Shown piece by piece: positions 1 through 38,742 of a stretch of DNA of 38,742 nt. The stretch is from Sphingobium sp. (GTDB taxonomy: Bacteria > Pseudomonadota > Alphaproteobacteria > Sphingomonadales > Sphingomonadaceae): the NCBI GenBank assembly GCA_013911745.1, contig JACESO010000020.1, positions 1 through 38,742 on the forward strand. Direction: 5' to 3'. The position numbers were made by a program, and so were the translations under genes. A model generated the notes under the pieces. That model was not told where the DNA came from. It ran no database searches and saw only the letters and a program-made list of their open reading frames with translations. The first letter of the stretch is position 1. The number at the start of each line of letters is the position of its first letter.

Positions 1-21
1 CCCCCGCATTGCCGCCGGCCA

Positions 22-72
22 CCGCCCGCCCGCTGCCGCGTCCCCCCTCTCACGGCAGCAGGCGGGCGGTTT
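22..72 (+). terminator. Possible intrinsic terminator of a gene left of the window
   Basis: A long GC-rich inverted repeat has arms at about 22-38 and 53-69 with one mismatch, and is followed on the plus strand by TTT. It would end a plus-strand gene lying outside the window and converging on etfA. The short T-run makes this only moderately convincing. No coding region is seen in 1-167. Confidence 0.4.
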
Positions 73-111
73 CCTGTGTCAGGACCGCGTCTTTCCGCTG
101 AAAATGACAAG

Positions 112-142
112 AAAAAGGGCGCGGAGACGGATCTCCGCGCCC
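112..142 (-). terminator. Intrinsic terminator of the sucC-etfB-etfA operon
   Basis: A perfect 11-bp stem (117-127 with 132-142, loop CGGA) is followed on the minus strand by five T residues (116-112). It lies 25 bases past the etfA stop codon, where the minus-strand operon should end. Confidence 0.85.
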
Positions 143-167
143 TCTTTCCTACCCGGTGTGAAGCGGC

Positions 168-1097
168 TTACAGCTTTTCGGTCAGTTCCGGCACGACCTT
201 GAACAGATCGCCGACCAGCCCGATGTCCGCCACCTGGAAGATCGGCGCGTCCTCATCCTTGTTGATGGCGATGATGGTCTTGCTGTCCTTCATGCCGGCA
301 AGGTGCTGGATCGCGCCGGAAATGCCGACCGCGACATAGACTTCCGGCGCGACGATCTTGCCGGTCTGGCCGACCTGATAGTCGTTGGGGACATAGCCGG
401 CGTCCACCGCGGCCCGGCTCGCGCCGACCGCCGCACCCAGCTTGTCGGCCAAGGGGAAGATCAGCTGCTCGAACGTCTCGCCATCCTTCAATGCCCGGCC
501 GCCCGACACGATGATCTTGGCGCTGGTGAGTTCGGGACGCTCCAGCTTGGCGATCTCCGCGCCGACGAAGCTGCTGAGGCCCTTGTCCCCGGTCGAGGCG
601 ACTGCTTCCACCGTGCCGCTGCCGCCCTCGCGCGCCGCCTTCTCGAACGCGGTGCCGCGCACGGTGATGACCTTCTTGGCGTCCTTCGACTGGACGGTCG
701 CGATCGCGTTGCCGGCATAGATGGGCCGCGTGAACGTGTCCTCGCTCTCGACCGACAGGATGTCGCTCAACTGCATGACGTCCAGCAGCGCAGCGACGCG
801 GGGCGCGATATTCTTGCCGTTGCTGGTGGCCGGCGCGACGAATGCGTCATGATCGGCCATCAGTTCGACGATCAGCGGCGCGACATTCTCGGCAAGCGCG
901 TGGCCGAACGCCGCGTCGTCAGCGACATGGACCTTGCCCACGCCAGCGATCTTGGCGGCCTCGGCGGCGACGCCGTCCACGCCCTGACCGGCGACCAGCA
1001 GATGCACCTCGCCCAGCTTCGAAGCGGCGGTGACGGCGGAAAGCGTCGCATCCTTGACCGCGCCGCCTTCATGTTCAACCCAAACCAGAGTCTTCAT
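168..1097 (-). CDS. etfA: Electron transfer flavoprotein subunit alpha
   Basis: This is the FAD-carrying subunit of the soluble ETF heterodimer. It accepts electrons from acyl-CoA and related dehydrogenases and passes them to the quinone pool through ETF-ubiquinone oxidoreductase. The 309 residues match the usual length. The N-terminal start ([12 protein letters not shown]) and the C-terminal FAD-binding half with the [26 protein letters not shown] and [11 protein letters not shown] segments are typical of the family. The ATG has a purine-rich Shine-Dalgarno (GAAGGGAAG). The gene begins 21 bases after etfB on the same strand, so the two subunits are co-transcribed. A strong terminator follows. 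Confidence 0.97.
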
Positions 1098-1118
1098 TAT
1101 CTTCTTCCCTTCGGAAAA

Positions 1119-1868
1119 TCAGGCGGCGACGCCCATGGCCTTCAGCTTGCCGACCAGTTCGTCGACATCGGCGACCTTGATCCCGGCCGAGCGCTTGGCC
1201 GGCTCCTCGACCTTCAGCGTGGTCAGGCGGGGCGCGATATCGACGCCGTAATCGGCGGGCGTCTTGGTCGCGAGCGGCTTGCTCTTGGCCTTCATGATGT
1301 TGGGCAGCGACGCATAGCGCGGTTCGTTCAGGCGCAGGTCGGTGGTGACGATCGCGGGGGTGGAGAGCTTCACCGTTTCCAGCCCGCCATCGACCTCGCG
1401 GGTCACGTTGACCTTGTCGCCCTCGATCTCGACCTTCGACGCAAAGGTGCCCTGCGGCAGGTTCAGCAGCGCGGCCAGCATCTGGCCGGTCTGGTTGCTG
1501 TCGTCGTCGATGGCCTGCTTGCCCAGGATGATGAGGCTAGCGCCTTCCTCTTCCTGCACCTTGGCCAGCAGCTTGGCGACGCCCAGCGGCTCGACTTCGT
1601 CATCCGTCTGGATCAGGATGGCGCGGTCCGCCCCCATGGCCAAAGCAGTGCGCAGCGTTTCCTGCGCCTTGGCGACGCCGATGGAAACGGCGACGACCTC
1701 GGTCGCCGCGCCCTTTTCCTTCAGGCGAATGGCTTCCTCGACCGCGATCTCGTCGAACGGGTTCATGCTCATCTTGACGTTGGCAAGGTCCACGCCGGTT
1801 CCGTCCGCCTTCACCCGCGGCTTCACATTATAGTCGATCACCCGCTTCACGGGCACAAGGATCTTCAT
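1119..1868 (-). CDS. etfB: Electron transfer flavoprotein subunit beta
   Basis: This is the AMP-binding subunit of ETF, partner of EtfA. The chosen start ([10 protein letters not shown], 249 residues) follows a GGAGGA Shine-Dalgarno; an in-frame ATG 21 bases upstream has no such site and would add a tail foreign to the family. The recognition loop that docks partner dehydrogenases is conserved at about residues 177-197 ([19 protein letters not shown]). Lys193, Lys195 and Lys197 follow the anchoring Leu188. In mammals and Agrobacterium, lysines at this place are methylated by a METTL20-type enzyme, and a homologue of that enzyme is encoded at 34737-35339. The gene is 96 bases downstream of sucC. 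Confidence 0.97.
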
Positions 1869-1964
1869 TGCAACATCCTCCGTTATCAATGCCAGCGCGG
1901 GCGCGGGCGGCCCGTTCCCGGACCACCCGCACCCTCAAATTATTCGGTCAGGCGGGAAAGTGCC

Positions 1965-3164
<1,200 letters not shown>

Positions 3165-3239
3165 GGGTCGGGCCCGTCCTTTTGCGGTGAAGCAGATGAC
3201 GGACCGATAAGCACAGGTGAACCCCACAGACCAGCGGGA

Positions 3240-3269
3240 TTTGCAAAATCGTTTTGCAAAATTGCAAAA
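3240..3269 (-). promoter_or_regulatory. TTTGCAAA-type repeated operator upstream of sucC
   Basis: Two copies of the palindrome TTTGCAAA (3240-3247 and 3253-3260) are separated by five bases. A third copy of TTGCAAAA (3262-3269) directly abuts the second. Repeats of TTTGCAAA are the known targets of RamB/ScfR-type regulators (XRE domain plus acyl-CoA-sensing domain), for example PccR of Rhodobacter sphaeroides. The regulator itself is not in the window, so the assignment is inference. Confidence 0.6.
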
Positions 3270-3308
3270 CGCGGCGGCGGCAATTGGCCGGAAAACAGCG
3301 AAATTACG

Positions 3309-3629
3309 TCAGAATGCGCAGGTGATGGCGGCCCTCCCCGTCACCGCGATGATCTCTGGATCCTGCAAAGCGCGCAGCCTGTGCAGCAGTTCGGCGCTGT
3401 TCACGCCGTTCCTATGCGACTTGCGGATTCCGCCCAGCGACTGGAGCCGACGCAACTGCATGACGCTGAGGTCTTTCGCCATCGGCTTTGCCATGCAGGA
3501 CGCCGTTCGCTCGGACAGCCCGGCTTCCATCAGCCCCGCCCTGACCCGCGACTCGGGCGACAGGGATGCGCAACCGGACAGGCCGAGACCAGCAAGGCTC
3601 AACAATATTGTGGGAAGACCATATTTCAT
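3309..3629 (-). CDS. Small putative lipoprotein, function unknown
   Basis: A 106-residue protein with a short signal peptide ending in a lipobox (LSGC, Cys20), so it is probably lipid-anchored in the envelope. The mature part contains two short helical stretches (SRVRAGLMEAGLSERTASC and DLSVMQLRRLQSL) of a kind I associate with small sphingomonad lipoproteins. No catalytic motif is visible. The ATG at 3629 is preferred because it gives a normal 20-residue lipoprotein signal. An in-frame TTG at 3665 has a better Shine-Dalgarno (AAGGAG, 11 bases away) and would add 12 residues. It is on the same strand as sucC but separated by the operator region, so probably a separate unit. Confidence 0.65.
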   Translation of the reverse strand: MKYGLPTILLSLAGLGLSGCASLSPESRVRAGLMEAGLSERTASCMAKPMAKDLSVMQLRRLQSLGGIRKSHRNGVNSAELLHRLRALQDPEIIAVTGRAAITCAF

Positions 3630-3701
3630 GCCGTGCGTTCTGGCGCTCCCGACCGGGTGGCGCAAGAACGGCGACTCTCCTTCCGCCGGGCGACCGCGCT
3701 G

Positions 3702-3875
3702 TCAGTGGGAGGGCAGGATCATCCGCTGGTTCGCCTGCCTGTAGGCATTGATCCGGCTCGCATAGCCGCGCGCCAGCCCTTCATAGGCGGCCTTGCCTTG
3801 TTCCGATTGGCTGCCCTGCGCGCGGATGAGCGCCATTTGCTGCCGATGCAGCAGATAATTGACATCCGTCTCCAT
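3702..3875 (-). CDS. Hypothetical 57-residue protein
   Basis: I do not recognise a function. The protein begins METDVNYLLHRQQ and is largely helical and hydrophilic, with no signal peptide or membrane segment. The start is supported by a strong Shine-Dalgarno (GAGGAGGG) a few bases upstream of the ATG, and the sequence has the look of a small conserved sphingomonad protein. It lies 72 bases upstream of the small lipoprotein on the same strand and may share its transcript. Longer in-frame versions starting further upstream are arginine-rich and lack a ribosome-binding site. Confidence 0.6.
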   Translation of the reverse strand: METDVNYLLHRQQMALIRAQGSQSEQGKAAYEGLARGYASRINAYRQANQRMILPSH

Positions 3876-4178
3876 GTCTCGCCCTCCTCCTCTTTGCGTC
3901 TGGAAGTCTGGTCGATGGGACGATACCGGCTGTCGGAGCCCGTATAAGCGGCCACGAAATGCGGATCGTCGAACGACTCTATAGCATGCCGGCACCGCTC
4001 TGGCGACCGTCATCGGCTCGGCCAGGCCACGAGCCGCCCTGCCGCAGCCTCGTCCGGTCGCCGGAGAAGCCTTGCTTGCTCAGGCTTCGGGAGCGCGTTT
4101 CAACAAATCACCCAAAAGGCTTGGAGCCGCTCTGCGTAAGTGCCATGATCTGCAGGGAAAAAGCTGGGGGCGTTCGGC
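3876..4178. other. Intergenic region between divergent genes
   Basis: About 300 bases separate the divergent 57-residue gene and the glycosyltransferase gene. The open frames here are short, arginine-rich and lack ribosome-binding sites, so I see no gene. The region should hold the promoters for both directions, but I find no clear -35/-10 pair. Confidence 0.5.
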
Positions 4179-5576
4179 TTGGGCGATGCGGTGGCGGCCG
4201 GACTGCAGGCAATTCACAGCGAACTGCTGCTTTTCGCCATGGTCGGCCTGTGGATCGGCGGCATCGACGATCTGCTCATGGACCTGCTTTTCCTTGCGCG
4301 GAAATATTGGCGCGACCTGGCTATTTATGCGCGCCACCCGCGCATGACCACCGCCACCCTCCCGGCCTCGATCGAACCCGGAACCATCGCCGTCTTCATC
4401 CCCGCCTGGCGCGAGGCCGATGTGATCGCGCCGATGCTGCGCCACGCACTCAGCCAATGGCAGGACGCGCGCTACCGCATCTTTGTCGGCGTCTATCCCA
4501 ACGATCCGGACACTATCACGGCACTCGCCTCCGTGGCGGAAGGGGAACCGCGCATCGTCGTCGCGGTCAATCCCCGCCCCGGCCCCACGACCAAGGCCGA
4601 CTGCCTCAACACGCTCTGGCGGGCGATGGCCGCGTGCGAGGCGCGGGAGGGCGTCGCGTTCAAGGCGGTGCTCCTCCACGACGCCGAAGATGTCGTCCAT
4701 GCCGATGAGATCCGCCTGTTCGACTTCATGATCGACCGCTTCGCGCTCGTCCAATTGCCGGTCCTGCCCCTTCCCGGCCGCGGCGGCTGGTTCAACCGGG
4801 CGATCGCCGATCATTATTGTGACGAATTTGCCGAGTCGCACGGGCGGCTACTCACCGTGCGGGAGGCGCTTGGCGCGTCCATTCCCTCCGCCGGGGTCGC
4901 CTGCGCCTTCGAACGTGGGATATTGGGGCAGCTGGTAGACGCCCGTCACGGCGGCCCGTTCGATCCCTCCTCGCTCACCGAAGATTATGAGGTGGGTCTG
5001 CGGATCAGCGACATGGGTGGACGCGGCGTGTTCGTGCGGATGGGCGACGGGCGCGGCGGACTCGTCGCAACCCGCGAATTCTTCCCCGACACGCTGCACG
5101 AAGCCGTGCGGCAGAAGGCGCGCTGGATGGTCGGCATATCGCTCGCGGGATGGGACCGGCTGGGCTGGCGCGGCGGCCCCGCCGAATGGTGGATGCGCAT
5201 CCGCGACCGGCGCGCGACGGTAGCGGCGCTGGTCCTGTGCGCCGCCTATCTCTCCTTCATCCTGTGGGGCGCGATCCTGTTGATCGGGCTGCTGATCCCG
5301 GTTCCGCCGCTTCACGTCTCGCCTTTCATGGAAGGACTGCTCACCGCGAACGTCATGCTGATGACATGGCGGATGGTCATGCGCGCGCTCTTCACCGGCC
5401 GGGTCTATGGCTGGCGGCAGGGCCTGGGCGCAATCCCGCGCACCGTCATCGCCAATTACATCGCTATCCTGGCCGCGCGTCGTGCCATTTTCCTCTACGG
5501 CAGGTCGCTCTTCGGCAAGCCGCTCCGCTGGGACAAGACCAGCCACCGATTCCCCGACATACAGGCCGACGCATGA
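4179..5576 (+). CDS. NfrB-like membrane glycosyltransferase (GT2)
   Basis: A 465-residue family 2 glycosyltransferase of the NfrB type (phage N4 adsorption protein B). An N-terminal hydrophobic segment lies near residues 15-30. The GT-A domain starts around residue 68 (VFIPAWREADVI) and carries the acidic motif HDAEDVV (Asp168, Asp171), the TED motif (268-270) and QKARW (312-316) of processive polymerising enzymes. Two membrane segments follow (about 347-374 and 385-403). It probably makes a cell-surface polysaccharide from a nucleotide sugar. E. coli NfrB is much longer and has a C-terminal c-di-GMP-binding MshEN-type region, which is absent here. The start is a TTG with a weak GGGGGC site; GTG at 4191 is an alternative. 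The stop overlaps the next start (ATGA). Confidence 0.82.
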   Translation: MGDAVAAGLQAIHSELLLFAMVGLWIGGIDDLLMDLLFLARKYWRDLAIYARHPRMTTATLPASIEPGTIAVFIPAWREADVIAPMLRHALSQWQDARYRIFVGVYPNDPDTITALASVAEGEPRIVVAVNPRPGPTTKADCLNTLWRAMAACEAREGVAFKAVLLHDAEDVVHADEIRLFDFMIDRFALVQLPVLPLPGRGGWFNRAIADHYCDEFAESHGRLLTVREALGASIPSAGVACAFERGILGQLVDARHGGPFDPSSLTEDYEVGLRISDMGGRGVFVRMGDGRGGLVATREFFPDTLHEAVRQKARWMVGISLAGWDRLGWRGGPAEWWMRIRDRRATVAALVLCAAYLSFILWGAILLIGLLIPVPPLHVSPFMEGLLTANVMLMTWRMVMRALFTGRVYGWRQGLGAIPRTVIANYIAILAARRAIFLYGRSLFGKPLRWDKTSHRFPDIQADA

Positions 5577-6643
5577 CCGGTGCCGTCCACAGCCGCCCCC
5601 TGCGCTTCCTTCTGCTCGTGATGCTTGGCTGGGTCGGATTGCGCGTTGCAAGCGAGCAACTGCTCCTTGTCCGGCCCACGCCCGCTCCGGTTGCGGCCGC
5701 TTCCCCTGCTCCTGCGGCCTGGGCGCCGCGCGCACGCGCGCACAGCATCACCCTTGCGCACGTCCCTACCGCAGCGCTGCTTCCGCCAGCCCCCGCATCG
5801 GCCCCTGGGCCTTCATTCAACCGCCCGGCCACGCCTCGGCAGTTCGAATCCGGGCACGAGCCTGACGCCAGGATCGACCTCCTGCAGTTCATCCATTTTT
5901 CGGACGGTTTCGCCAATCGCCATTATGGGACGGGCGACCTCGACATCGCCGCATTTCCCGTCACGGCTTCGCCGCCCCCCAGCCTGTCCTCCGCGCCGGC
6001 GCAGCACCGGTGGCGGGCCAGCAGTTGGGTGCTTTGGCGCGACGGCAGCGGTCAACCACCGGACGCCGCGTCGGTCGGCCGCCTCGGCGGATCGCAGGCC
6101 GGCATCCGCGTCGACTATCTGCTGTCCGACCGGGGATCGTCGCGTCTGACCGCCTATGGCCGCCTCACCGGCGCGCTCCAGCGACCGGCCGCGCCCGAAG
6201 CGGCAGCGGGCGTCGCCTTCCAGCCTGTACGCGCCATCCCCGTCACCATCGCCGCCGAACGCCGCATCGCGCTTGGCACCGGAGCGCGCGACGCCAATGC
6301 GATCACGGCCGTCGGCGGCTTTGGCCCCACGCCGATCGCAAAGGGGCTGGAGGCGGAAGGCTATGCGCAGGCCGGCGTCGTCGGTTTTCGCCATACGGAC
6401 CTGTTCATCGACGGCAAGATGTCGCTCCTTGCCCCGGTGCAGGGTGCGCCTGTCCGCGTCGGCGCGGCGCTTTCGGGCGGCGCACAACCGGGCGTCAGCC
6501 GCCTCGACGCCAGTCCCGAACTCCAGCTGCGCCTGCCCCTCCCCAACGCCAACGCCCGCCTGTCGCTCGAATGGCGTCAGCGCATCGCCGGCAACGCCCG
6601 CCCGGCGTCCGGGCTTGCCCTGACGCTCGGCGCGGATTTTTGA
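5573..6643 (+). CDS. NfrA C-terminal-domain-like outer membrane protein
   Basis: A 356-residue protein translationally coupled to the NfrB-like glycosyltransferase (overlap ATGA at 5573-5576). It has an N-terminal hydrophobic segment (about residues 11-27, signal peptide or anchor) and a Pro/Ala-rich linker (about 33-90). The remainder has alternating beta-strand character (RVDYLL, RLTAYGRLTG, AYGR/AEGYAQAG, RLSLEWRQRI) and ends in Phe, as outer-membrane barrels do. This resembles the C-terminal domain of phage N4 receptor NfrA, without its long N-terminal TPR region. It likely serves as the export partner for the glycan made by the upstream enzyme. Assignment rests on family resemblance plus the gene pairing. 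Confidence 0.65.
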   Translation: MTGAVHSRPLRFLLLVMLGWVGLRVASEQLLLVRPTPAPVAAASPAPAAWAPRARAHSITLAHVPTAALLPPAPASAPGPSFNRPATPRQFESGHEPDARIDLLQFIHFSDGFANRHYGTGDLDIAAFPVTASPPPSLSSAPAQHRWRASSWVLWRDGSGQPPDAASVGRLGGSQAGIRVDYLLSDRGSSRLTAYGRLTGALQRPAAPEAAAGVAFQPVRAIPVTIAAERRIALGTGARDANAITAVGGFGPTPIAKGLEAEGYAQAGVVGFRHTDLFIDGKMSLLAPVQGAPVRVGAALSGGAQPGVSRLDASPELQLRLPLPNANARLSLEWRQRIAGNARPASGLALTLGADF

Positions 6644-6699
6644 TCCCGCGAGGCTTTCGCCTTTATGCCGGGCGTCTTTGGGGTTAACCGAAGGCCAGC

Positions 6700-7614
6700 A
6701 TGGATCTCTATCTGCCCATCGCCAACCTTTCGGTGAACGCGCTCGTCATCGTCGCGCTGGGCGGAGTCGTAGGGCTGTTGTCGGGCATGTTCGGCGTGGG
6801 CGGCGGTTTCCTCACGACGCCGCTCCTCATCTTCTACGGCATCCCGCCGACCGTCGCCGCTGCCTCGGCCGCCAGCCAGGTGACGGGCGCCAGCGTTTCG
6901 GGCGTCGTCACCCACATATCGCGTGGCACGGTCGACTTCCGCATGGGCGGAGTCCTCATTTCCGGCGGGGTCGTGGGCGCGGGGCTAGGCGTTCTGATCT
7001 TCCGGCTGCTCCAGCATCTGGGGCAGATCGATACGGTGATCGGCATCCTCTACGTCCTGATGCTGGGGGGCATCGGCGGGCTGATGGCCAAGGAATCGAT
7101 CCAGGCGCTCATCGCCCTCAAGACCGGCCGGCGCGCGCCCGCCCGCAAGCGCCGCCACCATCCGCTCGTCGCCGCGCTGCCCATGCGCTGGCGCTTCTAT
7201 CGCTCGGGCCTTTATATTTCCCCCCTTGCTCCCCTGCTGCTGGGCGTGGCGACCGGCATCCTCACCATGTTGCTGGGCGTGGGCGGCGGCTTCATCCTCG
7301 TGCCGGCGATGCTCTACCTGCTCGGCATGACGACCCAGTCCGTTGTCGGCACATCGCTGTTCCAGATCCTGTTCGTCACGATGGCGACCACGATGATGCA
7401 CGCGATGACGACCAAGGCCGTCGATCTCGTGCTCGCCATGCTGCTGCTGGTGGGCAGCGTCACCGGCGCGCAGGTCGGCACGCGCCTTTCCATGACGATC
7501 CGGCCGGAATATCTGCGCATCCTGCTCGCCGCCATCGTGCTGCTGGTCGCAGCGCGCATGGCGCTGGGGCTGGGCTGGCGACCGGACGCCATCTACACGA
7601 TAGAGCTGGGCTGA
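6700..7614 (+). CDS. TauE/SafE-family permease
   Basis: A 304-residue polytopic membrane protein with the duplicated TauE/SafE signature: GLLSGMFGVGGGFLTTPLL near the N-terminus and GILTMLLGVGGGFILVPAML in the second half, with about eight hydrophobic segments. The family exports sulfite, sulfoacetate or other small sulfur and organic anions. The substrate cannot be read from sequence. The central cytoplasmic loop (about 145-165) is rich in Arg, Lys and His. The ATG follows a GAAGG site, 56 bases after the NfrA-like gene, so it might be read from the same transcript. Its stop overlaps the following gene (TGATG). Confidence 0.88.
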   Translation: MDLYLPIANLSVNALVIVALGGVVGLLSGMFGVGGGFLTTPLLIFYGIPPTVAAASAASQVTGASVSGVVTHISRGTVDFRMGGVLISGGVVGAGLGVLIFRLLQHLGQIDTVIGILYVLMLGGIGGLMAKESIQALIALKTGRRAPARKRRHHPLVAALPMRWRFYRSGLYISPLAPLLLGVATGILTMLLGVGGGFILVPAMLYLLGMTTQSVVGTSLFQILFVTMATTMMHAMTTKAVDLVLAMLLLVGSVTGAQVGTRLSMTIRPEYLRILLAAIVLLVAARMALGLGWRPDAIYTIELG

Positions 7615-8375
7615 TGCGCAAGGCCGCCGCCCTGCTGCTTGCGGTCAGCGCCCTGCCGTTGGGCGGAGCGGAGGCACCCGAACTGGTGCCCGACGTGTCG
7701 CAGCGCGACGTGGAGATCCAGTACAGCTTCACCGGCGCGGACCTGCTGCTGTTCGGTGCCATCGTCTATCCCGATGGCCGTCGCCCCGAAAAGCCGGCCG
7801 ACATCGTCGTGGTGCTGAAGGGGCCGGAACAATCCATCGTCATGCGCGAAAAACAGAAGGTTGCCGGCATCTGGGTCAATGCCGACACCGCACGCTTCCG
7901 CTCCGCGCCCAGCTTCTACGCCATGGCATCGTCGCGACCGATCGACCGGATCGTCGACGAACGCACCGCCGCCATTTACGAACTGGGCGTGGACAAGCTG
8001 CAACTCTCCCCCTCTTCGCTCAACGACAGCGCTGAACTCAGCCGCTTCGAAAGCGGCCTCGTCGCCCTGCGTGAACGGTCGGGCCTGTTCGTCGAGCGCC
8101 CCGGCACAGTCGAGATCAGCGATGGCGTGCTGTACCGTGCCCGATTGCCTCTGTCGGCGCGCGTGATCGTGGGCGATTATACCGCCGAGACGTTCCTGGT
8201 GCAGAACGGCCGCGTCGTCGCGGCCGCGGTGCGCGACATCACCGTCCGCAAGTCGGGCTTCGAGCAGTTCATGGCCAGCGCGGCGGAGCATTGGTCCTTC
8301 CTCTACGGCCTCGCGGCCATTGCGCTTGCGGTCGGCATGGGGTGGGCAGCGGGCGCCATCGCCAAACGCATTTGA
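7614..8375 (+). CDS. TIGR02186-family transmembrane protein
   Basis: A 253-residue protein of the alphaproteobacterial family TIGR02186 (Alph_Pro_TM). It has a cleavable signal peptide (about 1-20), a periplasmic beta-rich domain beginning with DVSQRDVEIQYSFTGADLLLFGA, and one C-terminal membrane helix (about 230-250, LYGLAAIALAVGMGWAAGAIA). It overlaps the TauE/SafE-type permease gene by one base (TGATG). This pairing recurs in alphaproteobacteria and suggests a periplasmic partner of the permease. The biochemical role is unknown. Confidence 0.8.
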   Translation: MRKAAALLLAVSALPLGGAEAPELVPDVSQRDVEIQYSFTGADLLLFGAIVYPDGRRPEKPADIVVVLKGPEQSIVMREKQKVAGIWVNADTARFRSAPSFYAMASSRPIDRIVDERTAAIYELGVDKLQLSPSSLNDSAELSRFESGLVALRERSGLFVERPGTVEISDGVLYRARLPLSARVIVGDYTAETFLVQNGRVVAAAVRDITVRKSGFEQFMASAAEHWSFLYGLAAIALAVGMGWAAGAIAKRI

Positions 8376-8388
8376 CTTCCGGCCCCTT

Positions 8389-8409
8389 TATGTCGGACTG
8401 GTGGACATA
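8389..8409. promoter_or_regulatory. Inverted repeat upstream of the DUF3422 gene
   Basis: TATGTC (8389-8394) and GACATA (8404-8409) form a 6-bp inverted repeat with a 9-base spacer, 24 bases before the start codon of the DUF3422 gene. It could be an operator or an mRNA hairpin; nothing else supports a specific regulator. Confidence 0.3.
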
Positions 8410-8433
8410 GAAGGACGTTAGGGGGGATGGCAG

Positions 8434-9747
8434 ATGGGCGAAACGGATCGCGGGGAAGCACATCCCTTCTACCAGCTGGACGCCCTCAGCCACCCTCTGC
8501 GCGCCTCGCTCTCGCGCGAGATGCATGTGCGCAAGATGCCTCGCCTGCGCACCCCTTCCCGCGCGGTCCAGTTCATGCTGATGGTAGATGATGAGGAAGC
8601 CCGCGCCAGCATCGCCATGCTCGACCGCCTGCTCCCGCCCGAAGTGGAGCGCCCGCACGAGGGGGATCGCTTCTTCGCCTGCCCGCTCGACACGCTCGGC
8701 TTTTCATGGGAACGGCACAGCGAATTCATCACCTACAGCTTCATCGCCGCGACCGATGGACCGCCCTTCGACCTCGCACCTTTCCACGCGATCGCGCCTT
8801 GGATGGACCATTTGCCCGGTCGCATCATCCGGTCGACCCAGATCGCGCTGGTGGGCAACGAACCCGACCGCGCAACCGTCGTCGCGCACTTCTCATCCGA
8901 CGATCTCATCATCTCCGACGTAGCGCAGGGCCGCGCCCGGATATGGAGCGACTTCCGCCTGCACGACAGCGGCTTCGGCCGCCTGCTCATCCATGATCGG
9001 GGGCTGGAGGGGGCCGAGCCCGCCCTGCTGGTCCAGCGGCTTCAGGAACTCGGCAACTACCGCAAGATAGCGCTGCTGGGCCTGCCCGAAGCGCAGCGGG
9101 CGACGCCCGTTGTCGCCGCGCTGGAACGGCGGCTCACGGATGTCACGGCGCAGGTGGCGCAGCCCAGCGCGGACGCCGACGCGGTGCTGGAGCAACTCTC
9201 CGCGCTCAGCGCCAAACTGGCGCAGATCGTGGCGCAAACCCGTTACCGGATGAGCGCGACCCGCGCCTATGCGGAACTATGCCTCGATCGCATCCGCCGG
9301 CTCGATGTCGCGCCGGTGCGCGGCTATCGCTCGCTCGACGATTTCACCGAACGGCGGCTGCTGCCTGCCATGCGGACCTGCGATGCATTCAACCGGCGGC
9401 TGGAGGATTTGTCGCAGCGGACGGCCTGGACCAGCGCGATGCTGCGTACCCGCGTCGATACCGCGCTGGCCCGGCGCAACCGCGATCTTCTGGCATCGAT
9501 GGACCGGCGCACCGGCCTGCAACTGCGCCTCCAGCACACGGTCGAAGGGCTGTCGGTCGTTGCGATCAGCTATTATGCGCTGGGCCTGTGGCATTATCTG
9601 AAGGAAGCGCTGGAGGCGCAGGGCGCGCACCTCCCCAGCTGGATCGACCTGGCCCTGATACCGGCCATCGTCGTGGCGGTCTGGGCCGGGCTGCGTCAGC
9701 TCAAGAAGGTGAAGCGACCGCGCGGCGGCGATCCCACCGATCATTGA
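8434..9747 (+). CDS. DUF3422 family membrane protein
   Basis: A 437-residue protein of the DUF3422 family, recognised by HPFYQLDALSHPLRASL at the N-terminus and the signature LGFSWERHSEFITYSF at about residues 88-103. The middle is helical with coiled-coil tendency (about 220-380). The C-terminus holds two membrane helices (about 367-385 and 400-420) and a basic tail. The function is unknown; the topology suggests a large cytosolic domain anchored to the inner membrane. It is downstream of the TIGR02186-type gene by 58 bases on the same strand, and converges with the dehydratase gene with only four bases between stops. Confidence 0.85.
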   Translation: MGETDRGEAHPFYQLDALSHPLRASLSREMHVRKMPRLRTPSRAVQFMLMVDDEEARASIAMLDRLLPPEVERPHEGDRFFACPLDTLGFSWERHSEFITYSFIAATDGPPFDLAPFHAIAPWMDHLPGRIIRSTQIALVGNEPDRATVVAHFSSDDLIISDVAQGRARIWSDFRLHDSGFGRLLIHDRGLEGAEPALLVQRLQELGNYRKIALLGLPEAQRATPVVAALERRLTDVTAQVAQPSADADAVLEQLSALSAKLAQIVAQTRYRMSATRAYAELCLDRIRRLDVAPVRGYRSLDDFTERRLLPAMRTCDAFNRRLEDLSQRTAWTSAMLRTRVDTALARRNRDLLASMDRRTGLQLRLQHTVEGLSVVAISYYALGLWHYLKEALEAQGAHLPSWIDLALIPAIVVAVWAGLRQLKKVKRPRGGDPTDH

Positions 9748-9751
9748 TCCG

Positions 9752-10738
9752 TCACGCGCCGCCCACGATCGCGGCATAATCCGCGCCGTCGACATTGCTG
9801 CCGGACATCACGATGGCGCTTGCGCCTTCGTCCTGCGGCGCGAGGCCCGCCAGCATCGCCGCCAGCGCGACCGCGCCGCCCGGCTCCACCACCAGCTTCA
9901 GCGTGGAAAAGGCGAACCGCATCGCGTCGCGCACCTGGTCGTCATCGACCACCAGCCCGCCCGACACCAGCGCCCGGTTGATCGGGAAGGTCAACGCGCC
10001 GGGGCTGGGCGACATCAGCGCGTCGCAAATGGTGCGCGCATCAGGTCGCACGCTTTCTCGCTCGCCGCTCAGCAGCGACCGGGCCGTATCGTCGAAGCCT
10101 GCGGGTTCGACCGTATAGATGCGGGTGTCGGGCGCGCGCGCCTTGACGGCGGTGGCGATGCCGGCCGTCAACCCTCCGCCGCCGCAACAGACCAGTATCT
10201 GGCCCACCTCCACGCCGGCCTCCGCGGCCTGTTCCACTATCTCCAGCCCCGCCGTGCCCTGCCCGGCAATGATGTACGGATCGTCGAAGGACGGCACCAA
10301 GGTCGCGCCGCGCGCCTGCGCCAGGGCGGTGGCGATCTCCTCCCGGTTTTCCATATGACGATCATAGGTGATGACCTGCGCGCCCAACGCGCGCGTGTTG
10401 GCCAGCTTGATCGCAGGTGCATCGGCCGGCATCACGATGATCGCGGGCATGTCGAGCATCTTCGCTGCTGCCGCCACCCCCTGCGCATGGTTGCCCGAAG
10501 ACCAGGCGACGACGCCAGCCCGCCGCTCCTTGGCATCGAGCCGAACAAGCCGGTTGTAAGCCCCACGGAACTTGAACGATCCCGTGCGCTGCGCACCCTC
10601 GAACTTAATGAACACGCGGCGACCGCAGCGTTCGTTGAGCACCGCATTTTCCAGCAACGGCGTCCGCACGGCGGCGGGCGCGATCATCCGGGCGGCGTCC
10701 AGGACATCTTCGGCGGTAATGGCGGGCATGTGCGGCAT
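9752..10738 (-). CDS. PLP-dependent threonine/serine dehydratase
   Basis: A 328-residue fold-type II PLP enzyme. The Schiff-base lysine is Lys56 in SFKFRGA; the phosphate-binding loop is the CCGGGGLTAG segment near residues 184-193; and SGSN near the C-terminus contacts the pyridine ring. The protein lacks the C-terminal ACT-like regulatory domain of biosynthetic IlvA, so it resembles catabolic threonine ammonia-lyase or serine racemase/hydroxyaspartate dehydratase types. Sequence alone does not distinguish threonine, serine and 3-hydroxyaspartate as substrate. AAAGGAG eight bases before ATG 10738 supports this start. No amino-acid gene is adjacent. Confidence 0.88.
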   Translation of the reverse strand: MPHMPAITAEDVLDAARMIAPAAVRTPLLENAVLNERCGRRVFIKFEGAQRTGSFKFRGAYNRLVRLDAKERRAGVVAWSSGNHAQGVAAAAKMLDMPAIIVMPADAPAIKLANTRALGAQVITYDRHMENREEIATALAQARGATLVPSFDDPYIIAGQGTAGLEIVEQAAEAGVEVGQILVCCGGGGLTAGIATAVKARAPDTRIYTVEPAGFDDTARSLLSGERESVRPDARTICDALMSPSPGALTFPINRALVSGGLVVDDDQVRDAMRFAFSTLKLVVEPGGAVALAAMLAGLAPQDEGASAIVMSGSNVDGADYAAIVGGA

Positions 10739-10814
10739 TGGGTGGGCTCCTTTGACCGGATCCCTAGCTGCGCCGGACCGCGCGATGAAGCGCCAATGGC
10801 GGCGGCGCGGCCTG

Positions 10815-10842
10815 CTTGATCGGGCAAATAAAATGATATAAT
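10815..10842 (+). promoter_or_regulatory. Promoter of the SPFH gene
   Basis: A perfect -10 TATAAT (10837-10842) is preceded by CTTGAT (10815-10820), a partial -35, with a 16-base spacer. The AT-rich stretch stands out sharply from its GC-rich surroundings. The -10 box overlaps a palindrome, implying repression at this promoter. Confidence 0.6.
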
Positions 10843-10856
10843 TATGATATCATAAT
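10833..10856. promoter_or_regulatory. Palindromic/tandem operator before the SPFH-RHH operon
   Basis: A perfect 16-bp palindrome, ATTATGATATCATAAT (10841-10856), overlaps the -10 box of the SPFH promoter. The half-site ATGATAT also occurs at 10833-10839, exactly 11 bases (one helical turn) before its copy at 10844-10850. Such phased half-sites suit cooperative binding by ribbon-helix-helix dimers like the one encoded at the end of this operon. Confidence 0.6.
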
Positions 10857-10874
10857 CAATACGAGGATCACGTC

Positions 10875-11762
10875 ATGACCCTGCTTCAGGCTACCCGCGA
10901 AAAGCCGGCCTCGACCGCCAGTGGCTATATCATGCTTTTGCTGCTTGCGCTCTGCATCATCGGCGCGATTGCAGGGTTCGGCCTGATCGGTTCGGAAGGC
11001 AGCGACGCGCTCGGCGCGATCCTCCTTTTGCTGTCTATTTCGCTGTTCATTTTTACGGTGCCCGGCTTCTACCTGATCCAGCCGAACCAGGCCGCCGCGA
11101 TCCTGCTGTTCGGCGACTACAAGGGCACGGACCGCACTGCCGGACTACGCTGGGTTCTCCCTTGGCTCAGCCGCCAGAAGGTCAGCGTCCGCGTCCACAA
11201 CGTGACCTCTGAAAAGCTCAAGATCAACGACAAGCGCGGCAATCCCGTGGAAATCGCGTCCAACGTGGTCTGGCGCGTGACCGACACCGCGCAGGCGCTG
11301 TTCGACGTGGACGACTACAAATCCTTTGTCGAAATCCAGATCGAAAGCGCCGTCCGGGCGATCGGGTCGCGTTACCCCTATGACGATTTCGACCATGAGG
11401 AAAAGACGCTGCGCGGCGACGGCGCGCATGTCGCGGACGAGTTGCAAGCGGAATTGCAGGACCGCATCGCCATCGCCGGGGTCAGCATCGACGAATGCCG
11501 GCTCACCCACCTCGCCTACGCGCCGGAAATCGCGCAGGCGATGCTGCGACGGCAGCAGGCCGAAGCCGTGATCGCCGCCCGCACCCGGTTGGTAGAGGGG
11601 GCCGTATTCATGGTCGAACTCGCGCTGGAGCAACTGTCCGCCAAGAATGTCGTGGAACTGGACGATGAACGCCGCGCCGCCATGGTCAGCAACCTGATGG
11701 TGGTGCTCTGCGGCGAGCGCGACACCCAGCCCGTGGTCAACACCGGCACCCTCTATCAATAG
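10875..11762 (+). CDS. SPFH (band 7) domain membrane protein
   Basis: A 295-residue stomatin/prohibitin-like protein. Two hydrophobic segments (about 17-38 and 46-67) anchor it, followed by the SPFH domain, recognisable from [54 protein letters not shown] and the [10 protein letters not shown] region. A helical region after about residue 180 carries the typical [16 protein letters not shown] motif. SPFH proteins oligomerise into membrane microdomain scaffolds, sometimes chaperoning proteases. The gene is followed after four bases by a small ribbon-helix-helix regulator gene. AGGA lies upstream of the ATG. Confidence 0.9.
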
Positions 11763-11766
11763 GTCG

Positions 11767-11979
11767 GTGGTGCCGAAGGACGTTCCCTCCGCGCGCAAGG
11801 CCTTCCCGTTGCGACTCGACCCGGCGCTCTATCTCGCGCTGGAACGGTGCGCCGCAGCAGAATTGCGAAGCGTGAACGCACAGGTCGAATTGCTCCTGCG
11901 GGAAGCCCTGGCCCGGCGGGGGGTGGCGCTAGCGGACCCGGCGATGCCGCGGCGCGGTCGCCCGCCAAAGGCGGATTGA
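11767..11979 (+). CDS. Small ribbon-helix-helix (Arc-type) DNA-binding protein
   Basis: A 70-residue protein whose core ([16 protein letters not shown] followed by [16 protein letters not shown]) has the ribbon-helix-helix pattern of Arc/HicB-like regulators: a beta-strand with alternating hydrophobic residues, then two amphipathic helices. The C-terminal tail (PRRGRPPK) is AT-hook-like. The start is GTG at 11767, with a second GTG at 11770 also possible. It lies four bases after the SPFH stop, so it is probably translated by coupling. It is the natural candidate to bind the palindrome on the operon promoter. No toxin gene is adjacent. Confidence 0.8.
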
Positions 11980-12068
11980 ACCACCAACGCTTATGCCGCA
12001 TGTCGCTAAACCGGTCGATCAATAGGCCCGGTCGTGATCGCTTTTATCGATCTTCCCGTCCGATAAAA

Positions 12069-12083
12069 CCAATTTCCCATTGG
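12069..12083. promoter_or_regulatory. Inverted repeat in the ahpC promoter region
   Basis: CCAAT (12069-12073) and ATTGG (12079-12083) form a perfect inverted repeat around five bases, 62 bases before the ahpC start. It lies in an AT-richer stretch and may be an operator. I could not fit a full OxyR consensus (four ATAG/CTAT elements at 10-base spacing) to the region. Confidence 0.35.
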
Positions 12084-12145
12084 CCTGCCGAATTCATACA
12101 TGCGGCATTGCAACAGCAACCCTCAAGCAAGGAACTGGATAGCCC

Positions 12146-12709
12146 ATGGCTCTCATCAACACTCCCCTTCAGCCCTTCAAGGCCACCGCGTACAAGGAAG
12201 GCAAGTTCGTCGATGTCACCGACGCCGATGTGAAGGGCAAGTGGGCCGTCTTCTTCTTCTATCCGGCCGACTTCACCTTCGTCTGCCCGACCGAGCTGGA
12301 AGATCTGGCGGACATCTATCCCACGCTTCAGGGCATGGGCGTGGAAGTCTATTCGGTGTCGACCGACACGCACTTCTGCCACAAGGCCTGGCACGACACC
12401 TCGCCGGCCATCGGCAAGATCAACTATTACATGCTTGGCGACCAGAACCACGACATCTCCAACCAGTTCGGCGTGCTGCGTGAAGGCGTCGGCCTTGCCG
12501 ATCGCGGCACCTTCGTGCTTGATCCCGAAGGCGTGATCCAGCTGGTCGAAATCACCCCCGAAGGCGTGGGCCGCAACGCCGCCGAGCTGCTGCGCAAGAT
12601 CAAGGCGCTGCAATACTGGACCAGCCACCCGGGTGAAGTCTGCCCCGCCAAGTGGGAAGAAGGGGCGGAAACCCTCGCCCCCTCGCTCGACCTCGTCGGC
12701 AAGATTTAA
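12146..12709 (+). CDS. ahpC: Alkyl hydroperoxide reductase subunit C (peroxiredoxin)
   Basis: A 187-residue typical 2-Cys peroxiredoxin that reduces H2O2 and organic peroxides. The peroxidatic cysteine is Cys47 in DFTFVCPTE; the resolving cysteine is Cys166 in [10 protein letters not shown]. Length and the N-terminus ([16 protein letters not shown]) match AhpC. It is re-reduced by AhpF, encoded 169 bases downstream. A strong terminator follows ahpC, so most transcripts should stop there, which suits the need for more AhpC than AhpF. An AAGGA site precedes the ATG. Confidence 0.97.
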
Positions 12710-12729
12710 CGCAAAGACCTGAAAAGGCA

Positions 12730-12775
12730 CCCGCCGGACCGGGTCGAGGCACCTCCCCGGCCCGGCGGGCTTTTT
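12730..12775 (+). terminator. Intrinsic terminator between ahpC and ahpF
   Basis: CCCGCCGG-ACCGGG (12730-12743) pairs with the arm at 12755-12769, followed by TTTTT (12771-12775). It lies 20 bases after the ahpC stop. Confidence 0.85.
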
Positions 12776-12878
12776 ATCCCGATCATCATCGCTATCTTTG
12801 ACCGGACGGTGCCGTTGCGCGCCGCCGCCGCGATAGCCGCGCGCCCCGGACCGGCGCGCCATCAACGGAGCTACGATC

Positions 12879-14459
12879 ATGTTGGACGCAAATCTCAAGG
12901 GCCAGTTGAAGGCCTATATGGCGAACATCACGCAGCCCATCGAGCTGGTGGCGTCGCTGGACGACAGCGCGAAATCGCGCGAGCTCAAAGAATTGCTGGG
13001 CGAGATTGCCGAGCTGTCCGACAAGGTGAGCGTGGTAGAAGGCAGCGCCGCGCGCAAGCCGAGCTTCATGATCCGCCGCGCGGGCACCGACATCGGCGTC
13101 ACCTTCGCCGGCCTGCCGATGGGACATGAATTCACCTCTCTGGTGCTCGCGCTCCTACAGGTGGGCGGCCACCCGTCGAAGGCGGCGCAGGACTTGATCC
13201 AGCAGATCAAAGACCTGGACGGCGACTATGCGTTCGAGACCTACTTCTCGCTGTCCTGCCAGAACTGCCCGGATGTCGTGCAGGCGCTGAACCTCATGAG
13301 CGTGCTCAACCCTCGTATCAGCCACGTCGCCATCGACGGCGCGCTGTTCAAGGAGGAAGTGGACGCGCGCAAGGTCATGGCGGTGCCCACCGTCTTCCTG
13401 AACGGCGAGCCCTTCGCCAGCGGCCGCATGGAGCTGGAGCAGATCGTCGCCAAGATCGACAGTGGTGCAGCAGCGCGCGCTGCCGAAAAGATCAAGGCGC
13501 AGGATCCGTTCGAGGTGCTGGTGGTCGGTGGCGGCCCCGCCGGCGCGGCGGCTGCCATCTACGCGGCGCGCAAGGGCATCCGCACCGGCGTTGCCGCAGA
13601 GCGCTTCGGCGGGCAGGTGCTCGACACGATGGACATCGAGAATTTCATCTCGGTGAGCCGCACCGAAGGCCCGAAACTCGCCTCCGCGCTGGAGGCGCAC
13701 GTCAAGGATTATGACGTCGAGATCATGAATCTTCAGAAGGCCGCGAAGCTGATTCCGGCCAGGACCGAAGGCGGCTATCATGAAATCGTGCTGGAAAACG
13801 GCGCGTCGCTCAAGGGCCGCACCGTCATCCTCTCCACCGGCGCGCGCTGGCGGCAGATGGGCGTTCCCGGCGAGGACGAGTATAAGAACAAGGGCGTGGC
13901 CTACTGCCCGCACTGCGACGGCCCGCTGTTCAAAGGCAAGCGCGTCGCGGTGATCGGCGGCGGCAACAGCGGCGTCGAGGCCGCGATCGACCTCGCCGGC
14001 ATCGTCGCCCATGTGACGCTGATCGAATATGACAGCCAGCTGCGCGCCGATGCCGTGCTCCAGCGCAAGCTCGCCAGCCTGCCCAACGTGAAGATCATCA
14101 CTTCCGCTCTGACGACCAAGGTCGACGGCAATGGCGAGAAGGTGACCGGCCTGTCCTACAAGGACCGCAACCACGGCACCGAGCATGACGTCGAACTGGA
14201 AGGCATCTTCGTCCAGATCGGCCTCGTCCCCAACACCGAATGGTTGAAGGACGCGATCGCCCTGTCCCCGCGCGGCGAGATCGAGATCGACGCGCGCGGC
14301 GAAACCAGCCAGCCCGGCATCTTCGCTGCGGGGGACTGCACGACCGTGCCCTACAAGCAGATCGTCATCGCGATGGGCGCGGGATCGACGGCGGCGCTTT
14401 CCGCTTTCGATTACCTCATCCGCCTGCCGGCGGTGGAAGAAGCCGCACAGGCAGCCTGA
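12879..14459 (+). CDS. ahpF: Alkyl hydroperoxide reductase subunit F
   Basis: A 526-residue NADH-dependent flavoprotein disulfide reductase that regenerates AhpC. The N-terminal tandem thioredoxin-fold domain has the CxxC pair Cys127/Cys130 ([10 protein letters not shown]). FAD binding occurs at [12 protein letters not shown] (about 215-226), and the catalytic CxxC is Cys343/Cys346 (AYCPHCDGP). The NAD-binding motif is [12 protein letters not shown], and the C-terminal FAD motif is GIFAAGDCT. The start ATG has GGAG nine bases upstream. It follows ahpC on the same strand but past a terminator, so expression relies on read-through or its own promoter. Confidence 0.97.
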
Positions 14460-14480
14460 ACTTCTGAGCGGGCCACGGAC

Positions 14481-14508
14481 GGGCGGCCGGCATCCTAGCC
14501 AGCCGCCC
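14481..14508. other. Hairpin between convergent ahpF and L,D-transpeptidase genes
   Basis: GGGCGGC (14481-14487) pairs with GCCGCCC (14502-14508) around a short loop, with further pairing inside. Neither side has a T-run, so it is at best a weak or Rho-assisted bidirectional terminator between two converging genes. Confidence 0.35.
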
Positions 14509-14541
14509 GAAGCTGTCCCGAGTGTTCGGGCGCGACGTTCG

Positions 14542-15219
14542 TCAGCGACGCCTGAGGCCCATGCCGAATATCGATGGATCGACCTCCAGCATCGGCACAT
14601 CGGCCTGGCGGGATGGCTCCGTCACAGCCACCTTCTCCGCTTGAACCGCCGTTCCGAAGGTCACGACCGCACTGGCTGGATCGCCCGCCACCAGCGCATC
14701 CAGCTTGAGCGCCGGCGTAAGGCGATCCTGCGTCACCGCGACCGGCGTGCCGATCGTCGTCAGGGCGAAAAGCTGACGCGCAAAGGCATAGGGCAGGCGG
14801 ATGCACCCATGGCTGGCCGGATAGCCCGGATCATGCCCGGCATGAAGCGCGATCCCGTCCCATGTCAGCCGCTGCATGAAGGGCATCGGCGCATTGCTGT
14901 AGAGATTGGATCGATGCCATTGGCGTTTCTGGAGGACCGGAAATTCGCCGGTCGGAGTCCGATGCCCCTTCGTCCCAGTCGATACCCGCGCAATGCCGAT
15001 CAACCGGTCTCCATCATAGACATGGACTCGCTGCTTCTCGATGCTGATGATGAGATATATCGGCCCCTGAAACGGCCCTTCCGCCATCCAGCGATAGGTG
15101 CCCGGCGACAGGCCATCATCCGCGCCCTGAGCCACTGCCGGCCCGGAGGCATTCGTTGTCGCGGCGGTGGCCAGCAGGACGGGCGCATAGCGAAGCAGGG
15201 ATCGCCGAAAGTTTGGCAT
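14542..15219 (-). CDS. L,D-transpeptidase (YkuD domain)
   Basis: A 225-residue secreted or periplasmic protein with an N-terminal signal sequence (about 1-31, cleavage after AVAQ likely). The YkuD domain runs from about residue 50 to 165. It includes the HGCIRLP box with catalytic Cys139, preceded by His126 and followed by Arg141. Such enzymes make 3-3 crosslinks in peptidoglycan or attach proteins to it. The form with a single catalytic domain and an unrelated C-terminal tail (about 170-225) is common in sphingomonads. It is monocistronic, divergent from ilvD and convergent with ahpF. Confidence 0.9.
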   Translation of the reverse strand: MPNFRRSLLRYAPVLLATAATTNASGPAVAQGADDGLSPGTYRWMAEGPFQGPIYLIISIEKQRVHVYDGDRLIGIARVSTGTKGHRTPTGEFPVLQKRQWHRSNLYSNAPMPFMQRLTWDGIALHAGHDPGYPASHGCIRLPYAFARQLFALTTIGTPVAVTQDRLTPALKLDALVAGDPASAVVTFGTAVQAEKVAVTEPSRQADVPMLEVDPSIFGMGLRRR

Positions 15220-15434
15220 AACCCTTTCTTAACCATGATCGCAGCGGATGTCAGGCCTGTTGCAGGCCCACGTCCCGCGCTGGCACATCAGACCGCTCAC
15301 GTAACAAAAGGAATGCGGTGATGCCTCACGAAGCACGAAAGGGAAAATAGGCCTCGCGGCAGGAATAATATGTTTCACCCAAGGCCGCTTGGCTGTAGAG
15401 GGGCCGCTTTCCACCTCGTCAAGGACCGTTCACA

Positions 15435-17285
15435 ATGCCTGCCTACCGTTCCCGCACAACCACCCACGGCCGCAACATGGCGGGTGCCAGGGGCCTCTGG
15501 CGCGCGACGGGCATGAAGGACGAGGATTTCGGCAAGCCGATCATCGCCATCGCCAACAGCTTCACCCAGTTCGTGCCCGGCCACGTCCATTTGAAGGATC
15601 TGGGCCAACTGGTCGCGCGCGAGATCGAGGCGGCGGGCGGCGTCGCGAAGGAATTCAACACGATCGCGGTCGATGACGGCATCGCCATGGGCCATGGCGG
15701 CATGCTCTATTCGCTGCCAAGCCGCGACCTGATCGCCGACAGCGTCGAATATATGGTCAACGCGCACTGCGCCGACGCCATCGTGTGCATCTCCAACTGC
15801 GACAAGATCACGCCGGGCATGTTGATGGCGGCGATGCGCCTCAACATCCCCGTGGTCTTCGTGTCCGGCGGCCCGATGGAAGCGGGCAAGGCGAACGTGC
15901 GCGGTAAGAAAGTCGCGCTCGACCTGGTGGATGCCATGGTCGTCGCCGCGGACGACAGCTACACCGACGAGGAAGTGCAGACGATCGAACGGTCCGCCTG
16001 CCCGACCTGCGGATCGTGCTCGGGCATGTTCACCGCCAATTCGATGAACTGCCTGACCGAAGCGCTGGGCCTGTCGCTGCCCGGCAACGGCTCCGTGCTC
16101 GCCACCCATGCCGATCGTGAGCGCCTGTTCCGTGAGGCTGGCCATCTGATCGTCGACATTACCAAGCGCTATTATGAGCAGGACGATGCCAGCGTCCTGC
16201 CCCGGTCGATCGCCAATTTCGCGGCATTCGAAAACGCCATGAGCCTGGACATCGCGATGGGCGGGTCCACCAACACGGTGCTGCACCTGCTCGCCGCGGC
16301 TTATGAAGGTGGCGTCGATTTCACCATGGCGGACATCGACCGGCTTTCGCGCCGCGTTCCATGCCTGTGCAAGGTCGCGCCTGCGAAGAACGACGTGCAT
16401 ATGGAGGATGTCCACCGCGCCGGCGGCATCATGGCGATTTTGGGCGAACTGGAGCGCGCGGGACTTGTCGATCCGTCGCTCCCGACGGTCCACAGCGCCA
16501 CGCTACGCGATGCGCTTGCGCGGTGGGACATCACCCGCACCAACAGCGAAGACGTGCGCACCTTCTATCGCGCGGCGCCCGGCGGCGTACCGACGCAGGT
16601 CGCCTTCAGCCAGTCGGCGCGCTGGGAGGAGTTGGACACCGACCGCGCAGAGGGCGTCATCCGCTCGATCGACCATCCCTTTTCCAAGGATGGCGGCCTG
16701 GCCGTGCTGTTCGGCAATCTTGCGCCGGAAGGCTGCATCGTGAAAACGGCGGGCGTGGACGAAAGCATCCATGTCTTTCGCGGCACCGCGCGCGTCTATG
16801 AAAGCCAGGACGCGGCGGTGGCGGGCATCCTTGGCAATGAGGTGAAGCCCGGCGACATCGTCATCGTCCGCTATGAGGGGCCAAAGGGCGGTCCGGGCAT
16901 GCAGGAAATGCTCTATCCGACCAGCTATTTGAAGTCGAAGGGGCTGGGGAAGGTCTGTGCGCTCATCACCGACGGGCGCTTTTCCGGCGGCTCGTCCGGC
17001 CTGTCGATCGGCCATGTCTCGCCCGAAGCTGCCGAAGGCGGCATGATCGCGCTGATCGAAACGGGCGATCCGATCCTGATCGACATTCCCGCGCGCGCCA
17101 TCAATGTCGAATTGGACGACGCCGTGCTCGCCGCACGCCGGGCAGATATGGAAGCGCGAGGGGCCAAGGCGTGGAAGCCCTTCGGCCGCAAGCGCGAAGT
17201 GACGCCGGCGCTGCGCGCCTATGCGGCGATGACGACGAACGCCGCCAAGGGCGCGGTGCGCGACGTCAGCCAGATCGAGAAATGA
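15435..17285 (+). CDS. ilvD: Dihydroxy-acid dehydratase
   Basis: A 616-residue Fe-S dehydratase catalysing the third step of valine/isoleucine synthesis (dihydroxyisovalerate to ketoisovalerate). Cluster-ligand cysteines are visible at Cys122 ([10 protein letters not shown]) and Cys195 ([11 protein letters not shown]), with Lys124 as the expected metal-site lysine. The C-terminal [20 protein letters not shown] motif contains the catalytic serine. Start [20 protein letters not shown] is typical, with AAGGA nine bases upstream of the ATG. It stands alone, without other ilv genes. It converges with the Anbu peptidase gene. Confidence 0.97.
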
Positions 17286-17304
17286 CCTTCGCCTGAGACA
17301 GGAA

Positions 17305-17336
17305 GGCTGGCCAAGTGCGCGCGCCCGTCGCCAGCC
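17305..17336. terminator. Hairpin between convergent ilvD and Anbu genes
   Basis: GGCTGGC (17305-17311) pairs with GCCAGCC (17330-17336) in the 51-base gap between the two convergent stops. There is no T-run, so the assignment as bidirectional terminator is tentative. Confidence 0.4.
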
Positions 17337-18074
17337 CTAGTCCAGGACGTTCGGCAGATCCTTGAACCCCTTGTGCAGGGCTGCGCCCCAGCTGTGGGAA
17401 ATGCGGGCGAACTCCTCGTCATCGGCTTCGATGCGGGTGCGGACGCGGAAGTCGTATATGTCGGTCGGGATCACCGTCAGGTCGAGCGGCATGCCCACCG
17501 AAAGATTGGAGCGCAGGGTCGAATCCATCGACACCAGCACCGCCTTCACCGCATCTTCCAGGCTGGTTTCGCGACGGATGATGCGGTCGAGGATGGGCTT
17601 GCCATATTTATGCTCGCCGATCTGGAAGAAGGGCGTGTCTTCCGTCGCCTCGATGAAGTTACCGGCGGAATAGATGAGGTAGAGCCTGGGCTTGCCGCCC
17701 CGTCGCTGGCCCGCGATCATGATGGACGCGCCGGAACCGGACCCGCCCATCTCGATGCTTTCCCGATACCGGCTCTGCATGGCACGCATCGCGTCGCCCA
17801 CGATCTGCGCGGCGCGATGCATCGTGTCGCAATTGAGGATGGTTTCCACATCGGGATCGAGCGCGGATTCCTTGATCGCCTTGCTCAGCACCGCCTTCAC
17901 CCCCTGGGTGATGGACAGATTGCCCGAACAGAGCATTGTGATCGCCCGTTCGCCCGGCACATGATAGGTGAAGCTCTTCCGGAAGCGCGCGATATTGTCC
18001 ATTCCCGCATTGGTGCGGGTGTCGGACAGCATGACCAGTCCCTGGTCCACGCGCACCGCCACACAATAGGTCAT
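17337..18074 (-). CDS. Anbu: proteasome-like peptidase
   Basis: A 245-residue Ntn-hydrolase of the Anbu (ancestral beta-subunit) family, related to HslV and the 20S proteasome beta subunit. The protein starts MTYCVAVRVDQGLVMLSDTR. After Met removal the N-terminal Thr (Thr2) would be the nucleophile, with Asp18 and Lys33 as the expected catalytic partners. There is no propeptide. Known Anbu proteins form open-ring or helical assemblies without a dedicated ATPase. It is the last gene of a four-gene minus-strand cluster with transglutaminase-like, alpha-E and ATP-grasp proteins, the usual Anbu context. A GAGGAGG site precedes the ATG. Confidence 0.92.
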   Translation of the reverse strand: MTYCVAVRVDQGLVMLSDTRTNAGMDNIARFRKSFTYHVPGERAITMLCSGNLSITQGVKAVLSKAIKESALDPDVETILNCDTMHRAAQIVGDAMRAMQSRYRESIEMGGSGSGASIMIAGQRRGGKPRLYLIYSAGNFIEATEDTPFFQIGEHKYGKPILDRIIRRETSLEDAVKAVLVSMDSTLRSNLSVGMPLDLTVIPTDIYDFRVRTRIEADDEEFARISHSWGAALHKGFKDLPNVLD

Positions 18075-18164
18075 GGCCCCCCGGCCTCCTCACATTCTCG
18101 TTGGCGCGTTCGCACTCGCCGGACTTCGCCCGGCACGCGATCGCTGGGAATCGGTCCTGTCGGT

Positions 18165-19019
18165 CTAGGGCCTAGTCTGTTGCTGCTGGCGCTGCAACTG
18201 CCGTTCCTCCACGCCATCCTGCGCCACCGCGATGCGGACATCCGCATCGATGCTGATGTCGCCCGCCACCGTGACCGAACCCCGGATAGGCGCCGCATCG
18301 TCGGCATCCAGGCCGCTCGCCAGACGGAGATACCGATCGGTCACACAGACGCGGTTGGACGGATCGAAGCCGATCCAGCCAAGGTCCGGCAGGAAAGCCT
18401 CCGCCCAGCCATGGGTTTCGTGCAGCAGATCGCCGTCGCCCGCGAGCAGGTAACCGGAAACATAGCGTGCCGGGACGCCGAGCGACCGGGCGGCGGCGAT
18501 GAATATCTGCGCATGATCCTGGCACACGCCCGCGCCGATCGCGAAGGCCTGCGCCGCGCTCGTGTCGGCGCTGGTGACGCCGGCGCGGTAGGAGACGGCA
18601 TCGTTGACGGCGGCGGACAAGGCGTGGAGGCGATTGAGCGGTCCGCCCCCGTCCGGCAGATCGCGAGCCATGGCCGCTATCCCTTCCGATGCGCGGGTCA
18701 GCGGCGTATCGCGGAGATAATAGGCCGGTGGCACGCGACCGGAGAGATGGCCCACTATGCCGTGCGTCTCGCGCGTCTCCACCAGCCCTTCGGCAACGAT
18801 GACCGCATCGTCCAGGCGATCATGGCGGATCCAGACCGCCTCCATTTCGCCATAGCTGTTGGAACGGAAGCCGGTCAGCGGATCGCCATTTATACTGACC
18901 TGCCAGTCCTCGACAGTCTGCATCGGCGTATTGACCGGCATCAGCTTGAGGCGCATCGCCACTCGTCCAGCGGATGCCGCATAGCGATAGACCGTCTGGT
19001 GGCGGACCAGCAATTTCAT
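18165..19019 (-). CDS. Transglutaminase-like cysteine protease family protein
   Basis: A 284-residue protein with an N-terminal beta-rich domain (bacterial transglutaminase N, about 1-100) and a transglutaminase-like catalytic core. The triad is Cys166 (GAGVCQDHAQIF), His203 (ETHGWAEAFL) and Asp219 (GWIGFDPSN). In this gene context it is expected to cleave or exchange amide bonds made by the neighbouring ATP-grasp enzyme. The start ATG gives the conserved N-terminus MKLLVRHQTVYRY. It lies 27 bases downstream of the alpha-E gene and 90 bases before the Anbu gene. Confidence 0.92.
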   Translation of the reverse strand: MKLLVRHQTVYRYAASAGRVAMRLKLMPVNTPMQTVEDWQVSINGDPLTGFRSNSYGEMEAVWIRHDRLDDAVIVAEGLVETRETHGIVGHLSGRVPPAYYLRDTPLTRASEGIAAMARDLPDGGGPLNRLHALSAAVNDAVSYRAGVTSADTSAAQAFAIGAGVCQDHAQIFIAAARSLGVPARYVSGYLLAGDGDLLHETHGWAEAFLPDLGWIGFDPSNRVCVTDRYLRLASGLDADDAAPIRGSVTVAGDISIDADVRIAVAQDGVEERQLQRQQQQTRP

Positions 19020-19046
19020 GGCGGAGCGCCCCTCCCCTGCCTGCCG

Positions 19047-19979
19047 TCAGCCGAAATGATAGGCCTGGGCGATCTCCTGCCCCAGGCGGTTCGTCATCAT
19101 GAGGCCGCCCTGCACCGTCTCATGCAGGCCGCGCCGGAAGATTTCGCCGCTGTCCTGCGCCTCCAGCCCCGCGACCAATTCTTGCACCGTGTCATGGCAC
19201 GCCGCACGCGCATTGTGCCATCCGGCAAGCCGGTTGAGTCGATAGGCCAGTTGATCGTAGCAATAGGCGACGCTGCGCGGGAACAGCCGGTTCAGCATCA
19301 GGAAATCGGTGATCTGCCACGGCGTGTAGGTGCCGCCATAGACATGATGATAAGCGCGCGCGCCCGACAGGGCGTACAGCACCGACGTCCACTGATAATG
19401 ATCGCGATTGCCGCCGATCACCTCGGTTTCGGGCAACAGCACATAATATTTGACGTCCAGCAGGCGCAGCGTCATCTGCGCCCGTTCCAGTGCGGAGCCG
19501 GTCCGCAGGAAATCATGCCCCTCGTTGCGCAGCTGCCCCGAATGCGCCGCGCCGCGGAAGGTCATGACGCGGGTCTTCACCCAGTCGATGAGCGCCGGCA
19601 GCTGCTGGCGAGCCTCCGACACGTCATAGCTGTCGAGCTTGCGCCAGCCTTCGTTCAGCGCTTCCCACATGTCCTGCGTCAACATGGTGCGGGCGGACTT
19701 GGCGTTGGCACGCGCCTTGAGCAGGCAGGCCCGGATGGAACTGGGATTGTCGAGGTCGAGCATCAGCCAGGCGATGGCGTCACCCTCCGTGACGATCGTG
19801 CCGTCGGGGAATTGATGCCCCGCCCCGGTCGCGCGCACGACCGAACGCCATTCGTCCCGATGATGCGCGCCAGGCAGGATCGCCATCCGCTGTCCCATGG
19901 TGAGCAGTCGGGCGGTTGCTTCGGCGCGCTCCATGTAGCGCGCCATCCAGAAGAGGTTTTCTGCGGTCCGGCTCAGCAT
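19047..19979 (-). CDS. Alpha-E domain-containing protein
   Basis: A 310-residue all-helical protein of the alpha-E family, recognised by its start MLSRTAENLFWMARYMERAE and the NRLAGW segment in the second half. Proteins of this family always accompany circularly permuted ATP-grasp and transglutaminase-like genes. They are thought to act with the ligase, but no activity is established. The ATG at 19979 is four bases past the stop of the ATP-grasp gene, so the two are coupled. Confidence 0.92.
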   Translation of the reverse strand: MLSRTAENLFWMARYMERAEATARLLTMGQRMAILPGAHHRDEWRSVVRATGAGHQFPDGTIVTEGDAIAWLMLDLDNPSSIRACLLKARANAKSARTMLTQDMWEALNEGWRKLDSYDVSEARQQLPALIDWVKTRVMTFRGAAHSGQLRNEGHDFLRTGSALERAQMTLRLLDVKYYVLLPETEVIGGNRDHYQWTSVLYALSGARAYHHVYGGTYTPWQITDFLMLNRLFPRSVAYCYDQLAYRLNRLAGWHNARAACHDTVQELVAGLEAQDSGEIFRRGLHETVQGGLMMTNRLGQEIAQAYHFG

Positions 19980-19983
19980 GTCA

Positions 19984-21393
19984 TCAATCCTGCAGAACCC
20001 AGGTGTCCTTGACCCCGCCACCCTGGCTGGAATTCACCACCAGCGATCCTTCGGTCAGCGCGACTCGGGTAAGGCCGCCGGGGACGAGGCGGATTTGTTT
20101 ACCCACCAGGCAGTAGGGACGAAAATCCGCATGGCGGCCAACCACTGCCGCTGGGCCGAGCGTCGGCACCGTGGAGAGATCGAGCGTCGGTTGCGCGATG
20201 AACTCGCCCGGATTGGCCCTGATGCGATCGGCATAGGCCGCGATCTCATCCTTGGTGGACTTGGGTCCGATCAGCATGCCGTAACCGCCCGACCCATGCA
20301 CTTCCTTGGCGACCAGTTCGTGCAGATTCTCCAGCACATAGGCGAGTTCGTCGGGCTTCCCGCACTGCCAAGTCTGGATATTGTCCAGGATCGGCTTTTC
20401 CCCAAGGTAAAAGCGGATCATCTCCGGCACATAGATATAGACGGCCTTGTCATCCGCTATGCCCGATCCGGGCGCGGACGCCAGCGTCACGCCGCCATTG
20501 CGATAGACGTTGAAGATGCCCGGCACGCCCAGCAGGCTGTCGGGGCGGAAAACCAGCGGATCGATATATTCGTCGTCGATACGGCGATAGATGACGTCGA
20601 CCGCTTTCGGCCCCAGCGTCGTCTTCATCCAGACGCGGTCGTCTTCGACGAACAGGTCCGCCGGTTCGACCAGTTCGACGCCCATCAGGTCGGCGAGGAA
20701 ACTATGCTCATAATAGGCGCTGTTGAGCGAGCCGGGCGTGAGCACCACCACCACCGGATCGCCCTTGCAGGCGGGCGGCGCGACCTCCTTGAGCGACTTC
20801 AGCAGCTCGGCGGGGTAATCGTCCACCGGCGCGACCACCCCTTGCGCGAAAAGCTCCGGGAACATGCGCGTCATGATCTCGCGATTTTCCAGCATGTAGG
20901 ACACGCCGGAGGGGGTGCGGCAATTGTCTTCCAGCACCTCGAAACTGCCCGGCCCCGTCCGCACGATATCGATGCCGACGATATGGCTGTACACTTTGCC
21001 GGGCGGCGTGAAGTCCGCCATTTCGGCAAGATAAGCGCTGTTCTGGTAAATGATGTCGGCGGGCATGATGCCGGCCTTCACGATTTCCCCGCGATGATAG
21101 ACGTCATGCAAAAAGGCGTTGAGCGCGCGGGCGCGCTGGCGAATGCCCTTGTCCAGGATGCGCCATTCCTGCGCCGTGAAGATGCGGGGCAGCAGGTCGA
21201 ACGGGATCAGCCGTTCCGGGTCGCCCCCTTCCCCGTAAACCGCGAAGGTGATGCCGATGCGGCGGAAGATCGCTTCGGCCTCGTCCATGCGGCGATTGAG
21301 CCCGGCGATGCCGGTTCGTTCCACCCACTGCTGCACTTCGTCGTAACAGCCTCGGATCGAACCGTCAGGCTCAAACATCTCATGGAAGGGCAA
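19984..21393 (-). CDS. Circularly permuted type 2 ATP-grasp protein
   Basis: A 469-residue member of the circularly permuted ATP-grasp family (DUF404/DUF407 type), predicted to ligate amides or peptides using ATP. Typical segments are MFEPDGSIRGCYDEVQQW, FEVLEDNCRTPSGVSYMLENR, the glycine-rich LTPGSLNSAYYEHSFLA, and GSGGYGMLIGP near the C-terminus. The chosen start is TTG at 21393, because GGGAGG lies nine bases upstream; ATG at 21378 would remove five residues. Much longer versions enter non-coding sequence. It is the first gene of the Anbu cluster. A 9-base motif is repeated upstream. Confidence 0.9.
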   Translation of the reverse strand: MPFHEMFEPDGSIRGCYDEVQQWVERTGIAGLNRRMDEAEAIFRRIGITFAVYGEGGDPERLIPFDLLPRIFTAQEWRILDKGIRQRARALNAFLHDVYHRGEIVKAGIMPADIIYQNSAYLAEMADFTPPGKVYSHIVGIDIVRTGPGSFEVLEDNCRTPSGVSYMLENREIMTRMFPELFAQGVVAPVDDYPAELLKSLKEVAPPACKGDPVVVVLTPGSLNSAYYEHSFLADLMGVELVEPADLFVEDDRVWMKTTLGPKAVDVIYRRIDDEYIDPLVFRPDSLLGVPGIFNVYRNGGVTLASAPGSGIADDKAVYIYVPEMIRFYLGEKPILDNIQTWQCGKPDELAYVLENLHELVAKEVHGSGGYGMLIGPKSTKDEIAAYADRIRANPGEFIAQPTLDLSTVPTLGPAAVVGRHADFRPYCLVGKQIRLVPGGLTRVALTEGSLVVNSSQGGGVKDTWVLQD

Positions 21394-21431
21394 GTGGACA
21401 ATCCTCCCTCGGCCATTGGGCCGGTTGTGCG

Positions 21432-21470
21432 TTGCAACAGTAGGGCGCGGCGGAACCGCGATTGCAACAG
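21432..21470. repeat. Direct repeats TTGCAACAG upstream of the Anbu operon
   Basis: Two identical copies, at 21432-21440 and 21462-21470, with a period of 30 bases (about three helical turns), lie 39-77 bases upstream of the first gene of the operon. A third copy occurs at 12108-12116 upstream of ahpC. The phasing suggests a regulator site, but no regulator is known. Confidence 0.4.
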
Positions 21471-21672
21471 AAAAAATGCCGTGAATGCCTGGCGCCTGTC
21501 CTAAAACGTGCAAAGGCTGATAAAGACGCCATGACGTCAGGCACTTCCCTGTCCGACCATGCGGCAGTCTTCACAGGCGCGATGCCTGATCTTGCTCTGC
21601 CCTTTCCCGCGCAACGGGGAATTGGGGCACAGATGGCCGAACAGGATTTTCGCACATCCCGCAAAAGGCCCG

Positions 21673-21701
21673 TTGACCGCTCCCCATCGCCTGCGTATAG
21701 C
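21673..21701 (+). promoter_or_regulatory. Promoter of the tRNA-Met gene
   Basis: TTGACC (21673-21678), a 17-base spacer and TATAGC (21696-21701) lie 39 bases upstream of the mature tRNA 5' end. Both boxes are close to the sigma-70 consensus. The rest of 21394-21740 holds no convincing gene. Confidence 0.75.
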
Positions 21702-21740
21702 GCCGCCTCACCACGGGGCCGTCGCCCCGATAGCCCATGG

Positions 21741-21817
21741 GGCGGAGTAGCTCAGCCGGTTAGAGCAGCGGAATCATAATCCGCGTGTCGGGGGTTCGAG
21801 TCCCTCCTCCGCTACCA
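21741..21817 (+). tRNA. tRNA-Met (anticodon CAT), elongator
   Basis: A 77-nucleotide cloverleaf. The acceptor GGCGGAG (21741-21747) pairs with CTCCGCT (one G-U pair), then discriminator A and an encoded CCA. D-arm AGCTCAG..TTAGAGC, anticodon stem GCGGA/TCCGC around loop ATCATAA with anticodon CAT, and T-arm GGGGGTTCGAGTCCCTC are present. The absence of a C-A mismatch at the acceptor end and the likeness to alphaproteobacterial tRNAs make it the elongator Met type rather than initiator or Ile2. Confidence 0.95.
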
Positions 21818-21911
21818 TCTGCATCACCCATCCCTTCCACATGCTGCTTGCCTCCTTCCGCAAAGCGCGCCTAAGAGCGGGCAAAACAGCGGTGCAGAGG
21901 ATTGCGAGCGG

Positions 21912-23138
21912 ATGAGTTTCTACGATGTCCTGATCGTCGGTGCCGGCCATGCGGGAGCGCAGGCGGCTATTGCCCTACGCCAAGCGGGGTTCGAGGGCAG
22001 CGTGGGCATGATCGGGGATGAGAAGGATCCGCCCTATGAGCGGCCGCCCCTGTCGAAGGAATATTTTGCCGGCGAAAAGACGTTCGATCGCATCCTGATC
22101 CGCCCTGCCTCTTTCTGGGAAGAGCGCAAGGTCGACCTGCTGCTGGGCAGGCGGGTGAAGAGCGTCGACCCTGAAGGCAGGTTCGTGAACGCGGGCGGCG
22201 AGGAGATCGGCTATGGCAAGCTGATCTGGTGCACCGGCGGATCGCCACGCATGCTGACCTGCAACGGCGCGGGCGCGCAGAATGTCCATGCCGTCCGCCG
22301 CCGCGACGATGTCGACGCGATGATGGGCAAGCTGGACGCGGTGCGTCATGTTACGATCGTCGGCGGCGGCTATATCGGCCTTGAAGCGGCAGCGGTCCTG
22401 ACGAAGTTCGGCAAGCAGGTGGTGCTGCTGGAAGCGCTCGACCGGGTGCTGGCGCGCGTCGCCGGGGAGGAATTGTCGCGCTTCTACGAGGCGGAACACC
22501 GCGCCCATGGCGTGGACCTGCGCACCGGCGCCAGGATGGACTGTATCGAAGTCGTGGACGGCAAGGCCGCGGCCGTGCTGATGGCGGATGGCGAGCGGAT
22601 CGAAACCGACATGGTGATCGTGGGCATCGGCATCGTGCCCGAAACGGGCCCCTTGATCGCGGCGGGTGCTGTGGGGGGCAACGGGGTGGATGTGGACGAA
22701 TATTGCCGCACCTCCCTGCCGGACATCTATGCCGTCGGCGATTGCGCCACCCATGCGAACCGCTTTGCCGGCGGCGCGCATATGCGGGTCGAATCCGTCC
22801 AGAACGCGAATGACCAGGCCAAGACCGCCGTCGCCCACATCCTGGGCAAGGAAGAGCCTTATGATGCCGTCCCCTGGTTCTGGTCGAACCAGTATGACCT
22901 GAAGCTCCAGACGGTCGGCCTCTCGGTCGGCTTCGATCAGACCGTGCTGCGCGGCGACCCGGCGGCGCGCAGCTTTTCCATCGTCTATCTGAAGGGTGGA
23001 AGGGTGATCGCGCTCGACTGCGTCAACGCGGTCAAGGACTATGTGCAGGGGCGCGCCCATGTGCTGTCCGGCGCAATGCTGGACATTGCGCAGCTCGGCG
23101 ACGCCAGCGTGCCGCTGAAGGAGGTTGGGCTCGCCTGA
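21912..23138 (+). CDS. FAD-dependent ferredoxin/rubredoxin reductase-type oxidoreductase
   Basis: A 408-residue pyridine nucleotide-disulfide oxidoreductase family protein of the putidaredoxin/rhodocoxin reductase type. It has an N-terminal FAD motif ([11 protein letters not shown], about residues 9-19) and an internal NAD(P) motif ([11 protein letters not shown]). The second FAD contact is DIYAVGDCA, and a C-terminal domain of about 85 residues ([13 protein letters not shown]) follows. Such enzymes pass electrons from NADH to a 2Fe-2S ferredoxin that feeds P450s or dioxygenases. No ferredoxin or oxygenase gene is adjacent, so the partner is unknown. AGAGGA lies 12 bases upstream of ATG 21912. 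Its stop is three bases from the convergent neighbour's. Confidence 0.9.
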
Positions 23139-23141
23139 GCC

Positions 23142-23651
23142 CTAACCGCGAAACATCGCCTTCATCGCCAGTTCCCACGGTCCACCGCGATAGTGCCAGG
23201 CGGCGAGGCCCGCGATGACGATAGGTCGTGGGCGGAAACCGGTGCGCAACGCGTCTGCAAGCGCCCGCGCATCGTCGGGCGACACCTTGTTCTGGACGGT
23301 GATGTGAAGGCGTGGCCTTTGGCTGTCCTGCGGCGTCAGAAGGCCCGCAAAGCCCTCTGCCAGCTCATCGCGCAAGGCCATGAGGTCCAGACTTTCGATT
23401 CGATAGGCGACACCGCGGCCCAGCAGAATGACGTCGCTTAACCGCGCATCGGGCGGCGGCAGGGTGCCGAACCGCTTCAGCCGCCCGGACAGTTCCGGCA
23501 GGATCGATGGCGGCAGGTGATGGAACAGGGTGATATGGGCGGAAAGATGGTTGCGCTCAGGCGGAAAATGCGCCCGGCGCAAAGCATCAGCCCAGGCGAA
23601 ATCGGCCGCGCCCATCAACGCCGTGACGATGATGGGCGCTGGCAAGGTCAT
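23142..23651 (-). CDS. 2'-5' RNA ligase/cyclic phosphodiesterase family protein
   Basis: A 169-residue protein of the 2H phosphoesterase superfamily. The two HxT motifs are His39-Ile-Thr41 (AHITLFHHLP) and His116-Ile-Thr118 (RLHITVQNKV), about 75 residues apart, as the family requires. Members hydrolyse 2',3'-cyclic phosphates or seal 2'-5' bonds in RNA; the true substrate is unknown. The ATG at 23651 overlaps the stop of the upstream peroxiredoxin gene (ATGA), so an eight-residue longer version is unlikely. Confidence 0.85.
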   Translation of the reverse strand: MTLPAPIIVTALMGAADFAWADALRRAHFPPERNHLSAHITLFHHLPPSILPELSGRLKRFGTLPPPDARLSDVILLGRGVAYRIESLDLMALRDELAEGFAGLLTPQDSQRPRLHITVQNKVSPDDARALADALRTGFRPRPIVIAGLAAWHYRGGPWELAMKAMFRG

Positions 23652-24187
23652 GGACGCGGATTGGCCTTCAGCCATGCGAGGACGGGTTCGGGGCTGGTTT
23701 CGCCGTAGGGATCGTCGTCCTCACCCACATCGTTGATGCCCGGCTCCTCGAACCAGGCGACGATCTGGTTGTCGTCGACCACCATCGCATAGCGCCAGCT
23801 GCGCTCGCCAAAGCCCAGATGCTCCTTCTTGACCAGCATGCCCATGCGGCGGGTGAAATCGCCTGACCCATCGGGCAGCATCTTCACGGAATTGACGCCC
23901 AGATGCTTGGCCCACTGATACATGACGAAGGCGTCATTGACCGATATGCAATAGACATCGTCCGCCCCTGCCTCGCGGATATCCTGGCTTGCCCGTTCGA
24001 AGGCCGGGCATTGCTCGGTTGAGCAGGTGGGCGTGAACGCGCCCGGCAGCGAAAATACCACGGCGCGCTTGCCGGCAAAGAGGTCGGCGGTGCGCACATC
24101 CTGCCATCGAAAAGGGTTGGGGCCGTCGATGCTGTCGTCGCGCACCCGCGTCTTGAGGACCACATCTGGGATGGAGCGTCCGAGCAT
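23648..24187 (-). CDS. Peroxiredoxin, Prx5 (glutathione-dependent) type
   Basis: A 179-residue atypical peroxiredoxin with the peroxidatic cysteine Cys55 in LPGAFTPTCSTEQC and a second cysteine at position 60. The pattern GAFTPTCS is characteristic of the Prx5/AhpE-like group, which uses glutathione/glutaredoxin or thioredoxin. The start has an AAAGGAG site. It is coupled by overlap to the downstream RNA ligase-like gene and divergent from a small membrane protein gene. It is separate from the AhpC/AhpF pair, giving a second peroxide defence route in the window. Confidence 0.92.
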   Translation of the reverse strand: MLGRSIPDVVLKTRVRDDSIDGPNPFRWQDVRTADLFAGKRAVVFSLPGAFTPTCSTEQCPAFERASQDIREAGADDVYCISVNDAFVMYQWAKHLGVNSVKMLPDGSGDFTRRMGMLVKKEHLGFGERSWRYAMVVDDNQIVAWFEEPGINDVGEDDDPYGETSPEPVLAWLKANPRP

Positions 24188-24299
24188 GCATATCTCCTTT
24201 GGGAAGCCCGCGCCGCTTTCGCGCGGAACCGATTCGGTATAGGATCAGGCAGAGGCGCCCGGCAAGCCGGCGACCAAGGGAGAGGGGGTAACACGCATC

Positions 24300-24722
24300 A
24301 TGTCCACGTCGCGTTCCGTCACCATCATCGGCATCGTCCTGCTGCTCTGGAACCTGATGGGCGTCGCCGCCTGGGTCATGCAATATGGCATGGACCTCAC
24401 CGGACTGGCAAAGACCGATCCTGTGGGCGCGCGCATCTTCGCTGAAATGCCGTCCTGGCTGTGGGTGGTCTATGCCGTGGCGGTCGGCGCCGGCACACTG
24501 GGCGCGCTGCTGTTGCTGATGAAGAAGGCGGCCGCCGCCACCCTGTTCCTCGTGTCGCTGATCGCGGTGCTGGTCCAGTTCGGCTATACGCTGGGCGCTA
24601 CCGACCTGATCGCGCAAAAGGGGATCGTTGTCGCGGCGGGCTTCCCCGCCCTGGTCATCCTGATCGCGATCGTGCAGCTCGCCTATGCCCGGTCGCTGGT
24701 GGCGAAGGACGTGTTGAGATAG
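24300..24722 (+). CDS. Small four-helix membrane protein, function unknown
   Basis: A 140-residue protein with four predicted membrane helices (about 8-28, 52-72, 76-96, 108-130) and a short basic C-terminus. I know similar sphingomonad proteins only as 'hypothetical' or loosely 'sugar transporter-like', and see no motif to support a transporter function. The ATG follows a GGGAG-type site. It is convergent with mltG, with four bases between stops. Confidence 0.7.
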   Translation: MSTSRSVTIIGIVLLLWNLMGVAAWVMQYGMDLTGLAKTDPVGARIFAEMPSWLWVVYAVAVGAGTLGALLLLMKKAAAATLFLVSLIAVLVQFGYTLGATDLIAQKGIVVAAGFPALVILIAIVQLAYARSLVAKDVLR

Positions 24723-24726
24723 CGAA

Positions 24727-25725
24727 TTAAAGCTCGCCGCGGGCGCGCCGGATTTCGAACCATTTGCGCACATTCTCATTATGCTGCTGGTAGGTGTCTG
24801 CGAAAATGTGGCCGCCCTTCCCGTCCGCGACGAAATAGAGCGCCCTCGTCTTTTCGGGGTGCAGCACGGCGAAGATAGACAGCCGACCCGGATTGGCGAT
24901 CGGCCCCTTGGGCAGTCCGACCATCGCATAGGTATTATAGTCGTTGACCGCGGCGATTTCCGACTTGCGGATGCGCCGCCCCAGCGGCTTGCCCCGGGTG
25001 ATCGGATAGATGATCGTGGGATCGGCCTGCAACATCATGTTCGTGCGCAGGCGGTTGTAATAGACCCCGGCGACGGTCGGCCGTTCGGCGGGAACGGCGG
25101 TTTCCTTTTCCACGATGCTGGCCAGGATGACGGCCTCCCTGGGCGTCTTGACCAGCAAGCCGGGTTCGCGGCCGGGCCATAGCTGCGCCAATTCCTTGTC
25201 CATCGCCGCCTGCATCCGCTTCAACACGGCGACGCGCGGCTCGCCCTTGTCGAAGGCATAGCTGTCGGGGAGGACGCTGCCTTCTTCCGGCACTGGGATG
25301 GTGCCGGTCAATTGATCGTTCGCCATCAATCGCTCATGCACTAGGATGGACGGCATGCCTTCGGGGATGGTGATGAGGCGGGTCACCGTCTTGCCGCCCT
25401 GAAGGATGGACAGGATGTCGCTGTTGCTGGCACCTGCGGGAATGTGGAACTCGCCGGCCTTGATCGGTTTCGATCCGCCGAAAACCTTCGCCCGGGTCAG
25501 GAATGCGTCGGCGGAGCGCACCGCGCCTGCCTGCTTCAACAGGACAGCGGCGTCGGACAGGGTCGCGCCTTCGCGCACGGTGATGCTGACATCCTGCGCC
25601 GCCGGGCCTTTTTCGGTCCAGCCGATGACGAAGCGGAAGCCGACGAAGGCAGCGACAGCTAAGCCGAGCAGCAGGATGACGCAACCAAAGCGGCGCGCGG
25701 GCGTGGAGCGGGCAGGGCGAGCCAT
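24727..25725 (-). CDS. mltG: Endolytic murein transglycosylase MltG
   Basis: A 332-residue inner-membrane enzyme that cleaves nascent glycan strands and helps set their length. One N-terminal helix (about 15-35), a LysM-like/YceG N-domain and the catalytic segment ILASIVEKETAVPAERPTVAGVYYNRL are present; the Glu pair at 206/208 includes the invariant catalytic acid. It is the last gene of the minus-strand fab cluster, 54 bases after fabF; the association of mltG with fabF is widespread. A stretch near 100-125 (LQGGKTVTRLITIPEGM) is family-typical. Confidence 0.95.
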   Translation of the reverse strand: MARPARSTPARRFGCVILLLGLAVAAFVGFRFVIGWTEKGPAAQDVSITVREGATLSDAAVLLKQAGAVRSADAFLTRAKVFGGSKPIKAGEFHIPAGASNSDILSILQGGKTVTRLITIPEGMPSILVHERLMANDQLTGTIPVPEEGSVLPDSYAFDKGEPRVAVLKRMQAAMDKELAQLWPGREPGLLVKTPREAVILASIVEKETAVPAERPTVAGVYYNRLRTNMMLQADPTIIYPITRGKPLGRRIRKSEIAAVNDYNTYAMVGLPKGPIANPGRLSIFAVLHPEKTRALYFVADGKGGHIFADTYQQHNENVRKWFEIRRARGEL

Positions 25726-25779
25726 GTCAGCCTTCCATTCCCCCGCCGCCGCCGGGGTGCGGCAAAGCAGGCAGCGGGA

Positions 25780-27039
25780 TCACACCGCCTTCATGATGAG
25801 GGAGGCGTTGGTGCCGCCGAAGCCGAAGCTGTTGTTCAGCACCGCACGGACCTTCCGTTCCTTGGCCACATGCGGAACCAGGTCGACGCCCTTGCAGCTC
25901 TCGCTCGGTTCATCGAGGTTGAGTGTCGGCGGAACGATCTGGTCGCGGATGGCGAGGATGCAGAAGATGCTCTCCACCGCGCCCGCGCCACCCAGCAGAT
26001 GGCCGATGGCCGACTTGGTCGACGACATCGACATGGTCGACAGATGCTCCCCGAACAGCCGCTTCACCGCCCCCAATTCCAGCTCGTCGCCGAGCGGAGT
26101 CGAAGTGCCGTGCGCGTTCACATAGTCGATATCCGCCAGGCTGAGCCCCGACTTCTTCAGCGCCATTTCCATGGAGCGATAGCCGCCATTGCCTTCCGGA
26201 TGGGGCGCGGTGACATGATAGGCGTCACCCGACAGGCCGTAGCCGATAACCTCGGCATAGATTTTCGCGCCGCGCGCCTTGGCTCGCTCATATTCCTCGA
26301 GCACGACCACGCCCGCGCCCTCGCCCATGACGAATCCGTCGCGGTTGACGTCGTAGGGGCGGCTCGCCTTTTCCGGAGTGTCGTTGAAGCTGGTGCTGAG
26401 CGCGCGGGCCTGTGCGAAGCCGGCGATGCCGATCGGGCAGATCGCGCTTTCCGCGCCGCCCGCCAGCATCACATCGGCGTCGTCCATCGCGATCATGCGG
26501 GCGGCGTCGCCGATCGAGTGCGCACCCGTCGAGCAAGCCGTGACGACGGCATGGTTCGGCCCCATCAAGCCGTATTTGATCGAGACCTGCCCGGAAATCA
26601 GATTGATGAGGCGGCCGTGGACGAAGTGGGGCGACACGCGGCCCGGCCCCTTGTTCGCAAGCACCAGCGATTCGCTCTCGATGCCCGGCAGGCCGCCGAT
26701 GCCCGATCCGATCGAGCAGCCGGCGCGCAGCCGCTCTTCCTCGCTCATATTGTCGAGGCCGGCGTCGCGCAGCGCCTGGCTGGCGGCGGAAATGCCGTAG
26801 ACGATGAAGGGGTCGACCTGCCGCTGGATTTTGTGATCGACGTCGATCGACGGATCATAAGCCCATTCGTGGCCGACCGGCTTCACTTCGCACGCGATGC
26901 GGCATTTGTAATCGGTCGCGTCGAAGCGCGTGATCGTAGCCGCGCCGGACTTGGCCGCGATGATGTTCTTCCAGCTGGTTTCCACATCCCCGCCGAGCGG
27001 GCTGACCATGCCAAGGCCGGTGACGACGACACGACGCAT
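25780..27039 (-). CDS. fabF: Beta-ketoacyl-ACP synthase II
   Basis: A 419-residue condensing enzyme for chain elongation of fatty acids on ACP. The nucleophile is Cys169 (TACSTGAHS); the two catalytic histidines are His310 (NAHGTSTPLGD) and His347 (SAIGHLLGGAGA), with Lys342. The N-terminus MRRVVVTGLGMVSPLG sets the start at 27039; a 23-residue upstream extension is basic and foreign. It is downstream of acpP, with a terminator-like hairpin between. Confidence 0.97.
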   Translation of the reverse strand: MRRVVVTGLGMVSPLGGDVETSWKNIIAAKSGAATITRFDATDYKCRIACEVKPVGHEWAYDPSIDVDHKIQRQVDPFIVYGISAASQALRDAGLDNMSEEERLRAGCSIGSGIGGLPGIESESLVLANKGPGRVSPHFVHGRLINLISGQVSIKYGLMGPNHAVVTACSTGAHSIGDAARMIAMDDADVMLAGGAESAICPIGIAGFAQARALSTSFNDTPEKASRPYDVNRDGFVMGEGAGVVVLEEYERAKARGAKIYAEVIGYGLSGDAYHVTAPHPEGNGGYRSMEMALKKSGLSLADIDYVNAHGTSTPLGDELELGAVKRLFGEHLSTMSMSSTKSAIGHLLGGAGAVESIFCILAIRDQIVPPTLNLDEPSESCKGVDLVPHVAKERKVRAVLNNSFGFGGTNASLIMKAV

Positions 27040-27121
27040 ATACTTGCTCCGATATTCTTCTTCATGGGCTTGCAGCCGCCCATGTAGCCAGTGGCGGCGC
27101 GCTTTCAAACCGCGCGCCAGA

Positions 27122-27168
27122 TAAGAAAAGGCTCCCCCATATTCCGGGATCGCCGGACAGGAGGAGCC
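27122..27168 (-). terminator. Terminator or attenuator between acpP and fabF
   Basis: On the minus strand, GGCTCCTC (27168-27161) pairs with GGGGGAGCC (27138-27130), followed by TTTTCTT (27129-27123). It lies 55 bases past the acpP stop and should end many acpP transcripts, letting acpP be expressed above fabF. Confidence 0.7.
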
Positions 27169-27223
27169 GTTTCTTCACGCAACAGGGGCGGCCCTCCCCA
27201 TGCGGGGTCGGGCCATCGCCGCC

Positions 27224-27457
27224 TTACTGCTTGCTGTCGATATAATCGATGGCGTCCTTGACGGTGGCGATCTTTTCCGCCGCGTCGTCGGGGATTTCCA
27301 CGCCGAATTCTTCTTCGAACGCCATCACCAGTTCAACGATGTCCAGGCTGTCTGCGCCCAGATCGTCGATGAAGCTGGCGTCCTCGGTCACCTTCTCGGC
27401 TTCGACGCCCAGATGCTCGACGACGATTTTCTTTACGCGATCCGCGGTCTCACTCAT
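27224..27457 (-). CDS. acpP: Acyl carrier protein
   Basis: A 77-residue acidic ACP. Ser37 in the DSL motif ([19 protein letters not shown]) carries the 4'-phosphopantetheine arm. Length and composition match the primary AcpP of fatty-acid synthesis. It has its own upstream gap of about 190 bases before the fabG stop, probably with a separate strong promoter, and an AAGGA site before the ATG. Confidence 0.97.
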
Positions 27458-27650
27458 GAGTGGTCCTTCTTACTGGGTATCGTTGATGGTCTGTGAACAA
27501 CCGTTAAGGCATGCCCTAGTGCCAAGCCCCGATAGAGGCAAGAGGGAAGGCCGCCAAGTCCCTTCATCAGGGCAGGGCAATGGTCTGGCAACAAAAGCGC
27601 TCCACCGGCTCGATCGCAAGCTTTCATTCGCCAGAATGCGAGCGGCATCG

Positions 27651-28391
27651 TCAGATCATCGCCATCCCGCCGTTGACGTGCAATGTCTGCCCGGTGACGT
27701 AGCCGGCCTCGCGGCTCGCCAGATAGACGACCGCGGCCCCGATATCGTCCCCGCTGCCAAGATCGCCAGCCGGGATCTTCGCCAGAATGCCGCCCTTCTG
27801 CGCGTCGGTCAGGGCATCGGTCATGGCCGAGCGGATGAAGCCAGGCGCGACGCAGTTGACGGTGATGCCCCGGCTCGCCAGTTCCTGCCCCAGCGATTTC
27901 GACATGCCGATGATGCCGGCCTTTGACGCGCAATAATTGGCCTGGCCCGGATTGCCGGTCACGCCCACGACCGAGGTGATGGAGATGATGCGGCCGAAGC
28001 GCGCCTTCATCATCGGCTTGGCCGCGGCGCGGGCCAGGCGGAACGCGGCCTCCAGATTGATCTGGATGACCTGGCTCCATTCCTCGTCCTTCATGCGCAG
28101 GATGAGGTTGTCGCGCGTGACGCCGGCATTGTTGACGAGGATGTCGATCTTGCCGCCGAGCGCTTCCACCGCCTGCGGCACCAGCGCGTCCACCGACGCC
28201 GGATCGGACAGGTTGCAGACCAGAGCCTTGTGATCGCCGCCAAGCTCCGCCGCGAACGCCTTGAGCTTCTCCTCGTTGCTGCCCGAGACGGCAAGCGCCG
28301 CCCCCTGCGCCGCCAGCGCCTTCGCGATGGCGGAACCGATGCCCCCCGAAGCGCCGGTCACCAGCGCGGTCATGCCTGTAAGGTCGAACAT
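27651..28391 (-). CDS. fabG: 3-oxoacyl-ACP reductase
   Basis: A 246-residue short-chain dehydrogenase reducing 3-oxoacyl-ACP with NADPH. It has the TGASGGIG cofactor motif (12-19), NNAG (87-90) and the catalytic Ser140, Tyr153 and Lys157 (YCASK). The MFDLTGM start is typical of alphaproteobacterial FabG; an 11-residue upstream version is less likely. It sits between fabD and acpP. Confidence 0.97.
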   Translation of the reverse strand: MFDLTGMTALVTGASGGIGSAIAKALAAQGAALAVSGSNEEKLKAFAAELGGDHKALVCNLSDPASVDALVPQAVEALGGKIDILVNNAGVTRDNLILRMKDEEWSQVIQINLEAAFRLARAAAKPMMKARFGRIISITSVVGVTGNPGQANYCASKAGIIGMSKSLGQELASRGITVNCVAPGFIRSAMTDALTDAQKGGILAKIPAGDLGSGDDIGAAVVYLASREAGYVTGQTLHVNGGMAMI

Positions 28392-28460
28392 CCTTATGTC
28401 CTTTCGTGCGTTCGCCCCCGGCATCCCGCAGGGCCTTGTTTCAAATGCGATGTCGGGACG

Positions 28461-29396
28461 TCAGAAAGAGGCCAGCGCCGCCTCAATATCGTCCATCGTC
28501 ACGACGCTGCGCACTATAGCATCGGGCGCGATGCGCTTGACCATGGGGCCTAGCACCTTGCCGCCCAGTTCTACGAAGTCCGTAACGCCCGCCCCCCACA
28601 TGGCGGCGATGGATTCGCGCCAGCGGACACGGCCGGTGACCTGTTCGACCAGGCGCGCCTTGATCTCTTCCGGGTCGGCGATCGGCGCGGCAAGGACGTT
28701 GGCATAGACGGGCAGCAACGGCGCGGTGATCGTCGCCTTGCCCAGCGCTTCGTCCATTGCGTCGGCGGCCGGCTGCATCAGCGGGCAGTGGAACGGCGCG
28801 GACACCGGGAGCAGCACACCGCGCTTGATGCCATGATCCTTCACCATGGCGACCGCGCGCTCGATCGCGCCGCGATGGCCGGAAATCACGACCTGCGTGG
28901 GATCATTGTCGTTGGCGACGGTGCAGACTTCGCCTTGCGCCGCGGCATCCGCCAGCGCCTGCGCCCTTTCGATGTCGGCCCCGAGCAGCGCCGCCATTGC
29001 GCCCTCGCCCACCGGCACGGCGGCCTGCATCGCCTGCCCGCGCAGCTTGAGCAGCCGCGCGGTCGTGGAGAGGTCGAACGCCTGCACCGCGCAGAGCGCG
29101 CTATATTCGCCAAGGCTGTGCCCTGCGACATAGTCGCCCTTGTCGGCAAGGCGAAAGCCCCCTTCCCGCTCCATCACGCGCAGCGTGGCGATGGCGTTCG
29201 CCATGATCGCGGGCTGCGCGTTTTCCGTGAGCGTCAGGTCGCTTTCCGGACCGTCCACCATGATGCGGAACAAATGCTGCGACAGCGCCTCATCGACCTC
29301 CTGAAACAGTTCCCTGGCCGCCGGGCTCGCCTCGCTCAGCGCCTTGCCCATGCCGACAGCCTGGCTGCCCTGCCCCGGAAAGATAAATGCCCGCAT
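28461..29396 (-). CDS. fabD: Malonyl-CoA:ACP transacylase
   Basis: A 311-residue enzyme transferring the malonyl group from CoA to ACP. The GQGSQ motif (8-12), the nucleophile Ser94 in GHSLGE and His203 (PVSAPFHCPLM) are present. AAGGA seven bases before ATG 29396 selects this start over a GTG six bases upstream. It is the first gene of the minus-strand fab cluster; the gap of about 160 bases to the divergent efflux operon holds both promoters. Confidence 0.97.
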   Translation of the reverse strand: MRAFIFPGQGSQAVGMGKALSEASPAARELFQEVDEALSQHLFRIMVDGPESDLTLTENAQPAIMANAIATLRVMEREGGFRLADKGDYVAGHSLGEYSALCAVQAFDLSTTARLLKLRGQAMQAAVPVGEGAMAALLGADIERAQALADAAAQGEVCTVANDNDPTQVVISGHRGAIERAVAMVKDHGIKRGVLLPVSAPFHCPLMQPAADAMDEALGKATITAPLLPVYANVLAAPIADPEEIKARLVEQVTGRVRWRESIAAMWGAGVTDFVELGGKVLGPMVKRIAPDAIVRSVVTMDDIEAALASF

Positions 29397-29459
29397 CCTC
29401 ACGTCCTTACATTGTCGCGCCCTCGCAAGGCGCGTCCCATCACCATCGTTACACTTTGA

Positions 29460-29471
29460 GACATAAATGTC
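29460..29471. promoter_or_regulatory. Palindrome between fabD and the efflux operon
   Basis: GACAT-AA-ATGTC (29460-29471) is an inverted repeat in an AT-richer patch of the divergent promoter region. It may be an operator for the efflux operon (TetR/MarR-type sites have this form) or for fabD. No regulator gene is adjacent. Confidence 0.35.
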
Positions 29472-29555
29472 ATTGAGCCGTACATATGCCTGCGGCAGTC
29501 AGATCATGACGATGCCGGCCCGACCCCGGGCGAAAGTGTGGCGGCCCCTTTAACG

Positions 29556-31034
29556 ATGACGGAGAGCAAGGAAAAGGTGCGATATCGCATTGCTTCGATC
29601 GGGGGCTGTTTCGGCACCGCTCTGCTGCTGTCGGCGTGCGCCGCCGGGCCGGACTATCACGCGCCGCAGCCCGCCGCGCTGGGCGTGCCGGACGCCTATT
29701 ATGGCGCAGGCGCGGGACAGCCGGTCAGCGACGCGAACCTTGCGCAGTGGTGGACGCGGCTGAACGACCCAACCCTGAGCGCGCTCATCGACCGCGCGAT
29801 CACGGGCAATCTGGACATCGTGCAGGCGCAAGCCCGCCTTCGACAGGCGCGCGAAAGCCTGATCCAGGCAAATTCCACGTTCCTGCCGCAGCTCAGCGGC
29901 GCCGCCACGGGCGGCCGCAACTATAGCAGCCAGGATGCGGGCGGGCGGCTGGACTCCAACGGCAACCCGATCGGCGGCGGGGGAAGCAACTGGTCGAGCA
30001 GCTATAATGCGCGCGTGAATGCCAGCTGGCAGATCGACCTGTTCGGCGAACTGGCGCGCGGCAGCGAGGCGGCACGGGCCGATCTGGCCGCCTCAGGGTA
30101 CGACCTCGCCAACGTCCGCATGACGATCATATCCGAACTCGTCACCAACTATGTCCAGGCACGGCTGGCGCAGGAGCAACTGCGGATCGCGCGCGAAACG
30201 CAGAAGGTGCAGGAGGATAATTACCGGATCGCAGGCTGGCGGCTGCAGGCGGGCCTCGTCTCCTCGTTGGACGAGCAGCAGGCAAGGGCGCAGCTGGCGC
30301 AGACCAATGCCACCATCCCGCAGCTGGAGGCGAGCCTGCGCGGCAGTCTCAACCGCATTGCGGTGCTGACAGGGCAGGCACCGGGCGAGGCCACGCGAAC
30401 GCTGGAAACGCCCGCGCCCATACCCTCCGCGTCGACGCAGATCGCCACCGGCATCCCCGCCGATACGCTGCGCCAGCGGCCGGACGTGCGCAGCGCCGAA
30501 CGCGCGCTGGCGGCGGCGACCGCGCGGATCGGCGTGGCGCAGGCACAGCTCTATCCCGCGCTCGGGATCAGCGGCAACATCGGCACCACGTCCAACGCCT
30601 TCCGCGACCTGTTCAGCCTCATCACAGGCGGCATATTCGGCAATGTGCAGCAGCTGATCTTCGACGGCGGGAGGCTGCGCTCCCAGGTCCGGTCGCAACG
30701 CGCTGCCGCCGACGCCGCCTTCGCCACCTATAAGCAAAGCGTGCTGACCGCTCTTGAGGATGTCGAGAACGCGGTCGCGCAACTGAGCAGCGCCCGCGCC
30801 CGCAAGGCGGAGTTCGCCATCGCCTTGGACGCGTCGAACAATGCCGCAATCCTCGCCCGCAGCCAGTATCAGGCCGGCCTTATCGATTTCCAGACGCTGC
30901 TGACCAGCGAATCCACCTTGCTGAACGCCCGCAACAGCTTGGCGTCGGCGCAATCCGACGAGGTTCTGGCCATCGCTCAGCTCTATAACGCGCTGGGCGG
31001 AGGCTGGCAGAATATGGAAACCCAAGCGCGATGA
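29556..31034 (+). CDS. Outer-membrane factor lipoprotein (NodT/OprM-type)
   Basis: A 492-residue TolC-like outer-membrane channel of a tripartite exporter. The lipoprotein signal peptide ends LLLSAC (Cys28), and the two OEP repeats contain the typical helical segments (LRQARESLIQANSTFLPQLS, LAAATARIGVAQAQLYPALG and others). The start is uncertain: ATG at 29556 is chosen, with GTG at 29538 six codons upstream also possible; neither has a strong Shine-Dalgarno. The stop overlaps the adaptor gene start (ATGA). Confidence 0.93.
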   Translation: MTESKEKVRYRIASIGGCFGTALLLSACAAGPDYHAPQPAALGVPDAYYGAGAGQPVSDANLAQWWTRLNDPTLSALIDRAITGNLDIVQAQARLRQARESLIQANSTFLPQLSGAATGGRNYSSQDAGGRLDSNGNPIGGGGSNWSSSYNARVNASWQIDLFGELARGSEAARADLAASGYDLANVRMTIISELVTNYVQARLAQEQLRIARETQKVQEDNYRIAGWRLQAGLVSSLDEQQARAQLAQTNATIPQLEASLRGSLNRIAVLTGQAPGEATRTLETPAPIPSASTQIATGIPADTLRQRPDVRSAERALAAATARIGVAQAQLYPALGISGNIGTTSNAFRDLFSLITGGIFGNVQQLIFDGGRLRSQVRSQRAAADAAFATYKQSVLTALEDVENAVAQLSSARARKAEFAIALDASNNAAILARSQYQAGLIDFQTLLTSESTLLNARNSLASAQSDEVLAIAQLYNALGGGWQNMETQAR

Positions 31035-32590
31035 GCAATGACGTGACGAAGGATCAGGAGATCGACGATTTTCTGGGCGCCAAGCCGCAGAGGCCCTGGC
31101 GCAAATGGGCGATCAGGGGTGGGATCGGCGTCGGCCTGCTGATCCTGCTCCTCCTCATTTCGCGCTGCTTTTCGGACGGGGACAGGCCCAGTTACGCCAC
31201 GCGGGAAGTGCGTCGCGGCGACCTGACCGTCAGCGTGTCGGCGACCGGCAATCTGAAGCCGGTCAATCAGGTGGACGTGGGCTCCGAACAATCAGGCAAG
31301 ATCACCGCCGTCTATGTCGACGTGAACGACCGAGTAACGCGCGGGCAGAGGCTCGCCGAACTCGACACGCGCCGGCTAGTCGACACGGTGAACCAGAACC
31401 GGGCGCAGGTCGCATCGTCGCAGGCCAGCGTGGCGCAGGCGCAGGCGCAGGTCGCGCTGGCGAAGGCAACGCTCGACCGGCAGGAAAATGTGTTCCGTCT
31501 GTCCGGCGGCCGGGTGCCGGCAAAGACCGAACTGGATTCGGCGCGTGCGGAATATCAATCCGCCCTCGGGTCGCTTCGAGCCGCGCAGGCGCAGGTCAAC
31601 GTTGCGCGCGCCCAGCTTTCCAGCGCGCAGACCAACCTGTCGATCGCGCAGATCGTGTCGCCCGTCACTGGCGTCGTCCTGTCCCGCGATATCGAGCCGG
31701 GCCAGACGGTCGCCGCCTCGCTCAACGCGCCGGTGCTGTTCACCATTGCGGAAGACCTGACCAAGATGGAGGTCGAGGTCGCGGTGGATGAAGCGGATGT
31801 GGGACAGGTCAAGGACGGGCAGAATGCGACGTTCTCTGTTGACGCCTTTCCGGGCCGCACCTTCCCGGCGCGCGTGACCCGCGTGAACGTCGGTTCCAAC
31901 GCATCGAGCAGCAGCTCTTCCTCCTCGTCCGGCAGCAGCACGACCGCCAGCACGACCGGAACCGTGGTCGCCTATACCGCGGTGCTGAGCATCGACAATG
32001 GCGACGAAATCCTGCGGCCGGGCATGACCGCGACCGCCGACATCGTGACGCAGGAACTGCGCGACGTGCTGCTCGTCCCCAACAGTGCGCTGCGGTTCAA
32101 GCCCAGCGACGGCGCGGGACAGGGCGGCGGCATCACCAGCGTCCTGCCCGGCCCCCGCCGTTTCCGCCGGGGCGGCGCGAACCGCCAGGTCAATTTCGGC
32201 GCGGGAAGCAGCCAGACCGTCTACATCGTGGGCGAGGATGGAAAGCCCAAGGCGCTGCAGGTGGTCGTCGGCGCAACCGACGGTGCGCGTACCGTCATCA
32301 CCGGCGGCGATCTGAAGCCCGGCATGCGCGTCATCACAGGCCAGCTTGCCAAGGGGCAGGAAGCGCCGGCCGAGGACCAGCGCGATCAGGGCGCCGACCG
32401 CAAGGCACCGGCCGGTGGCGAACGGCGGCGCAACCCGGCGGCGGACGGTCGTCCGGCCAGCATCGGCACGGTCGGCAATTCGACCAGCGGATCGGGCGAA
32501 CGGGCGCGGTTTCCGGCGCCCGTCGCGCCTATGGACGACAGGCCGGCCCGGCCGGAAGCGCGCGGCACCGGACGGCAGAGCGGAACCTGA
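31031..32590 (+). CDS. Periplasmic adaptor (MacA/HlyD-type membrane fusion protein)
   Basis: A 519-residue membrane-fusion protein linking the inner-membrane pump to the outer-membrane channel. One N-terminal membrane helix (about 28-46), a biotinyl-lipoyl-like domain, a long coiled-coil hairpin (about 115-205) and a beta-barrel domain are visible. Unusual parts are a Ser/Thr-rich insert (292-311, with nine consecutive Ser) in the beta-barrel domain, and a polar C-terminal tail of about 75 residues (445-519) rich in Arg, Gly, Pro and Ala. MacA proteins are normally near 370-400 residues. It is coupled to the outer-membrane factor. Confidence 0.93.
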   Translation: MSNDVTKDQEIDDFLGAKPQRPWRKWAIRGGIGVGLLILLLLISRCFSDGDRPSYATREVRRGDLTVSVSATGNLKPVNQVDVGSEQSGKITAVYVDVNDRVTRGQRLAELDTRRLVDTVNQNRAQVASSQASVAQAQAQVALAKATLDRQENVFRLSGGRVPAKTELDSARAEYQSALGSLRAAQAQVNVARAQLSSAQTNLSIAQIVSPVTGVVLSRDIEPGQTVAASLNAPVLFTIAEDLTKMEVEVAVDEADVGQVKDGQNATFSVDAFPGRTFPARVTRVNVGSNASSSSSSSSSGSSTTASTTGTVVAYTAVLSIDNGDEILRPGMTATADIVTQELRDVLLVPNSALRFKPSDGAGQGGGITSVLPGPRRFRRGGANRQVNFGAGSSQTVYIVGEDGKPKALQVVVGATDGARTVITGGDLKPGMRVITGQLAKGQEAPAEDQRDQGADRKAPAGGERRRNPAADGRPASIGTVGNSTSGSGERARFPAPVAPMDDRPARPEARGTGRQSGT

Positions 32591-32593
32591 TCC

Positions 32594-33295
32594 GTGGCGG
32601 ACGATCCGATCATCTCCCTACGCGGCGTGACCAAGGTCTATGGCGAAGGACCGACCGCGTTCCAGGCATTGAAGGGTATCGACCTGGACATCGCGCAGGG
32701 CGATTTCGTGGCGGTCATGGGCCCCTCGGGCTCCGGCAAGTCGACCACGATGAACATTCTTGGCTGCCTCGACGTGCCTTCGGGCGGACAATTCCTGTTC
32801 AAGGGACGGCATGTCGAAAGGCTGGACCGCGACCAACGCGCCCTGCTGCGGCGGCGCTATCTGGGTTTCGTCTTTCAGGGCTTCAACCTGCTGTCGCGCA
32901 CCACCGCGCTGGAGAATGTCGAGCTGCCCCTCCTCTATCGCGGCGAGGACAAGAAGCTGCGCTACGAAATGGGGATGGCGGCGCTCGACAAGGTAGGCCT
33001 CAAGAAATGGTGGGACCATACGCCCGCCGAACTGTCGGGGGGGCAGCAGCAGCGCGTCGCCATCGCCCGCGCGATCGTGACCCAGCCCGACGTGCTGCTG
33101 GCCGACGAGCCGACCGGCAACCTCGATTCGGAGCGTTCGGTCGAGATCATGGAATTGCTGACCGACCTTAACCGGAACAGCGGCATTACCGTGCTGATGG
33201 TCACGCACGAACCCGACATGGCCGCCTTCGCCCGTACCATCGTGCACTTCAAGGATGGGCTGGTGGAGCGGATCGAACAGGGAGTGGCGGCGTGA
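32594..33295 (+). CDS. ABC transporter ATPase, MacB/LolD type
   Basis: A 233-residue ATPase. Walker A is GPSGSGKST (43-51), Q-loop Gln95, signature LSGGQ (147-151), Walker B VLLADEP (167-173) and switch His205. The sequence belongs to the MacB/LolD/FtsE group. The start is GTG, three bases after the adaptor stop, with weak upstream pairing. In E. coli MacB the ATPase is fused to its permease; here the permease is a separate gene after 190 bases. Confidence 0.95.
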   Translation: MADDPIISLRGVTKVYGEGPTAFQALKGIDLDIAQGDFVAVMGPSGSGKSTTMNILGCLDVPSGGQFLFKGRHVERLDRDQRALLRRRYLGFVFQGFNLLSRTTALENVELPLLYRGEDKKLRYEMGMAALDKVGLKKWWDHTPAELSGGQQQRVAIARAIVTQPDVLLADEPTGNLDSERSVEIMELLTDLNRNSGITVLMVTHEPDMAAFARTIVHFKDGLVERIEQGVAA

Positions 33296-33312
33296 AGTTG
33301 GCGACGCACAAA

Positions 33313-33481
33313 CCTTCTCCCTTCGGGGGAGAAGGATATGCAGCCTTGGCGAGGAACGAGCCTAGGCGGAGTTGGAAGAGGGGGCAGCGCGAAGCCAGCG
33401 GTCCGCAATCCCCTCTCCAAGCTGCGCTAGCCAGCAAGCCGGCAAGCTACGCTATCCTCTCCCCCAAGCGGCGAGGAGAAA
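33313..33481. repeat. Intergenic repeat element inside the export operon
   Basis: A mosaic element between ATPase and permease genes. It begins with a 9-bp hairpin CCTTCTCCC-TTCGG-GGGAGAAGG (33313-33335). A second, imperfect inverted pair follows (GGAAGAGGGG at 33374-33383 and CCCCTCTCC at 33410-33418). The section AAGCTGCGCTAGC..AAGCTACGCTA (33419-33453) leads to another CCTCTCCCCC. This structure resembles REP-like elements scattered in sphingomonad genomes. It extends to just before the permease ribosome-binding site. Confidence 0.6.
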
Positions 33482-33485
33482 CGAG

Positions 33486-34691
33486 ATGCTAGGCACGACC
33501 GTCATTCTCGCCTTCCGGGCGATCAACCGGCACAAGCTGCGCAGTTTCCTGACGACGCTGGGCATCATCATCGGCGTGGCGGCGGTGGTGACGATGGTGA
33601 CTCTGGGCAACGGCGCAACCGCCGCGGTGCGCGAGCAGATCAGTTCGCTAGGCGCGAACGTGCTGCAACTGCGCCCCGGCCAGGGTTTCGGACGCGGCGG
33701 CGGCGGTCCCCGCCCTCCCGATTTCAAGGAAGCGGACCTCACCGCCATCGAGAACCAGCTGACCGGCGTGCGCGCCGTCGCCCCTGTCGTTCAGTCGAGC
33801 GGCACCGCGATCTACGAAGGGAATAACTGGTCTACGACCGTCTATGGCACCACATCGGCCTATTCGGAGGTGCAGCAATGGAAGGTCGCGGACGGCCGCC
33901 TGTTCCTGCCCGACGAAGAGGAAGCCGGCCGGTCCGTCTGCATCATCGGCAATACGGTGCGCACCAACCTGTTCCAGGGGACCGAACCGGTGGGCAAGCG
34001 GATGCGGATCAAGGGCGTGTCCTGTCAGGTGATCGGGGTACTCGCGACGCGGGGCCAGGGCGGCTTTGGCGATCAGGACGATGTCGTCGTCATGCCGATC
34101 AAGTTCGTGCAGCGCCGCTTCACCGGCGACCGCGACATCAGCCAGATCATGGTCGCGGTGGACGATGCCTATGATACCAGCACCGTGCAGGCCAGCCTTG
34201 AGGATCTGATGCGCGAACGGCGCAAGGTGAAGCCGGGCCAGGAGGATAATTTCAACGTCTTCGACACCAAGCAGATCAGCGATACGCTGACCGGGACCAC
34301 AACCATCCTGACGCAGATCGTGGGCGCGGTCGCCGCCATTTCGCTGCTAGTCGGCGGCATCGGCATCATGAACATCATGCTCGTGTCGGTGACGGAGCGG
34401 ACGCGGGAAATCGGCATCCGCCTTGCCATCGGTGCGGTCGCCCGGGAAGTGCTGATGCAGTTCCTGGTCGAAGCGATCGTGCTGTCCTGCCTTGGAGGGC
34501 TGATCGGCCTGTTCCTGGCGCTGGTCGCGTCCGTCGCCATCGCTCCGCTGATGAAGGTGCCCTTCCTGTTCGATATCAAGGTGAACCTCATCGCCTTCCT
34601 CTTTTCCGCGGCCATCGGCGTGGTGTTCGGCTATTTCCCCGCGCGGCGGGCGGCGGCGCTCAATCCCATCGACGCGCTGCGGCACGAATAG
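33486..34691 (+). CDS. MacB-type ABC permease (FtsX-like)
   Basis: A 401-residue permease with four membrane helices: one near residues 20-42 (FLTTLGIIIGVAAVVTMVTLG) and three near the C-terminus (about 277-300, 325-355, 365-385). A large periplasmic MacB_PCD domain lies between them. The motif PARRAAALNPIDALRHE ends the protein, as in MacB. ATG 33486 is chosen for the conserved N-terminus and the GGAG site nearby; a 38-residue upstream extension would translate the repeat. It completes the tripartite pump that exports an unknown substrate (macrolides, peptides or lipids are typical). Confidence 0.93.
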   Translation: MLGTTVILAFRAINRHKLRSFLTTLGIIIGVAAVVTMVTLGNGATAAVREQISSLGANVLQLRPGQGFGRGGGGPRPPDFKEADLTAIENQLTGVRAVAPVVQSSGTAIYEGNNWSTTVYGTTSAYSEVQQWKVADGRLFLPDEEEAGRSVCIIGNTVRTNLFQGTEPVGKRMRIKGVSCQVIGVLATRGQGGFGDQDDVVVMPIKFVQRRFTGDRDISQIMVAVDDAYDTSTVQASLEDLMRERRKVKPGQEDNFNVFDTKQISDTLTGTTTILTQIVGAVAAISLLVGGIGIMNIMLVSVTERTREIGIRLAIGAVAREVLMQFLVEAIVLSCLGGLIGLFLALVASVAIAPLMKVPFLFDIKVNLIAFLFSAAIGVVFGYFPARRAAALNPIDALRHE

Positions 34692-34736
34692 GCGGCGGCG
34701 ATCGATCCGGCAGCGTTCATCCGGGCGCATCTGCCC

Positions 34737-35339
34737 GTGCAGGCTGTGCCGGACATTCCCGAGATACGCCTGCATGGCGCCGTGCCCACCAGCGGCCTGC
34801 ACCGGCTGGCCGGGGGCGATCCAGACGGATTCGGATCGCCCTATTGGGCCTATCATTGGGGCGGCGGGCTGGCGTTGGCGCGGCACGTGATCGATCATCC
34901 ATGGCTGGTTAGCGGACGGCGGGTCGTGGATTTGGGGACAGGATCGGGCATCGTCGCGATCGCTGCCGCCCTGAGCGGTGCCGCCCAGGTGCTGGCGGCG
35001 GACGTCGACCGCTACGCCGTCACGGCCGCCCGGCTGAACGCGGCGTTGAACGGCATCGACATCGCCATCGTGCAAGCCGATATGCTGGATGGCCCGGTGC
35101 CGCCAGCGGACCTGATCCTTTTGGGCGACCTCTTTTATGACGACGCGCTTGCGCGCCGGGTCAGCGCTTTCCTTCAACGCTGCGTCCATACAGGGATCGA
35201 AGTGCTGGTCGGCGATCCGTGGCGCGCGCCGCTGCCGAGGGACCGGGTGGAAAAGATCGCGGACCATGTGGTGCGCGAGACCAGCGGAGAGGCGAAAGCG
35301 GCCGCTGTGTTCCGTTTCCTGAACCGTCGTTCAGACTAA
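34737..35339 (+). CDS. ETF-beta lysine methyltransferase-type (METTL20-like) methyltransferase
   Basis: A class I SAM-dependent methyltransferase of about 200 residues. Motif I is VVDLGTGSG (63-71), an acidic residue at Asp89/Asp91 binds the ribose, and DLFYDD (131-136) is the family catalytic-loop motif. The stretch PYWAYHWGGGLALARHV (35-51) is typical of the METTL20/EtfBKMT group, which methylates lysines in the recognition loop of ETF-beta; Agrobacterium has a studied homologue. EtfB is encoded at 1119-1868. The GTG at 34737 is the first usual start codon, but in-frame codons upstream (DPAAFIRAHLP) look conserved. The gene follows the MacB-type permease by 45 bases in the same frame. Substrate assignment is inferred. 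Confidence 0.72.
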   Translation: MQAVPDIPEIRLHGAVPTSGLHRLAGGDPDGFGSPYWAYHWGGGLALARHVIDHPWLVSGRRVVDLGTGSGIVAIAAALSGAAQVLAADVDRYAVTAARLNAALNGIDIAIVQADMLDGPVPPADLILLGDLFYDDALARRVSAFLQRCVHTGIEVLVGDPWRAPLPRDRVEKIADHVVRETSGEAKAAAVFRFLNRRSD

Positions 35340-35462
35340 ATCGGCTCTTGATACAATTTCCGACACTCTTTGCCCGCTGGTGGGACAAGCGCGCGACAAA
35401 CGGCCTCTATCTCTGACTTCGAGGCCGGGAAGGCGCCCGAATTTCCAGAGGAGCTAAACGCC

Positions 35463-35828
35463 ATGATGAAGAAGATGCTGATGAGCCTGGCTGCCGCCAC
35501 GCTGGTCGTGAGCCCCGTCATCACCGCGCAGGCGCAGGCAGCGCCGCACCGCGAAACCGTCCGCGTCGTCAAGCAGGGACCGCACGGCCGCACCGTCGTT
35601 CGCCAGAAGACGGTCGTTCGCAACGACCATCGCGGCCATCGCTGGGCCAAGGGACGGCGGTTCGACCGTCGCTATGCGACCAACTACCGCGTCATCAACA
35701 ACTATCGCGACTATCGCCTGTCGGCCCCGCCCCGCGGCTATCACTGGGTTCGGTCCGGCAATGACGCGGTGCTGGTGGCGCTCACCAGCGGGATCATCGG
35801 TGCCGTGATCGGCAGCGCGCTGCGGTAA
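35463..35828 (+). CDS. RcnB family periplasmic protein
   Basis: A 121-residue secreted protein with a signal peptide (about 1-25, cleavage after AQA). The mature part is rich in His, Arg and Tyr (HRETVRVVKQGPHGRTVVRQ) and ends with RGYHWVRSGNDAVLVALTSGII, the hallmark of the RcnB family, linked in E. coli to nickel/cobalt homeostasis. Here the metal role is not proven. GAGGAG precedes ATG 35463; longer in-frame starts lack a site and would spoil the signal peptide. A clear terminator follows. Confidence 0.85.
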   Translation: MMKKMLMSLAAATLVVSPVITAQAQAAPHRETVRVVKQGPHGRTVVRQKTVVRNDHRGHRWAKGRRFDRRYATNYRVINNYRDYRLSAPPRGYHWVRSGNDAVLVALTSGIIGAVIGSALR

Positions 35829-35853
35829 TCCACCCGAGCAGTGCCAATGTGCG

Positions 35854-35886
35854 AACGCTCCGGAGCCTCTCCCTCCGGGGCGTTTT
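35854..35886 (+). terminator. Intrinsic terminator of the RcnB-family gene
   Basis: A 12-bp stem AACGCTCCGGAG (35854-35865) and CTCCGGGGCGTT (35873-35884), with one G-U pair and a 7-base loop, is followed by TTC in a TTTTC run (35883-35887). Confidence 0.85.
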
Positions 35887-35919
35887 CATGATTTTGAATA
35901 AGTAGCGGTTTATCAAGGA

Positions 35920-35952
35920 TTTCATCCTAGATGAAAGGCGCCGGGGGGCGCC
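35920..35952 (+). promoter_or_regulatory. Two adjacent inverted repeats before the BLUF gene
   Basis: TTTCATC-CTA-GATGAAA (35920-35936, 7-bp arms) is directly followed by GGCGCC-GGGG-GGCGCC (35937-35952). They end 16 bases before the BLUF start. They could be a repressor site plus leader hairpin, but neither matches a regulator I know. Confidence 0.4.
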
Positions 35953-35968
35953 AACATCGGGAAACATC

Positions 35969-36370
35969 ATGCCCTTGCACCAGATCATGTATATCAGCAG
36001 CGCGACGGGCGCGATGACCGCCCAGCAATGCGCCGGCATCGCTGCCGCGTCAGCCGTGCGCAACCGAGCGGAGGATGTGACCGGACTGCTGCTGTTCAAC
36101 AGCCGCCGCTTCCTTCAGGTTCTGGAAGGCCCGAAGGAGGCGGTGGAGCGTGTCTACGCCCGGATCGCGAAGGATGGGCGGCATGGCGCTTTGGTGAAGC
36201 TGCGTGAGACAGCGATAGAGACACGCGAATTCGGCGCATGGGACATGGCCTATGACGATGCCGCGCGCCCTTCCGACAGCCTGAAGGACAAGGTGGCCGC
36301 GCTCCTCGAACAGGCCGGCCCGTCCACCCGCGCGCACTTCGTTGGATCGGCGGAGATGCACCGCGGCTAG
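35969..36370 (+). CDS. BLUF domain blue-light photoreceptor (short)
   Basis: A 133-residue FAD-binding blue-light sensor. Key residues match AppA spacing exactly: Tyr8 (MYISSA), Asn32 (RNRAED), Gln50 (FLQVLEG), Trp91 and Met93 (WDMAY), equivalent to AppA Tyr21, Asn45, Gln63, Trp104, Met106. The C-terminal 35 residues form the capping helices; there is no attached effector domain, so it must signal through a partner protein. It shares its stop with the convergent GntP-type permease (CTAG at 36367-36370). Confidence 0.93.
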   Translation: MPLHQIMYISSATGAMTAQQCAGIAAASAVRNRAEDVTGLLLFNSRRFLQVLEGPKEAVERVYARIAKDGRHGALVKLRETAIETREFGAWDMAYDDAARPSDSLKDKVAALLEQAGPSTRAHFVGSAEMHRG

Positions 36371-37767
36371 ACCAGCCCCGTCAGATAATAGACGGCGATG
36401 ACCAAAAACACGGCGAGCGTCTTGATGAGCGTCAGGGCGAAGATGTCCTTGTAAGCCTGCCGATGGGTGAGGCCGGTGACGGCCAGCAGGGTGATGACCG
36501 CGCCATTGTGCGGCAGGCTGTCCATGCCGCCCGAGGCCATGGAAGCAATGCGGTGCAGCACCTCGCGCGGGATGCCGGCGGCGTCGCCGGCCGCGATGAA
36601 CTGATCCGCCATGGCCGCCAGCGCGATCGACAGCCCGCCGGACGCCGAGCCGGTGATGCCGGCAAGCGACGTGACGGTCACGGCCTCGTTGATGAGGGGG
36701 TTGGGAATGGCCTTCAGCGCCTCCTTCACCATCAGGAATCCCGGCAGCGCCGCGATCACCGCGCCAAATCCATATTCGACTGCGGTGTTCATGCCAGCCA
36801 GCAGGGCGCCGCCCACGGCAGCCTTGGATCCTTCGGCGAAGCGTCTGGCGACCGGGCCGAAGGCGAAGATCAGGATTGTCGAAATGCCTGCGAGGAGCGC
36901 CCCTTCCACCGCCCAGAGCGCCGTCATCTGTGAGACCTTGAGCGCCACCGGCTCCGCCATGCCGGACAGCGAAAGCGACACATAATCGCCCGGTAACCAG
37001 CAGGGGATGGCGAGCGTGAGCGCGAGGTTTCCAAGGCCGACCACCAGCAGCGGCAAGAGCGCGACCAAGGGGTGGACGCGCGCTTCGTCGGCCGCGGCGT
37101 CGGGTTCGTTGACCAGCGTTTCCGGCGCGCCATAGCCCTCTCCCGTCGCGACAAGCCTGCGCCGCCGCCAGCCAAGATAGGTCAGTCCTGCTGTCATTAT
37201 GAACATAGATCCGATCAGGCCGAGAGCCGGCGCGGCCCAGGTTGTGGTGCCGAAGAAGCTGGTCGGGATGATGTTCTGGATCTGCGGCGTGCCCGGCAAG
37301 GCGTCCATGGTGAAGGTGATCGCGCCAAGGCCGATGGCGGCGGGGACCAGCCGCTTGGGAATGTCCGCCTGGCGGAACATCTCGGCGGCGAAGGGATAGA
37401 CGGCGAAGACGGCGACGAAGACGGATACGCCGCCATAGGTGAGCAGCGCCGTCACGATCATGATCGCCGGAATCGCCCTGCCCGCCCCGACGAGGCCGAT
37501 GACTGCCGTTACGATGGCGCGCGAGAAGCCGGACATCTCGATGAGCTTGCCGAACAGCGCGCCAAGCAGGAAGACCGGGAAATAGAGCTTCAGGAAGCTC
37601 GCCACCCGCTCCATGAACAGGCCGGAGAATGCGGCCGGGACCGCGGCGGGATCGGTCAGGAACACCGCCAGCATCGCCAGCAGCGGAGCCATGAGGATGA
37701 CGCTCATGCCGCGATAGGCGGCAATCATGAGGAGGATGAGGGACAGGGCTGCTATCGCGACGGCCAT
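36367..37767 (-). CDS. GntP-family permease
   Basis: A 466-residue polytopic membrane protein with about 12 or more hydrophobic segments from the very N-terminus. Segments such as LGALFGKLIEMSGFSRAI, GGVSVFVAVFAVYPFA and TMDALPGTPQIQNIIPTSFFGTT match the GntP (gluconate/organic acid:H+ symporter) superfamily. The substrate is not evident. It starts with ATG at 37767 and ends overlapping the BLUF stop. No sugar-acid catabolic gene is adjacent. Confidence 0.85.
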   Translation of the reverse strand: MAVAIAALSLILLMIAAYRGMSVILMAPLLAMLAVFLTDPAAVPAAFSGLFMERVASFLKLYFPVFLLGALFGKLIEMSGFSRAIVTAVIGLVGAGRAIPAIMIVTALLTYGGVSVFVAVFAVYPFAAEMFRQADIPKRLVPAAIGLGAITFTMDALPGTPQIQNIIPTSFFGTTTWAAPALGLIGSMFIMTAGLTYLGWRRRRLVATGEGYGAPETLVNEPDAAADEARVHPLVALLPLLVVGLGNLALTLAIPCWLPGDYVSLSLSGMAEPVALKVSQMTALWAVEGALLAGISTILIFAFGPVARRFAEGSKAAVGGALLAGMNTAVEYGFGAVIAALPGFLMVKEALKAIPNPLINEAVTVTSLAGITGSASGGLSIALAAMADQFIAAGDAAGIPREVLHRIASMASGGMDSLPHNGAVITLLAVTGLTHRQAYKDIFALTLIKTLAVFLVIAVYYLTGLV

Positions 37768-37788
37768 TCATCCCCCCAGTTACAACCG

Positions 37789-37885
37789 TTCGGGCTGAGC
37801 CGGTCGAAGCCCTTCGCCCTCTTTAAGGCGAGGCGTTAGATAAAAAGAAAAGACGGCCTTCGACAAGCTCAGGCCGAAGCGAAGG
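37789..37885. repeat. Inverted pair of sphingomonad-type intergenic repeats
   Basis: TTCGGGCTGAGCCGGTCGAAG (37789-37809) recurs in reverse orientation near 37857-37877 (CTTCGACAAGCTCAGGCCGAA). The shared core is TTCGG[G/C]CTGAGC..GTCGAAG. Between them lies TCGCC..GGCGA and an A-rich stretch. Copies of this core are frequent in sphingomonad intergenic regions. It lies in the 285-base gap between the GntP-type permease and rpsF, which otherwise should contain the rpsF promoter near 37976-38010; no gene is seen. Confidence 0.6.
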
Positions 37886-38052
37886 AGAGAGAATCCCTCC
37901 CTTGCCTTTCCGCCGGCTTTCCGTCATAGGCGCGCCTTCGCTTGGGCGTCGGGGTGACTCGCGGCCCGTGCGAAGCATTTTTTGAGACGACAGCCGGAGG
38001 GGCGTACCACATGGGGTGGGCGTCAGCGATCGGCCAACAGATGAGGCTAAAC

Positions 38053-38475
38053 ATGGCTCTTTACGAGCATGTGTTCCTTGCGCGCCAGGATCTGGCACAG
38101 GCGCAGGTGGACGCTCTGGCGGAAACCGCCACCAAGATCGTCGAGGATATGGACGGCAAGGTTACCAAGGTCGAGACCTGGGGCCTGCGTTCGCTCGCCT
38201 ACAAGATCGCCAAGAACCGCAAGGCGCACTATGTGATGCTGAACATCGACGCCCCCGCCGGCGTCGTCGCGGAACTGGAGCGCCAGACGCAGATCAACGA
38301 AGACATCATTCGCTACATGACCGTCAAGGTCGACGCGCTGGAAACCGGCCCGTCGGTGATGATGCGCAAGCAGGACCGCCCCGAGCGCGGCGATCGTGGC
38401 CCGCGCGGCGATCGTGGTGACCGCGGCGACCGTGGCCCGCGCCGCGAGCGCGAAGAAGCCCCGGCTGGCGAATAA
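38053..38475 (+). CDS. rpsF: 30S ribosomal protein S6
   Basis: A 140-residue S6. The ferredoxin-like core ([22 protein letters not shown] through [12 protein letters not shown], about 1-108) is followed by a charged tail of about 30 residues built from RGDRG/RGPRG units (about 112-133). The ATG at 38053 has GAGG nine bases upstream; the first in-frame ATG far upstream is rejected. It heads the rpsF-rpsR-rplI operon. The S6 tail repeat is common in alphaproteobacteria. Confidence 0.97.
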
Positions 38476-38489
38476 GGAGATCTGAAACC

Positions 38490-38714
38490 ATGGCACGCCC
38501 GTTTTTCCGCCGCCGCAAGAGCTGCCCCTTCGCCGCCAAGGATGCGCCGAAGATCGATTATAAGGACGTCCGTCTGCTGCAGGGCTTCGTGTCCGAGCGC
38601 GGCAAGATCGTCCCCAGCCGCATCACGGCCGTTTCGGCCAAGAAGCAGCGCGAGCTGGCCCAGGCCATCAAGCGCGCCCGTCACCTGGGCCTGCTGCCCT
38701 ACATCGTGAAGTAA
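38490..38714 (+). CDS. rpsR: 30S ribosomal protein S18
   Basis: A 74-residue basic ribosomal protein ([26 protein letters not shown] start, [20 protein letters not shown] end), binding S6 in the 30S platform. AAGGAG lies ten bases before the ATG, 14 bases after the rpsF stop. Confidence 0.98.
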
Positions 38715-38727
38715 GGGAGAAAGACCC

Positions 38728-38742
38728 ATGGAAATCATTCTC
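38728..38742 (+). CDS. rplI: 50S ribosomal protein L9, 5' end only
   Basis: Only the first five codons (MEIIL) fall inside the window. The start follows GGGAGAAAG, 13 bases after the rpsR stop, and both the N-terminus and the gene order (rpsF-rpsR-rplI) identify L9. Confidence 0.88.

Follow-up and report, generated by a model that had tools for sequence, protein, structure and literature searches.

The stretch of DNA analysed here (the window) comprises 38,742 nucleotides of a Sphingobium genome that is available as 2.89 Mb in 147 contigs and is 81% complete. Its forward strand carries a pair of overlapping genes, one for a compact NfrB-type glycosyltransferase and one for a partner that ends in an NfrA-type barrel; we compared the pair with 66 named relatives, the majority of them Sphingobium. 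The features of the locus are as follows:

4179..5576, forward strand: compact NfrB-type family-2 glycosyltransferase (GT), 465 aa, TTG start, NF011307
4680..4691, forward strand: DAED (the DxD motif), codons 168-171; the site-A serine recombinases of relatives cross over at about codons 169-174
4824..4859, forward strand: codons 216-227, intact in the window, where relatives have integration site B
4977..4985, forward strand: TED motif, residues 267-269
5112..5126, forward strand: QxxRW motif (QKARW), residues 312-316
5529..5555, forward strand: WDKTSHRFP motif, residues 451-459, soon after which the protein stops
5573..5576, forward strand: ATGA overlap of the GT and partner genes, 4 bases, the same in 58 of 66 relatives
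5573..6643, forward strand: NfrA-type barrel partner, 356 aa
5594..5662, forward strand: N-terminal helix of the partner, residues 8-30, probable inner-membrane anchor (conservation and model)
5663..6010, forward strand: Pro/Ala-rich linker of the partner, residues 31-146 (alignment and model)
6011..6640, forward strand: predicted 12-stranded outer-membrane barrel of the partner, residues 147-356 (profile homology, model and fold matches)

Downstream of the pair, between 6700 and 8375 in the window, there are genes for a TauE-type permease and an Alph_Pro_TM protein; similar ORFs are found at this place in many relatives, which suggests a conserved envelope gene cluster.

With 659.5 bits over residues 2-464 against NCBIfam model NF011307 (PRK14716.1-5, glycosyl transferase family protein; cut-off 431), the GT is a member of this family, from which we saw no difference and whose name gives no specific function. 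The full NfrB model (NF008411) gave 355.1 bits, below its cut-off of 1170, and Pfam matched two GT2 families and nothing else. The DxD, TED, and QxxRW motifs of NfrB are all present, at the residues listed above, and are invariant in the alignment of the intact GTs (47 of 47); the sequence shares 34.8% identity with E. coli NfrB over 483 aligned columns. A PDB sequence search with the GT as query returned no match at E up to 0.1. In fold comparison, the structure model (mean pLDDT 90.3) came closest to PcManGT, a mannosyltransferase by its title (6yv7; Z 26.2 over 320 residues, rmsd 3.5), and then to hyaluronan synthase (8snc; Z 23.3 over 379 residues, rmsd 4.2) and to BcsA (4p00; Z 21.8 over 397 residues, rmsd 4.3). 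Given the title of the top match, polymer formation is a prediction, and the GT could instead add single sugars to an envelope acceptor, with the barrel, which is small in the model, serving as a porin or receptor. We consider this unlikely, since TED and QxxRW, which are signatures of processive GTs (PMC8669469), are retained, the two polymer synthases align over 379-397 residues, and the GT is coupled to an NfrA-type barrel.

The protein terminates at residue 465, six residues past WDKTSHRFP, whereas E. coli NfrB has the corresponding WDKTTHDFP at 470-478 and runs on to residue 745. The residues named for c-di-GMP binding in E. coli NfrB (PMC8669472), L490, G491, L505, L509, L518, and G519, lie directly downstream of that motif, and the MshEN domain found there by Pfam (542-628) lies beyond them. 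We found no Pfam MshEN match in the window GT at E up to 1, the protein stopping upstream of the region, and the sole MshEN match in the source genome (at 81% completeness) is in a putative GspE-type ATPase, named from its sequence. Direct c-di-GMP control through an MshEN-type domain therefore appears, from the sequence, to be absent from this GT, although indirect control may exist. These results agree with the first-pass annotation of the window, which had described a translationally coupled NfrB/NfrA-type pair whose GT has complete catalytic motifs and lacks the C-terminal c-di-GMP-binding region. NfrB forms without MshEN are already known in print, since 1,705 of 1,841 NfrB homologs were reported to have the domain (PMC8669469, section 11).

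Elsewhere in the order the end of the GT varies. Six relatives outside the family of the window (L075, L178, L182, L185, L188, and L189) have a tandem LGxxL...ALxxQ-like tail after WDKTxH that resembles E. coli NfrB, extending by a rough count about 65-73 residues past the motif in all of them except L075. Pfam did not call MshEN in the five of these six relatives that were scanned, so we use "c-di-GMP-type tail" for them as a statement of motif likeness. Other members of the order outside the family, L073, L074, and L176 among them, likewise have a short GT. Inside the family, we observed a second, longer NfrB-type gene beside a separate partner in a PF13283 region at L193 and L194; Pfam called MshEN in both of these second loci, at 28.7 and 33.1 bits (cut-off 23.1).

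The partner matched no family in Pfam or NCBIfam at E up to 1, including PF13283 (NfrA_C) and the TPR families of Pfam, and PF13283 was also not found in the source genome at E up to 0.001. Kinship with NfrA was seen by profile comparison: a profile of 63 partner barrel domains aligned to one of NfrA C-termini (E. coli NfrA and ten alphaproteobacterial PF13283 proteins; an eleventh, L082, was left out for its wrong reading frame) over 207 columns with a probability of 94.1% and an E-value of 1.3e-7 (a single comparison), almost to the C-terminal end of both, while 20 column-shuffled controls reached at most 0.49%. The PF13283 score differs among other partners: L073, L074, and L075, which lie outside the family of the window but within its order, have TPRs and reach 76-106 bits, L078, L080, and L072 score 12-18 bits, and L079, L062, and L147 score nothing. 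The AlphaFold2 model of the partner (mean pLDDT 74.7, pTM 0.60) places a helix at residues 8-30 and twelve strands at 147-355, with a linker of low confidence between them; from residue 171 onward the block pLDDT values are 84-96. Solved outer-membrane barrels lead its fold matches (top Z 13.2 with 4rl8, 199 residues, rmsd 4.0), which point to a barrel in the model and not to its function. The model, the fold comparison, and the profile homology together support an NfrA-type barrel, predicted to lie in the outer membrane, at the C-terminus of the partner. The NfrA_C homology proposed at first thus fails at the level of Pfam and holds at that of profiles.

The partner had also been described as keeping only a barrel-like C-terminal part; the barrel stands, but the "only" does not, as there is in addition a conserved N-terminal helix and a linker of 102-150 residues (17.3% Ala, 15.6% Pro). 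P9, R11, W20, and R24 are invariant in the alignment of 63 partners (63/63), and column entropy averages 1.50 bits over residues 9-26, 3.00 bits over residues 27-130, and 1.58 bits over residues 131-356. In a wider and more diverse alignment of 26 sequences R24 remains invariant and W20 nearly so. A helix as conserved as the barrel would not be expected of a cleaved signal peptide, and we therefore favor an uncleaved helix that is probably an inner-membrane anchor; in that case an inner-membrane tether may hold the barrel, by analogy with what has been proposed for PelB. It is also conceivable, though we hold it to be the less probable reading, that the partner is an ordinary exported outer-membrane barrel, which loses its helix, a signal peptide of unusual conservation, by cleavage and whose linker lies untethered in the periplasm. 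The hydrophobic stretch is short and contains an arginine (R24), E. coli NfrA has a classical signal sequence (PMC8669469), and residues near the end of the helix in some partners could, as read off the sequences, suit signal peptidase; against cleavage are the four positions without exception in 63 partners at an entropy as low as that of the barrel, and the persistence of R24 in the 26 more diverse members.

The pair is widespread among the relatives of the window. We found the GT in 93 of 94 genomes of the genus and the partner in 90 of the 91 examined; the GT match adjoins the partner in all 30 first loci (30/30; as its 3' part only in six). Among the 66 named loci, 65 have a GT match and 58 have the 4-base overlap (the sequence of L131 begins within the partner, and the GT of L123 is split). 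In L159 the GT comes in two parts that overlap in sequence (residues 11-258 and 216-461) and are separated by about 2.6 kb; a TauE/Alph_Pro_TM set lies nearby on the opposite strand, and this is possibly a case of assembly or duplication. Across the order, NF011307 was found in 181 of 246 genomes at E up to 0.001 (140 above the cut-off), and PF13283 exceeded its cut-off in 34 of 246, only six of which belong to the family of the window; across the class it did so in 11 of 289 genomes. Order relatives elsewhere retain the c-di-GMP-type tail (by motif likeness), the TPRs, or both. The compact pair is thus the usual form in this family of bacteria and not an odd truncation, so that the initial interpretation was partly right: it correctly saw a coupled pair without the c-di-GMP module, but the arrangement is no local oddity and the partner is more than a barrel. 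The same data bear on whether the compact GT is decaying from NfrB into a pseudogene, as its missing C-terminal region and its interruption in 16 of 93 genomes (see below) might be taken to mean. This is very improbable and is already contradicted by catalytic motifs that do not vary among the 47 intact GTs, by the occurrence of one equivalog across the order (181/246 genomes), and by the confident GT model.

UDP-ManNAc is the proposed substrate of NfrB. An Epimerase_2 (WecB family) protein is encoded in the source genome and in 93 of 94 genomes of the genus, the same 93 that have the GT; the remaining genome (G090), which has neither, is only 78% complete. This co-occurrence fits UDP-ManNAc as the substrate of the GT only weakly, because the WecB family is widespread (11 of 14 control genomes). 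We propose that the GT2 enzyme polymerizes a sugar nucleotide, for which UDP-ManNAc would by analogy be the likeliest candidate, and that it moves the growing polymer through the inner membrane with no direct control by c-di-GMP, since the module appears to have been lost at an exact domain boundary. The N-terminal helix of the partner would stay in the inner membrane near the synthase, the Pro/Ala-rich linker would span the periplasm in place of the TPR scaffold of NfrA, and the 12-stranded barrel of the model would be the exit for the glycan in the outer membrane, although it is narrower than the 16-strand barrel of PelB (PMC12141448). On sequences and models, then, we think it reasonably likely that the pair is a minimal envelope-spanning glycan synthase and exporter derived from the NfrBA system, free of direct c-di-GMP control and probably tethered to the inner membrane.

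Comparison across the genus revealed what is invisible from the window alone: phages and other mobile elements have integrated repeatedly in the synthase gene, and the partner is nearly always left whole. The GT gene is in two pieces in 16 of the 93 GT-bearing genomes (about one in six), and the junctions, which we read at the nucleotide level in 15 of the 16, fall at four places. Site A, at about codons 169-174 and thus at the DxD codons, is used in G033, G069, G035, G056, G004, and G019; G004 was assigned by protein match only, its 5' part being on another contig, and G019 has a 78-residue recombinase remnant at the left junction and its right junction near codons 218-225. Site B, at about codons 216-227, is used in G616, G065, G077, G011, G050, and G044, with inserts of 39.8-47.9 kb except in G044, in which the right part of the GT begins only near codon 340. 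Site C, at about codons 199-215, is represented by G060 (pieces on two contigs), and G089, G083, and G070 have IS1595 elements at about codons 150-161. Outside the genus, the gene is broken at about the site-B codons in G221, where the pieces are 644 bases apart, and in G253, where they are on two contigs, and G267 has an IS1595-type element near codon 130. Since these splits cut the DxD region or part it from TED and QxxRW, the enzyme is predicted to be inactive in the genomes split at sites A, B, and C or by IS1595. We did not count as insertions the adjacent or overlapping two-piece GT matches in G240, G257, G281, G308, G101, and the second locus of G310, nor G135, whose pieces are on two contigs; G073, which is a contig edge, was not counted as interrupted but was kept in the denominator.

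Among the named loci, IS1595-type transposases lie within the GT gene at L096:4812-5906, L104:4612-5676, L215, and L221; the elements of L096 and L104 are in opposite orientations and have a passenger ORF of 157-158 aa in common. A known self-splicing intron at the break was considered and dropped, as Rfam at gathering thresholds gave no match in four interrupted loci.

The recombinases at sites A and B are large serine recombinases, with Resolvase and Recombinase domains in all eight that we scanned (8/8), and the two types share only 20-24% identity within the genus. All six members of the type-B clade (at least 68% identity to the query) are at the GT gene, and the next ones, at 52% or less, are elsewhere; similarly, all five type-A recombinases (at least 63% to the query) are at the GT gene. 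A type-A relative in G022 (L223:2475-4184; 59% identity to the query and 72% to that of G004) lies at another place in the chromosome of a genome with an intact GT, which speaks against a strict one-site rule for type A.

At least three of the inserts are prophages: that of G065 encodes a terminase, portal, tape measure, endolysin, and primase; that of G069 a terminase, portal, head protein, tape measure, and tail fibre J; and that of G060 a terminase, head protein, and portal, together with a tyrosine integrase (on L124, taken as G060). With one protein scanned per genome, a single tail or endolysin match was obtained for each of G616, G011, G077, and G050. We do not call the elements of G056 and G035 phages, because none of the five proteins scanned had a structural phage match (one belongs to a family of unknown function). 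In IMG/VR, the type-B recombinase is found on three contigs at 62-87% identity (a fourth match is at 26%); two of these (L228 and L230) have a GT fragment beside the recombinase, and the third ends 18 bases past the match. The type-A recombinase had two matches only in IMG/VR, at 25-26% identity.

Our main control was the adjacent partner, 356 residues long, which is split in 2 of 90 genomes (G069, and G055 across two contigs), as against 16 of 93 for the GT (Fisher p 8e-4, a guide only, as species are not independent). Because the linker varies, many partner matches cover the conserved C-terminal half only, so that a break in the linker could be missed in this count. We relied on the partner because the neighboring DUF3422 gene is a weak control: it has a match in 52 of 94 genomes, of which 29 have a copy of at least 68% identity (none split), the remaining matches being more distant paralogues or short copies of plasmid type.

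We think the integration pattern is rather likely to be neutral, the gene being dispensable, conserved, and present in one copy, a target that several recombinases can use, with nothing gained from loss of the glycan. There are known cases of serine-recombinase elements within a gene, such as skin in sigK (PMC5025042), the sequence around site A is well conserved (89th percentile among 30-base windows), and the type-A relative of G022 sits elsewhere; but several unrelated types of element converge on one gene, the IS1595 insertions are in a poorly conserved part (12th percentile), and site B is at the 53rd percentile, so conservation alone is no explanation. Since the E. coli Nfr system makes a phage receptor (PMC8669469; PMC8669472) and integration here is repeated, the analogy suggests that loss of the glycan can benefit an integrated phage, although a neutral attachment site is more likely than such a benefit. 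In its furthest form, which we regard as improbable, the compact Nfr glycan would be a sphingomonad phage receptor, and temperate phages and other elements would have come, repeatedly, to integrate in this gene because doing so removes the receptor and shields the lysogen, making a glycan switch that is reversible where an element is still able to excise; the pair would also be a new exporter design, in which a short disordered linker connects the outer-membrane barrel with the inner membrane.

We found no report of this gene pair or of the integration pattern in the open-licence literature; the interruption of the synthase gene by phages and mobile elements across a genus is new. The pattern makes it testable whether temperate phages gain from attachment sites that remove a host receptor, and, with interrupted and intact relatives in one genus, strains are ready for comparison. 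Provided that the tether is real, an envelope-spanning polysaccharide exporter can consist of two genes, with a linker in place of a TPR scaffold, and would offer a simple system in which to study the passage of polymers through the periplasm.

The closest known system is NfrB-NfrA(-YbcH) of E. coli, the N4 glycan receptor system, which shares with the window pair the gene order, the overlap, the GT motifs, the barrel homology by profile, the 34.8% GT identity, and a WecB-type epimerase in the genome. It differs in the C-terminal c-di-GMP region of NfrB, which the window GT lacks, and in NfrA, in place of which the window has a partner without a TPR match and with a conserved N-terminal helix and a Pro/Ala linker. 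In addition, no epimerase was found among the ten neighboring ORFs scanned in the window. The third gene of the E. coli system is ybcH; the next genes in the window are TauE and Alph_Pro_TM. For the insertions, the nearest parallel is skin in sigK (PMC5025042), which likewise involves a large serine recombinase and an element within a coding sequence; unlike skin, a single glycan-synthase gene is the target of two recombinase families, a tyrosine integrase, and transposons, and there is no evidence of programmed excision. For the partner, the parallel, drawn by description, is PelB of Pseudomonas aeruginosa, whose 22 N-terminal apolar and aromatic residues, without a cleavage site, may form an inner-membrane helix, so that PelB, with its outer-membrane export barrel, may bridge both membranes (PMC12141448). 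In PelB a TPR scaffold forms this bridge and the barrel has 16 strands (PMC12141448), whereas the window partner has a linker and a narrower barrel of 12 predicted strands.
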